A stretch of 64,000 nucleotides of DNA. Source: Morinoia aosen. Lineage: Eukaryota; Arthropoda; Malacostraca; Amphipoda; Talitridae. Below are positions 1 to 64,000 of the stretch, piece after piece. The notes beneath the pieces were generated by a model. That model worked only from the letters and a program-made list of their open reading frames with translations. It was not told the DNA's origin and made no database searches. The stretch spans positions 33,102,183 to 33,166,182 of the forward strand of contig CM059560.1 of NCBI GenBank assembly GCA_030386875.1, written 5' to 3'. Made by a program: the position numbers and the translations under genes. Position 1 is the stretch's first letter. The number at the start of each line of letters is the position of its first letter.

Positions 1-1500
1 ATGCTTATTCCACCAAAACCCAACATTGCCGCAACCAGTACAGCACCTAGAATAAAGTCATCAACATATAGAGTACAACTTAAGTATATCGATCCAGCTA
101 AACCAGTGGACAAGACAAAAATCTTTGAAACAACCTTCAAAGACCTAAATGCTCCTCTCATTAGACTGACTTCCACCAGTACAGGTTTCTATGCAGTAAC
201 TGACGATGTCACTTCGGTTGATAAACTAACTTCCAGTAAAGCAATCAATGCATTCCAAAAATTGAATATAATTCCAGTTATTCCCCCCGACTTAAGAGCA
301 AAAAGATCCATTTTTGTCAGACAAATTGATAATGAAATAGGTGCAAGACCTGCCGATGAAATCAAATCAGAAATCCAACAGCAAAATTCATGGTTATCAG
401 TCACAGAAATAGTTAAAATAAAGCAATATACTCATCTAATCAAAATTATAACTTCCGACACCACCACTGCACAGAGGATCCTCCGAGATGGGTTTTATAT
501 GTATCATACAAAAATTACACCCTATCAATGTGAACAAGAAAAATACACACATATCCTCATCTGTTACAAGTGCTATAAATATGAAGACCACCCAACATCC
601 AAATGCACCCAAACAACACAATATTGCTCAGAATGTTCTTCACAAGAACATACTTACCAACAATGCACTAGCACACTTAAACAATGCCTCAATTGCAATG
701 GACCACACAGAACATTAGCATCAAGTTGCCCGTATAGGAAAAATGTAATCAAACAAAAAATCGAAAATGAAAAACAGGAGCATCACCAACAAACTCAAAA
801 CACCTATGCTGAAATTGCAAAGCACGCAATATTACAAACAAACCCCCCAGAACACACCCTCACACTAACATCACAAACACATATTAAACTGACAGCACTC
901 ATCTTGGAAGCACACATAGCAGCACTGAACAGAACTCAGAAATTTGGCGAACTTCTTTCACAATCTTTAAAACTGAACTTCAATATCGATACTACTTTCC
1001 CAGATCGTGACTCAGCCGCAATTTTCAACTTTTACTACAAATCAGAAACAATACCACAGGAGACGGAAACGGAACAGGAAAAAACGGTGGATGTCTCTCT
1101 GGAATGTGAGCAGGTACAGATGGAGGAGGCTATGGACACGGAGGCTGGAACTAAACGAAGGATAAGTGGTGATGATTTGGGTAATTCAAGCATAGTATTA
1201 GATAACAAACACAACCTTCAAATGAAACTGTACAGAAACTTCATAGACAATTCACCAATCCCAGAAAATCCCCCAATAGAATGGTATATCCGGGAACTCA
1301 GCAGACAAGAAAATGATAAAGGATTAAAATTCACAGTTCAGGACATAAGATCACAAACATTACTGGATTACATCATGAGTAACAGGGTCCAATTCACAAG
1401 AACAAAAATAAACATAATCCCCCATGAGGACTTCATAAATCTTCCAAGACACCAGTCAATAATAGCAGCCACCAAAAAACCAAAAAAATTAATTGCTTAA
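1..1500 (+). CDS. LINE ORF1, Gag-like RNA-binding protein with three CCHC knuckles
   Basis: This is the nucleic-acid-binding protein of the Jockey-like element, which in this family coats element RNA. Residues about 40-175 have the character of the RRM-like Gag core. They are followed by three zinc knuckles at about 183-242: CYKCYKYEDHPTSKC (Cx2Cx5Hx4C), CSECSSQEHTYQQC (Cx2Cx4Hx4C) and CLNCNGPHRTLASSC (Cx2Cx3Hx6C). The knuckle spacing is typical of Jockey/I-type Gag proteins. The C-terminal half is acidic (around 345-390) and then unremarkable. The ORF is already open at base 1, and the ATG there may be an internal methionine, so the N-terminus is uncertain. Stop TAA is at 1498-1500. Confidence 0.88.
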   Translation: MLIPPKPNIAATSTAPRIKSSTYRVQLKYIDPAKPVDKTKIFETTFKDLNAPLIRLTSTSTGFYAVTDDVTSVDKLTSSKAINAFQKLNIIPVIPPDLRAKRSIFVRQIDNEIGARPADEIKSEIQQQNSWLSVTEIVKIKQYTHLIKIITSDTTTAQRILRDGFYMYHTKITPYQCEQEKYTHILICYKCYKYEDHPTSKCTQTTQYCSECSSQEHTYQQCTSTLKQCLNCNGPHRTLASSCPYRKNVIKQKIENEKQEHHQQTQNTYAEIAKHAILQTNPPEHTLTLTSQTHIKLTALILEAHIAALNRTQKFGELLSQSLKLNFNIDTTFPDRDSAAIFNFYYKSETIPQETETEQEKTVDVSLECEQVQMEEAMDTEAGTKRRISGDDLGNSSIVLDNKHNLQMKLYRNFIDNSPIPENPPIEWYIRELSRQENDKGLKFTVQDIRSQTLLDYIMSNRVQFTRTKINIIPHEDFINLPRHQSIIAATKKPKKLIA

Positions 1501-1502
1501 AA

Positions 1503-4238
1503 ATGAACCTAAAGAAAGTAACAATAATTCAACATAACGTGCAATCTTGGAATACAAATAGAATCACACTATCCAACATATACAACTCACTGGACCCAGA
1601 CATAATACTTATCAATAGTCACTGCCTCATAAATAACCAGCCCCTTAAGATCTTTAATTACAATACATTTTATTCAAATAAGCAAAACGAAAACCACGCA
1701 GGCACTGCAATAGCACTTAGGAAAAGCATTTCGTACAGACTTCACGATGATTTCCACACGGACATGTTAGCAGTAACAATAGATACGCTACAGGGACCAA
1801 TCACCATAGGTACTACATATACACCTCCGAGAACAGACTACCTGAATTTTATAGACTTCCACATGCTTTTCAATAGACCGCATCCAACCTATTTTCTAGG
1901 TGACATAAACGCCGCACATAGCATAACTGGATACTCACATAGGAACAATAGAGGAAATCATCTTTTCTACCTAATCTCAAAGCAGAAATGCACTCACATC
2001 GGACCCTTTTTTCCCACCCTAATAACTCACAATAGCACCACCTCACCCGATGTAGTTTTGCAAAACAAGCATGCATTTCATAATATTTTCTTGAAGCCTG
2101 GCCCCATCACACCTTCGGATCACATTCCAATAATCGCTACCATCACAGCCAACCCAATACAAATTCCCATCAAACCGCGAAGACACTTTCGTAAAGCAAA
2201 TTGGAATTTATATAAACAGTTACTATCACCTGTCACACCCCCTTTACAACCGGATCCAACTATAAACGAAATAAACAAGTACCTAAACACATGGACTAAA
2301 CACGTACAGGATGCCACAAATACAGCTGTTCCACTCATAAATTACAGAATAATCCCGGGGATCAAACCAACTCACGAAACTTTGACATTACAAGCACAAT
2401 ACCGACAGACAACTCAATACATCTCCAGATATGGGCCATCTATAGATTTGAACCGACATTTGAACGCAATAAGAATCCGATTACAAGAAATATACAAAGG
2501 CAAATATCAGCAAACCTGGGAGGAATTAATTCACAGTCTCAAACTGCAGGAGGATCCGAAAATGTTTTGGTCCTCCTGCAAAAGGATGATGGGCAGTAAC
2601 ACTAAACAACAAATACCATATATAGAACATAATAAAGAGCAGTTACACACTCCTAAAGAAAAAGAACCCATCTTCAGAGCACACTGGAAGGAAATATTCA
2701 CTGAACAGGACGATCCCCTCTTCGACAAGGAGCACATTGAAACGGTACAAGAGCAAATGAGCAACTTAGCAAATACAATCAAACCATACCGAACGGGAAA
2801 TATCAACAGACTGGACCCTATACATTTTCCCCCTATTACATTCGAAGAATTATTACAATCACTGAAGACGTTCAAACAGAAAGCACCAGGGACAACGGAA
2901 ATAACCACTTTACAACTTAAAAACTTACCAGAAAACATGATTCACTTTCTGATTTACATTTTCAATATGTCCATATCTGCTGGTTACTTCCCGAACAGTC
3001 TAAAACACGCCATAATGATTTTCCTCCCAAAACCAAACACATCTCTAAAATCAGTTCAAAATTACAGACCAATTTCCCTCCTGGATGTACACGGCAAATT
3101 ACTAGATAAAATTTTAAATAATAGATTAACAAATTTCCTTACAATTCATAACCATTTTAATTGCAGACAACACGGATTCAGATGTAACAGAGGCACTCAC
3201 ACCGCACTGGCAACCCTTCACGAAACAATTTCCATCCAATTAGCTCAAAAATTTACAATAGACATTTGCTTAAGAGATGTTAAAAAAGCATTCGATAAGG
3301 TATGGCACTCTGGTCTCATCTTTAAACTTTCGCAAATTAATCTTCACCCTATGTTTCTCCGGACCCTGAATAGTTACCTCAATGACAGGACAGCCTCAAT
3401 AAGAATATCCAATTACTTAGGACCGCGATTCTCACTGTGCACAGGTGTACCCCAAGGAGCATGCCTATCCCCTACACTGTTTAGCTTTTATACCCATGAT
3501 TTACCACCGCCGCTACCTAAAACAGACTACATATGCTTTGCAGATGACATCACACAGATAACAGCCGGAAAATATTCACCAAAATATGCAACAGCCAATA
3601 CCAAAAGAGCAATAGAACAAATAAACACATTTGAAAGTAAATGGAAAATATTAACCAACAGTAGCAAATTTGCAATAATCCCCATAAATAGAAGGAAAAC
3701 GTTTGAAGTTACCATAAACGGCAAATCAATACCGTACACAAATAAAGGAAAAGTCCTGGGGTTGAACATAACTACACATGGTATATCATCACAAGCCTCC
3801 ATTAGACAAGCAATAGCCTACAAGAATCTAGAAAAAATTTACCGTTTTACTTACCTTCCTACAGAAACCAAACTGAAATTATACATGGCCTTTGTAAGAT
3901 CAGCATTAATATACCCAGTCATACCTTTACACACAGCATCAGCAACAGCAATATCCAAATTACAAAGAGTTCAAAACAAAGCACTTAGATTTATTACCGG
4001 CACTAGTTTAATAGAAGCAGTACCATCACAACACCTGCACAATCATCTAAATATCCCTCCCATAAACATACTGCTGCACGAGCATGCAAACAGGATCTGG
4101 CACAATATACAGCAATTCGATCCTGACCTGTACACAAAATTAAGTTTTCCTCCGGAGCTCATCCCCAATCAACATTCCCGATTTAAAAGCTCTAGACTAC
4201 TTGCATTGGCCCCCCCTCCACCTCCGAAATATACATGA
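1503..4238 (+). CDS. LINE ORF2: AP-like endonuclease plus reverse transcriptase
   Basis: This 911-residue polyprotein would nick target DNA and carry out target-primed reverse transcription. The endonuclease domain starts at about residue 8 (QHNVQSW), with GDINAAH near 133 and the catalytic SDHIPI near 205. The RT domain shows YRPISLLDVHGKLLDK near 520, DVKKAFDKVW, GVPQGACLSPTLFSFY and the active-site FADD near 679. The C-terminus carries the usual Jockey tail (RVQNKALRFITG; HSRFKSSRLL). No RNase H domain is present. The start ATG lies two bases after the ORF1 stop, which suggests reinitiation. No internal stops are seen, so the enzyme may be functional. Confidence 0.93.
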   Translation: MNLKKVTIIQHNVQSWNTNRITLSNIYNSLDPDIILINSHCLINNQPLKIFNYNTFYSNKQNENHAGTAIALRKSISYRLHDDFHTDMLAVTIDTLQGPITIGTTYTPPRTDYLNFIDFHMLFNRPHPTYFLGDINAAHSITGYSHRNNRGNHLFYLISKQKCTHIGPFFPTLITHNSTTSPDVVLQNKHAFHNIFLKPGPITPSDHIPIIATITANPIQIPIKPRRHFRKANWNLYKQLLSPVTPPLQPDPTINEINKYLNTWTKHVQDATNTAVPLINYRIIPGIKPTHETLTLQAQYRQTTQYISRYGPSIDLNRHLNAIRIRLQEIYKGKYQQTWEELIHSLKLQEDPKMFWSSCKRMMGSNTKQQIPYIEHNKEQLHTPKEKEPIFRAHWKEIFTEQDDPLFDKEHIETVQEQMSNLANTIKPYRTGNINRLDPIHFPPITFEELLQSLKTFKQKAPGTTEITTLQLKNLPENMIHFLIYIFNMSISAGYFPNSLKHAIMIFLPKPNTSLKSVQNYRPISLLDVHGKLLDKILNNRLTNFLTIHNHFNCRQHGFRCNRGTHTALATLHETISIQLAQKFTIDICLRDVKKAFDKVWHSGLIFKLSQINLHPMFLRTLNSYLNDRTASIRISNYLGPRFSLCTGVPQGACLSPTLFSFYTHDLPPPLPKTDYICFADDITQITAGKYSPKYATANTKRAIEQINTFESKWKILTNSSKFAIIPINRRKTFEVTINGKSIPYTNKGKVLGLNITTHGISSQASIRQAIAYKNLEKIYRFTYLPTETKLKLYMAFVRSALIYPVIPLHTASATAISKLQRVQNKALRFITGTSLIEAVPSQHLHNHLNIPPINILLHEHANRIWHNIQQFDPDLYTKLSFPPELIPNQHSRFKSSRLLALAPPPPPKYT

Positions 4239-4297
4239 ACCAACAATCTTACCAGGCACACCTACTAAGACAAATTCCAGTCCTGTTATGAGGACGT

Positions 4298-4407
4298 GGG
4301 GGAAGACCAAATTAATTTCAGTGATATTTTTATTTTTTTGTTTTCTGGGGTTTTGGCGAGCGGTAGGACGGTCTTCCCCCCCATGGGTGGGAAGCCAAAA
4401 CCCCAGA
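4298..4407 (+). other. Interlocked inverted repeats in LINE 3' UTR (possible H-type pseudoknot)
   Basis: Two perfect inverted repeats interleave in the order A-B-A'-B'. A is GGGGGAAGACC at 4298-4308, paired with GGTCTTCCCCC at 4370-4380. B is TCTGGGGTTTTGGC at 4344-4357, paired with GCCAAAACCCCAGA at 4394-4407. The geometry is that of an RNA pseudoknot with 11-bp and 14-bp stems and loops of 35, 12 and 13 nt. Only the base complementarity is observed; folding and RT recognition are inference. Confidence 0.7.
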
Positions 4408-4750
4408 CCTTTAACTTCATTTCAGTTGCATTGACATACACAAAAATTCTTCTTTTCATTAATTATTTTTCATTACTGTAAAATTTCTTAAATTCCTATT
4501 TACTTACACCTCAAACTACTTAATAGCAACTAGTAAAGATGTACGTAGCGTAGAGTGCATGTCTGCAAACCTGTATCTAGGTGTATATAATGCACGATGT
4601 GCACAGACGCTATAATTGTAAATAGGTAGAGAAAACAAGTAACTTGAAATGTGTATATATATGTAGATATATATGGTAGGTCGAAGGTAATGCAACATAA
4701 TGTGCTCGCGCACTGTAGAGAAATAGACAACACTCGTGAATAAGACAGTA

Positions 4751-5164
4751 AATAAGTAAAAACTTGGTCTCCAAATTATAGGCGCTAGATGATGCAAATG
4801 TGTAGATATTAGATTGTAAATACTCGTAGACCAATAACTAGATAGGCCTAAGTCATAGTTCAGTAACAAAGAATGAAATTTTAGGTATTGCTTACTGTGT
4901 AGGTAAGATAAGTGTAATTGTTTAGACAGCTAGGATGTAATGTAGGTAATGTAAATAAGATATTTAATAAGTAAAAACTTATTCTCTAATTATAGGTGCA
5001 AGATGATGTAAATGTGTAGATATTAGACTGTATATACTCGTAGATCAATAACTAGATAGGCCTAAGTCATAGTTTCGTAATAAAGGATGAATTTTAGATA
5101 TTGCTTACTGTGTAGGTAGCTAGGTAGCTAAGTGTAATTGTTTAGATAGCTAGGATGTAATATA

Positions 5165-5165
<1 letters not shown>
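4751..5165 (+). repeat. Two tandem ~215-bp units in the LINE 3' UTR
   Basis: The segment beginning AATAAGTAAAAACTT at 4751 recurs at 4966, and both units contain CTAGATAGGCCTAAGTCATA followed by GTAATTGTTTAGA and CTAGGATGTAAT. The second unit runs straight into the poly-A stretch. Tandem 3' UTR units are seen in some LINEs and may arise by template slippage during target-primed synthesis. Confidence 0.85.
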
Positions 5166-5169
<4 letters not shown>

Positions 5170-5221
<52 letters not shown>

Positions 5222-5492
5222 AATGAATAAAAAAAAAAAAAAAAAAAAAAATATATAAAAAAAAAAAAAAAATTAAAAAATTATGTATATATGCATATTA
5301 GTGTCCATGTAATTCGTGTGCGTGTGTGTGTAGGTTGTGGGTGTGGAACGTATAGAACCATTGTGTGCTCATGTGTCGTGTGTGGGTGATAATATATGTA
5401 TATATATGTATGATAAAACAAAAATTGTACAAAAAGTTTATATACTCATATGTATGTCTGTGTATCGTGTGTGTGTGAAATTCTGAAGTGAG

Positions 5493-5529
<37 letters not shown>

Positions 5530-5589
5530 TACGAGTGCATGTGTCGGGTGTGTGTGTGTATATAAATGTAATATGTATATATGCATATG

Positions 5590-5664
<75 letters not shown>

Positions 5665-5811
5665 CGGAAAAAAAAAATATATATATATGTATAATTATGT
5701 GTGTATATTGTATATAGGGACTTGTAGATGAGCATAAATTTCTCCCATTTAAAAATTTATATTGCTTGACGAGGGCTTTTATCGCCTTCCCAAAAAAAAA
5801 AAAAAAAAAAA
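5170..5811. repeat. Cluster of long A runs with TG/TA microsatellites
   Basis: At least six A tracts (about 5170-5219, 5230-5250, 5258-5271, 5491-5527, 5594-5661 and 5791-5811) alternate with short GTGTGT/ATATAT-rich pieces. The first is the poly-A tail of the Jockey-like element. The others could be tails of further truncated insertions or expansions of one tail. Minus-strand reading frames rich in Phe across this stretch are artefacts. Confidence 0.85.
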
Positions 5812-6688
5812 ATTCACAATAGAGCAGAGTAGACGCGGCATAATTAAATAGATGAATCGTTTCTAGCATAAAAAGCCCTGACGGGTATTTTCCCTCGTTA
5901 AACTAACAAATTAGTAGTATCTATCGAACAAGATGCACAAGATCAACTAATTATGCGTTAAGCGCCTTTTTCTTCTTCCACTATCCTTTTCCTTTTCTCT
6001 CCTCCTTTTTCTCTTATGGCACACACTGTGCCAAACTCTAATTCTCTTCTCTTCTTTCCTATTGTCACCGCCCCCCCCCCCCCCCCCCCCCGTTGCGTGT
6101 GGTTTCATCTCCAACCATGAAGCGTGCGAAGGTTGTGGTGGTGTGTGTTCAACCACCACATAGGTGTTTCAGCAAAGGAGCTGCGAACTCTGAAAAATGC
6201 TTCAAGCCCTCGTGGGGTATTTAACCAACGCCGTACTTTGTCAGAGTGTAACGCTTGACAATAACATAGGGGGAAAATTGAAAAAATGAGGTATTTATTG
6301 GACAAATGCAGGTCGCTTGCTCAGAAATTTTTCAGAAACTGTTGCGTGTAAATTTATGAACCCATATATATATCTACATATATATATATATAATATCTAT
6401 ATATACATATATATATATACATAAATACTAGCATACAAGCATGAAATTAAAAGTTTTTTTTTAATGAAACATTTTAACAAAAAAGTCACTAGTTAATAAA
6501 CATCTTATTAAACATGTATGGGTGAATCACACAACAAATTCATACTTCTCCAATGAATGCTTAACAATAATGAAGAGAAATGACGTGTTAGGTAACTTTA
6601 AAAGTTGAGAGTAAATGGAAAAAACTGTATATGAGATGTTTATTAACCAACAGTCGCTTGTTTAGTGCACATATATGTGTGTACATTA
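5812..6688. other. Intergenic; poly-C run and TA microsatellite only
   Basis: No convincing coding or RNA gene is visible. A C run of about 21 bases lies at 6071-6091, and an alternating TA-rich microsatellite at about 6365-6424. The rest is AT-rich unique-looking sequence. Confidence 0.6.
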
Positions 6689-6762
6689 CAGGGTGGTGGC
6701 TAAGAAAGTATACCTTTAAAAATTTCAATACCTTTTTAAATAGATGAAATAGGAGACTATAA

Positions 6763-7602
6763 AGCTCCTTTCACACAGAGCGTGAAATCACGCTGCGCGT
6801 AAAAAATCACACAGCGTAATTTCACGCCAAACCTAAGGGGACATGATAATGTATACTTCTATTCACACGCGACAGGTTTTCACGCAGCGTGAAAGTTCAC
6901 GCCTGATGCCGAGCGTGTGTCTTCTAAAAACGCAACGTGAAATTTCACGCAAAAGTTTAGCTTTCAATGGTGTTCAAGGCTATCTTGCACACTGTGCGTG
7001 TTTTGACGCCGCCTCGCACAGCGGTTCAGAGAGAGGATTGGAAGTAAAAGTAAGTAAAAGTTTTTTATACCAAAAAGTTTTATTAGTATTATTTCCATTG
7101 TTACAACCTACTTAGCAAGATCTAAATACTTTACCAGAGGGTTAAATTAAGCCAGTTTTTCAATAGCAGGTACAACATTCCTCATTTGCGTGTTGTTGTG
7201 GGTTAATTTGCCTTGGACGTATGACAGCAATTCGTCACAACTTTCGGCAGACACACGGAAGTAATTGAAAAATTTGGCTTCATCTTCCCTTAATTTTGCA
7301 AATAGTGTGGCAAATTCTCCTTCTTGCGGCCTTAAACCGACTATCTCATGTCCCCAGCACCGCCTTCTTCTCTTCCTTTGCTGTCTTTTATACAGCAAGT
7401 ATAAAATTAAAGCTTTCTTTACTTCACTCTGAGCAGCGATTATTACCAAGTCCACAAACACTCGTGAGCACTCTCGGAGAACAGCAATGCAACACTGATA
7501 GAATCAAGCGTAAAAAAATGCCTTGTGTGAACGATTGAGCGTGAAATCCTGCGGCGTGATTGTTACACGCAACATGATTTCACGCTTTGTGTGAAAGCAC
7601 CT
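6763..7602 (-). mobile_element. PIF/Harbinger derivative with TAA duplication, nested in mariner
   Basis: Inverted termini of about 65 bp begin AGCTCCTTTCACAC on the left and AGGTGCTTTCACAC on the right (reverse complement). They are flanked by TAA at 6760-6762 and TAA at 7603-7605. A 3-bp TWA duplication is the hallmark of PIF/Harbinger. A short fragment of the transposase survives on the minus strand, so this is a deletion derivative of an autonomous copy. Both ends are studded with the palindromic motif GCGTGAAATTTCACGC or close variants, plausible transposase-binding sites. Confidence 0.85.
7147..7461 (-). pseudogene. Truncated Harbinger transposase, N-terminal part
   Basis: About 104 codons are open with no ATG at the left edge. 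The peptide includes RRRRCWGHEIVGLRP, then FATLFAKLREDEAKFFNYFR and ESCDELLSY. This arrangement (basic RR-W-H segment, F-LF-LRED-FFNYFRMS and a D-LL helix) is the conserved N-terminal region of HARBI1/PIF-type transposases upstream of the DDE nuclease. The catalytic DDE domain is absent: the frame stops after about 20 further residues and the element ends soon after. It can supply no transposase activity. Placement inside the TAA-flanked element supports the call. Confidence 0.8.
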
Positions 7603-7873
7603 TAAAACATCCGAAAGGACACAATTCAATGTTTTCTTACGTATCTGGTATACCCTCCAAATAAACATAAACATCAAGGGTGCAGGAGAGAAGATTGTTG
7701 TAATCAGCAAACACGGCATAACTGACTCTTCAACAACCCAAGTTCATCGTCGAAGAAATGACGATAAGTGGATCCATCGTCTGGATTCAAAGTAAATTCT
7801 TCTTGGAATACCGATTTACACCTAACAAAATAACGATTCAGATTGACTTCTAAAACCGGCAATCCAATTTATT

Positions 7874-7969
7874 GTGAGAAACATTAATAAAGGAAGATCT
7901 GGAAGAAAATTTTCTGAACGCACAGCTGAAAATGTTGAAACGCTGAAAACTCTTTCAGTCAAATAATTC
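7874..7969 (+). pseudogene. Mariner transposase N-terminal remnant
   Basis: One short frame reads VRNINKGRSGRKFSERTAEN and on to a stop. It resembles the GRSGR(P)..RT.ENIE linker between the two helix-turn-helix motifs of arthropod mariner transposases. It lies inside the TA-flanked element, on the side distal to the Harbinger insertion. Nothing else of the enzyme is readable, so this is a fossil fragment. Confidence 0.55.
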
Positions 7970-8108
7970 AGTGAAATAATAATTCTGTCCAGCAAAGTAG
8001 AATAAAAAAATACTCTTCTTTCCAATAATACCAGCTATATTTCCCTATCCTGTCTGTGGAAAATCTTATAGCAATTTTAAATGGAATATATTTTCAGCAA
8101 CCACCCTG

Positions 8109-8689
8109 TATATATCTGCGCACAAATATTTGCTCCGAGGGCGTCAGCCTTCGGAGTCGGCCTCTACACCGGATCTTCAAGCCGTTCACTTAGCAGCCAG
8201 CAGCCAATATGAAAACATTAAAACTTTAGCTGCACCTCTTTCCGTTTGACAATGACGAATGAACACCGAAACGGGTCAAGATAATCCTTTTTAAATTCAA
8301 CGATTTGCAATCTGCTTGAACTTTTAGATCTTGAAACTATTGGTTATTTTAGAATATCGAGAAGCTAAATAAAAAACTGATATCAACAAAATTCGACATT
8401 ATTTTCAACCAAACGTATGTATATGAACACATATACGTATAACACACATTCACATAACACGCATACGTACTCATATACATACATATACGTGTACGCAAAC
8501 ACCAGCATAGAAGTAATCATAATGCATACGCATATATAAAAATGTGGTATAGTGTATTGAAATATAGCATAGTGATCAAAGGTGATTCGTAACTACTTTT
8601 TTCAGTATGTACTGCAGCTTACAATTATTGTTAAGACGTGCTATTTTGGTTAAGATGACGTGCTATTTTGGTTTTGAAAATATTTAATG
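8109..8689. other. Intergenic; CA/TA-rich microsatellite
   Basis: No gene is seen. An imperfect (TA/CA/CG)n stretch with repeated ACATAYACGTA-like words occupies about 8409-8545. Confidence 0.5.
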
Positions 8690-11600
8690 TTTTAGGGGTG
8701 TGGATACTCTGGGGAAGTTTATTTCACAGTTTAACAATCCTGATATTGACAGAGCCTTCTGCGCAATGTCAGATGAACGATAGTCGACTAAAACATTATT
8801 GTTTCTGTTCGGCTTTAGGTTGGTTACAGAGGGTGGATGGAGACGCAATATCTCAGCATTGCTGAGGAAGATATATCGAGGAGAATACGCAGTGGGCTCT
8901 CTGCATGAGGAACTATTCTTGAATAGGAGTCCAGCCGAGTCTATTAAAGGGAGAGGTTACGTGATCACTTCTTTTGAAATTACCGTACATACCACCTTGG
9001 CTCCGAAATTCATGCATTTTTGTAATTCTCTTTGAAAATATTGAGGTAGATTTCCCCATGCTAGGCTGCAATAATCATTGCACGATAACACTAAAGATTG
9101 AATGATCAATAATCTATATTTTTCGTTGAGCACACTTTTCATACGATAAAAAGCATTAAAGTTTCGTAAATCTTGGTACAAGTTTTCTCAACGCGAGATT
9201 TGAAGGACACGTTTTTATCGAACCAGATACTTAAATTTTTAACTTTTTCTGGTGGCTTAATCTCAACATTCCCTACTGTAAGAGTAAGATTTTGAATTTT
9301 TTTAATCGCGTCTATGGATCCCAACGTAATGCAGAGCGTTTTACTAGCATTTAGTTTGAAACCATTTAGGTCGTACCATGATTTATGGCTAATCAGTATA
9401 GTTTCGGCTTTAATTCGCATCTGCGGTACTTCCGATACAGAACTTGTTATTGCAATTTGAAGATCATCTGCATATATTGAGATTCGTGTGTTAAAAGGAA
9501 TTGGAGGTAAATTATTAATACAAAGAGAAAATAATAGCGGACCAAGAATAGATCCTTGAGGAACCCCAAAATTGTTTTGAATGAGTGGGGACAATTGGTT
9601 TTCTAAGCGGACTGCATGAGATCGATTTGACAAGTAACTTTCAAACTAATGCGTGTCTACTTTAAGTTCAATACTTCTCGTAGAAGCGGATCATGTTTGA
9701 AGCTATCGAACGCTTTAGAGAGATCGAGTAGCAGCAAGAGTGTTACATTCTTCTGATCGATATCGCTGTATATTTTTTCAGAGATATTGAGCAGAGCGTC
9801 TCAGTGCTAGGGTTTCTTCTATAGGCGTATTGATTTCGAAGAAGTAGATTTGACTCGTCCAGGTAAAATGATAGTTGATTTGTCACCACTTTCTCCAATA
9901 TTTTGGACATGACAGGTAAAAGACTAATGGGTCTTTAGTTTGATGCTGTAGTGAGGTCACCAATTTTATGCAACGGTTTAATAATGGAGTATTTCCATTG
10001 GTTTGGAAACGTGTTGGTTGCTATTGATGTATTAATTATCAGAAGAATCTATGGTGCTGTGACTGGGATACTACCTTTGATATATTGAAGGCTGATACCA
10101 TCATGCCCAACTGCCTTTGTGTTTTTCAACGAGTATAAGATATTTCGTAACTCTGGTAAATCAACAGGACTTGGTCTCCACCTGACATCAGCCCTCGAGA
10201 GTGCAGTTGGGCATGAACTTTCAATTGACTGTTTATTTGGATTGGTTTTACACACCTCACTGAAAACTTGAGCCCCCACTTTTGAAAAAATGTGTAGAAA
10301 TCTGTGGTAGTTGCCAAGAGATTTTTTCAAAGTTACTTATGTTGTTTAATTTTTATATTAGGCTACCTCACTAATGATTTAGCAAGTTCGTTTCAGGTTA
10401 TTTCTAGCCATTATTAGTTCCAGGTGGAAGTGAGTTTGTTGTGCTTTTGTGATTTTCTTTCGAATAATTTTTATATCTCTTTATATCTCTTGTATACAGT
10501 ACTGTTTGATCTATTGTTTTTGTACTCTCGTAGGTAAGTTTTCTCTATTCTGCTCAGCTCTTTAATTTCGTCAGTAATCCAAACAGTCCGTTTTGGCTTG
10601 GTTTTTTTGGTGATGCAAGGTGCACATTCGTCGATAGCTGCTGTGAAGTTCTCGTTGAAGATTGACACATGAATGTCAACATCGTCAGATTACATCATAT
10701 TCTGAAATTTGGTGAACCTATTGAACAGTTTCTCTTGAAATAGTTCCACTGAATAGCGACTTTTCAAGCGGTAAGTCATCGAGCGATAGTTTTGTCTTTC
10801 CTTTGCAAAATTTATTTTACATTCTATAGAGTGGTGATCGGAATCAGAAGGTGATATTACAGTGCTAAGTATTGCCTTTATAGAAAATTTGTATTATTAA
10901 AGGAGAGTGAATACACGGAATATCCAATTATAAGAAAAATTGCCCGTTTATTTTCGGGAGAAATGTCAGCGACATTTCTACGAAAAGCACAAAACGTTGA
11001 AGTTGAGGGCAACAAAATTAACAACTCTTCAGAGCCGGACTTCTGGTAGACAGGCGGGCGTTCTACTAGCGGTCTGTGACGATGCCGTCACAGGAAGCAC
11101 TGCACCCGTGCTCTCCAAAGTACCCATGAGCCTCAAGACATGCTGCGAAGCGAAGTCAGGCGAGTAGACGGGTGAGCGGTGCAGGCAGCAGCAGGGAAGG
11201 CGCCTCAGTCTCTCATCTTACGTCCGCACAATCATCGATAGAAGGGAAGCGAAGCGGACGGAAACCACCAGCGCCCCTGAGTTGGTTGCAGGGGAGTTTC
11301 TACAGGACATCCGAATGAAGGCTGCGTAAGCTTAGGTTATGGAAAGTTCAATTTAGTAGATGTGTGAAGTTGGCTGGTTAGAGGTTGGAGGCGATCTGAT
11401 CTGGCATCCAGAAAATTTGCGAGGTGAGTGCGGCTTGGCTCGAAAGGTGCGTTCATTAGGTTGTATTGAAAGGCATGTAAACTACAGTTCAAAAACTAAA
11501 AAGCCACAGCTAGAGCTGGGTTGTAGAAATTGTTACATATAAAGGTATTGAATTTGCTAAATTATCTGGAATTAAAATTAACTTCAAGTTCTGACGTGTT

Positions 11601-12300
11601 ACTTAAGTTTAGCATTACTTAAATATAATAAAATTAAGTTCAAGAGCGAAGAAAGCTTAAAGTTATTAAACATGTAACGAATACAGGAAGTCCTGTAAAT
11701 TTATTGTACTGCCGTAGGTTTGCTTGTGGTTGACAGATCGAGGAGAGTTTTAGAGGTTCTAGTGATGCGAGTCGGTTCTTTAACCCTTTGTGACAGGTTT
11801 AGTTTATACGACAGTTTGCTAAGCAGATTTTTTATCTATTAAGTCAATATTAAAATCGCGGAAAGCAAAGAATGACTTTTCGTAGGTATAATTTCTATAA
11901 AAATTTTCTCAATGAACTTTAGTGTTGTACGTAGAGGAGCCGATAGGTGCCGGTAAGAACTACCGATTATGATGGATGCATGTTTATTTTTTGCACTTTT
12001 AACCAAACCATTTCTATGCCCTCACACACTTCATTTGCTAAAAGTAAAGACGACAGATAAATTTCTCTCGCGAAAACACAAGATCCAATACCTTTGCTAG
12101 TCCTAACGCCATCATAGCGGTACAGCACGTAATCGGGAATTTTGAAGAACGAGCTCTGGGTTTGTGAATCAAACCGTCTCGGAAACACATAAGATGTTAA
12201 TGTCATCTGTGACCAACATTACTCTAATGCCCTCCAGCTTCCTATTGAGGCTACGAGCATTGATATGTTTTATTTTGATATTTTCTGTTTAATGGCGATT
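8690..12300 (-). pseudogene. LINE A copy 1 endonuclease-RT ORF, broken
   Basis: The endonuclease begins near 12290 with KIKHINARSLNRKLEGI and ILCVSET, continues to EPTRITRTSKTLLDL near 11745 and resumes after an insertion at ISPSDSDHHSIEC near 10855. The linker is at 10471-10668. The RT fragments read KAVGHDGISLQYIKG (10049-10330), then RPISLLP, a KAFD box (about 9700), FGVPQGSILGPLLFSLCIN and the catalytic YADD at 9463-9474. The tail around 9000-8700 matches the other copy (VLVDYRSSDIAQKALSISG against VLVSYRSSNVGQKALSVSG). Several frameshifts and stops make it non-functional. The LINE affiliation is firm; the exact clade is not determined. Confidence 0.85.
10890..11690 (-). mobile_element. 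Insertion in LINE A endonuclease, possible LTR fragment
   Basis: The endonuclease reading breaks off between about 11690 and 10895, so about 800 bp are foreign. On the minus strand this piece contains TGTAGAAACTCCCC near 11306, resembling the TGTAGTGAACTCCC start of the LTR-like arms at 14309 and 21427, and an AATAAA on the minus strand near 10955. It ends near AATACA. The 10950-11290 part is GC-richer than its surroundings. I found no clear target duplication, so boundaries and identity are tentative. Confidence 0.35.
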
Positions 12301-12625
12301 ATTTGCGGCATCAAAGTAACTTTTTGGTAGGGACTATTTCGTGGATTCGTTGATCTTGTCATTATTGCCCAAAGTGTCAAGTCTAGCGTCAGGTACATTT
12401 GAGAGACTTCCATTCAACTGGACAACCGGATTTTGTCATGAAGATGATGCGATATCAGTCAGGCTGGTTTTTGTCTTGTGCAACACAGGTACTGTAGTAG
12501 CTATCTTTTCGATGAAGCATTAACGGAGGGTTATTAGTCGATTATTTTGGTGAGGGGTCGACTGCTGTTCTCCAAACACCATTGCCTTTTTCATCGAAGA
12601 TGAGAATTTTTTTTATCAGCCACAT

Positions 12626-12889
12626 TTATATGATTTGTGGTATTAGATCTCCGGCATCATGATCAAAATGTTTTTTGGCAATATATTTACTTATGAGCCT
12701 AGGTAGGTCACCGCTTTTCTTATCAAGGAAATTGGCGTATGTGTTTTCATTGGCTGTGCTCTCTGTTTTGATTGCTGCTTTTAAGGAATAGTAATTCCAT
12801 TTTGAAGTCGATAGCGTGTTAAGCTGGTGAACTACTGCATGAAGGAGGCAGTGCCCATCGGCTTTGGTAGGCAGCAGCTCTATTTTCAA
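12626..12889 (-). pseudogene. OTU-like cysteine protease domain fragment of LINE A
   Basis: About 87 codons are open with no ATG at the edge. The peptide has LLPTKADGHCLLHAVVHQLN, matching the OTU-family active-site block D-G-(N)-C-L-(F)-x-A with the nucleophile Cys in place. It is followed by a helical segment with the character of an OTU N-terminal half (YYSLKAAIKTE, ANENTYANFL). The downstream catalytic His block is not identifiable. The fragment lies on the same strand and about 330 bases upstream of the LINE A endonuclease start, so it most likely belonged to that element's ORF1 or a fused ORF. A captured host OTU gene fragment is the alternative. Confidence 0.6.
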
Positions 12890-13152
12890 TAATCATTTCA
12901 ATTCATCTATGGTGGTACTGACGAGTGAGTACATGGAACTTGGGTCATATTTAGGCTGAATTTCAGCATTATTAGACAAGAGTTTTTTGGATTTCTCATT
13001 CTCCTGGCTTTAAATTGGCAGGCTGTGGCCAATTTTGGCTGAAAGATCGACTGAGAAATGCGAGGTGCTCTTGTGATTTCCACTTTCTTCGTGATGATTG
13101 TGCATGCGGTTGGGCTGTAAATTTTCTATCAAATTTCAACAGAGATTTACTG

Positions 13153-13404
13153 CTATTTTTCTCTTTGTATTGATTTTACTCCTTCAGAGTACGTAGTTGG
13201 ATGTTGATGGCTTGTACTCGTATGTGAGAAGGGCATGTCACCCTCATTGTTCGCCTCAGATAACAACGAAAACCTATTTTTTGTAACTACTACGCAATAT
13301 TCAGAGATCGAGGGAGGAGAATTTTGATCATCAGTAGGCAAGCAATAGTTCAGGTTGTTAGAGACTTCACTTGAAAAAGCTGACGATCGGGTAGAATTCT
13401 TCAA
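13153..13404 (-). pseudogene. Probable N-terminal remnant of LINE A ORF1
   Basis: An 83-codon frame, rich in Ser/Asn and without recognisable domains (it includes ISEYCVVVTKNRFSLLSE), lies upstream of the OTU fragment on the same strand. After its stop the frame is broken, but low-complexity peptide continues toward the OTU segment. I assign it to LINE A only by position and strand. It could be unrelated noise. Confidence 0.3.
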
Positions 13405-13783
13405 TTCGTTCTGGTATTAGCATTGGAGCATTCAGCTTTGTCATTCAAGCCATTGGAGTTTATGATACATGCGCTAGATTGTAAAGTAAGTTTTAAACTC
13501 GATCTAAGAGCAGCTTGTTTTAAAAAAATTGTGTGTTTCTTCTCTGGTAATAGGCCAAGTACGGACATCGTTGCAAGTTATGAGATCATTTGCATCATTT
13601 GTTCGGATCGGAATCAATTTAATACCGTCTTTTTCACAAATTCAACGCCTGATACAATTGCTTACCACTACATGTACTCACTTCATAAATGCGAGCTAAG
13701 GCATGCTTAGATATGATAAGTTCTTTAATTTTAGCAATGTTAAGTTGCATGAGGCTTAAATCTCTGAAGCAAATGATGTAAAC

Positions 13784-13843
13784 AATTTAAACAATTTATT
13801 TACCGCAGGTGATACAGAAGTAGAATGTTTCTTAAGTCTTGTA
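13784..13843 (-). repeat. Detached end of LINE B 3' UTR
   Basis: This segment (TAAACAATTTAAACAATTTA, then TTACCGCAGGTGATACAGAA, then CTTAAGTCTTGTA) repeats sequence at 21715-21808 in the LINE B 3' UTR. The two are separated by the mariner insertion 13844-21569. Rejoining them across the TA duplication restores the repeat unit, so this is the far end of LINE B copy 1. Confidence 0.75.
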
Positions 13844-13869
13844 CGAGGGGTAATCAAAAATTTCTCAGA

Positions 13870-14290
13870 TAAATGCCATAATTTCTTTATTTAACAACTC
13901 ATTACTTTTATTTTTCTACATAAGCTCCAATGTTGTCTATACACTTCTGTAATTTATGTTTCCACCTGTAAATGCCTTCCTGTTAGAATTAGGGGGGGGG
14001 GCTTGTTCCACTAGGTTCTGTACAAGAGAGAGGTTTTCTTCATTTGTTGCTGTGGTGGGTCGTCCTCCTCGCAGGTCGTCATCAAGTTAGACTCTTCCCT
14101 CTTTAAAGCGTTTAATCCAATCATAAACGACTGCTCTACATGGTGCAGAGTCTCCATAACCCTTCTGTAAACCTTCGATTATCTTAAAAGGTTTCCAATT
14201 TAGTTTAGTTGGAAATTTGATGTTAGATCTGATCCCAAAATTTGCCATTTGAAGGATTGAAAATTACTATTTTGAGATGCAACCTCTCTC
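13870..14290 (-). pseudogene. Mariner transposase remnant: N-terminal HTH joined to C-terminus
   Basis: Minus-strand frames give an HTH-type stretch (CRAVVYDWIKRFKEGRV, then GGRPTTATNEEN) typical of the N-terminus of mariner transposases. They then go directly to KWKHKLQKCIDNIGAYVEKN, which matches the conserved C-terminal block (RW-KCI---G-YVEK). The central catalytic region is missing, so an internal deletion fused the two ends. A G run of nine at about 13994-14002 lies near the fusion. The gene is non-functional. Confidence 0.7.
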
Positions 14291-14308
14291 GATGCTGACC
14301 TGATATAT

Positions 14309-14797
14309 GTAGTGAACTCCCTCAGCCCGCACTCCAGCCTAATTTCATAAATTATCAAAACTATCTTTTAAAAATTAAATAAGAATAACACAATCATTCT
14401 AACAATTTTAGATTACGAAATTCATTCAACATTACCCCAAAATCTATTCAAATTTAAACCGAAAATACTTCGACATTTCCAAAAATTAGCTCTCATACCG
14501 TTTTGATGCAGAACCATTTCGCAAGCGCTCTTCCGGTATCTTACGTATATAAACTCCGCCCTCCAGGCAGAGTCCGTCAGTCATGTAAGAGAACCGTCTG
14601 AGTGTAGTGTTTAGGCCCCAGAGGGGGAAATGTAAGTAACAAGTGTTAAATGTTAAGTGTTAAGCTAGAGTTTACCTCATTTAATCAGTTGCATAGATGT
14701 GTCTAGATACTCCAATATATTCAACGTGTCTGTGTAAATAGAACTCATTCTTGTGATTAACTTAGGAACATTCTCTGTGTTTGTATTTTTTGTGCCA
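14309..14797 (+). mobile_element. LTR-like arm, left copy, outer part
   Basis: The segment starts TGTAGTGAACTCCCTCAGCC and is repeated in inverse orientation at 20955-21427. It contains a TATA box (TATATAA, 14546-14552) followed by CTCCAGGCAGAGTCCGTCAG, which is the arrangement of an LTR promoter. The reading is interrupted at GGTTAA (14797) and resumes at 17755 with TTAACGATGAACAAGC, the sequence that is contiguous in the inverse arm. A probable solo LTR with a related start lies at 59512. Whether it is an LTR or a long terminal inverted repeat is unresolved. Confidence 0.65.
14546..14552 (+). promoter_or_regulatory. TATA box in LTR-like arm
   Basis: TATATAA is conserved at the matching place in the inverse arm (21188-21194, minus strand). 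Both are followed by a conserved CTCC(A/-)GGCAGAGTCCGT(C) block where transcription would start. Confidence 0.5.
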
Positions 14798-14825
14798 GTG
14801 GTTAAAGCTACCTACTAAACGCTAC

Positions 14826-16180
14826 CTACTTTGAAAGCTACCTACTAAACCGCTCTCATGCAGTGTGCTTGAATAACAAAATGTCATCATTCATACCAAA
14901 TAATTTTGGCTTTCCTCAAGGTTTAATCATCGGCCCACTCCTATTTTCAATTTTCATCAATGATTTCCCCACCATGCCGGCAAACACAAAAATCTCAATG
15001 TATGCTGATGACGTGCAAATTGCCATGACAAGCTCAACAGCGGATTTAAAAGAAACACAAGCCAACGCTGAAAACCTTCTGAGAAATCTGAAATTGTGGT
15101 ATGACCATAATGGCCTCAAACTTAACGCAAGTAAAACGCAATGCATTATTTTTGGATCACAGAATGCGACTGAAAATTTACCACCATTCAAGCAAAAATT
15201 TGGAGACGATACAATTAAACCAGTAGATAAGGTTAAAAATCTGGGTGTTTGGTTTGACAAAAATATGACTTTCAATTCACACGTTGAAACAATGTGCAAC
15301 AAAATTAACGGAACCTTAATGTTCTTTCATCGTATAAAGAACACACTTGACGAAAAATCTAGATTATTAGTGATTCAGTCTTTAGTTTTATCGCGTCTGG
15401 ACTACTGCAGTCTTGTGTGGGGAGATTTACCTCAATGTCGTCAGGAAGAGTTGCAAAAATGTCTAAACTTCACCACTAAAGTAGTATGCAAAGGAAACTT
15501 CAATAAATACGATCATGTCACCCCTCTTTTAAAAAAACTCGAGTGGATCCCAATACCGAACAGATTTATGATCCAGAAAGCTCGACGAGTATTCTCCTCT
15601 TTGTACCTCCCCCAAAGTTTTGCAGAGGTGGTAAATTTTTTTCCATCTAATATCCAAAACGAAAGACCAAACCGGAGGAACGATGTTTTAGTCAGTTACC
15701 GTTCATCTAACGTGGGACAAAAAGCTCTCTCAGTTTCTGGAGCTTTTTTGTGGAACAAGCTTCCCCAGCATATCAAAAACTCTAAAACTGGAAAAGAATT
15801 TAGAGTAAATGTGTCAGGTCATTTTGCATCTCTGTCATAGGGCCTGCAGCATTTCGGTATGAACTTCCCATCTATCAGAAATTCTAATTTTCCTGAAATT
15901 TCTGTTACAAATTTAGAAACTATTTCATTTTACGTTTGCTAAGCGATTCGTATATTCATCTTACTTATTTCTGTCGATAACAATGAGCACCACAGCCGTC
16001 AGTTCAATGCAGCAGAACGAACGTTCTTTCCATAATTAGGAGTATTTCCTCATCTTTATTTTGTTATTACTTTCTCTTTTCTGTATTAATATTTAACGTC
16101 CGTATGACAAATATACCATGAAATACATTTTGTGTGTACACCAATAAACAGGTTTATAGATGTGAGGGTTGTGCAAAGTT
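14826..16180 (+). mobile_element. LINE A copy 2, 5'-truncated, plus strand
   Basis: Only the second half of the RT, the C-terminal tail and the 3' UTR remain. An AATAAA lies at about 16143 and the end is placed near 16180 from loss of recognisable pattern, so it is approximate. The insertion lies within the left LTR-like arm, which resumes at 17755. It is preceded by three short repeats of AGCTACCTACTAAA-like sequence at 14798-14850. Confidence 0.75.
14863..15840 (+). pseudogene. LINE A copy 2 reverse transcriptase C-terminal half
   Basis: There are 325 open codons without an initiator (5'-truncated insertion). It starts in RT motif B (FGFPQGLIIGPLLFSIFIND), has the catalytic YADD at 15001-15012, the LKLWYDHNGLKLNASKT and VKNLGVWFDKNMTFN blocks, and a full C-terminal tail (DYCSLVWGDLP; VSGAFLWNKLPQHIKNSKT). 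The absence of internal stops shows it is much younger than LINE A copy 1. It cannot encode an active enzyme because the endonuclease, fingers and first palm motifs are missing. Confidence 0.9.
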
Positions 16181-17237
16181 TATAATGAATTAAATTTTGG
16201 CTAACGTTGTCTCGCTTTTTCAAAATCATTCTCGAAGATGTTTCAATCGATTTTTGCATTTAGTCTTTTTTTTTCCGTGCGTTCAGCGCACACGAGCACT
16301 GAACTTTCAAATCGGAAAAAACTCTAAATTTCTGTAATTAAAATTATCACTTTGGATCAAAGCCTAATCTACCTATATATGCCAAATTTTGTGAATATTC
16401 TCCACTCAGATGTGATATCCGGCCACAATGGTACTCCATTTTATCCCACGTACACATGTCCGTATAATGCTGAAGAGTTGTGTTGCTTCTTGACTATAAC
16501 CTGATTTTTCTTAAAAAATTTCTGTGAAGAAATTAAAAACAAGTTCATTTTTATGTTTTTCGAAGTCTTCTTTTCCTCTTAGTTATTTTTTTTGCGAAAA
16601 ATTTCTTAGGATTACAGTGAGCTCAACTGTCATTTTCTGTGTAGTAGATGGTAGGATGCTTTTATCCTTTATTTTATATATGTGTTTTTTTTTCTAATAT
16701 TTCATTTTCAATAAGTATATATATTAATATGTGTGTGTGTACGTGTGTAGGTATATATATATATATATATATATGTATCTACATATATAGATATACATGT
16801 TTCTATTTCATTTCTTTACGCAAAATTATCCGGTTAATAAATTTTATTGCACCAGCGAAATGATTCAAAAATAGATCTATCACTTCCCCAGAGGGCGTTT
16901 CTGTGAATCGGATTAATGTCAAATATAATTAATGAAATAAAATGCAATTTAAGCATATGAATCGTAGTAAAATTAACTTTCTGTCCGTATGTAGTACAAG
17001 CTATGAATTTTGATATTGAGTATATATTTGTTTACCCATTTCTACCAATACTTTGTAGATATTTGTCAATCATGAGTGGTAACCGGCTTACACTGTATCT
17101 CTATTTTATCCCATGCAATGCACCCATGTCCGCATGATGTGGTGAATATCGAGAAGATATGAAATATGTTTTTGGTGGTGATAGGGCTTTGCATATTTTT
17201 AGGGTATATTTCTCATTTCTCATTCAACTACCCTTGA
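16181..17237. other. Intergenic; diverged direct repeat and TA/TG microsatellite
   Basis: No gene is seen. A diverged direct repeat links about 16400-16475 with about 17070-17145 (shared TATTTTATCCCA...CCATGTCCG...ATG words). A TG/TA microsatellite runs from about 16725 to 16800. Confidence 0.5.
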
Positions 17238-17645
17238 CAGAGATAGACTATTGGCACGCCACGGATGGTTTGTCTATTAGTACGCCTCGTATGGTCTATC
17301 TATTTTTACACCTCTGATAGCTTATCTATTAGTACACCTCGTATAGTTTGCCTATTATTATGCCTCGTATGGCTTATCTATTTGTACACCTCGGATGGTT
17401 TGTCAATTAGTACTCCTAGTATAGAACTTTTGTTAGACTACTAGCACACCACAAATGGTTTGTCTATTAGTACGCCTCGTATATTTTGTCAATTCATATG
17501 CCTCGTATGGTCTATCTACTTGTACACCTCTGATAGTTTTTCTATTAGTACACCTCGTTTAGTTTGTCTATTATTATGCCTCGTATGGCTTAACTACTTG
17601 TACACCTCGGATGGTTTGTCAATTAGTACTCCTCGTATGGAACAT
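17238..17645 (+). repeat. 26-bp minisatellite with 190-bp higher-order period
   Basis: Units such as GGTTTGTCTATTAGTACGCC with the ending TCGTAT repeat about 14 times at 26-bp spacing. Blocks of about seven units recur with a 190-bp period (for example TGTCTATTAGTACG at 17271 and 17461), including matching irregular units. Reading frames through it (for example 17460-17654) are repeat artefacts. Confidence 0.85.
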
Positions 17646-17754
17646 TTGTTTTAGGATGTCCTATATTAAGAAACTTTTTAAAAGCCAATGTTGGCATATG
17701 TATCTCATGTGACAACTTGGAAATACACATTTTTTCTTTTTCTTTCTTTTTTTC

Positions 17755-18930
17755 TTAACGATGAACAAGCTTACTGCGTCATCTTGGCCATGTTGCCTTC
17801 ATGTTTTGCTAATTAGTTAGGTATTCTAGTATAATTTTACCCTGGAGTATTAAGCTGTGACACCCTTGATTTAGGGAAATAGAGCCCTTATTCCTACTGA
17901 TGCCCAATCAGTAAATTCCTTTTGTACATAAACTCATCCAGTAACAAACTTAATTCTTAGTTTTGGCTTACTGCCAATGTTGCATTGGTGTCAGCTTTAG
18001 AATCTCGTAGACTGACCTTACACTCCAGGCCGGAGACAAAGGACATGCCGTGTACACTTCTACTAGTACGCGGAGCATAGCTGTATGTTAGGTAAATATT
18101 GAGGCTTGCACCTGGGAATTTCATATTGTCCATACGACGTTGTCAATATTGCGATTTACCTTCGGCCGCATTCAGGCGCCAGAATTATGGTTGGTGGTGT
18201 TGTTGCATAGAGACTCCTCGATCCGAGACAATTCTGTAAATCGGCAGTCGTTCACAGCCTGGCTTGTGCAGCGACTGTTCTCCCTCTTTAACTGTGCTTG
18301 TGCCAAGTAACCCAACCTGTTGTTCCCGCACAGGAAGACCTACGAGCCAAACACACCCTGCACAACCACCTAGTTCTCAAACCCCGCCATTGAGCCGAAA
18401 CTAGATCTTTCTCAGACACACTTGAGACTTACAAATCAGCCACACAGCTCCGCAACTCAGTCACCGCGATAACGGTACTGCCTCTTTCGAGAGCCTTCTT
18501 TCAACACTTTCAATATCTCGTTCAATACTTCAATCCTCCACAAGTGCCTCGCTCTAAGCGTTCATGCTTCACCTTTTCACTCTCGCCGTCCATTCCACTT
18601 CGGCCATCTCCACTCATTGAGCCACCCAAATCACACACATACGGGAAGCACCATACTCACACTCCATCCTCACCTGGACCCACAACGGACTTCCACTCGC
18701 CGCCACGAGCGGGTTGGAGTACGCCGCCAGGACCGGATCTGGAACCCCGCATCAGGAAGTGGAAGACCCCAATGAGTGAACATTGGCCACGGTACCCCGC
18801 AGCGTAAAAAATAAAGAGGCGAGCTAATCAGTGACTTTCACTTACACTCAATAGATAGTTCGTGCAAGTGATCTGAAAACAGCGGTGCCAGTAGAGCACC
18901 AGATTACCTACTCCTTCTGAGTCAAAAGGC
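17755..18930 (+). mobile_element. LTR-like arm, left copy, inner part
   Basis: Continuing from 14797, this resumes at TTAACGATGAACAAGCTTAC and matches the inverse arm from 20954 down to about 19215. Matching landmarks include CCCGCACAGGAAG (18329 against 19797 inverse), AGGCGAGCTA (about 18814 against 19341 inverse) and ACTCCTTCTGAGT near 18910 against ACTCAGAAGGAGT near 19223. A GGCGCCAGAATTATGG segment near 18176 could mark the junction of an LTR with internal sequence, but no tRNA primer match can be proven. A frame at 18544-18807 is Pro/Ser-rich and has no recognisable domain. Confidence 0.6.
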
Positions 18931-19214
18931 CCAAACAGACATTCAATCTTAATCTTATTTTGTATTTATGTGCCTAGCCATAAGCCCAGTAAATGCTGGT
19001 GACTCTGTCAAACCTTAATTTCCTAAACCTTGATGATACCAGAAAATCAAACTGGTGTACTTGAAACTATACGTAAAAATTGAATTACTCGCACCAAGTG
19101 AGAAGTTTTTAAAGTTCGCCCAAAGTTGGGGAACTCAATTTAATTGTGTGAAGCTTGAAGAGCAAGAAAATTAAAGAGGTCACCAGCGCGTGGGGACGCG
19201 CGTTTAATTTAATG
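18931..19214. other. Spacer between inverted LTR-like arms
   Basis: About 280 bp separate the innermost matching words of the two arms. It is AT-rich, with no reading frame or recognisable motif. Confidence 0.5.
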
Positions 19215-21427
19215 ATTTGCAAACTCAGAAGGAGTTAAGGACGGTGTTCGGATGCTCCACGGCATCAAGTTAATCAAGTTTTTACCACGGACTGAACCAA
19301 AAGGAGGGACAAAAGGAAAGATTTGGTGTAGCTCGCCTGGCCTTAATTGAGGTAACGAAGGGCTGTTAACCGTCGGTCACTTCAGGGTGAACCGTTCTTG
19401 GTCCAATCTTGAGTAGGGGTGCACCCGGCTCGCGGCAGTGATGGTGAGATGGCGAGTGTAAGGTTGCGTAAGGTTTGGTGTGCAGGTGTTCCCAGGGGAT
19501 TGTTGAAGCGACTAAGTGGTAAGTGGTTAAACAGCTGATGAGAAATACTCAACCCCGTTCTGGTGGGTTGACGAGGGTAATGGTGGTTGAGAGAGGAAGA
19601 AGGACAGGAAGAAGAAGGAAGGAGAAGGAGGCAGTTTCTCCTCATCAATGTGGGTTGTATGGAAGCCTTGTTTAAGTATAACTGCGTTCAGGTCTTTCTG
19701 GATGGTTACGTTTTCTACCGGGGTAATTGCCTATCTCATGAGTGAGCTAAGATGGCACGGTAGGTGAATGTGGCAGTGGAGTATGGAGTGTCTCGTGGCT
19801 TCCTGTGCGGGAATGAGAGTGCTGGGTTAAATTGAACACGGTATTAAGGCGACCAATATCTTAACACATGCCAGACTGTGAACAACTGTGATTTACAAGC
19901 TGCCTCAGAGCGAGGAGCCTCTACGAAACAACATCAACCCGCAGCTCTGGAGCCCGAGTGCAGGTATGGAGTTAACTTCGCGATATCGACAATATTGTTT
20001 GGACAACATGAAATTTACAGAGGTGGGCCTTAATATTTTCCTGGCATAAAGCTATTGCTAAAAATTATTACTAAAAAATTTGCACGAGCATAAACTTTTA
20101 CTGTCTGCAATAACCATATCTAAGCCTAAAATTAACTAGGATCAATGCTAACTTATCCCAATTGGAAAATAACAGGGAAACCTCCACAAAACTTAAGCAG
20201 CTAAATGATAATAATGATAATAATGATGGCATCCACGGATGCTTTATTTCCAATTTCAAGCCTGATACATATCACCTTGTACATTGGATTTTCAAATGCC
20301 TTATAACTAACGCCAGGACGTCATTACGCTTTCCCCCGGTCAAGACCGGTACTCATTTCAGACACCTGGGTAGAGTGGGGTATTGTGCTTGGAATTTTTC
20401 TCCTATACCCAACAGAGAAAATTTCCACCAGCGCCGGGACTCGAACCAAGGTCTGCCTGGACGGAGGCAAGTTCGATGGTCGCACGGCTACGACGAGCAC
20501 GGCCACGGCAAAATTTAATTGAAAATATGAGTAATCTAAGCATGAAAGCAGTAAGAATCTTAAGTTAACAATACATGAGTAATATATGAGTAATACATGA
20601 GCCTTAAGGTTGCTCTGAGTTGTCAAGAAAGGAATTCATTTACCTACATTTAGGCAAAGTTTTGTAAAAACTGAGAATAAGATTTGTCTTTCCCTAACAT
20701 CAGGGAACATGTATAAAAATTACATTCCTTACCCAGCTACAGGCACATTACAACAGAGTCAGTGAGTTTATAATTATGACTCCTAAGATGAGATGAATAA
20801 CACAGTGCAATAAGCTAGGTAATATGTGTGGGGTAAAAACTCTCATTCTTATAAGATGGAATCACTATAGGGCACTTTTGAACCAGAATAACTTGACTAA
20901 TTAGAAAAACATGAGGGCAACAGGACCAAGATGACACAGTAAGCTTGTTCATCGTTAACCACCGGAACACAAATACACACAGAGAATGTTCCTAAGTTAA
21001 TCACATGAATGGGCTCAGAGACGTTGTGCACATTGGAGTCTCTAGAAACATCCAACTGAAATAAGGTAACGCTAGCTTAACACTAAACATTTAACACTTG
21101 TTACTTACATATGCCCCTCTGGGGCCAAAGCACTACACTCAGACGAATCTCTCACGTGAATGACGGACTCTGCCTGGAGGGCTGGCTTTATATACGTACG
21201 ATAACCGGAAACGCTTGCGAAATGGTTCTGCATCAAGACGCATGAGAGCTTTTTTTCGGAAATGTCGAAGTATTTTCGGTTCAAATTTTAATAGATTTCG
21301 AAGTAATGTTAAATGAATTATGTAATCTAAAGTTGTAAGAATAAGTGTTAATCTTATTTAATTTTTAGAAGATAGTTTTAATAATTTATGAAATTATGCT
21401 GGAGTGCGGCTGAGGGAGTTCACTACA
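19215..21427 (-). mobile_element. LTR-like arm, right copy, inverted
   Basis: On the minus strand this begins TGTAGTGAACTCCCTCAGCC at 21427, has its TATA box at 21188-21194, reaches GGTGGTTAACGATGAACAAG without interruption near 20950, and continues to the palindrome centre. It carries a SINE at about 20200-20520. It is the uninterrupted reference that shows the left arm was split by a later insertion between 14797 and 17755. Confidence 0.65.
20200..20520 (-). mobile_element. tRNA-derived SINE
   Basis: The minus strand contains a good RNA polymerase III B box (GGTTCGAGTCCC, 20436-20447). It is preceded by a tRNA-like block (GCGACCATCGAACTTGCCTC, then CGTCCAGGCAGACCTTG) and followed by an unrelated body. 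The body ends in an (ATT/ATC)n tail at about 20206-20227. An A-box-like TGGCCGTGCTCG lies at the expected distance upstream. The B box, a tRNA-unrelated body and a 3' microsatellite are the standard SINE layout. A true tRNA is excluded because no 3' acceptor half follows. Confidence 0.7.
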
Positions 21428-21570
21428 AGTTCATACATACATAGACTGATGAGACAGCTGCAAGTTATCAAAGAAGCTCTATGGACTGGTTTCAATTTTT
21501 AAAACCTTGTAAATCTCTGTTCAGTTCAAAATTATGACATTTTTCTGAGAACTCTTTGACTAACTATCGT

Positions 21571-22000
21571 ACAATGGTCAAATTTGAGTTTAGCTACCTG
21601 TGGGCCAAATAAATTCAGCGACTTCTAGGGCATCCTACCATCAACGTTATTCTAAGAAGTACAATAAATTTTAACCTAGTTTCGCATTAAACTGATCAAT
21701 GAGATAATTAATTCGATATTTAAACAATTTAAACAATTTAAACAATTTATTTACCACAGGAGATACAGAGGTAGGTGATACAGAGGTAGAGTTTTACTTA
21801 AGTCTAGTACAATGGTCAAATTTGAGTATAGCTACCTGTGGGCCCGAATAAGTTCAGCGACTTCTAGGGCATCCTACCATCACGCTATTCTAGGGTGTAC
21901 AAAAGTTTAACCTAGTTCACTTAACCTAGTTTCGCATTAGACTGATCATTGAGATGATTAACTCGATATTTTACAAGTCGGCTATATTTAACAGTATGTT
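21571..22000 (-). repeat. ~238-bp tandem units in LINE B 3' UTR
   Basis: TACAATGGTCAAATTTGAGT at 21570 recurs at 21808 with the same following landmarks (AGCTACCTGTGGGCC, TTCAGCGACTTCTAGGGCAT and TTTCGCATTA). Between the units lies a run of four AAACAATTT 9-mers (21719-21750). A third partial unit is at 13784-13843. Confidence 0.85.
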
Positions 22001-22119
22001 CGATAAAACGATTCAAGAGCAGAGAGAAGATTGGTTATGGTACATAAGGCAAGTTACATTATGACATTATCATTAGTTACATGTAGGAGGCAAGATTTCG
22101 ACACGGTGATCTTACACTA

Positions 22120-25100
22120 CTAGTATTCTGATAGGAAGTGAGACTCAAGATGTCTTTTGAATACTTTGTACGAATTACATTCACGGATCTCTGCAGGTAT
22201 AGAGTTCCAAGTTTTGGTTCCAACGAAGAGAATACTGTGTTGCGACCTGGCCTTTGAATAATAAGGAAGCATGAATTTACTTCTATTTCGGGTTAAATGG
22301 TCGTGATGACCAGTTTGCGCAGTCAATAATTGTCTTAGGCTATTGTCGCCATCATTTCTTAATGTTTTGTAAATGAAATTACAGATGGAGATTTTGTATA
22401 GATCCGAAAGTTTAAGTATTTGTAAATTTTTGAATGAATCATTTGTGTGAGCATTATATTCTAGGTTCTTTACCGCTCTGACAGCCCTTTTCTGCAGAGT
22501 AAAAATTTTGTTGGTTTTATTTTTATCAGTTCCGTGCCATGCTTCTATTCCGTATTGCAAGTATGGAGAAATGAGCGTTCGGTAGAGCATTTGTAAAGCT
22601 GTTTCAGGCAGAAAATTTTTAACTTTATTTAGGATTCCGATGGATTTTGATAATTTAGAACTAATATGAGTGATGTGCTCTTTGAAGGTCAAATGTTTAT
22701 CTATTATGATGCCCAGAAACTTACATGAGTTGGTTTCTTCGATTTCACCTTCGCCAATTTTAATGCATGGGAGAGATACATCTTTCTTGTATGAGAAAGT
22801 AATATAATTTGTTTTATCGATATTTAGGCTTATTTTATTAGCTTTGAGCCACGATGAAACCTTGTGAAGTTCAGTATTTATACTCTCCACAATCATAGCA
22901 GGATTTTGGTTCGGAAGGACCGCAGAAAGCGTACTGTCATCGGCAAAAAGTATGAATTTGAAGAATGATGTAGATTTTACAATATCATTGATAAAAATCA
23001 GAAACAAGAGAGGCCCGAGAACAGATCCTTGTGGAACTCCATGGCTAATTGTCTGTGGGTCTGATTTTGCGTCGTCAATGACAACGTATTGCTTCCGATT
23101 TGTTAGGTATGATCTGAACCAATCATGGGCAATCCCTCGAATGCCATAACAGTGTAGTTTCGATAATATTATTTTATGGTCCACACAATCAAATGCTTTT
23201 CGGAAGTCAAGAAATACAGAGAAGACAGGCTTTCCTTCATCTATATTAGAATAGAGGAATTGTAAATGATTTAATATAGCCTGTGTTGTTGATTTTTTAG
23301 AGCGAAAACCGTATTGTTTATCGTAAAGAAATGATTTTTGTTCAAAATAAGAGTACACTTTTTTATACACAATCTTTTCGAATACTTTGCTAATAATTGG
23401 TAGAATGGAGATAGGTCGATAATTGTTTACACAGGTTTTTTCACCACTTTTAAAGATAGGGGTTACTCTAGCAACTTTGAGGGAGTTCGGGAAAGTGCCT
23501 AGTAAGAGAGACTGGTTAATAATATTTGATATCAGTGGGGCTACAATGTCAGCAATAACTTTAAGTACTTTAGTCGGAAACGTTTGTAACCCACTCGATT
23601 TATTTTTCATGTTGTTTATGCACGTAATTACATCGGAGGAGTTTGTAGGCGTAAAGAAAAAGGAGTTGGGTTCTCGAATATGATCCATAAATTCCAGGTG
23701 ATCAGTAGGTTCACTTGGAATACCATCAGCTATTGTTTTCCCTACGTTTACGAAGAAGTTGTTAAAGAGATTAGCAATTTCTTTCTTCTCATGATATTTT
23801 ACATTATCTTGAACAACATATTCAATTTTCTTTTTATCGGCATTATTCGGTTTACAGCAGGAGTTAAGGAGATGCCAAATCTTTTTAACGTCAGTTTTGA
23901 ATTGAGTAAACTTGAGCGTAAAGTAGTTCTTTTTTGATGTTCTTATCTGGTTTGTTACATAGTTTCTAAATCGGTTATATGTTTCTCTAGATATTCGTCC
24001 TTCGCAAAGGAGGGCTAGGTACGCTTGACGTTTCTTTATATTTATCACGATGTCTCTGGTAATCCAGGGCTTATGTTTATTTTTCGGGGTAACTGTACGA
24101 GTTACAATTGGGCAACACTGATTGTATGCGGTCATTATAGTTTCAGTCAACTTTACTACTGCTTCATCAATGCTCGTAGTATTATTGTTTTGTTGAAAGA
24201 TGTGCAATGTAGGCATTGATTCTTCTAGAACGGTGCGCATTTCTTCAAGATTTGATTCGTTTATTTTACGATATGAGTAAGTTTCAGCCCGTGCCTTGGT
24301 GCAAGCAATATAGACATTTTTCTTAATAAGAAAAACTGGGAAGTGATCTGATAAGTCAGAAGTAATTATTCCAGCAAGAAAATCACTAGGGTCTGTCATA
24401 AAGATATTGTCAAGCAGCGTAGCACACTCTGAGGTTATTCGTGTAGGCTTTGTAATGATCGGAAGGAAGGATTGAGACTGAAAGGTAGTTAGGAAATTAG
24501 AGATTGGTTCATGGCTTTCATGTTTCAGTAGATCATAATTGAAGTCACCGCATATTATTATGTCATTGTATAAGGGCCTGTTGAACTGAGAAATAATACG
24601 ATTCAATTCATTCAGGAAGGATATAGGACAGGCTGTAGGAGGCCTATACACCGTTCCAAGCACAATGCGTTTACCATCTCTAAAAAGTTCTACGAAGAGT
24701 GATTCTATATGATCCTGATTCATGGTTGCACTTGCTATGGTTCTCGAGTCTATGTGGTTAGATATATATGTGCTGATGCCTCCACCCCGCTGGTTTTTTC
24801 TTAGCGAATGGTAACTATGATAATTTTCAAATCGAATCATGTCTTTAGTCGAGTCATCTAGCCAGCTTTCGGTGAAGCTAATCACGTCTAGGTTATATTT
24901 AAGTTCAGTAATAGTACATTGTATCTCTTCCAATTTTGGATAGAGTGACCTACAGTTCCAACACAGGAGTGAGAAATCTCGGTCAGTTATTCGTATAGTT
25001 TCGTTGAATTCTGATATATTAGTATACCTACACTCTTGAGAGTCGTTTAGGTTTGGATATATTCTGTTCAAATGATTGAAATCTGGATCGATTTCCTCAA

Positions 25101-25122
25101 ATATTACAGGGTGATCAGTCAT
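22120..25122 (-). CDS. LINE B ORF2: AP-like endonuclease plus reverse transcriptase
   Basis: This 1000-residue protein starts at an ATG and has no stops. Endonuclease: LLCWNCRSLYPKLEEIQ near residue 52, ISFTESWLDD, RRGGGI-type RGGGISTYI, GTVYRPP, CGDFNYDLL and SDLSDHFPVF. RT: YRPISILPIISKVFEK, FLDFRKAFDCVDHKI, HGVPQGSVLGPLLFLIFIND and the catalytic FADD at about residue 726 (22935-22946). The C-terminal tail has the usual GTKTWNSIPAEIRECNSYK. No RNase H or zinc knuckle is present. It should nick target DNA and reverse-transcribe the element RNA. It looks intact. Confidence 0.95.
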   Translation of the reverse strand: MTDHPVIFEEIDPDFNHLNRIYPNLNDSQECRYTNISEFNETIRITDRDFSLLCWNCRSLYPKLEEIQCTITELKYNLDVISFTESWLDDSTKDMIRFENYHSYHSLRKNQRGGGISTYISNHIDSRTIASATMNQDHIESLFVELFRDGKRIVLGTVYRPPTACPISFLNELNRIISQFNRPLYNDIIICGDFNYDLLKHESHEPISNFLTTFQSQSFLPIITKPTRITSECATLLDNIFMTDPSDFLAGIITSDLSDHFPVFLIKKNVYIACTKARAETYSYRKINESNLEEMRTVLEESMPTLHIFQQNNNTTSIDEAVVKLTETIMTAYNQCCPIVTRTVTPKNKHKPWITRDIVINIKKRQAYLALLCEGRISRETYNRFRNYVTNQIRTSKKNYFTLKFTQFKTDVKKIWHLLNSCCKPNNADKKKIEYVVQDNVKYHEKKEIANLFNNFFVNVGKTIADGIPSEPTDHLEFMDHIREPNSFFFTPTNSSDVITCINNMKNKSSGLQTFPTKVLKVIADIVAPLISNIINQSLLLGTFPNSLKVARVTPIFKSGEKTCVNNYRPISILPIISKVFEKIVYKKVYSYFEQKSFLYDKQYGFRSKKSTTQAILNHLQFLYSNIDEGKPVFSVFLDFRKAFDCVDHKIILSKLHCYGIRGIAHDWFRSYLTNRKQYVVIDDAKSDPQTISHGVPQGSVLGPLLFLIFINDIVKSTSFFKFILFADDSTLSAVLPNQNPAMIVESINTELHKVSSWLKANKISLNIDKTNYITFSYKKDVSLPCIKIGEGEIEETNSCKFLGIIIDKHLTFKEHITHISSKLSKSIGILNKVKNFLPETALQMLYRTLISPYLQYGIEAWHGTDKNKTNKIFTLQKRAVRAVKNLEYNAHTNDSFKNLQILKLSDLYKISICNFIYKTLRNDGDNSLRQLLTAQTGHHDHLTRNRSKFMLPYYSKARSQHSILFVGTKTWNSIPAEIRECNSYKVFKRHLESHFLSEY

Positions 25123-25294
25123 TTAAAATAAGTAAAAGTAAGAATTAGGTACTATAGAGCTTAAGACGAAATACAGAGTCAAGCTTAAAGGGATATTTCA
25201 GTCTAAAAAGTAGCTTATTAAGTAAGAGAGAATAGAGTAAAAAAGAAAAATCTAGCGCGATTTCGTGAGTACACACAAACTCAGTCCATGAGCG

Positions 25295-26450
25295 AGTGAT
25301 AATGGAGTTCAATATCACAACATTGGTGCAAACAGATTGCTAAGGGCGTTTTCGCAAGTTCACATACAACAGGTAATAAATTTCTAAAGATTATGACGAC
25401 AATGATACAATCAGCTAATATGGTTTACGCGTAATAATAACTGTAGTGGTAAATAGAGAAGAATTCACAGTAACATTGGTTGGTGAAAAATTACTAATTG
25501 CGATGTTACAAAATGTGACACACAGTTGTCATAGATGTTTACACACACATCTATTATTTATTTGTTATAATATTGGAGTTCGATATCACTACATTGGTGC
25601 AAACAGATTGCTGAGGGCGTTTTCATAAGTTCACATACAAGAGGGAATAAGTTTTAAAGATTATGATGACAATGATACAATCAGCTAATATGGTTTACGC
25701 GTAATAATAACTGTAGTGGTAAATAAGGAAGAATTCACAGTAATATTGGTAAGTGAAAAATTGCTGATAGATTATAATGACAATGATATAATCAGATTAT
25801 AAGAAGATTACAACGACAATGATATAATCAGATTATAAGAAGATTACAACGACAATGATATAATCAGCTAATATGGTTGTACGATGGCAGTGGAGGGCAG
25901 AAGCGATTATCAGATTATAAGAAGATTACAACGACAATGATATAATCAGCTAATATGGTTTACGCGTAATAATACTTAAGTGGTTAAGAAGAGAAAAAAT
26001 TCACAGTAACATTGGGAGGTAAAAAATTGCTGATTGCGTTGTTTCAAAAGTTCACACGCAGCTGTCATAAATGTTTACAAGCACATCTGTTATACACTTG
26101 TATAGATTCAGGTTGAACGAGCATCACGTTGAGGTTTACTGACATGATACCTAATTGAGGTTAAATTAATACGAAATTGACATATTTAGGGGATGAAAAC
26201 GAAATTGACTAATTTAGGGGATCACCTAATGACAATGATATAATCAGCTAATATGGTTTACGCGTAATAAAAAAAACTTTAGTGGTAAAAAATGAAAAAA
26301 AAAAATCACAGTAACATTGGGAGGTAAAAATTGCTGATTGCGTTGTTGCAAAAGTTCACATACACCTATCATAAATGTTTACAAACACATCTGTTAAACA
26401 TTTGTATAGATTCAGGTTAAGCTAACATCAAGTTGAGGATAAGCTGATAT
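25295..26450 (-). repeat. Tandem repeats between LINE B ORF1 and ORF2
   Basis: CAGCTAATATGGTTTACGCG recurs at 25412, 25682, 25946 and 26245 (variant at about 25866), giving units of about 265-300 bp. Each unit also has TTCACAGTAACATTGG and GTCATAAATGTTTACA-like blocks. A short 37-bp subrepeat (GATTATAAGAAGATTACAAC followed by GACAATGATATAATCA) is expanded at 25790-25945. LINE ORFs are normally separated by tens of bases, so a 1.39-kb repetitive spacer is unusual. Confidence 0.85.
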
Positions 26451-26512
26451 GATATCTAATTGGGGTTAAACTAGCACGAAAACTGACAATCAAATTGAGG
26501 AGATCACCTAGT

Positions 26513-27361
26513 CTAGTCACCCATGACTTGTTTTGATGTCATATTGAGTTGTTGCATCAGGTATTGCTCGAGGTCATCTGGCGTGTTGATCTCGCGGCGT
26601 CTTGAATCTGGGTTTCCGGGGTTAAATATGAAAATGTTTCCATCCTGTGTTTTTGGGGTTCCAACTTTATCCGGGAATTTCCTTTTGGCCATCCTCAGAA
26701 TGTACATGGCGTTAGCTCGTGAAGGTATGAGGTATTCATTTATGAAGAAGAACTTTGGTTTCTTTTCTCGGCAGGCGTTGAGAATTTCACGTTTTTTGAT
26801 GTAATCTTTTAGTTCAAATGCAATGTTTCTTTGATCTACGTTCCCAGTTACTGGTTTTTTCCCCATTCTTGTAGCTGACGTCATATCAGTGTCGGAGAGG
26901 TCAATGTTGATCTTGTCCTTCAGGAGTTTGCAGACTGTATCCTTACAGATTTCGTTTGCGTGAGATTGCGGTATTTCCCTTCCAGAAATGACGAGAGTAC
27001 ATTTTTTGTCTTCAATGTCTCGGCGTTGATTATTTTTTTCCAACTGGTCGAGGCGGGAGGTTAAGCTATCCATTTTCTTGTTCTGTTCATCGAGAATTTT
27101 TTTGTGTTCCGCTTCTTTTGTTCCAAATAGCGTTTTAAGGTGGCTTATTTCATTTTGCATTTTTTCAATATCACTATTAAATTTTGTCATCACTGAATCG
27201 AAGTATTTTATTAAGACAGAGACCACTTCTTTACCGCCTTTCGTTAGGCAAGACACATCAGGGTATTGACCAAACTTCGGTTGAAATTCGGTGCTGTTGT
27301 TGCTGCTGTTGTTGGTGCTGTTGTTGGTGCTGTTGCTGGTACTGCGTCGTTTGTTAGCCAT
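26513..27361 (-). CDS. LINE B ORF1: coiled-coil RNA-binding protein
   Basis: The protein is 282 residues from the ATG at 27361. An Asn/Ser-rich N-terminus (about residues 6-25) is followed by a coiled coil at about 65-125 with heptad-like Leu/Ile spacing (MQNEISHLKTLFG, LTSRLDQLEKN). A basic C-terminal region at about 130-250 (CTLVISGREIPQ, REILNACREKKPKFFFINE, LIPSRANAMYILRMAKRKF) has the character of the RRM-like and C-terminal domains of L1-type ORF1 proteins. It would trimerise and bind element RNA. There is no zinc knuckle or esterase. The open frame extends 18 codons further upstream without an ATG, so 27361 is the likely start. Confidence 0.85.
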   Translation of the reverse strand: MANKRRSTSNSTNNSTNNSSNNSTEFQPKFGQYPDVSCLTKGGKEVVSVLIKYFDSVMTKFNSDIEKMQNEISHLKTLFGTKEAEHKKILDEQNKKMDSLTSRLDQLEKNNQRRDIEDKKCTLVISGREIPQSHANEICKDTVCKLLKDKINIDLSDTDMTSATRMGKKPVTGNVDQRNIAFELKDYIKKREILNACREKKPKFFFINEYLIPSRANAMYILRMAKRKFPDKVGTPKTQDGNIFIFNPGNPDSRRREINTPDDLEQYLMQQLNMTSKQVMGD

Positions 27362-27595
27362 CTTGAAGATTGAGGGAGTGCGGTCGTTGTGTAAACGAGG
27401 GTTGAATACTCTCACGCTTTTGAGGGAATATTATGCTTTTAGTTTGATTATTTTTATATATGGGGTATTTAAATCACATTTGAATACTCAGGATGAGAGT
27501 GGGTACCCATTTAGGTTAGAGGTACATTCTTTCTAACAATAGGCACTTTGTTTCGGAGCGAGCGCCACACCCGTCCTCACACCACGGAGTCACTG
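27362..27595 (-). other. LINE B copy 1 5' UTR
   Basis: This non-coding stretch lies upstream of the ORF1 ATG. It ends where 3' UTR sequence of another LINE B copy begins (TTCAAATGGACTAGATTTAA and on), so the two copies lie head-to-tail. No TATA box is evident, as usual for LINEs with internal promoters. Confidence 0.5.
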
Positions 27596-27887
27596 AAGAT
27601 GCTTTATTTTACAATATAGTTCAAATGGACTAGATTTAACCGTATATATGATAAACGATTTAAGAGCAGACTGAAGATCGGCGATATTAACTATAGCAAA
27701 TTACATTATTAGGACCAGTCATGTAGGAGACAAGATTTGACTTGATGATCTTACACTACTAGTATTCTGATAGGAAGTGAGACTCAAGATTTCTTTTGAA
27801 TACCTTTTAAGATTTACGTTCACGGATCTTTGCAGGGATTGAGTTCCAAGTTTTAGTTGGATACTGTGAAGAAGATACTGTGTTGCG
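27596..27887 (-). mobile_element. LINE B copy 2, 3' end segment
   Basis: This matches 22000-22245 of copy 1 (landmarks GATCTTACACTACTAGTATT, GATAGGAAGTGAGACTCAAG and TTCACGGATC) and so holds the 3' UTR and last codons of ORF2. It is broken at 27888 by a hAT element, continues for about 27 bases at 29611-29637, and resumes at 41088 after the LINE C copies. The whole copy therefore spans 27.6-42.5 kb. Confidence 0.85.
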
Positions 27888-29610
27888 CAGTGTTGCCAAT
27901 CTAGCGGTTTTCCCGCTAGATCTAGCGGTTTTATGATTCATCTAGTGGGATGGAAGTGGCATCTAGCGGCTAGCGGGAAATCTAGCGTATTTTTTATAGT
28001 TTCTAGCTTTTTTCTAGCGGTATTTCTATCGAAAATTTTTTTGTTATATATACTGTATTTGTGTTATAAACCACACAGAGCTTTCACATTCAGTTTGACT
28101 GAGTGCGCTAGTTCAATCCAGATTTTTTCTCGTTTGATACGCGTTCAATCTTGAGTAACTGCTCGCTGCTAGTGGTAGCCGGCACCACATTAGTCACGCT
28201 AACACGCCGGCCACGCGCAAGCGCTCGAGTGTCGATACACGTTGTCTTGCCTGTTCGTTACAAAGAAGAGTGTAAATATGTTAAATGAGTGAATGATAAT
28301 TTGTCAAAGGTGCACTGTAGCCTGTGCAAAATAAATTTAAATGGAAAGTATAGTGACCTAATTAACCACAGTAAAACTAAGAAACATGTTAATACGAGTG
28401 GTGCTCCAGCGACAGATATAACTCGGTTCATTATCCAGAAATGTAATGGAATTTCATTTCTGGAAGCCAATCTTGCATTTCATTTAACTTGCCAATCCGC
28501 CATTGTAAATTGTGACTATCTGACAGATATGTTGAAGTCCACAATCGATGGCAGTAAGGTAACGTCCCAATTAAAGATAAACAAAATACAAAATAAGATG
28601 CTCAGAGATTATCAAAAAAGGTTAAAGTCCTCATTTTCAGAATGATCTGCTAGCTGATGTTGGTGAGGGCAAGTATAGTCTACTCCTAGAAGAGTCAAAT
28701 GACATAATAATTAATAAAATTCTTTGTTTCATTAGGTTTTTTCAACTTATCTAACTTTTGTTAAATTGAAAAGTTGTAATGCTCGGTCTAATGTGGATGC
28801 GCTAAAATGTGAATTAAAAAGGAAAATACATGATATTGGTAAACTTGTAGCAAAAAATAGACACTGACAATGTCAGTGCCATGGTTGGTGTAACCAATGG
28901 AAAGTATCAAAAGCTGAAATAAGAAGTACCTTCTCTAATACAATTCAGATGAGTGTGTCATTCATAGCAGCTTGCTGTATCTCATGCAGTAACTGAATTT
29001 CTACCTCGAAAAATGGAATTTCTTTTATCTGAGACACACAAGTGGTTTTCTGTGTCACCATCAAAACAAATATCCTACCAAAAACTGTACGTGGAAATTA
29101 TTGATGAAAATTCTCTTATTAAAATACCAGCAAACGGTCAGACAAGGTGGCTCTAGATCGAATGTGCAGTTCGTAAAATTTCCGCACAATGGATTGAGTT
29201 GAAGTCGCATTTCAAAATAACCAAATCAAAGGAAAAATACTCCGTGATGTATTTATCTTCTTGTCAAATAAGTAGCTCTACTTATTAAATACCAAGAAGT
29301 GTTCTTCAAAAAAATTGAACTTCAGAAGCATATCCAAGATCTTCAACCGACCAAACTCCCGAGTTTCAGTACTGATTTAGAACCTGAACCTGATGAATGA
29401 AAACGGTGAGTTTAAGGGTCATAAATCATTCAACATAATATACCAATGAAATGCTCGCGTAAAACAATGTGTAATAATTTCATTCTTCTAAAAAAATGTC
29501 TAAAATGGGTTAGCGGGAAATTTAGCTGAATGTAACTAATATCTAGCGGTTTCTAGCGTTTTTTTTAAACGTTTCTGGCGGTTTTTGGTCCAGTAGCGTT
29601 GGCAACACTG
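27888..29610 (+). mobile_element. hAT-like DNA transposon, decayed
   Basis: The termini CAGTGTTGCCAA and TTGGCAACACTG are perfect 12-bp inverted repeats of hAT type (CAGxG...). LINE B sequence continues on both sides. The duplicated target is only approximate (GTGTTGCG on the left, CTGGTGCG on the right, offset by two bases). Both ends carry clustered copies of CTAGCGG and its complement, as expected for subterminal transposase-binding arrays. The interior encodes a broken hAT transposase. Confidence 0.85.
28289..29400 (+). pseudogene. hAT transposase pseudogene
   Basis: The first frame (28289-28645) has a BED/C2H2-like finger (CSLCKINLNGKYSDLINHSK with KKH following) and EANLAFHLTCQSAIVNCDYL, typical of the N-terminal part of hAT transposases. 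Later fragments in shifted frames read LLADVGEGKYSLLLEES (catalytic-domain start), LSETHKWFSVSPSKQISYQK and YVEIIDENSLIKIP followed by TRWL, a conserved hAT block. At least three frameshifts or stops separate them, so no functional enzyme is encoded. Confidence 0.8.
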
Positions 29611-29640
29611 GACTGGTGCGACCATGGCTTTGAATAAACT

Positions 29641-30339
29641 TTGAATGGGAAGAGAGTGAAGGAGCAACCTGTTGATATGCCACATGAGGTGCAGGCGCCT
29701 GTAGTGGAAGTGAATGAAAGGAAGATGGATGGAAAGAGTGATGTGAGTGGAAGAGTTGAACGAAAGAGTAGTATGAAAGGGAGAGTGAGACCTACAATTA
29801 GAATATGTGGTGACAGCATGGTGAAGAATGTTGATAGGTTTGTGAGTATGACTGACCGTAGTGGATGTACGAGCATGAGAGGAAAGGGAGTGAATGAGAT
29901 TTGTAGGCATGCTGAGGAAGTGATAGATGGAATGGATGAAGGGATGGTTGTACTGCAAGGAGGTGGCAATGGATTGCTTGAATGTGGGAGAGAGCGTACG
30001 GTGAATGCAATTATGAATGTTGTTGAAAGGGCGCGAAAGAAGAATGTAAGAGTGGCTGTGACCAGTCTGCTGAGAAGGCCTGCATGTGGTGAGGAGTATG
30101 AAAGGGTGCGAAAGGAGGTGAATAGGGAAGTGCATAAAAGGATTATGAGTATGAAAGCTGAGAGTATGAGAAAGCGTGAAATGGGTTCCAGCTTCCTTGA
30201 TATGGATAATCTGATCCAGAGTGGGTGTTTTCGTGGAGATGGAGTCCACCTTACTCAAGAAGGTGAGATGAAACTCTCCAGGAGATACATTCAGTGGATT
30301 GGGTGTACTCATATTGTAATGGAAGGTGGAACTGGATGA
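29641..30339 (+). pseudogene. LINE C copy 1 ORF1, truncated; SGNH esterase domain
   Basis: There are 232 open codons, lacking the N-terminal zinc and coiled-coil regions seen in copy 2. The esterase domain is complete: RICGDSMVKNVDRF (nucleophile Ser in GDS), VVLQGGGNGLLECG (oxyanion GxxN block) and RGDGVHLTQEGEMKL (catalytic Asp and His in DGVHL). SGNH/GDSL esterases occur in ORF1 of CR1- and L2-type LINEs; their substrate in transposition is unknown. The initiator is lost by the 5' truncation. Its TGA stop is immediately followed by the ORF2 ATG. Confidence 0.85.
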
Positions 30340-33300
30340 ATGGAAAGCTGTCAGAGCAAAAATGAAAAATGTCGTGAATTGTCCAATAGTGTTGTAAGGT
30401 TTGGATGTATAAATGTGCGTGGATGGAATGCAGGAAAGTTAAATGACCTTGTAGCAGAATTTGAGAATGGAGATTTGGATTGTGTTGGTGTAGTAGAGAC
30501 CCAAATGCGTGATAGAGTCAGTTTAAAATGTAAGGAGAGTAAGTACTACATGATTGGAAAAGGGCGTGTAAGTTGGCAAAAAAGAGGTGGTGGAGTTGGT
30601 CTCATTGTAAAAAATGCTCTAAATTGGAAATTAGAAGAAATTCCTGTTGGAAATGAACCTGAGAGTGAAGATCTGTTAGTAATAAAGTGTGAAAGAATGC
30701 ATGCCAGAGAATGTGTTATTGTGGTTGTATGCTATATGACAACTGATGGTATTTTAGCTCATCAAGAGAATGTAAAAAAATATGAAATATTAACAAGAAT
30801 TGTGCAAGAGCATTGCAGATGCCCTCTGATTTTGATGGGTGATATGAATGGCCATGTTGGTATACTTGGTGAGCCTGTGAATGCAAATGGACAAAAATTG
30901 ATTGATTTCTGTGATGAGAATGAACTTGAAAACCTAAATGTAACAATAGGAAATGGCTTGCATACATGGCAAAGCAGGGAATGTAAAACTGCAATTGACT
31001 ATATGATAGTGAATAGTAGAGCAAGAGAGTGTGTCAAAGAAATGTTTGTAGATGAAGATGATTTTGATATTGATAGTGACCATAAAATGCTTGTACTAGA
31101 ATATAATTGGGGTGGAAAGGAGCCGATGCAGAAGGCCAGCAGAGTAAGAGAAAATTGGCGTATTAAAATGGCAAACTGGGAAGAATTTAGAAATGAATTG
31201 AGTAGATGTAACTGGAACAGGTGTGGAAATGTAAATGACCTAAATAAGGAGATTGCAAGAACCTTGTATGATGTGGCAGAGCAAAAGATCGGTAGAATGA
31301 AATGCAGGAAAAGTACAGGGAATGCTAGGTGGTTTACGAGTGAGATAAAGGAAGAACGAACGAGAAGGAAGACTTTAAATAAAAAACAACGCAGTATGAG
31401 GAAAATGTATGAAAGACGCAGAATTACTGAGGATGAATGGCAGAGGGTATGGAATGAGTACAAGGACCAGCAGAAGAAAGTAAAGAGAATGATCAATGAG
31501 GCTAGGGTTAAAGAAGAGAGACACCAAGTTGAAAATCTAAGAAAGAAAGGTCCAGATGGAATAAAAGATTGGTATAGGTTTATACAAGGTAATGATAGAG
31601 GTAGTGAAGTTCAAGTTGATGAATTAGTAGTCAATGGTTGCAGTGTGCAAGATAGGATGCAAATGGTGAAAGCAGTTGAAGAATACTGGGAGGACATTGG
31701 TGGAATGAATGAGCAGGTTACAGATGATGAACCAATAAATTTTCTGATAGATGAACATGAACTGCAAATGGAAGACGAAATCACTTGTGAAGAGATTGTA
31801 AGTTTTTTGAAGAAAGTGAAAAATGGAAAGGCATGTGGCCCTGATAAGATACCATATGAGTTCTATAAATGTGGAGGAGAGAGTGTAGTCAGTATGTTGA
31901 AATGTTTATTTGATGAGATATGGAAGAGTGAAAGAGTACCGGATGACTGGAACAAGTGTAATGTAGTTCTGTTGCATAAGGGTGGACATAAGAGTATGAA
32001 AGAACTTAAAAATTACAGACCAATTGCACTGGGTGACACCGTATGTAAGATCTTTTGTGGTATTTTGAATGAGAGAATGAAAAATTTAGTTGAGGAATTA
32101 GGAGTCCTGGGAGAAGAACAGAATGGTTTTAGGCAAGATAGATGGGGGGAGGATAATCTGTTTGTAGTGAGTGAAATAATTGAGCGAATGAAGAAGGATA
32201 ACAAGAAGGTATATTTAGCATTCCTGGATATTGAAAAGGCGTATGACAGAGTGGATCGGGTTAGGCTGTTTGAAATTTTGAGAAAAGTTGGTTTTAGCAG
32301 AAAAATAGTGAACATTGTACAGAGTCTGTATGAGAACACAAGTGCTATCTACAGGTTAGGAAATTTGGAAACAGGGCAAGTGAGGAGTGTTAGAGGAGTG
32401 AGACAGGGCTGTACTCTGTCCCCCCTGTTGTTTGGATTGTACACAGAAGAATTAGCAGTTCGACTGAGAGGGAGTGGTTTAGGACTGAAAGTTGGTAATG
32501 AGAGACTGAGCTGTTTGTTGTATGCTGATGATGTGGTTGTGGTTAGTGAATGTGGTCATGAACTACAAAGGATGCTTGACATTGTGAATGGATATAGTAC
32601 AGATTTCAAGATGAACTTTGGTGCCGATAAAAGTAAGGTCATGGTTATAAATAGTGATGAGACTGATAGAGACAGACTGTGGAATATTGGAGAAATCAGA
32701 ATAGGTAGAACAAAAGAATACAAATATCTAGGTTGTATGATGAGTGAAGATGGATGTACTAGAACTAAAGGTGAGAAAGTGGCTAAAGCAATGCAGTGGA
32801 GTGGACGGTTAGGCAGTGTGGCCAGATACAGAGCAAACAAGTACGAATGTGTGAGAGGAATGTGGAAGTATGTTGCTGTACCTAGTGTCATGTATGGTAT
32901 GAGTGCTCTTGCTTGGAATGGAAGTGATCTTGAAAAGCTGGATGTGATACAAAATAAGGTAGGACGTGTAGCATTGGGTGCTCCGAAATGGACAGCTATA
33001 GAAGCCATTAGAGGTGACCTAGGGTGGAGCCTATTTTCAGAAAGAATGATGAAAGCTGTGCTGAATTATAAGGTGAGAATTGAAAGAATGCAGAATAGCA
33101 GGTGGGTAAGGCGAATCTTTGAGTGGAATCTGAGTGTAAGCTATTGGGAGAAAGTATGTTGGGGGCATGCAAGGAAACTCAGTATGCAAAAAATTATTCA
33201 TGTTAGAATTGGGAGACCTGTGGATGACTGGAGTTTAATAAATGTAGGAGGTGTAGGGCCTGAGTGGGACTGCAAGAGGTGGAAGAAAGAGATTGAGAGA

Positions 33301-33756
33301 CAAACAAAAGAGTATGGATTGAATAAGTGGAAGCTTAGCATGATGCGGAAGCCTACACTTAACTGGTATATGAAAAAGAAAGCACCTAAGTTTGAGCTGT
33401 TCTATGATGGTAGTTTTGGAAGTCAACTCTTGTTTGCTGTGAGATGTAAGTCATTGAGTGTGAACAGACGTACATGGAGATGGAATGAGAATAATAACAG
33501 ATTATGTCAGCAGTGTAATAGTGGAGTAGAGGAAACAATTGAGCATTTTGTGCTGGAATGTAGTAAGTATGAGCAAGAGAGAGAGAGTTTTATGAATGTG
33601 GTGTCTGAGCAGTATGGAGAGAATGAGTGGAATGCCAGATGTGCTGAAGATGATTGCGGTATGAGCTGTCTTGCTGGATTGGATCAGGAGTGTAATGCGA
33701 GTATCACTGAGGCTATGAAAGTGTTTCTTGTGCGTGCCTGGAGTAAGAGACAGTGA
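30340..33756 (+). CDS. LINE C copy 1 ORF2: endonuclease-reverse transcriptase, intact
   Basis: This 1138-residue protein begins at an ATG directly abutting the ORF1 TGA. Endonuclease: FGCINVRGWNAGKLNDL near residue 21, VGVVETQMRD, MGDMNGHVG near 167 and DIDSDHKMLVLEYN near 246. RT: NYRPIALGDTVCKIF, FLDIEKAYDRVDR, GVRQGCTLSPLLFGLY and the active-site YADD near 728. The C-terminus has a Zn-binding-like block CQQCNSGVEETIEHFVLEC near 1055, common in LINE RTs. No RNase H is present. It is uninterrupted although the element is 5'-truncated. Similar proteins are sometimes mis-annotated as host genes. Confidence 0.95.
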   Translation: MESCQSKNEKCRELSNSVVRFGCINVRGWNAGKLNDLVAEFENGDLDCVGVVETQMRDRVSLKCKESKYYMIGKGRVSWQKRGGGVGLIVKNALNWKLEEIPVGNEPESEDLLVIKCERMHARECVIVVVCYMTTDGILAHQENVKKYEILTRIVQEHCRCPLILMGDMNGHVGILGEPVNANGQKLIDFCDENELENLNVTIGNGLHTWQSRECKTAIDYMIVNSRARECVKEMFVDEDDFDIDSDHKMLVLEYNWGGKEPMQKASRVRENWRIKMANWEEFRNELSRCNWNRCGNVNDLNKEIARTLYDVAEQKIGRMKCRKSTGNARWFTSEIKEERTRRKTLNKKQRSMRKMYERRRITEDEWQRVWNEYKDQQKKVKRMINEARVKEERHQVENLRKKGPDGIKDWYRFIQGNDRGSEVQVDELVVNGCSVQDRMQMVKAVEEYWEDIGGMNEQVTDDEPINFLIDEHELQMEDEITCEEIVSFLKKVKNGKACGPDKIPYEFYKCGGESVVSMLKCLFDEIWKSERVPDDWNKCNVVLLHKGGHKSMKELKNYRPIALGDTVCKIFCGILNERMKNLVEELGVLGEEQNGFRQDRWGEDNLFVVSEIIERMKKDNKKVYLAFLDIEKAYDRVDRVRLFEILRKVGFSRKIVNIVQSLYENTSAIYRLGNLETGQVRSVRGVRQGCTLSPLLFGLYTEELAVRLRGSGLGLKVGNERLSCLLYADDVVVVSECGHELQRMLDIVNGYSTDFKMNFGADKSKVMVINSDETDRDRLWNIGEIRIGRTKEYKYLGCMMSEDGCTRTKGEKVAKAMQWSGRLGSVARYRANKYECVRGMWKYVAVPSVMYGMSALAWNGSDLEKLDVIQNKVGRVALGAPKWTAIEAIRGDLGWSLFSERMMKAVLNYKVRIERMQNSRWVRRIFEWNLSVSYWEKVCWGHARKLSMQKIIHVRIGRPVDDWSLINVGGVGPEWDCKRWKKEIERQTKEYGLNKWKLSMMRKPTLNWYMKKKAPKFELFYDGSFGSQLLFAVRCKSLSVNRRTWRWNENNNRLCQQCNSGVEETIEHFVLECSKYEQERESFMNVVSEQYGENEWNARCAEDDCGMSCLAGLDQECNASITEAMKVFLVRAWSKRQ

Positions 33757-34016
33757 CTGGAATGAGCCAGTCTGGTGGAGTGGGCTGTAGTGACCCAATG
33801 TGCCGGGGGATGGTGTTTTGACGCACTGGCTGTCCCGGTGATGCCTTCCAATGGAGGCTTGTGACAAGGATCGTAGATCCTGAGTAGTTTAGTGGACAAG
33901 TCTGGTACCAGGCGCTGAACTCTTTGTGTGAAAATTGTGGAGGGAATTGTAGGCCGTTACAAAGGCCCCGACACTGTCGGCCCTCAAGTTCAAGTTCAAG
34001 TTCAAGTTCAAACGAA
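33757..34016 (+). other. LINE C 3' UTR with (TTCAAG)n tail
   Basis: This matches 40838-41086 of copy 2 through CTGGAATGAGCCAGTC, GGATGGTG...TTGACR and GGCCGTTACAAAGGCCCCGA. GGCCGTTACAAAGGCC (33951-33966) is a short self-complementary hairpin just before the tail. Short tandem tails instead of poly-A are typical of CR1/L2-type LINEs. Confidence 0.75.
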
Positions 34017-34566
34017 TGAGCTGTCAGGTGACTCAGGTCAGGTTGCACACTCAGTGGACAGTGGTTGGCAGTTGGCAAATGGTTGGCAGTGACGGATACG
34101 ATGTGCACGTGCTTCTGATCTTCCGACGAAAATTGTGGTGAATTAAAGTGAAGTTGCTGAAAAACTGGTATAGTTTGTATATTCACGTGAGTACAGTGTG
34201 TGACTTTGTATGGAGTGCTAGTGAGAGTAGTTTTTTTTTTTTTTTTGTTGCGTGACAGTTGAGACTGAGCATTGGACTTGGGTGTGGTGACTTGCAATTT
34301 TTTGACTGAGGTGTTTTGACTGGTAAGCTTTCTTTGCGTATAAAGAGTGTAGTGTGTGACATTGTAGAGAGTGACTGTGAGAGTAGTAGGAAACGTTTTT
34401 ATTTCTTTTGGTTTGATAACTTGATTTTCAGTAGACTTGGTGAGTGAAGACTTCTTCTGCCTGTGAAATTTGTACTGAGAGAGAAGTCTGGGTATATCTG
34501 AAGGATATGTCAGTTGTCAATTTTCCACTTTTTGGTGCCTGAACCTAATTAATTGAATCAAAATAA

Positions 34567-35091
34567 GGTAAATGTATAGTGTTTGACCATAATGGATTTT
34601 CCACTTTTTGATCAACAAACATTGTTGATGAGACGAAAATAAACAAGTTTTCTTCAATGCAATTTCCGTCGGAAATGAGTATTTTAGAAGTTAGAGCGAG
34701 AAATGAGTTACCGTAACTCCAGTATTTGAGGCGGGGAAAAATATGCCGCGCGGTCCGACGTGAAAGTAAACAGGCGTTCCCGCGCGCCAACCAAGCCGAC
34801 GAAGAGAAGCAAACCCCCTATTACAAACGTAAAAAGGTTAGGTCGTGAGGGGTAGTAACAGTTCTTTTAGTGAAAATTATAAAACTAAAAGAACTGTTGC
34901 CACCCCTCACGACCCAACCTCTTAACGTTTGTAATAGGGTGTTCCGGTAACTCATTTAACGCCATAACTTTTAAAATACTCATTTCCGACGGAAAGTGCA
35001 TTGAAGAAAACTTGTTTATTTATGTCTCATCAACCATTTTTCTTGATCAAAAAGTGGAAAATCGATTATGGTCAAACACTATACATTTACC
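34567..35091. mobile_element. Palindromic element P1 nested in T, 8-bp duplication CAAAATAA
   Basis: GGTAAATGTATAGTGTTTGA at the left and its complement at the right are flanked by CAAAATAA at 34559-34566 and 35092-35099. The arms fold onto each other nearly throughout. The core is a tight palindrome of ACCCCCTATTACAAACGT, AGGTTAGGTCGTGAGGGGTA and ACAGTTCTTTTAGT, centred near 34870. The left arm has about 85 bp (34727-34811) with no partner. The outer arms resemble T itself (TTTTCCACTTTTTG, AAATAAACAAGTTTTCT and GGAAATGAGTATTTTA), so P1 and T belong to one family. Confidence 0.9.
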
Positions 35092-35452
35092 CAAAATAAA
35101 CAAGTTTTCTCCTATGCACTTTCCATCTCAAATGAGTATTTTACGATTTATAGCGGTAAGTTTAGTTTCGTCTGTGATGACGAATGCGCTCGAATAAACA
35201 GCTACTCGTCGATTTTCGAATTTTTGTTGCTTGAATCATGGTAATAACATCGAAATAAACAACTTTTCTTCTATACACTTTTTTTGTCAAATGAGTATTT
35301 AACAAGGTATAGCGGTAGGTTTGGTTTCGTCTTTGATGACGATCGCGCTGGAAGCGAGTGCGCATTGCAGTGTTGCTGTCCGACGTGCTCCTTGAATAAC
35401 TTGCCGCTTCAAACACTGGAATTGCGGTAAGTCATTTACCGCTATAACTAAT

Positions 35453-36127
35453 GGTCAATGTGAAGTTTAATGCAATCACGGAAAATAATAATGCCGATCC
35501 CAGGAATCACTACAGGAACACATTTCAGAACGTTTTACAAGAATGACATTCTGCTCGCTGATGCGTTATTTTTGAATAATTGAACTTTGAAGTTGGCCTT
35601 TGCGCCAAAGGAAGCGAGCGCGTGAAACGGAATTTAATTAATAACGGAAGCTATTACAAACGTAAAGAGGTTGGGTCGTGAGGGGGAGGCACGGTTCTTC
35701 TAGTGAAAATTATAAATAAAGCTTCTAACCCACCCATTAGGGTGACGACCGCAATCTTGTTGACATCGGGTCCAAAATGGCGGCGCCCATGGTGGTCGCC
35801 ATGTTAGACCCGATGTAAACAAGATTGCGGTCGTCACCCTAATGGGTGGTTTAGAAGCTTTATTTATACTTTTCACTAAAAGAACTGTGGCTACCCCTCA
35901 CGACCCAACCTCTTTATGTTTGTAATAGGGGGTTAGCTTCCGTTTTTAATTAAATTACGCTCGCTTCCTTGGGCGCGCGACGGCCAACTTCAACGTTCAA
36001 TAATTCGAAAATAACGCATCAGCGAGCAGAATGTCGTTCCTGAAAAACGTTCTTAAATGGGTTCCTTTAGTGCTTGTTTGGGATATAATTATCAATTTCC
36101 GTGTTTGCATTAAACTTCACATTGACC
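35453..36127. mobile_element. Palindromic element P2 nested in T, 8-bp duplication TAACTAAT
   Basis: The ends GGTCAATGTGAAGTTTAATG and CATTAAACTTCACATTGACC are perfect inverses, flanked by TAACTAAT at 35445-35452 and 36128-36135. The arms match inversely through GTTTTACAAGAATGACATTC, the GGTTGGGTCGTGAGGGG core and GTGACGACCGCAATCTTGTT, to a centre near 35790 containing AAAATGGCGGC. Cores are shared with P1 and P3. No reading frame is plausible. It is a non-autonomous fold-back-like element of unassigned superfamily; 8-bp duplications are known for hAT, P, Merlin and Zisupton. Confidence 0.92.
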
Positions 36128-36271
36128 TAACTAATAAAATACTCATTTGAGACGGAAAGTGCATAGAATAAAACTTGTTTATTTCGATCTAATTAACTAT
36201 GCCAAGGCATCGAAATTTACAAAATCGATAACTGACATATCCTTCAGATTTACCGAAGTCTGTGTTTGAGG

Positions 36272-37411
36272 ATGGCAAGAAATAGGACTGGTCGTAGGAA
36301 GGGAGGTGCAAGTGGAATGGATGAGGAGATTGAGTGCATGACTTGTAAAGAGTGGATAGATATAGATGCATGCAAAGGTTTGAGAGAAATGAGTCGGAGA
36401 AAGTTAAGTGATCTTGTGTTTACGTGCTGGAAATGTTTGAATGATGAGAGTAAGAAGTTGAAAGAGGAAGTTGAGAGATTGACAATTTTGATGGTTGCTT
36501 TAGAGGCTGACTTGAAGGATGAAAGGAAGCTGAACGAAGGAAAGAATGAGAATGGTGCAAATGCAGTGAATGAAAAGGTAAATGGTGGTGCAAGTAGTGC
36601 AAATGAAGTGGATGATGAGGCAAATGATGGTGCAAGGAGTGTGAATGAAGCAAATGATCGTGCAAATGTGACAGATGAGAGTAGAAGGATGAATGAGCAT
36701 GATGAAAGAGGTACAAATGGAAAGAGAGTGAATGAGCCACCTGTTGAGGTGCCACATGAGGTGCAGGAGCCTGTAGTGGAAGCAAATGAAAGGAAGATGA
36801 ATGGAAAGAATGATCTGAGTGAAAGAATTGAGCAAAAGAGTAGCATGAAAGGGAGAGTAAGACCTATGATTAGAATATGTGGAGATAGCATGGTGAAGAA
36901 TGTTGATAGGTTCGTATGTATGAGTGACAGTAGCGGATGTACGAGCATGAGAGGGAAAGGAGTGGAGGAGATTTGTAGGCATGCTGAGAGAGTGATAGAT
37001 GGAATGGATGAAGGAATGGTTGTACTGCAAGGAGGTGGCAATCGGTTGCTTGAATGTGGGAGAGAACGTACGGTGAATGCAATTATGAAAGTTGTTGAAA
37101 GGGCGCGGAAGAAGAATGTTAGAGTGGCGGTGACTAGCCTCCTAAGAAGGCCTGCGTGTGATGAGGAGTATGAAAGGGTGCGAAAGGAGGTGAATAGAGA
37201 GGTGCATGAAAGGATTATGAGTATGAGAGCTGAGAGTGTGAGAAAGCGTGAGCTGGGTTCCAGCTTCCTTGACATAGATAGCGTGATCCAGGATGGGTGT
37301 TTTCTTGGAGATGGAGTCCATCTTACAAAAGAAGGTGAGATGAAACTCTCCAAGAAATATATCCGGTGGATCAGGGCTACTCATGTCATAATGGAAGGTG
37401 GAACTGGATGA
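36272..37411 (+). CDS. LINE C ORF1: PHD-like zinc motif, coiled coil, SGNH esterase
   Basis: The protein is 379 residues from the ATG at 36272. Order of parts: a CxxC...C...CxxC zinc motif at about 18-53 (CMTCKEWIDIDACKG...FTCWKC), resembling the second half of a PHD finger but lacking the usual His; a short coiled coil at about 55-90; an Asn/Ala/Glu-rich degenerate repeat (KVNGG-, EANDGA-, EANDRA-) at about 95-160; and an SGNH esterase at about 200-375 with RICGDSMVKN, VVLQGGGNRLLEC and GDGVHLTKEGEMKL. PHD and esterase modules in ORF1 are known from CR1-like elements. The frame is intact even though ORF2 downstream is decayed. Confidence 0.88.
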   Translation: MARNRTGRRKGGASGMDEEIECMTCKEWIDIDACKGLREMSRRKLSDLVFTCWKCLNDESKKLKEEVERLTILMVALEADLKDERKLNEGKNENGANAVNEKVNGGASSANEVDDEANDGARSVNEANDRANVTDESRRMNEHDERGTNGKRVNEPPVEVPHEVQEPVVEANERKMNGKNDLSERIEQKSSMKGRVRPMIRICGDSMVKNVDRFVCMSDSSGCTSMRGKGVEEICRHAERVIDGMDEGMVVLQGGGNRLLECGRERTVNAIMKVVERARKKNVRVAVTSLLRRPACDEEYERVRKEVNREVHERIMSMRAESVRKRELGSSFLDIDSVIQDGCFLGDGVHLTKEGEMKLSKKYIRWIRATHVIMEGGTG

Positions 37412-37450
37412 AAGAAAATACGTCAGAGCAAAAGTGAGGAATGTCTCGAA

Positions 37451-40400
37451 TTGTCCAATTGTGTTGTAAGGTTTGGAAGTATAAATGTGCGTGGATGGAA
37501 TGCAGGAAAGTTAGATGACCTCGTAGTAGAATTTGAGAATGGAAAATTGGATTGTGTTGGTGTAGTAGAGACCCAAATGCGTGATAGAGTCAGTTTAACA
37601 TGTAAGGAGAATAAGTATCATATGATAGGAAAAGGGCGTGTAAATTGGCAAAAAAGAGGTGGTGGAGTTGGTTTGATTTTAAAGAATGCTCTAAATTGGA
37701 AATTAGAGGAACTTCCTGTTGGAAATGAACCTGAAAGTGAAGATTTGTTAGCAATTAAGTGTGAAAGAATGCATGCCTGAGAATGTATTGTTGTGATTGT
37801 ATGTTATATGACAACTGATGGGATTTTAGCTCATGAAGAGAATGTAAAAAAGTATGAAATATTAACAAGGATTGTACGAGAACACTGCAGGTGCCCTCTG
37901 ATTGTGATGGGTGACATGAATGGCCATGTTGATATACTTGGCAAGCCGGTGAATGCAAATGGACAAAAATTGATAGATTTTTGTGATGAGAATGAACTTG
38001 AAAACCTGAATGTCACAATAGGAAATGGCTTGCATACATGGCAAAGCAGGGAATGGAAAACTGCAATTGACTATATGATTGTGAATAGTAGAGCAAGAGA
38101 GTGTGTCAATGAAATGTTTGTAGATGAAGATGATTTTGATATTGATAGTGACCATAAAATGCTTGTGCTTGAATATAACTGGGGTAGAAAGGAGTCAATG
38201 CAGAAGGTCAGTAGTGTGAAAGAAAGTTGGCAGATAAAAAAGGCAAACTGGGAAGAATTTAAGAATGAATTGAGTAGGTATAACTGGAACAGGTGTGGAA
38301 ATGTAAATGACCTAAATGGTGAGATTGCAAGAACCTTGTATGATGTGGCAGAGCAAAAGATTGGTAGAATAAAATGTAGGAAAGGGACAGGGAATGCCAG
38401 GTGGTTTACAAGTGAGATAAAGGAACAACAAATGAGAAGAAAGACTTTAAATAAGAAACAACGCAGTATGAGGAAAATGTATGAAATAAACAGAATTACT
38501 GAGGATGAATAGCAGAGTGCATGGAATGAGTACAAGGACCAGCAGAAGAAAGTAAGGAGAATGATTAATGAGGCTAGAGTTAAAGAGGAGAGACACCAAG
38601 TTGAAAATCTAAGAAAGAAAGGTCCGGATGGAATAAAAGATTGGTATAAGTTTATACAAGGTAATGATAGAGGTAGTGAAGTTCAAGTTGATGAATTAGT
38701 AGTTAATGGTTGCAGTGTGCAAGATAGGATGCAAATGGTGAAAGCAGTTGAAGAATACTGGGAGGACATTGGTGGAATGAATGAGCAGGTTACAGATGAT
38801 GCACCCATAAATTTTCTGATTGATGAACGTGAACTGCAAATGGAAGACGAAATCACTTGTGAAGAGATTGTAAGTTTTTTGAAGAAAGTGAAAAATAGAA
38901 AGGCATGTGGCCCTGATAAGATCCCATATGAGTTCTATAAATGTGGAGGAGAGAGTGTAGTCAGTATGTTGAAATGTTTATTTGATGAGATATGGAAGAG
39001 TGAAAGAGTACCGGATGACTGGAACAAGTGTAATGTAGTTCTGTTGCATAAGGGTGGACATAAGAGTATGAAAGAACCTAAAAATTACAGACCAATTGCA
39101 CTGGGTGACACTGTATGTAAGATATTTTGTGGTATTTTGAATGAGAGAACGAAAAATTTAGTTGAGGAATTAGGAGTCCTAGGTGAAGAACAGAATGGTT
39201 TTCGGCAGGATAGACGTAGGGAGGATAATCTGTTAGTAGTGAGTGAAATGATTGAGTGAATGAGGAAGGATGATTAGAAGGTATATTTAGCATTCCTGGA
39301 TATTGAAAAGGCGTATGACAGAGTGGATCGGGCTAGGATCTTGGAAGTTTTGAGAAAAGTTGGGTTTAGCAGAAAAAATAGTAAAAATTGTACAAAATCT
39401 GTATGAGAACACAAGCACAATATACAGGTTAGAAAATTTGAAAACAGGGCAAGTGAGGAGTGTTAGAGGAGTGAGACAGGGCTGTACTCTGTCTCCCCTG
39501 TTGTTTGGATTGTACACAGAAGAATTAGCAGTTCAACTGAGAAAGAGTGGCTTAACTAGGACTGAAAGTTGGTAATGAGAGACTGAGCTGTTTGTTGTAT
39601 GCTGATGATGTGGTTGTGGTTAGTGAATGTAGACATGAACTGCAAAGGATGCTTGACATTGTGATTGGATATAGTACAGATTTCAAGATGAACTTTGGTG
39701 CTGACAAAAGTAAGGTTATGGTTATAAATAGTGATGAGACTGATAGAGACAGACTGTGGAATTTTGGAGAAATCAGAATTGGTAGAACATAAGAATACAA
39801 ATATCTAGGTGTATGCCAAGTGAAGATGGATGCACTAGAACTAAGGGTGAAAAAGTAGCAAAAGCTATGCAGTGGAGTGGACGGTTAAATAGTGTGGCCA
39901 GATACAGAGCAAACAAGTATGAATGTGTGAGAGGAATGTGGAAGTATGTTGCTGTACCTAGTGTCATTTATGGAATAAGTGCTCTTGCCTGGAATGGAAG
40001 TGATCTTGAAAAGCTGGATGCAATTCAAAATAAGGTAGGACGGTTAGCATTGGGTGCTCCGAAATGGACAGCTACAGAAGCCATTAGAGGTGACCTTGGG
40101 TGGAGCCTATTTTCTGAAAGAATGATAAAAGCAGTGCTGAATTATAAGGTGAGAATTGAAAGAATGCAGAATAGCAGATGGGTAAAGCAAATTTTTGAAT
40201 GGAATCTGAGTGTAAGCTATTGGGAGAAAGTGTGTTGGGGGGCATGCAAGGAAACTTAGTATGCAAAAGATTATTCATGTTAGAATTGGGAGACCTGTAG
40301 ATGACTGGAGTTTAATAAATGCTGGAGGTGTAGTTAGGGCCTGAGTGGGACTGCAAGAGGTGGAAGAAAGAGATTGAGAGGCAAACAAAAGAGTATGGAT

Positions 40401-40837
40401 TGATTAAGTGGAAGCTTAGCATAATGCGGAAGCCTACACTTGACTGGTATATGAAAAAAGAAGCACCTAAGTTTGAGATGTTCGATGATGGTAGTTTTGG
40501 AAGTCAACTCTTGTTTGCTGTTAGATGTAAGTCATTGAGTGTGAGCAGACGTACATGGAGATGGAATGAGAATAATAACAGATTATATCGGCAGTGTATT
40601 AGTGGAGTGAAGGAAACAATTGAGCATTTTGTGCTGGAATGTAGTAAGTATAAGCAGGAGAGAGAAAGTTTCATGAATGTGGTGCTTGAGCAGTATGGAG
40701 AGAATGAGTGGTATGCCAGATGTGCTGAAGATGATTGCGGTATGAGCTGTCTTGCTGGACTGGATCAGAAGTGTAATTTGAGTATCATTGATGCTATGAA
40801 AATGTTTCTAGTGTGTGCCTGGAGTAAGAGACAGTGA
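37451..40837 (+). pseudogene. LINE C copy 2 ORF2, broken
   Basis: This is homologous throughout to the intact ORF2 at 30340-33756, but the ORF2 ATG is lost (TGAAAG where copy 1 has TGAATG). In-frame stops include TGA at 37778-37780 (AGA in copy 1), TAG at 38510-38512 (TGG in copy 1) and TGA at 39257-39259 (CGA in copy 1). One- to four-base indels near 39375, 39555, 39810, 40240 and 40330 shift the frame. Domains are still recognisable: GDMNGHVD, SDHKMLVLEYNW, NYRPIALGD, YADD near 39598-39609. It is non-functional. Confidence 0.92.
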
Positions 40838-41086
40838 CTGGAATGAGCCAGTCAGGTAGAGTGGGCAGTAATGACTCAATATGCCTGGGGATGGTGGCTT
40901 GACATACTGGTTATCCCAGTGATGCTGTCCAATGGCAGCTTGTGACAAGGATTGGTAGATCCTGAGTAGTTTAGTGGACAAGTCTGGTATCAGGCGCTGA
41001 ACTCTCTGTGTATAAATTGTGGAGGGAATTGTAGGCCGTTACAAAGGCCCCGACAATGTCGGCCCTCAAGTTCAAGTTCAATTTAA
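40838..41086 (+). other. LINE C copy 2 3' UTR
   Basis: This is the counterpart of 33757-34016, with the same GGCCGTTACAAAGGCC hairpin and about two TTCAAG units at the end. Confidence 0.75.
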
Positions 41087-41087
41087 T

Positions 41088-42492
41088 GAATTTACTTCTA
41101 TTTCGTGTTTAATGGTCGTGATGACCAGTTTGTGCAGTTAATAATTGTTTTAGGCTATCGTTGCCATCATTTGTTAATGTTTTGTAAATGGAATTACAAT
41201 TGGAGATATTATAGAGATCTGAAAGTTCAAGTACCTACTTGAAAATTTTTGAATGAATCATTTGTGTGAACATTATATTCTAGATTCTTTACCGCTTTGA
41301 TGGTTTTTATTTTGCAGAGTGAAAAGTATATTGGTTTTATTTTTATCAGTTCTGTGCCATGCTTCTCTTCTGTATTGCAGGTATGCTGAAATGAGCATTT
41401 GGTAGAGCATTTGTAAAGCTGTTTCAGGGAGGAAAATTTGGTCAATATTTACTTTAATGTTGTCAACGATTTTCATAATTTCGTAGCTAAAAATCAATAA
41501 AGGAACACATTTAAGAATGTTTTACATGAATGACATTCTGCCCGGTGATGCGTTATTTTCGAATTATTCAACTTTGAAGCTGGCTTGGGCGCGCCATGGA
41601 AGCACGCGCGGCTAGCGTAATTCAATTAATAACGGAAGCTAACCCCCTATTACAAACGTCAAGAGGTTGGGTCGTGAGGGGTAGCCACAGTTCTTTTAGT
41701 AAAAATTATAAATAAAGGTTTCTAGTGACGTTTGTTTACATCGACTCCAAGGTGGCTGCCGCCATGGCACCAACCGGTACTGAAGATGGCGGCAGCCATC
41801 TTGGAGTTGATGTAAACAAACGTCACTAGAAACCTTTATTTATAATTTTCACTAGAAGAACTGTGGCTACCCCTCACAACCCAACCTCTTTACGTTTGTA
41901 ATAGGTGGTTAGCTTCTGTTTCCATTGCAAAAACAATGACTGTTTTAGCGCAAAATGGACATTCAGGAGCGCCGTTCGTATAACTTTAAACTTGAATAAC
42001 TCAAAAACTAAGCATTTCCGAGCATATTGTCATTCGTGTAAAACGTCTTAAAATTGACTATATTACCTATCTATAGCTAAGAAATTATGGAAATTGTTGA
42101 CAACATTAAAGTAAATATTGACCGAAAATTTTTAACTTTATTTAGGATTCTGATGGATTTAGATAGTTTAAAACTAATATGAGCAATATGTTTTAGAAGG
42201 TCAGATGTTTATCTATAATAATGCCAAAGAACTTAAATGAGCTGGTTTCTTCAATTTCACCTTCACCAATTTCAATGTGTGGGAGATATATATTTTTCTC
42301 GTATGAGAATGTGATATATTTTGTTTTATCTAAATTATGGCTTATTTTATTAGCGTTAAGCCACAATGAAGCCTTACAAAGTTCATTATTTAAAATCTCC
42401 GCTATCAAAGCGGGTTTTTGGTTTGGAAGGACCGCAGAAAGCATGCTGTCATCATCTAAAAGTATGAATTTGAAAAATGATATAGATTTAAT
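41088..42492 (-). mobile_element. LINE B copy 2, ORF2 segment
   Basis: This continues the copy seen at 27596-27887 and 29611-29637. It starts at ATGAATTTACTTCTATTTCG and matches 22267-22975 of copy 1, covering the RT C-terminal region up to just past the FADD box. Peptides such as ETALQMLYQMLISAYLQYR and TKYITFSYEKN are readable, but frameshifts abound. P3 interrupts it at 41440-42123. It ends where element T2 begins. ORF2 here is dead. Confidence 0.85.
41440..42123. mobile_element. Palindromic element P3, 8-bp duplication GAAAATTT
   Basis: GGTCAATATTTACTTTAATG and the inverse CATTAAAGTAAATATTGACC bound the element. GAAAATTT flanks it at 41432-41439 and 42124-42131, and LINE B ORF2 is contiguous once it is removed. 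The inner part shares with P2 the blocks ATGACATTCTGC, GATGCGTTATTTTCGAAT, GGTTGGGTCGTGAGGGGTAG and AAATTATAAATAAAG. The centre (GTGACGTTTGTTTACATC...) differs from P2, yet its own two arms agree closely. The tip contains AAGATGGCGGC and GCCATCTT (41783-41802). No coding capacity. Confidence 0.92.
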
Positions 42493-43115
42493 GGTATATG
42501 TGAAGCGCTTGCCAGTAATCAAGTTTGAAGTTTTCTGTGCCTAAACGTAGTTAATTAGATCAAGATAAACAAGTTTTCTTCTATGCTCTTTCTGTTAGAA
42601 ATGAGTATTTTATGAGTTATAGCGGTACGTTAATTTTCGTCTTTGATGTTGAATGCGATTGAATAAACAGCTACTAATCAATTTTCAAATTATTGTTGCC
42701 TGAATCATGGTCATAACATCAAAATAAACTACTTTTCTTCTATACACTTTTTGTGGCAAATGAGTATTTTACGAGTTAGAGCGGTAGGTTTTATTTTTTG
42801 CGCAATTGAGCTGTTAAAGTACGTTTGAATACTACATAATTTATTATTAGCTCACCCCGCGGAGCCTGAACCCACTTTTAGGAGTTTTTAGTTATTAACA
42901 CAATAAAAATTTTCACTCAAAAATAATGAATTATAGCGGTATGTTAACTTTTGTCTTAAATGCCGTGAATGCATTCGAGCACGTCAAAAGGAAGCGTCCA
43001 TTGCAGTGTTTCCATATGACGCGCTCAATGAATTACTTCCTGCTTCATACACTAGAGTTGCAGTAAATTATTTACCGCTATAACTCATAAAATACTCATT
43101 TCTGGCGGAAAGTGC
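42493..43115. mobile_element. Second copy of palindromic element T, right end lost
   Basis: This begins GGTATATGTGAAG inside LINE B copy 2 and follows T through GTTAATTAGATCAAGATAAA and the twice-repeated AAATAAAC...AAATGAGTATTTTA...TATAGCGGTA blocks (near 42560-42640 and 42722-42790). It reaches the inverse block TTACCGCTATAACTCATAAA near 43072. The terminal ~60 bp of the right arm and any right-hand duplication are missing, so it is truncated. Confidence 0.75.
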
Positions 43116-46100
43116 ATAGAGGTGAGAGAAAGTTCACTTTATTTTAAAATAGAGGTCAGAGATATTAAAATTATTTCTTACTCAAGAAAAATAATGAGAC
43201 ATATCACTTTTACTTGTTATTTATGGGTACATTATAAGTTTAAGCTTACCCAAGCCACTATAGTGTTCCTAAGAGATAAATGCACCATTTTAAAAGGGAT
43301 TAAGAGAATACAATAATCTATGCCAAAGGTAACTCTTGTCCTTACTTCCTGCACCAGCAGGAAGCTTGAAAGACATTATTGGAAATGGATGAAGCCTAAA
43401 AAAGTAATTATTGCTGAAACAAAGACATTAATTATGTAAGGTCCCAGGCTAAAGGTTAGGCAGGCCTTCTTTTTGTCAAAATAAAATAGATTTTTTGTTT
43501 TGTTACACACTATCTTTTCTTGGTTTACTGCTGTCCTGTTTTTCACCACCTACTACTTTCTTTTTCCACTTTTATTTTATTTCAATAATTTCTTTCTTAG
43601 CTTACTGTTTTTATGCACCTTTCATGTAGATTTTGCATTCCTTTAACTCTATCCTAAATGGTGCCTTCATTCTTCCCCTCTTTGAACATCTTTGTGGTGA
43701 TAAAGGAAGGCTAAAACTTTCTTATCAATCAGAAAGACAGTATTTTATACTTGAAATGGTTTTAAACAAACAAAAAAACCTGTACCATTTCAATAAAAGA
43801 AAAGCTTTTAAAAATTCTGGAAGATCTACTTCTTCCTTATGAGAGTGGGAATCCCTTTAGATACAATTGTAGGCTTCTGAGGGTGCATAATGTTATTCTA
43901 ACAGGTTACTGAATGTTTGTGTCTATTGTTTTTTCCCAAAAACCAAATGATTGAAGAAAATAGAATTCACTTAATGTTTAAAATGTTTTTTGATTGCATC
44001 TCATTCCTGTTCCTTTACTGAAATCTTTCTTAATTTTGTTACAGTTTTCATGGAGGGATAAATCATGATAGCATATTTTGAAGGTCTTAAGTGATGAACC
44101 TCAAACTACCAATACTAACCTGTCCAGCTAAAAAAAAAACACTAGTTTATCAAGGCTTAGTTACAGGTGAGTTCATGCATCTTTTATCGTAGAGTAGGTC
44201 TTGCTAGCTATAACAATGTAAAAAATGTTGAAATAAGTGTTTAATGTTGTAGCATGTAAATATATTAACATTATTGTGTATATATTAAAACTAAAAGGCT
44301 TAGCAATAAATTTGAATTCAGTCGTGGAGTCATGTGGGTGTATTTTTTTCATGCTGTGTGAAAAAGTTTGGAATTGACCTTTTCAATTTTTAATGTATCA
44401 ACAGCTATTATCAATCTGGTGCAAGTATAATTGTTATTATTCTTACTAACCTTCAGAGCAATGAGTGTGTAGTGGTGCTAGAATCCAGTGGAGCTGTTGT
44501 GAGGGTCCAGCAGGAGTGCATTGGGCCTAGGTGCTGCATGGTCTGCAGGCAAGGCAGCAGCTGGTGTTCCTGTTGATAACCTGGTACATACTCTCTGAGT
44601 CTGAAGGGTTAATAGCACCTCTCTTTCTCTTCTGTAGCTCCTTCTTATTCATTTATTGTTCATCTTTAGTTCAAGATCAGGTATGAGTTCTAACTGTTTC
44701 AAAATATTTCAAGTTAAGATTTTGTCCAATCGCATTTTCACTCATAGTTCTCATTGTAAAAATTAATCCTACATTAGGTTTGCTGATTTAATTTTTTTGT
44801 AAAGCTCAAGTTTATTTTTTTAGATTTAGTGTGTCCTACTTTTTTAGTGATTCAACTTATTGCTTTTGTTTTATTTGTTCTAGTTTTCCTTGGTTTTCAG
44901 GAGCTGGTAAAGCTTCATGACTACATATTATGAACAGCTCATGGGAGTATGAAACCATCAATTTTTTTGTCATTAATTATTCTGTATCATTTTCATCAAC
45001 AAATTTAGCTTGCTTTTAAATTTGATCAGTATTACTATCATTTTTTTGTTGCTTTTGCTGGTACTTCTTAAGAACAGGATAGACAATAGGTTTAGTTTGA
45101 TTGAGTTGGTTCATTGTATGCTTTTATAGAGACTAGTGCCTCCAGAGGAAAGACTGTTACATTAATTCAGCAATAGGATTTAGGATTTCCATCTTTTTTT
45201 ACCCTTTACTTCTTTCAGTTTTTATGCCTTTGTTATCTCTTTTTTAATCTTTTTATCTTTTTTAACAAGGATTATTTTCAGATAATGCAAATGTGTAGAA
45301 CATTTTTATAAAACAGACATCTGAGAATTTGTGAATTATTCATTTTCATCTACATGTGCAGAACTAAAAATTTCAAGTGTAATTCCTTCTTAAAATTTGA
45401 TCTTACAGTCACCTTTCATCAAATTGTATCCAGTATACCATGCCCATTAGTGAAGAGCATACCTTGACCTTGTTTTTAACATCAATTACTTTCTTATTCT
45501 TGAACTGCATTTAAATCTCAGGCTAGGTATTACTTTCAATTTAAATTCTAACCTAGATCCTGGCATTGACTATATTATGATAATTCCCTTCATATTCATT
45601 TTCTTGATTTCAAAATGCATATTTTCACTTCCTAATTATGAAGAGTGCATATTTTGGTCAGTTGTACTAATATGTAAACTGTTTTAGAAAGTTATCTTCT
45701 GTTAGGAAAATATTACCTTAGCTTTGATTTGAGTGTAGTTGTCACAAAGTATTTTTTCACAATATTTTGCTTATCATTTCAGTTTTGCTGTGTCCAATTA
45801 GCTAAATAAGTTTTATGTTAAAAAAAAATTATCACTGGAGTCTTCATGCAACTACTGTACTGTACATTGGAACTACTGTAGCAGTTTTTTTATCTTCCCA
45901 CTTGTTTATTTGCATACCTGAAAAAATGTATATGAGCACTACTAATGAGGGTAGCTATAGATTCCTGTGTTCTAATGCAATTGGTTTTTCACAGATTCTG
46001 TCCCCCTCTGCCTCAGCCTTTTGTGCTGGAATTGTGTAAAGGAAACATCTGAAAATTGGGTTCTCTCTAATTTAGGTGAGTTCTTGAATTGGAATGCAGA

Positions 46101-47015
46101 CCTGGTAAAACTACAAAGTTTACCTACCTGGTAAAATAGTTCTCTGGTTTACTTATTTTTATTTAGAGTTGGGTTTGGTTCAACGCAGGTATGGTCAAGT
46201 GGTTTTGCATGAGAACAAAATATTATGGTTATTTTCCTTAAATTATCATTCATGAAACCTAGTTTGGTGTCAATTTTCCATCAAAACATTTATAAGAATG
46301 ATGCGAGTGATTTCCTAATGTCCTTCAGAGAGGACATTGGTCAAGATGTGGTTGAAGGCAAGTCCATGTCACAAATCTTGTTGGGAAATTATTTGACTTA
46401 TGCCAGTTCTGATGTGAGTGGCAAATGGACTGTGAGATGCTTTTGATCTTATCTGCCTCCATATTGTGTCAAATGTGAACCCCTTCGCAAAAATGTTACC
46501 TTTTACTCCTGTCAAATGGCACTTAATTAGACAATATTCGTATGTGTTGGTCTGTTGCTTGCTTTGGCTGTAGAGCAAGGAAAAGCCTTCTAGTATTCTT
46601 AATGACAGTATTCAACTTCAAAAAGACCATTTTAGAATTTAAGGACATGTGTTTGTGTTTATTCACATTACTTTATAACCAACTCGGATTTTCAAATTTT
46701 CCCCATGACTCATTGGATAGATTATTTTCAAATATCTACATTATTGTAATGTTTTTGAAGGAATGATGAATTATTCTGTTATTGTAGTTCCAACATTCCT
46801 AGCTATCTCAATAATCTACCTGGGTTTGCCTTATTTCAATTACTGAAATATGAGATATAAAATTGATTTGTATTTCAAGGTATGAAAAGTTCACAAAATT
46901 GTATTAGAGACTCACTAAACTTAATTTTATTAAATGTTCTTGAGATAGTTGCAGTTTATTAACTTGACATAGATCACAGTTCTAGCCCTGCATTGTATTT
47001 TAATTTTTTTAAATA
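43116..47015. other. Non-coding, probably 5' flank/intron of TRMT10A
   Basis: This stretch is T-rich with no long reading frame and no recognised protein. A block at about 43500-43650 (TTTTTCACCACCTACTACTT, CTTACTGTTTTTATGCACCT) has diverged relatives at 45190-45250, 54775-54840 and 57085-57205, indicating an unclassified dispersed repeat. Several consensus-like splice sites are present (44044/44166, 45782/46073), but no exon can be proven. Frames at 45815-46039 and 46225-46446 match nothing I recognise. Confidence 0.5.
44045..44166 (+). other. Putative 5' non-coding exon
   Basis: A pyrimidine-rich acceptor (CTTAATTTTGTTACAG, ending 44044) and an ideal donor (TTACAG|GTGAGT, junction after 44166) bracket 122 bp containing only very short frames. 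It could be an untranslated exon of the downstream TRMT10A gene. This is based on splice-site consensus only. Confidence 0.25.
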
Positions 47016-48415
47016 AAAGGTGTTTTTTAAATACAGGACCCAGAAAAATCTTTATTGACTTTTGATACAACGGACAGATTTTTGAAAACAAAACAACAGT
47101 CGAATCCTGAGATTTATATGTTTAATTTGGAGTAATTTTTGAACATGACATTCTCCATGTGGCGTCCACTCAACTGCAAGCACTATTGGGTGCGTGTTCA
47201 CATGCTTCTCATTGCAGCACTGGTGAGAGTGGGACCGACCAATCAGTGTTATTTCTGAGATGATGGCATCCTTGAGTTGGGTCAAATTCATCGGTTTGTC
47301 ACGATAAACCCTTGCCTTTAGATATCCCCATAAGAAAAAATACAATGGGGATAGATCAGGAGACCTTGCAGGCTACTCCAACGTCACTGAATCTTGAAAT
47401 CAGCTTTCTGGATAACTGGTTATGCTGGATGCCCATGTTATCCCTTGTGGTATGGCATGCTGCCCTGTCCTGCTGGAAGTAGAGATTTGCAACATTCATG
47501 GTGTTCACTACAGAAATTAAGGTGTTTAGCATGTCTTGTATTGCTGACAGTTAACATGCTTGGCCATTGTTGTCCTCAAAGAAATAGGGACCAATAATAC
47601 CATTCTAAATGAAACTACACCCAACAGTTACCCTTCCTGAATGAACTGGAGTTTCCATGATCTCCATAGGATTTCCAATAGCCAAAAATCACATGTTCTG
47701 TTTGTTTACACATCTGTTCAAAATGAAATGAGCTTCGTCCGACATATTCAAGCTTTTTAACAAATTCAGGATACCCTTCCACTTTCGTTTAGAACCATTC
47801 ACAGAAATTTTTCCTTCATTCAAAATCAGTTTCCTGTAACTTATGACAAATTTGATCTTTATTCGCATGCATTGACAACCTTTTCTTCAAAATCTACTGA
47901 ACAGAACAATGACTCATCTCTAACTGTTGTGACAGGTGCCTAAGACGGATGTTGGGATTCCTTTCCACAACCTTCATGGACTTTTCATCATTCAATTCGA
48001 CAGTAAGGTTGCAGGGTCGTCCTGCCTGTTTCTCCTTCGCCAGATTCCCACTGTTGGCTAAATTCTTTATGCATCTGTAAATGACCTTCTTTGACTGAGA
48101 ACTTTGCAGATTGCACTCTCTCTTGAAACTTCGCTGGGCTAGGACAATGTTCCTTCCATTAGAGAAGTATGCAGTGTTCATGAAAGCTAATTGTTCCTTT
48201 GTCCAGTTCGTCATCTTGGCAGCACTTTTAAAGCAGGATGAATTTTACTGTGTCCTCTGATTTTTCTTATCTTGACTGGTGTATCTTGAATACATAGGTA
48301 CCAATTTAAAGATATGAATCTCAGGATTCTACTGCAGTTTTGTTTTGAAAAATCCTTTCATTGTATCAAAAGTTATTCAAGATTTTTTTGGGTCCCGTAT
48401 TTAAAAAATACCCTG
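47016..48415 (-). mobile_element. Mariner-like element copy 1, nearly full length
   Basis: The element is 1400 bp with inverted termini of about 100 bp. The right end (minus) reads CAGGGTATTTTTTAAATACG, then GGACCC. The left end reads AAAGGTGTTTTTTAAATACA, then GGACCC, with GAATCCTGAGATTYATAT near the inner limit of both. TA flanks it at 47014-47015 and 48416-48417. It lies about 100 bp upstream of the splice acceptor of the TRMT10A coding exon, so it is probably intronic. The transposase is broken. A deleted relative lies at 57587-60458. Confidence 0.9.
47052..48214 (-). pseudogene. Mariner transposase pseudogene
   Basis: The N-terminal frame (47894-48214) starts MTNWTKEQLAFMNTAYFSNG and contains the helix-turn-helix pair with KEKQAGRPCNL linker and NIRLRHLSQQLEMSHCSVQ. 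Later frames read MSDEAHFILNRCVNKQN, HSGRVTVGCSFI, GIIGPYFFEDNNGQ and YFQQDRAACHTTRDNM, the conserved DDE-domain blocks. The C-terminal frame has FFLWGYLKARVYRDKPMNLT, then QLKDAI. Stops and frameshifts separate the parts (for example after QETDFE and within GCSFI*NG). It is non-functional but recognisable end to end. Confidence 0.88.
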
Positions 48416-48501
48416 TACAGTTGTATCTCCTTGTAACCCACGCTTTAGGATTTTTCATTATAATAACTTAGGTTTGTTTTTCAAAATCTGCTCTTACTTT
48501 A

Positions 48502-48517
48502 CCTTTACTTGTTGCAG
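48502..48517 (+). promoter_or_regulatory. Splice acceptor before TRMT10A coding exon
   Basis: CCTTTACTTGTTGCAG is a pyrimidine-rich tract ending in AG, 18 bases before the TRMT10A ATG. It implies at least one upstream untranslated exon and places the mariner at 47016-48415 in an intron. Confidence 0.65.
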
Positions 48518-48535
48518 ACTGTGAGGCTCAACGCA

Positions 48536-49567
48536 ATGGCTTCCAACATGGCTCATAAGCAACCAAATGAGTGCCCTGCCAATGAGCCAGCCGCTTCACT
48601 GTCGCCTGAACGGTTTAGCATCACAGGAGAACTGATAGACACTGAAAAACCTTTGGCTTTGTCAAAGCGACAAAGGAAAAAATTAGAAAAGAAAGAGAGA
48701 TGGCTTGCTACCAAAGATGAGAGGAAACAAAAAGAGAGGGAAAAACTGAAACAGAAAAGGATTGCAAAACGAGAAGCAGGTGAAGATCTTGGACCATCTA
48801 GAAAGTTACTCAAGCTAAGCACCATGGCGACCAGTTTGTGTAGCCAACGCATTGCTTTGGACATGGACTTTGAGAACTTCATGAATGAAAGGGACCAGTG
48901 CAAAGCTGTGAAGCAGTTACACAGGTGCTATAGCAGCAACAGGAGAGCAAGCAACCCTGTACAGTTGTACATTGTATCTCTGAAAGGATCCTGCTTGAAA
49001 ATAATTGAAAAGAACAATGGGTACCAGAACTGGGATGTGCACTTTCGCTCCGAATCTTACTTAGACGTCTTTCCGAAGAATGACATAGTTTATCTGAGTA
49101 GCGAGTCGGAAAATGTAATCGAGGAACTGGATGAAAGCAAGGTGTACATCATAGGGGGACTTGTGGACCACAATAACCACAAGGGTCTGTGCCACCGCCT
49201 TGCTTCAGAGAAAGGAGTCGCTCATGCCAGGCTGCCCATTGATGAGTACATGCAGATGAAGACGAGAAAAGTTTTAACAATTGACCATGTTTTCCAAATT
49301 TTGTTAGCTGTTACTGAAGGAAAAACATGGAAGGATGCGTTTTTAACCGTGATACCTGCCAGGAAAGGAGCGACTGCTATTGACGTTCATGAAAACTCTA
49401 GCCTATTAATACAAGACAGTGATGCCATCAACGACCGAACTGTCGACTGTAGTTCAAAAATACTGGATGAAGATAATAATTTATTAGCTGACAGTAGTTT
49501 CTGCAAAGAATCTAACGAGTCAATTGTCATAGGTAGCAATTCTTGTCCTTCCAATGGTAATAGCTAG
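48536..49567 (+). CDS. TRMT10A: tRNA (guanine-N1)-methyltransferase, TRMT10A type
   Basis: This host enzyme transfers a methyl group from S-adenosylmethionine to N1 of guanosine at tRNA position 9. It is 343 residues, close to the usual 330-345. A Lys/Arg-rich N-terminal helix at about 43-90 (SKRQRKKLEKKERWLATKDE) binds tRNA. The SPOUT domain spans about 105-285: RIALDMDFENFMNERD, CKAVKQLHRCYSSNRR, YLSSESENVIEELDE, YIIGGLVDHNNHKGLC with the conserved Asp, and RLPIDEYMQMKTRKVLTIDH. I start at ATG 48536 because the open frame upstream crosses a splice acceptor (CTTTACTTGTTGCAG, ending 48517). The whole coding sequence is then one exon. The C-terminus (after 290) is variable and acidic. A, rather than B or C, is judged from length and lack of a mitochondrial leader. 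Confidence 0.93.
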   Translation: MASNMAHKQPNECPANEPAASLSPERFSITGELIDTEKPLALSKRQRKKLEKKERWLATKDERKQKEREKLKQKRIAKREAGEDLGPSRKLLKLSTMATSLCSQRIALDMDFENFMNERDQCKAVKQLHRCYSSNRRASNPVQLYIVSLKGSCLKIIEKNNGYQNWDVHFRSESYLDVFPKNDIVYLSSESENVIEELDESKVYIIGGLVDHNNHKGLCHRLASEKGVAHARLPIDEYMQMKTRKVLTIDHVFQILLAVTEGKTWKDAFLTVIPARKGATAIDVHENSSLLIQDSDAINDRTVDCSSKILDEDNNLLADSSFCKESNESIVIGSNSCPSNGNS

Positions 49568-51729
49568 CTGACATGTAACATAATTCGTCCGTATCAAACT
49601 GCACTATTAATCAAAATATTTTGTATTTTTGAGGAGGGAAGTTTTGTTTAGGATTTATGTTCTACAGGAAGTTAGTCTTATTTAGATGACAAGCTTGAGC
49701 GTCGTTGTTATCACCTTTTTATTTGTGTTTATTGGTCCTGTTTCATTAGATGGTACACTAATATGACTCCAATTTTACTCCTTGATGATTCAGGAGTGCC
49801 CTACATATTTAGATCGGGGCGTCGGGGGATTTTCAAGCCTCGACGCTTCTGGAAGGCATCCTGAGCTCTTTTCTCACGTTCTTGCAGTTCTCAATATGTA
49901 TTGAGGTTTTGAGATTTGTTAAGGGTGTCTTAAGAGCCTCACACCAGAATTGCCAGCCGTTGTGAGCTTGCATTCCCGGTCTAGAAGCGGTGATGTATCG
50001 CGCTGCAGCGGGGCGCTCGCTTGTCAGCTACACCTCTGCTATTCGCTCCGAGTTCATCTTCCTTCAAGCCCTTGCCACTTCTGCTGAATCTCAATGAGAG
50101 TAATGAAAGAAATGGAGAAGTATTTTAAAAGCATTTACTCCGGAGAATTGGAGAAATCTGGGTTAAACTACAATTTTCTCTGTGAATGCTTTTTAAATAA
50201 AAACGGAGCAAATGTTTTTAAAATTCTTATCCATTTCTTTCATTGTCAATTTGCTTCGCAAAAAAGATTTTCAATGAGAGTACTTTTGTGTTGGAACCTA
50301 TTGCAGTCTTCTCCTGAACCGATCTATTTCCGACTTGTGCGCTATTTGTAGGGGTGCAGCGAAAAACCTACCCTAAGAATATAATCTTACAAAAAACACC
50401 ATTGTATTGTTTTCGTGTTTTGTGGATATTTAAGCTCAGACTGACTTTATTTTATGTTCAATTGTAGTAGGGGAAGCACTAGGTTGGGAGAGAATTAATG
50501 ACTGTAAATCTTCATTTTATGATGCGTAATGATGCTCAACATATATGTATACCTATGCATATCAAGAAAGAAGTGCACATCCTGGTCAATTACAGTGGAT
50601 AAAAAATCATTTTTCATCTCTTGAAGAAAATGTATACACACCATTTCCCGAACAGATTTCGTTTAAGTTGCTCTTTAAGAAAATAGGGTCCCCAGTGGTG
50701 AACGTTGAGGATCAGAGCCCGCCTTGCTGCAATGTTACCAACACACTGTGCGCTTCAGTGAACTCAGTGAGAAAAAATAATTCTTGTATGCTGCATCAAA
50801 GTGAACATATTCTTTCCCAGCCACTTTGATGCGATGCAGCTCGTCTTCTAGTCATGTGAATAGGTTATGCTACGCTTACAGTGCGAGAAAATACTCGGGT
50901 GTTTACTCTGATACTATCGGAAATATTGGTGAGGTGTGTGGCTGCAGCCCTGCAGTAACAAATATGGCCTTCGACAAACATGAATGTGCAGCTGCCATGA
51001 ACGCTGTCTTACCTCGCCCACCAAGAAAGCCGGGTGTCGAGCCCCTAGATAGGTTACTGTTTGCATTGACCAAGATTCAAATGCGGAAAGGGTTATAAGA
51101 GTCAACCATAATGTTAATACACAGCCAGCACAAACTTTATTCCTCAAAATATCGCTGTGAAGGATCCAACAACAGCTATGTAAGAAAGGGATTTTTTGCT
51201 TGACGTGCCGCCTATGGACCACCTGCTCACCTAAGTTATGTTTGAAAAACTGCTTCATTTTTGTTGAAAATATTAAGATTGTCATCAAAGAAGTGCCTGA
51301 AGGTGATGTTCTGAGACTGTGACTAAAACAGATCCATGTGTATTGGGCAGGAGCTGTTTCTAAATGTGCTGTCGTCCTAGTGATGCGTCTAAATAAGACT
51401 CGCAGTACCTTAGAATGGTACAACATCCAGACAGACAATGCGATAGTGTTGGGGGCCTTTAGTGATAACAAGAGTGGAAATAGACTTTGGATAAGATTTA
51501 TTTCCTCCAGATGGCGCGTACACAACTTTTTTACAATCTGTATGCAGTTATAATCTTTTTTTATGCGTAATTTAAAGTATATTATGCTGTTTATCAACTA
51601 AGTACTCTTTGTCATTTTATAGTGATTCAAGTAAAGTTGACTTTGAAGGTATAGTTTCATTTCGTGTTTCTTCGCCACTTCGAGAAAAGTGATCAGCTTC
51701 GTCATCATTTCTCAAGTGTTATTGCTTAA
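49568..51729. other. TRMT10A 3' flank; no recognised gene
   Basis: This presumably begins with the 3' UTR. Short frames at 50545-50829 and 50826-51098 (+) have no domain I recognise and no supporting splice structure. No poly-A signal close to the stop stands out. Confidence 0.45.
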
Positions 51730-51915
51730 CAGTAGTCCCTGTTATTCGTAGAGTATTGTACCGTGAAGAGTGAGTTGTTGACAATACTGGGAGGGTTTTA
51801 CAAATTCAATTAGATGTTGAATAAAAACGGTAAATATGCTGTCCCTACTTCGCCGAACTTCAGTTATCGCGGCCGGTCTCGGAACCGACCAACCGTGGTA
51901 AGCGAGGGATTACTG
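51730..51915. mobile_element. Short pogo/Tigger-like MITE (tentative)
   Basis: CAGTAGTCCCTGTTATTCG at the left and CGTGGTAAGCGAGGGATTACTG-type sequence at the right (its complement starts CAGTAATCCCTCGCTTACCA) are imperfect inverted termini of pogo/Tigger style, about 186 bp apart. The expected TA duplication is not intact, and there is no coding content. Confidence 0.4.
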
Positions 51916-53904
51916 ATTTTAAAATTTTGTGCAATCCACTTGAACTTACTATCATAAAGAGACCCTGTTTCAGAGATTTTTTTTGCCTACTTCGTTGTGT
52001 ACTTTATAGTCGTCACTTAGTCCAATGCGAAATTAATCACGCTTTTAGAGTAATCTCTTCTTTGGCAGATTTTATTTCCTCTTGTTTTTGCCATTCCTGA
52101 ATTTTTAAAGCCTAAGGAGAAAAAGATGGAGTGACCCTGGGATTGTTGAGCTCTATGGAGAGCACGTTGCCCATGTTTGGGAGACGTGACGCATCCTAAC
52201 GCGATATGTGCCGCCGGTGCACACGGAGGAACTTTTGTTGATATTTCGACTGACCGACCAATGGTCACCAACTCAAGCTTCATAAATACTTGAAGCTAAA
52301 TTAAGGCACGGTCCAGTTATAAATTGCAATTTTCACAATTGCCTACTAAAATTTACTTTAAATTTGAGTTGAATATTGAACTTTATTCTAACCTATCACG
52401 GGTAACGTGTTAGACTCCTGGGTACTCGTTTCATACATATAAGTCACGTGGGAAAGTATGGGAAGTTTTTGCGCTCTCCGACGGTGAGTAACCTCGAGCT
52501 GCCAATGTGACGCATCAGACCTATGACCCTTCACCACTAGGCCGTGGTGATGAAAGTAATCTCATTTTCACTTTCGGCCCAGGAAAGAGCGAGTCCCGTG
52601 AAGCTAAGTGATAGTCAAGTTAATTGATAATAAAATAAAATCTAAATTTTTCATGATAATACGATGGCAAAGTTGAAGATTTGACCGTGGAAGATTATTT
52701 CATATAAAAATGAAGTTTAAATTGATGCGGTATGTATATATTTGTATAGAAAATTTAAAAGTCTGTGACTGAAGTTGTTAAGTGGGTTTATAACTATTAT
52801 AATCTCTCTTAAGTTAGGAATTGAAAAATCATGGAATGTTGAACAAAGACACAGTGATAATTAGCAGTGCGAGGGATCAGAATTTTTTTTTAAATTAGGC
52901 CTCTGCTCAAGTTTGATTTTGCCTATGCAATTGCATATAGCGTGCATCGCAAGAAAACAATTGAAACTCTAAACCAGTAAACTAACAATTAACGGACTCG
53001 TAGTGAATTTGGGATGAACCAGATCAATCCATTTCCTCGGGCTGAAATTCATTCATCAAAAGAAAAGAAAACTCGATCCTACAGTTAGTGTTTTCTCCCT
53101 TGATTGGAATGCTAGTCTGTACGTAGGAATAAAAATATATTTCTGAATGTCAACCTCGCTGCTTTAGACGCAGGATTATTTTAATCCACCCGTTTTTCTT
53201 CAAACAAATTGCTTATACCGCAAGTCACTGAGCTTGTATTTCACTGCAAGTGTGCACCAAAAAGAGTAATCTCAACTGTACATTGTCACGATAATTGTGT
53301 TTTCATTTATAATTATAGTTGCATAAATCATCAAATCTAGATTAAGCAACATTAGGGATACATTGCCCTCAATGATTTTTTTCGAATAGTGACGCATGTG
53401 TGTGTATCTTATGAGTGTATTTCACTTATTTTAAGATATTTTAAAAACTAATGATGTTTTGTACCTTCTTTATTGTAAATAAATTGTTTTTCTTTTCTTT
53501 TCTTTTCTCTTCTTTTATTCGGTAGTACTTGGATATGTGTGTCTCTTCGAAAAATATCCCTACACCAGATATATAACTGCTTAAAATGCTTGCCCGTGGG
53601 ACCTATGGTTAATTATTACTATTCTTTATGATAATTAGATATTGAGATTATATTTTTATATGAATAAAAGTGTTTTCATGTGACGTTCTCACCTAAACTT
53701 GCAACTCCCTGAATCGTAAAGTTCCATCTTAAGGGTAAATGCCTGTTTTTGGGGTAATCTTGCTAATATAAAGGTTAAATTTAGATCAAAATATTCTCAA
53801 TTTCGAATTTTGAACGTTTTCAATTCATGCTTTTAACCATTTGGCCCTGTAAGAGGCATAGAGTAAGAAATAGCCTTAGGCTAGTTAGATTCGTCTATCC
53901 TACG
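51916..53904. other. Intergenic; AT-rich
   Basis: No gene is seen. The stretch includes a degenerate tRNA-like element near 52440-52565, a (TTTTC)n pyrimidine run at about 53489-53516, and otherwise unremarkable AT-rich DNA. Confidence 0.5.
52440..52565 (-). mobile_element. Degenerate tRNA-like SINE head (tentative)
   Basis: The minus strand reads CACGGCCTAGTGGTGAAGGG near 52548, which resembles a pol III A box (TGGCNNAGTGG), and GAGGTTACTCACC near 52492, a weak B box. The spacing of about 45 bases fits a tRNA promoter. No cloverleaf closes, so it is at best an old SINE fragment. Confidence 0.35.
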
Positions 53905-54551
53905 TTATGGGAACTGGCGCCCCAGCGGAAGTAGAGCGTGTACCCCCTGCCCTTATGTGTGCCACTTGATCGTACTTAAGCGTTTACAACCCGGGCATAG
54001 GCTCACTTCGTTCGCGTCTTCCGCGCTACCACCTCCTGTCCGCCTCCGCCTGTAGCAGTAAAACGAAGCACGAGAAGAGCGTTTTCCTGTCCCACTAGCA
54101 GACAACAACCCGGTGGGTCCAACTGCGGAGCCACATTTAGTGGCCAGTATAAATAAGCGGCTACCGAAGTGCACAGGAGACAATAAGAAGATACAATTAA
54201 AAAATCAAGAAGATATAGTATTCGACGAGAAACCTACGGAAGATTGTAAAGAAGTAAAGAAGATCTGGTGACTACAGCATGTCAACACGGAAGGGAAGAA
54301 TGACTAAAGAACAATCAAGAGTACTCCCGAGAAGAAGTTATGGGAGCGAAGAATCCCTGCAACGAAGTCAGAAGAACTACCTCGCAACGTATTGAAACAA
54401 TGGAACAACAGTGTCGTCTACAACGACTACAGAGTTACGTGGTGTTTTGGGCGACTACAGCGACGTTATCTTCGTGCTGCGGACAAGGTAGTAACGGTGC
54501 ATCGCCTACAACGACTGCGGAGAGCGTGCGGCAACTAAAACTACAATTTAA
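53905..54551 (+). promoter_or_regulatory. TATA promoter and leader with splice donor; LTR-like
   Basis: A GC-rich block (GGAACTGGCGCCCCAGCGGA near 53910) is followed by TATAAATA at 54148-54155. About 30 bases later comes an A/G-rich leader, and then a strong donor AATTTAAG|GTAAGTACAG (junction about 54551). This could be a Gypsy-type LTR with its leader or a host promoter with first exon. Frames within the leader (for example ATG at 54279 giving about 39 codons) match nothing known. Confidence 0.35.
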
Positions 54552-55995
54552 GGTAAGTACAGCAGCAACAATAAATTTGTTACAATACCGTTGCAGCCTA
54601 GTTATTCGTTGCGCGTGAGGTAGACAGCGTGCAGCAACGGAGGTAGAGTTTTTACCAGAAGTTTTTTTGCATTAGCCAGTGCGCGTAGATTTCAAGGCCA
54701 AACCGAGGCTGACCGTACGGAGGCACATTAGGTACCTCAGCAGGCTCAGCTATAGACTTCTGTCTTTCGTGCTCACTTCACTTCTTTCAATTTCCATGCC
54801 GTCTTTGCTACCTCTTCTTTGATTTTTCTTCCTTTTCAACTTGCCTGTTTCATGCGCAAGGTTTTCAGTGTGGGAAGACACCTCATGCATTGATTATGAG
54901 TTTACTTCGTACATATACTCGTATTATGGTTCCTTCTCTCCGCTCTCTCGAAATTGCCTTTTATGTAACTAGGGAGACTTAAAGTAACTATTAACTGATA
55001 ATAATGTCCACACGTATTACGAATAAAATTTATGTGACTGAGAGAACTTTCAAGTACATCATAGGTCTATATATATATATGAAATTTGAATTTCAGATAG
55101 GCAGGTATAATAAATGCTACTTTGTGATCGCCTATCGGGCAAACGTTAAAAGCTTTAGCCGGCATTCATGTAATAAACACCTAGAACGCATTTAATTTTA
55201 AGACTTGTAATTTGCTCTCCACTATCATTTAGGCAAGTTTTTTATGCCGCAGAGCAGCTTCCACTGACCGACTTACCTATTGCATTCATCAATATTCTTA
55301 GTTAAGTATCATTTTTTATCTTCTGCGTATGGGACAAATTAGTGAGGCCAGCGCTCCCCATATTTGAGGCAGTGGCGAGGCCCTTCTCACTTCCCCGTTT
55401 TAAGCTATGACTTGTATAGGAACAATTAAATGCACTATTAACCAGCATATGAACCGAATTATCAGAAGGTTAAGAACATATTGAGATTTCCGGATTCTTC
55501 GTTCGTAATTGCCCGCAAAGAGCTTGCAGTTTGGTGAAAAAATCTACAAGACCAAAATGGAAACAATCCTGGGTCGTTCTGGTTCAAAATCTGATGCTTC
55601 ACTCTCCCCCCCCCCCCCCCTCCCCCCCCTCCCCACGATGAAATGTAGCTTTGACAATTCGAATGCAACGTCGCATGCCAATCAGGGCAAATGGACGTAT
55701 TTGTAATGTATATTTTCTTATGCACGTGCTAATTATATTCAAATCAACATTATTTGGCTGTTGTTTTCTTACATATGCTAACAAATAATATGTTTGAGTT
55801 AATATGGTTTTCCTATATTTAATTTGACACTTTTTATAATATAGGATCCTATCAGGCAAACATAGCTAATGTGTCTACTCCATGGAGCTAGCGCCCCCAG
55901 GGAAAATAAGCGAGGTTTCGAGCTAAAGGTTAGGGAGCTCTACCTTTTGTTGAAGAAGAATAGTTCTTTTCGTTGAGGCTAGGTTTAAGCTCATG
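54552..55995. other. Intergenic; poly-C run
   Basis: No gene is seen. A C-rich run (with single T breaks) lies at 55608-55633. The block at 54775-54840 belongs to the dispersed repeat also seen at 43500 and 57085. Confidence 0.5.
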
Positions 55996-57067
55996 AATGT
56001 GCAGTGCTTCTATTATTTTAATATGTTCTTTTTTTACAACATTGTACCAAATTTTAGTGTTAGAGCACTAAAATTTGAGGGCAAACAACCATGATCAATA
56101 CGGAAATGATTGAAAATGGAACCTTGATATTTGTGTGCAGTTAATCTTTGTTTCAGGGTCATCCTAGTCATACCAATGTAACACTTATTGAGATACTTAC
56201 ATTCTCTCCTCTTACACTTGAACCAATATATCACATTGGCTCTGTCTAGGTGGCTGACCCGTGATTTAGAAATATTATTTCTTACAAGGAGATCACTAAT
56301 TTTGAGAATTTTATAGTACACACGAACTTGAATTGTCATCTCTGGATCTGTGGGTTTCACGAAAGTTTTGATAATATTTTTAAACACACGTTCGTCTATT
56401 TTGTTATTGTTATGCATTTTATTTTCATAAAATTCACTTATATTCCGCTGGTTGGGTCTCGGATTATGGTCACTATTCAAAATTCAGTGGACAAATTTAC
56501 CTATAGTTTTATCAATAAGAGTATTGGGGAAATTGTTATTAACCAGCAACCGATTGACTGGAAGCATTTCTGAATGAAAACTAACCCAGTTGCTGCACAC
56601 TTTATAAGCTCGATTCAATAAGATATGAATGACACCTTCTTTGTACACTTGCGGTGCACCACAATCATAGTTTATGGTTTCACCAGCATGCGATGGCTTA
56701 ACATACACAGATCTCAGAAAGGCACCCTGCGAAGCTTCAACTAAAAATATCCAGAAATGGCAACTTACCACTTACACTCAGCTCGTACTTGAAACACAAC
56801 ACGGAATTAGTGGTCATGAAATTCCTAAACATCTCCAACTGCTCTACGGTTTCGGTTTCAACAAAAAATATCATCCACGTATCTGCCGTACAAAATCGGC
56901 TTAACTGGCATAGAGTTCAACACCAGGTTTTCTACGTAGGACATGTTAAAGTTAGCAAATGTAGGCTTAAAGGGGAACCAGAAACAAAGATTTGTACTTT
57001 AATACTAAAATTTTGTACAATGTTGTAAAAAATAACATATTCAAATAATAGAAGCACTGCACATTAA
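55996..57067 (-). mobile_element. Penelope-like element, 5'-truncated, with inverted terminal copies
   Basis: Minus-strand protein fragments give the RT C-terminal part, the linker domain and a GIY-YIG endonuclease, the order unique to Penelope-like elements. The ends are inverted repeats of about 65 bp: ATGTGCAGTGCTTCTATTAT at 55996 and its complement ending at 57067, each followed inward by ATATGTT...TTTACAACATTGTAC. Inverted partial copies of this kind are a recurrent feature of Penelope insertions. Confidence 0.85.
56034..56990 (-). pseudogene. Penelope RT plus GIY-YIG endonuclease, broken
   Basis: Near 56900 the RT active-site region reads PILYGRYVDDIF. A one-base change in a T run then shifts frame to ETETVEQLEMFRNFMTTNSV and GKLPFLDI. 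The frame 56484-56771 holds the linker (RSVYVKPSHAGETINYDCGA, ILLNRAYKVCSNW). The frame 56034-56480 holds the nuclease (ANVIYWFKCKRRECKYLNKC, then YIGMTRMTLKQRLTAHK, with the Arg and a later HFRIDHGC). A stop or frameshift separates each part, and the N-terminal RT is missing, so it is inactive. Confidence 0.85.
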
Positions 57068-57586
57068 TAGTTCTTTTTGTTTTGAATGAGCTATTTTTTT
57101 CAGTTCACTGCTGTACTGATTTTCAGCACCTACCACCGAATTCTTCAAGTTTTTGCTTGTTTCTGATTTCTCAATTTACTATTTTTATGTACCTTGTGCA
57201 TAGATTTCACGTTCCCTTCAATTCTATTTTAATATATTATACAGAATCTTTGAAAACATTATGCTCAATAAGTTTTACCCCAAGTATTTGAATATCTACA
57301 GAACTAAATTCCTGAATACTATAAGTTTTACTAGAATGTTTATTGTTATCATACTGCGTAGATACTTTAACTTTTCGATTCGGACGTTTAATCTGATGTC
57401 TCAATGTAAAACAATTTGGAACTTCTATGAGCAATAGGCTAGAAATGATAACTAAGTAAAAGTTACAATCATTTTGGCAGGGGCAAATCGCTTTCCGGAG
57501 CACAGTAGTTCAAAAGGGCACTTTGATGTATTGCGTCAAGATGCTCTGGGAGGCAAGGGGACTGGTTACTGTATGGTATATTTATA
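57068..57586. other. Intergenic; dispersed repeat copy
   Basis: 57085-57205 resembles 43500-43650 (TTCACTGCTGTACTGATTTT, CACCTACCACC). No gene is recognised. A minus-strand frame at 57237-57503 has no known domain. Confidence 0.4.
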
Positions 57587-57736
57587 CAGGGTGTTTTTTA
57601 ATATAGGACCCGTAAAATCTTTAATAACTTTTTATACAATGAACGGGTTTGATACAATGAACAAAATGGCAATAGAATCCTGAGATTTATATTTTTGGAG
57701 TAATTTTTTAAGGTGACGTTCTCCATGTGGCATCCA

Positions 57737-59442
57737 TTTTATGTTTAGATGGTCGGGGTAGACTTTACGATAATGCTCCAACCACCAAAACGTAAATAAT
57801 CTCGAGAAGTATGTTTAAGATCACGATAACGAGAGGGGAATGACAACAATAGTGGGACTCAGCTTATAGATCTTTATTGGAAGAAGCCGGGAGGACCGAT
57901 GCGTGCTTGATTCTGAAGAGCCTGACTGAGAGGGTGCAGTCCGTGCAGGCGAAGGCTCCGGCGAGTGACGAAGTTGACAGGGTGTGCGTGTGTGTGTTTG
58001 TGGAAATCACTTTCAGAGTGCGGGCAAATTAGCAAGCCAGAGAAATCAGTGGGATTTCGGAATAAGCTCTAAATCTGCTTAATTTGAGCAGGCGAATGAA
58101 AATCAATTTGAGACGTGATTGATGTTGGCAATCGATCTTAATTGGTTTTGAAATTTAAGATCATTACACGCTGAAGACTAGTGTCCGTGGTTGGAGCAGT
58201 TTAATATTTAGCCAGTAATTAGATAATATACCAGGCTGAAAACAGCTCGAAACCGAGGTGAATGCAAGGTAAATACAGACCAGGTAAAAGTCCGGCTCAT
58301 GTTAGAACTAAGACAAAGTAAATGGTGAAACTCTAGGCTGAGTTTAAAAAGTATAGCTCAAGGCGACTGAAGGCTCAGTTGAATGTAAGGCTCGAGGCCC
58401 AGGGATAATGTGTTGTGGCGTTTGTTGACGTCGAAGAATCTGGAATATTCGAAGACGCTGAATGATACATTCCCGGAGAGGCACCAAGGAAATCCACACA
58501 ACTGTCATCCCTAGCATTGCAACGGTAAATTCCCATTACGGAGAAACCCTGAGTTTTCCTACAGATTTAACTCGAGCTATTTATTGCTCTTTTGTTAAGC
58601 TCATGAAGAATAAGGATAGATTTAACAAGCTGGCAATAGCTGTTTCTCTAATGCTCTTGATTTAAAATATAAGCATGGTAGTTACAAGAATTTTGATTTT
58701 TAAGGGTCATAATTGTTATTCATATTATGAGAACTACATGTGATTTAAGCGCACGATCGGCGATCCAATTTAAGCACACGATCAATAATAAAATGAATGA
58801 ATATTAATGAATCCCGTAATTTATGATATGCCCGCACGAAAACCAACAGGCAGTCCTACACTGTCCACATGCCAATAATACTGAAAACACTGTAAGTATA
58901 TACTTGCAGTGGAATGAAATATTTGAACATATAAATTGTAACTTTGAACATACAAATGAACATGACACACACCATTCACTCTACGCCATCTTTGAGAACA
59001 CTTCAGAATATGCCATGCAATTCGCACGAAATATCTACGAACAATTTGCACATCTTTAAATAACACAGCACTGATAAAAATCACTTAGAACTTAAACACG
59101 ATGAGAGAAGAAAAACACAATATCTTCTAAGCAAGATTTGCTCTAAATTAAACACTTATTTTCACTTACGAGACGCTGAACCACACAAGCTAACACGCGA
59201 GTAAGGAATGACAGTCCGACAATGGCGTCGGCTGCGGTGTTGCCATCACAACGACTTAAAACTCGAACATTGTCGATGGTATATTCATTTTTGTACTTTT
59301 GCACAAAAACTTTTAAGATTACTAATTATAAGTAGAAAATTATTAATAATAATGTGAAGTAAGATTTTTAATGCCAATAATTATGCTATTTAAATGTTAA
59401 TGAGAATTTCACTGAATTTATACATTTTTGTAGCTAATGCTA
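57737..59442 (-). mobile_element. Insertion in mariner copy 2, LTR-like content
   Basis: CATCCA occurs on both sides (57731-57736 and 59443-59448) where copy 1 has one such site, so about 1.7 kb is inserted with a 6-bp duplication. On the minus strand CCAATAAAGATCTATAAGCT (near 57880) looks like a poly-A signal region of an LTR, followed by GTTTTGGTGGTTGGAGCATT, which could be a primer-binding junction. No protein is recognisable. Identity is uncertain. Confidence 0.4.
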
Positions 59443-59510
59443 CATCCACTCGACTGCAAGCACTATTGGGCGCGTGTTCGCATGCTTCTCATTGCAGCAC
59501 TGGTGAGGGT

Positions 59511-60077
59511 GTTGTAGTGTTCTCCCTCAGGCTACTTAACGCTCCGGGTAGACTATGAATATCTAAGAACTTAGAATAGCAATGCCCGAAGCGAGTGCCT
59601 GAGGTACCAACGAACTTGACAGGGTAAGAAAACACAACTGGAATAAATGCTGTTCAATTTGGAATATCGCCGAAAGTGATAGCACACGAGGAAAAGATTG
59701 CTGTTATGTATTAACGAACCAAGAGACGTCTTGGAGGACCATCAGGCGATGTTAAGTGGCTGCACGGATGGCGGTAGAGTGACTATAGAAACAATACAGT
59801 GGTAGAGGCAGTAGAGACTGTTGCTGGCGGAACATATTCGGTGAGGGTTGTGAAGATCAGGGCCACTGGAGGAAAACTGACTCAGCTCTTTCTTCACCTC
59901 CTTATATAGGGCCTGATGAGGTGGTAACGCGCTGAGCACGCATTCCGATTGGTTGATGGTTGAGTGCCGCTTAGGCCAATTCGAAAGCTGCCTCGAAGCC
60001 CGCGGTTACATGAGGTGGCGGCTGGTCGCTCGAAGCTCGTGTGGTGGTGTACAATCGAAAGGCTTGTTGAGACCCGC
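59511..60077 (+). mobile_element. Probable solo LTR in mariner copy 2
   Basis: The segment starts TGTAGTGTTCTCCCTCAGGC at 59512 and ends CCCGCACA, so it has TG...CA termini. It is flanked by a short duplication (GTG, possibly RGTG). Copy 1 of the mariner has GAGAGTGGGACC intact here, confirming a 567-bp insertion. A TATA box (TTATATAGGG, 59901-59910) lies in the second half. The start resembles the LTR-like arms at 14309 and 21427. Confidence 0.6.
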
Positions 60078-60458
60078 ACAGTGGGACCGATCAATCTTAT
60101 TTCTGAGATGATCTGTAAATAACTTTCTTTGACGGAGAACTTCTCAGGTTGTACTTGCTCTTGAAACTTTGCTAGGCTAAAACAATTATCCTTCCATTAG
60201 AGAAGTATGCAGAGCTTATTAAAGCTTGTGGTACCTCTGTTCAGTTCGTCATCAAGTTCGTTTGTTCAGTTCGTTTCAAACCAGGATGAATTTTACTGTG
60301 TTCCCTGATTCTTATTTTGACTGTTGCATCATGTATATGTAGGTAACAAATAAAAGATATAAACCTCATGATTCTACAGCCGTTTTATCGTCAAAAATTC
60401 GTTCATTGTGTCAAAAGTTATTAAAAACTTTTCGGGTCCCATATTTAAAAGCATCTTG

Positions 60459-60660
60459 TGGGCTATATTGCAGCTAATAAAAAATCCACTATCATTACAA
60501 ATCTTCAATGTATACATTCGTTTTCATTTACGTTATTATTTATTAAAGTAAGTACTGGCATCGAAACATTTTTGTTTGTTTAATTTATTCAGAGAGAGAG
60601 AGAGTCATGAACTTTTAATACATATAATTGAGCTTACGTTAATGATATTCTACATACGAG
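60459..60660. other. Short intergenic stretch
   Basis: AT-rich, with a GA dinucleotide run at 60591-60604. Nothing else is seen. Confidence 0.5.
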
Positions 60661-61086
60661 TTTATCATTATGAGACCCTCCCAACGCCCCCTTACCTTAT
60701 TGTGGTGGGAGGGTTTGTGTGTTGTGAGGAGGACTGAGGCTATGCTGTCGGGACCTCGGTCCTGGTGGGTACAACCGTGGCAGACAGGCTCACTCGGAGC
60801 AGCCAGACAAAATGGGGGGGCCATGGGAAGGCCCCCCATGTAAATAAAACCGGACCCCGGCAGTTACGGGTGATAAAGCCCCCGTTATCCCGAGCAAACA
60901 AGGGGCTGCCACGGGCCGGGGTTGACGGTGGGAGGGGGTATTCACCCCTATTGGTCAGTGTGTGCCCGCCTCAAGTATAGATGATATATCAAATGGCTAC
61001 TGACTGCTCGGGGGTCTCTTTTCCGGCCTGGGCCAGCCTGGATAGGGGAGGGGAGACCCTCCTTGACAAGAGAGACCTAAAGCAAT

Positions 61087-62931
61087 GTGCTTGCTTCCAC
61101 CAATACAATTCTGGCTGCTCACCTCCCGTTGACGACCCGGATACCTAATAAGGACACCGCACCTGCTTCTTCCTCTCAAGAGCCGCCTCTGCAACCACCG
61201 CCACACCAACCCGTGGGTGAGGAAACAGAGCGCGGACAAAACAAAGATACAGAACTAATTCTTGAACCTTACGCTCCTGAACGTCAGCCAAACAGGCCAG
61301 GCCGTGGGCGACGTCGTGGCAGAAGACTGCATCTTCTTGAGGAAACCGCGCCCTCCGACCTGGTGGAGCCAATTTTGCCAACAGAATACAAAAGATTCTT
61401 CAACATTAAAGCTACTGACGGCTCACCTCTGACTCACATCGATGTGATCATGGCAAACCGAGACCTGTGTCGTGGGCTGGGAGGTAGACCCGCCAAGATC
61501 ACAGAGACTCGCGGTGGTGGCCTCTTGGTGGAGGCCCGTAATTCTGAGCAGAGCCGCAACATATTGAGCATTCGCCATCTGGCTGGCGTGGGTGTGGAAG
61601 TGTCCCCACATGGAAGTCTCAATGAGAGCAAAGGAACGATCTACTACGCCAATTATCCTGGTTATGCTGATGAGCGCCTCCTGGAAGAATTGCGGCAGTA
61701 TGAAGTGAAGGCGCTGTACCGAACCAAGAAAAACGTTAATGGTGCCCTGGTGCCCACTTCTGTCTACATCCTGACCTCTGACCGATGTTCCCTGCCGCCA
61801 CATGTGAACATAGGATGGACGAGGTGCAACGTGCGACAGTACGTTCCAAGGCCGCGACGCTGCTATAAGTGCCAACAGTATGGGCATGGCGCTAAGACGT
61901 GTCGATCCTTAAGAGGAGCATGCCCAAATTGGGCCGAGGACCAGCACGAACTGCCCTGTGATAAGCCCCCGCGATGTGCTAACTGCGATAAATCACACCC
62001 TGCTGGCTCTAAAGAATGTTTTTACTTCAAAATGGAAGAAGAGGTGTTGGCCGCGCAAACATCTCAGAGAATAAGCTACGGGGAAGCTAAGCGTGCTGTG
62101 AGCAGCAGGTACGTCAGATTAGAGACGTCCTATGCCACTGCAGTGCGGGCCCCTCCAAGGAGACCTAGCTTTGTTGTGCCTGTGCACCCGGCAGTGACAG
62201 GAGCCCCCAGTGTTGCTGGTCGGGACCCCACCGCAGGTGCTGATGTCGCGCGTGTTGCACGCCGTACTCTCGCTGCTGGACCCCGACCTGCTGATAGACC
62301 TGAGCGGAGCGATCTTCCGGATGTGTCACGTTGTGCTCAAGCAGACCTCCCAGTCTCTGTGTGTCTGACTTCGGCAGTCTCCTCGGTATCGCGGAAACGC
62401 ATACCGAGTGTGAGATCGCCACCCGTTGGTGGTGCCATGACAAAGATGGCTAGGACTGCGGAAACTGTAGCATCTGATAGTAAGAGGCGCCAAGCTGAGT
62501 CAGAAAAGCGTCGTGGCGATACGCACGCGGAAGCCCAGGCGAATACCGGCTTGACCCATGGCCATGGTGAAGCATCGAAAGAAGTGGCCCGTCCAATCGA
62601 CGAGGAGCCTGCGACCCCCTACAGTACGAACAAACAGTCCGAGATGCCACCTCCCCAAGATGGAAGGACTATACACGAGAGCCGCAGAAGTGTGAGAAAG
62701 CCGGAACCCTCGGTGGCACAGCGTGTGCGTTCATTGGACCGCGTAGGAAGAGTGCCAGAGGAGACTGCGCCTGACTTCACACGAGTGTGGTCTTTACCAG
62801 CAAAGGTTATTCCCAAACCTCTCCCAACAGTGCCCTTGCACGCGTGGGGGGAGAGACCAGCACCAACCAAATCACCACCAAGTCAAAGACCGCCCGATCC
62901 TAAAGAGCAACCTCCAGGGAAGGGAACATGA
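61087..62931 (+). CDS. LINE ORF1, Gag-like protein with CCHC knuckles
   Basis: There are about 614 open codons. Residues about 100-255 form the Gag core (YKRFFNIKATDGSPLTHIDV, TIYYANYPGYADERLLEEL). Three knuckles follow at about 258-320: CYKCQQYGHGAKTC (Cx2Cx4Hx4C), CPNWAEDQHELPC (the second Cys is replaced by Trp, TGG) and CANCDKSHPAGSKEC (Cx2Cx3Hx6C). The remainder is Pro/Arg/Ser-rich. The frame has no in-frame ATG before codon 122; an ATG at 61085 is in another frame, so a small indel near the start is likely. The last codon overlaps the ORF2 start (ATGA). The element is probably slightly damaged. Confidence 0.85.
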   Translation: MLASTNTILAAHLPLTTRIPNKDTAPASSSQEPPLQPPPHQPVGEETERGQNKDTELILEPYAPERQPNRPGRGRRRGRRLHLLEETAPSDLVEPILPTEYKRFFNIKATDGSPLTHIDVIMANRDLCRGLGGRPAKITETRGGGLLVEARNSEQSRNILSIRHLAGVGVEVSPHGSLNESKGTIYYANYPGYADERLLEELRQYEVKALYRTKKNVNGALVPTSVYILTSDRCSLPPHVNIGWTRCNVRQYVPRPRRCYKCQQYGHGAKTCRSLRGACPNWAEDQHELPCDKPPRCANCDKSHPAGSKECFYFKMEEEVLAAQTSQRISYGEAKRAVSSRYVRLETSYATAVRAPPRRPSFVVPVHPAVTGAPSVAGRDPTAGADVARVARRTLAAGPRPADRPERSDLPDVSRCAQADLPVSVCLTSAVSSVSRKRIPSVRSPPVGGAMTKMARTAETVASDSKRRQAESEKRRGDTHAEAQANTGLTHGHGEASKEVARPIDEEPATPYSTNKQSEMPPPQDGRTIHESRRSVRKPEPSVAQRVRSLDRVGRVPEETAPDFTRVWSLPAKVIPKPLPTVPLHAWGERPAPTKSPPSQRPPDPKEQPPGKGT

Positions 62932-64000
62932 CGCAGAGTGTTTTACAGTGGAATTGTAGAGGATACCGTAGAAACTACGGTGACCTGCTGAACATCATCC
63001 AGCAACAACAACCACTGTGCATGTGTCTCCAAGAGACTATGCTAGGAGACATAACTCCGACCCCACCAGCCAACTATAACATAGAAACTTTCTCTCACGT
63101 ACCAAATCCTGTCCCTGGATCTGGACTAGCTGTTCTTTTAAGGAAGGACTTGGGTTACTCCAAAGTGCCAATGAACACTCAGATCCAGGCAATGGCCATC
63201 CATTTTTGGTTCAACAAGAAAATGACCACCATTTGTAACATGTATATCTCCCCAGCTGAACCTTTCTCATTGCAGGAGTTCGAGAAAATCAGTACTCAAT
63301 TGCCAGGGCCCTCTTTTATGGTAGGCGATCTCAACGCGAAGCACGTGGCTTGGGGCAACGCTCAAAGCGACCAGCGTGGTAGGCTCATCAACCAGTTCAT
63401 TACGAGAGCCAACTTCTGCTTACTCAACACTGGGATCGCCACTCACTTTCACGTCCAAACAGGGACGACCTCCGCCATTGACCTCAGTTTCAGCACTCCA
63501 GATATGTTCCCCGATATTCTATGGAGCGTGCTGGATGATACTCATGGCAGTGACCACTTCCCCATTGTTATGGAAGTGAAGGAGTTTGCTCCAGAGCCAG
63601 TGGAACCTCGATACTGCATGAAGCGTGCCAACTGGAATACTTTTGAAGCCCTAACCCAGATGGAAGAAATGAATGATCTGCTGGAAGTTGACGAAATGGT
63701 GGAGCGATTTAACGGTAACCTCAAGAATGCTGCTAGTGCTGCTATCCCGATGTCACGCGGTGGTGCACTAAAGTACCGTGTCCCTTGGTGGAACAATGAC
63801 TGCGCTGTGGCAAACTTTGAGCGGCGGCAAGCCCTGAGACGCTCTAGGCGTACCGGCGAGCTAGCGGATTTGATTGCGTACAAGCGAGCGAGAGCCAAGG
63901 CCCAATTCATCAAAGACGCTGCTAGGCGGAGCTCGTGGCGTAAATATGTTAGCAGCCTAAATTCCGATACGCCTATGACCAAAATTTGGCAACGTGTGGG
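62928..64000 (+). CDS. LINE ORF2, endonuclease domain (runs off window)
   Basis: The frame starts at ATG 62928-62930, overlapping the ORF1 TGA by two bases, and is open for 357 codons to the last base. It encodes the AP-like endonuclease: SVLQWNCRGYRRNYGDLLNI at the start, QQPLCMCLQETML, GSGLAVLLRKD, MVGDLNAKHVAWG near residue 134, TSAIDLSFSTPDM and the catalytic GSDHFPIVMEV near 206. A linker follows with VPWWNNDCAVANFERRQALR near 286. The WNCRG start and VPWWN linker are typical of I/R1/Jockey-type ORF2. The RT lies beyond the window. The ATGA overlap suggests coupled termination-reinitiation. Confidence 0.92.
   Translation, partial: MTQSVLQWNCRGYRRNYGDLLNIIQQQQPLCMCLQETMLGDITPTPPANYNIETFSHVPNPVPGSGLAVLLRKDLGYSKVPMNTQIQAMAIHFWFNKKMTTICNMYISPAEPFSLQEFEKISTQLPGPSFMVGDLNAKHVAWGNAQSDQRGRLINQFITRANFCLLNTGIATHFHVQTGTTSAIDLSFSTPDMFPDILWSVLDDTHGSDHFPIVMEVKEFAPEPVEPRYCMKRANWNTFEALTQMEEMNDLLEVDEMVERFNGNLKNAASAAIPMSRGGALKYRVPWWNNDCAVANFERRQALRRSRRTGELADLIAYKRARAKAQFIKDAARRSSWRKYVSSLNSDTPMTKIWQRV

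Follow-up and report, generated by a model that had tools for sequence, protein, structure and literature searches.

Abundant, self-nesting palindromic elements in the genome of the amphipod Morinoia aosen very probably belong to the Merlin superfamily

Foldback elements such as FB of Drosophila carry long, hairpin-forming inverted repeats, in which they are like the elements described here, and Galileo is a DNA transposon of the P superfamily, with a P rather than a Merlin transposase, whose copies turned foldback-like. Tm1 of the root-knot nematodes (PMC3169594) for foldback and Mutator-like (MULE) foldback elements, and Galileo (PMC2775673) for foldback-like elements, were taken as comparison systems. 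The Merlin superfamily is defined, in PMC8101967, by terminal inverted repeats (TIRs) of 24–462 bp that start with GG and by target duplications of 8–9 bp, and is stated there to lack the Zn_Tnp_IS1595 domain. In the open-access literature, judged by titles and the openings of abstracts, we recognised no description of palindromic or foldback Merlin elements.

The window, i.e. the whole 64,000-nucleotide stretch of M. aosen DNA analysed here, contains four elements, T, P1, P2 and P3, each of which begins with GGT, ends with ACC and is flanked by an exact duplication of 8 bp in the window sequence. By sequence comparison, these are with little doubt non-autonomous, mostly palindromic (foldback-type) Merlin elements; the assignment is based on the same kind of ends, the 8-bp duplications, the homologous long TIRs and the genes for IS1595-type DDE transposases that possess such ends. 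The features are as follows (window coordinates, strand, feature).

34301–34482, +, 5' leader of a young LINE, the insertion site of T
34483–34490, no strand, target duplication of T, left copy, GAAGTCTG, 8 bp
34491–36254, +, T, very probably a non-autonomous Merlin element, holding P1 and P2; ends GGTATATCTGAAGG / GGTAAATCTGAAGG; 548 bp without the inserts
34559–34566, no strand, duplication of P1, left copy, CAAAATAA
34567–35091, +, P1, very probably a palindromic Merlin element, of 525 bp; T-like ends and P2/P3-like core (apparent chimera)
34836–34919, no strand, core motif pair of P1, GGTTRGGTCGTGAGGGG, in inverted orientation
35092–35099, no strand, duplication of P1, right copy, CAAAATAA
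35445–35452, no strand, duplication of P2, left copy, TAACTAAT
35453–36127, +, P2, very probably a palindromic Merlin element, of 675 bp
35669–35910, no strand, core motif pair of P2, in inverted orientation
36128–36135, no strand, duplication of P2, right copy, TAACTAAT
36255–36262, no strand, target duplication of T, right copy, GAAGTCTG, 8 bp
36266–37411, +, LINE ORF (read as ORF1) just 3' of T, with a GDSL-lipase-like domain (24.3 bits; cut-off, 23.6)
41432–41439, no strand, duplication of P3, left copy, GAAAATTT
41440–42123, +, P3, very probably a palindromic Merlin element, of 684 bp; each half resembles the left arm of the L060 element (see below)
41665–41886, no strand, core motif pair of P3, in inverted orientation; the minus-strand copy has one mismatch
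42124–42131, no strand, duplication of P3, right copy, GAAAATTT
42493–43120, +, T2, a remnant of the T family; left end GGTATATGTGAAG kept, right end lost

The coordinates and 8-bp duplications that an earlier note on this DNA had given for T, P1, P2 and P3 proved to be exact, and the T relative T2 starts at 42493. That note had regarded all of the elements as near-complete palindromes. The description suits P2 and P3, which align with their own reverse complements over the whole length (83.6% and 77.4% identity, respectively). P1 has arms of 154 bp at 91% plus an inner palindrome, and T, which after removal of its two inserts is 548 bp long with arms of 136 bp at 83%, is not a full palindrome.

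The site of T is recognized in other copies of the LINE: the flank lacking T was found over 208 of 208 bases at 99% identity and was unoccupied in all 40 copies scored out of 1310 candidates. Similarly, T without P1 and P2 aligns gaplessly over 548 of 548 bases (94.5%) with the T copy in locus L014. Two LINE copies apparently lie head to tail at 30340–41084 of the window, comprising a reverse-transcriptase ORF (30340–33756), the leader at 34301 that holds T and the GDSL-type ORF at 36266; the LINE 3' part at 40076–41084 contains blocks that are 94–95% identical to 33000–34002.

In the genome of M. aosen (1.99 Gb in 29 contigs), the core 17-mer occurs 6361 + 6295 times on the two strands (reversed control, 0 and 1), the 20-base end of the P2/P3 type 3653 + 3640 times (control, 0 and 0) and the 15-base end of the T type 5826 + 5813 times (control, 0 and 2). 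Among the first 100 places per end pattern, adjacent ends in plus/minus order at element length (500–720 bp for the P2/P3 type and 500–570 bp for the T type) numbered 33 in each of the two lists, with no pair in minus/plus order, and the modal spacing of paired ends was 675 bp for the P2/P3 type and 547 bp for the T type. The counts relative to the reversed controls, together with the oriented end pairs, thus indicate an element family and not a chance occurrence of motifs. A genome search with P1, in which the best 40 of 4298 candidates were scored, yielded the loci L009–L035; 25 of these 27 loci, aligned without gaps and in matching orientation, differ pairwise by a median of 2.3% (range 0.2–6.7%), a value for best-scoring copies and not for a random sample.

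Two facing T-type ends lie 5671 bp apart at 15824007–15829677 of contig C1 (G000:C1), a candidate for a long relative of T or for a nested stack. An inverted 6-kb stretch is present twice on the same contig, in L041 (17000–23000) and L057 (near 7651061–7657061), at 99.98% identity, and this pair is either a recent segmental duplication or an effect of assembly. Palindromes of such size can upset both assembly and genome stability.

The flanks were compared for 197 GGT...ACC pairs with matching ends, sampled from the window and from loci that had been picked for P1 or core content: 8 bases were common to both flanks in 57 pairs, 9 in three, 4 in two, and 5–7 in none. Many of the remaining pairs are internal palindrome pairs or mispairings rather than elements, and others are elements whose duplications have changed or disappeared, e.g., those in L033 and at 2831 of L054 (both 7/8). 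In the P1 loci L009–L035, the duplication is exactly 8 bp in 25 of 27, the two others being L020 (9 bp) and the above-mentioned L033. The duplications are A/T-rich and near-palindromic (both strands pooled): position 1 is seldom T (12%), positions 2 and 3 are A in 57% and 60%, and the base just outside is A in 58%. A scan for GG...CC ends gave 25 rows, which represent 23 distinct insertions (two rows are copies in a duplicated segment), and all of them begin with GGT.

The Pfam domain DDE_Tnp_IS1595 (PF12762), that of Merlin and IS1016, has 101 matches in the genome (all 122 candidates scored), and a search with the transposase protein found at least 116 matching stretches (114 scored of 599 candidates); many of these are disrupted, and identity to the protein of L060 reaches 96%. 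The ends were compared at four transposase loci, namely, three Merlin loci (L060, L061 and L062) and one MULE locus (L059). The Merlin loci contain the following features (coordinates within each locus).

L060, 37–1928, element of 1892 bp with P3-like ends GGTCAATATTGAATATAATG / GGTCAATATTGAATAAAATG
L060, 588–1664, transposase ORF, 358 aa; PF12762 at 4e-15
L061, 297–1364, transposase ORF, 355 aa; PF12762 at 2e-13; P2-like left end
L062, 673–1668, transposase ORF, 331 aa; PF12762 at 3.8e-14; T-like left end

Both ends are complete in L060 only; in L061 and L062 the right end either lies beyond the sequence covered or could not be located. The TIRs of L060 are about 139 bp long (the inverted match, 84% over 146 bp, runs 7 bases beyond each end), and its duplication, CAAATTTC/CCAATTTC, agrees in 7 of 8 bases with one mismatch. 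This element entered the LINE leader that also holds T, at a distance of 18 bp from the T site, and its insertion site is supported by the LINE copy of the window, which there reads GAAATTTG, the complement of CAAATTTC. Longer elements were also sought in 20 regions around single core motifs, where none exceeded 1.8 kb.

The L061 and L062 proteins are 68% and 45% identical, respectively, to that of L060, and D165, D233 and E271, which we take to be the catalytic triad, are invariant in all three. Six N-terminal cysteines (C9, C12, C51, C54, C69 and C84) are likewise invariant, and weak zinc-ribbon matches were found there in two of the three proteins. No Pfam match to Zn_Tnp_IS1595 was listed up to an E-value of 10 in the three proteins, a search in which the HMMER filters drop most weak matches. 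The predicted structure of the transposase was poor (mean pLDDT 35), and a search of solved structures returned only five weak, unrelated matches.

These results agree with the published definition of Merlin (PMC8101967) in ends, duplications, TIR length and transposase domain. T, P1, P2, P3 and L060 all start with GGT, duplications of 8 or 9 bp exist in 57 + 3 of the 197 pairs and at the empty sites, and the TIRs of T (136 bp), P1 (154 bp) and L060 (about 139 bp) fall within the length range, while P2 and P3 are palindromic throughout. A DDE_Tnp_IS1595 gene lies between the same ends in L060, whereas L061 and L062 provide the left end and the gene only. Several points were counted against the assignment: the mismatch in the L060 duplication; the fact that of the three loci L060 alone has both ends; the identity between TIRs of the window elements and those of autonomous elements, which is 80% at best; P1 having no autonomous partner of its own; and the six N-terminal cysteines, as against the absence of a zinc domain stated in PMC8101967.

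The earlier note had been right about the GGT...ACC ends, the 8-bp duplications, the target preference and the character of the elements as a related, self-nesting, non-autonomous group. Its search by end and core motifs, carried out here genome-wide, revealed thousands of motif copies, the duplications tabulated in the sampled loci were predominantly of 8 bp, and the long, transposase-encoding relative that it had suggested looking for exists as L060 (about 1.89 kb, P3-like ends). Its proposal of an unrecognised superfamily, which it would have given up if the ends were those of a known, described family, is not supported: the ends and duplications match those of Merlin, copies with such ends encode an IS1595/Merlin DDE transposase, and the agreement with a described family holds at superfamily rank. 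The candidate of a new superfamily was dropped after L060 had proved to be a complete element with such ends and an IS1595/Merlin transposase. In short, very abundant and confusing nested palindromes can now be placed, with high probability, in a known superfamily.

The presence of MULE and P-type transposases in the same genome was also counted against Merlin; target duplications of both are likewise near 8 bp. MULE domains have 87 genome matches, and long TIRs, a palindromic shape and duplications of about 8–10 bp are typical of MULE foldbacks. It is nevertheless highly improbable that the palindromes are Mutator-like (MULE/Foldback) elements: the three transposase loci carrying these ends are of the IS1595/Merlin type, and in the 4.5 kb of L059, one of the 87 matches, no GG...CC ends bounded by a duplication of 8 bp were found, the single inverted pair there being weak (18 of 30 bases). 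At its MULE match, L059 has an intact ORF of 1003 aa (1307–4318) around which no convincing inverted repeats were seen and whose C-terminal part presumably resembles a Ulp1-type protease and a zinc finger. The P superfamily, which also makes 8-bp duplications, is represented by abundant transposases, many of them in extended ORFs (at least 150 matches, with 150 of the 834 candidates scored), but an origin of the palindromes from it is just as improbable, as at the loci compared their ends are carried by Merlin genes. Among the matches listed, many P-type ORFs exceed 500 aa and reach 1058 aa (e.g., G000 C6:11358085, C21:1280227 and C1:54133514), and several groups of identical score suggest a recent spread of P-type elements.

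The motif copies, numbering thousands, far outnumber the transposase stretches (at least 116), as might speak for a new superfamily with a non-Merlin transposase, in which the Merlin genes of L060–L062 would merely have been inserted. We give this explanation as little credence as the MULE and P readings, for the three transposase loci, of two lineages, each lie some hundreds of bases in from a left end, and these three left ends are distinct yet homologous; L060 is a compact element, with a single gene between its two TIRs; and GG ends with 8–9-bp duplications are the published Merlin signature (PMC8101967).

Within the Merlin reading, the TIRs fall into two groups, T/P1/L062 and P2/P3/L060/L061, between which the identity is 40–52%. 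Closer pairs are P2 and L061 (79% and 80%), T and L062 (76% and 80%) and P3 and L060 (67–73%). The TIR of P1 is 68–71% identical to those of T and L062 and 41–50% to those of the P2/P3/L060/L061 group, whereas its core (complete arm) is 84–96% identical to that of the latter group, and P1 is on this comparison evidently chimeric, its T-like ends being joined to a core of the P2/P3/L060 type. The two halves of P3 are 78.1% and 78.3% identical to the first 333 bases of L060 and 77.0% to each other, while the last 342 bases of L060 are only 56.0% identical to the right half of P3, since the TIR alone is common there. Because its halves are as similar to the left arm of L060 as to one another, P3 appears to derive from the left arm of an autonomous element by mirroring about the midpoint of the inner palindrome. 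Alternatively, the order may have been the reverse, a gene having joined one half of a pre-existing palindrome. P2 consists of an L061-type TIR and the inner palindrome, and the same palindrome lies behind the gene in L061. If mirroring took place, a mirror copy of one end, reaching as far as the middle of the inner hairpin, would have taken the place of the transposase gene and the opposite end of an autonomous element. P3 clearly illustrates how a single end of an autonomous transposon may give rise to a complete palindrome. An IS1595-type transposase supplied in trans probably cuts at GGT...ACC and inserts the elements into A/T-rich, near-palindromic 8-bp sites.

The core, 70 bp long, is 84–96% identical between the families (69–77% for one truncated P1 arm with fewer aligned columns), in contrast to 40–80% for the TIRs of different families and 71% for the DNA of L060 and L061 over the gene. 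It switches position, lying to the left of the gene in L060 and to the right in L061, and RNA folding of the core palindrome of L060, upstream of the ORF, gives −147 kcal/mol (z −18.7), although so strong a fold would be expected of any such palindrome. The high conservation, the switch of position and the fold favor the idea that, beyond mere common descent, Merlin elements carry in the core either an independent small mobile element or a regulatory hairpin under selection. However, of 27 distinct core places (30 rows less three counted twice in overlapping loci; one further pair is in the duplicated segment), 19 are flanked by Merlin ends on both sides, five on one side and three on neither; no duplication of the core's own was noticed on unsystematic inspection; and recombination between elements could homogenise the core without any function, so we regard that idea as rather unlikely. 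We read the core instead as a module that has probably been spread by recombination among Merlin elements, for which a regulatory role is possible. Thousands of non-coding elements carry the inner palindrome in mirrored form, but the more specific notion of a portable hairpin with a function, swapped among Merlin lineages, which could be a promoter or a source of double-stranded RNA silencing the transposase, is more doubtful still. The palindrome centres (35717–35863 and 41713–41838 of the window) contain ATGGCGGC-type motifs, with AAGATGGCGGC in P3; ATGGCGGC, which we assume to resemble a YY1 site, occurs 18 times, where 1.4 would be expected, in the 174 kb of loci picked around the core, some of them overlapping or duplicated.

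An empty site could be mapped for 19 of 58 elements with exact duplications (host library of seven sequences, E-value 1e-8), and the host was a family member in 13 cases (T in nine, P2 in three and a P1 relative in one) and the LINE in six. Positions 69–76 of T (CAAAATAA) are occupied by P1 in the window, by an oppositely oriented P1 in L016 and by an element of the 682 type in L050/L051. The P1 copies of the window and L016 are 99.0% identical when one is reversed (62.9% forward), whereas their T hosts are 96.1% identical over 76 bases and 93.0% over 358; because the hosts diverge more than their P1 copies, a single composite of T and P1 that flipped later is unlikely, and the site was counted as having received three separate insertions, as these alignments suggest. 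Further sites hit in T are 51–58, 71–78, 169–176, 172–179, 295–302, 422–429 and 425–432. Abundance and sequence preference, with T carrying preferred sites, account for the self-nesting without a special mechanism, and the 8-bp site of T that was hit three times provides a natural test of self-targeting. The 682-type palindrome of L050 (4080) and L051 (3864), at G000:C1:2894079 to 2923563, is interrupted near its centre by about 29.5 kb of other DNA with CAGGG...CCCTG ends, flanked by repeated GGTGGCTG, which presumably represents a hAT-like insertion of great length.

Foldback and MULE foldback elements, with the features familiar from FB, belong to another transposase superfamily, whereas 8-bp duplications together with GGT ends characterize the elements described here. 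With the Merlin superfamily, as defined in PMC8101967, these elements share the 5'-GG ends, the 8–9-bp duplications, the range of TIR length and the DDE_Tnp_IS1595 transposase. They differ from that definition in being near-complete palindromes with a portable inner core, in having several homologous TIR families, in their very high copy number and in the six invariant N-terminal cysteines of the transposase.
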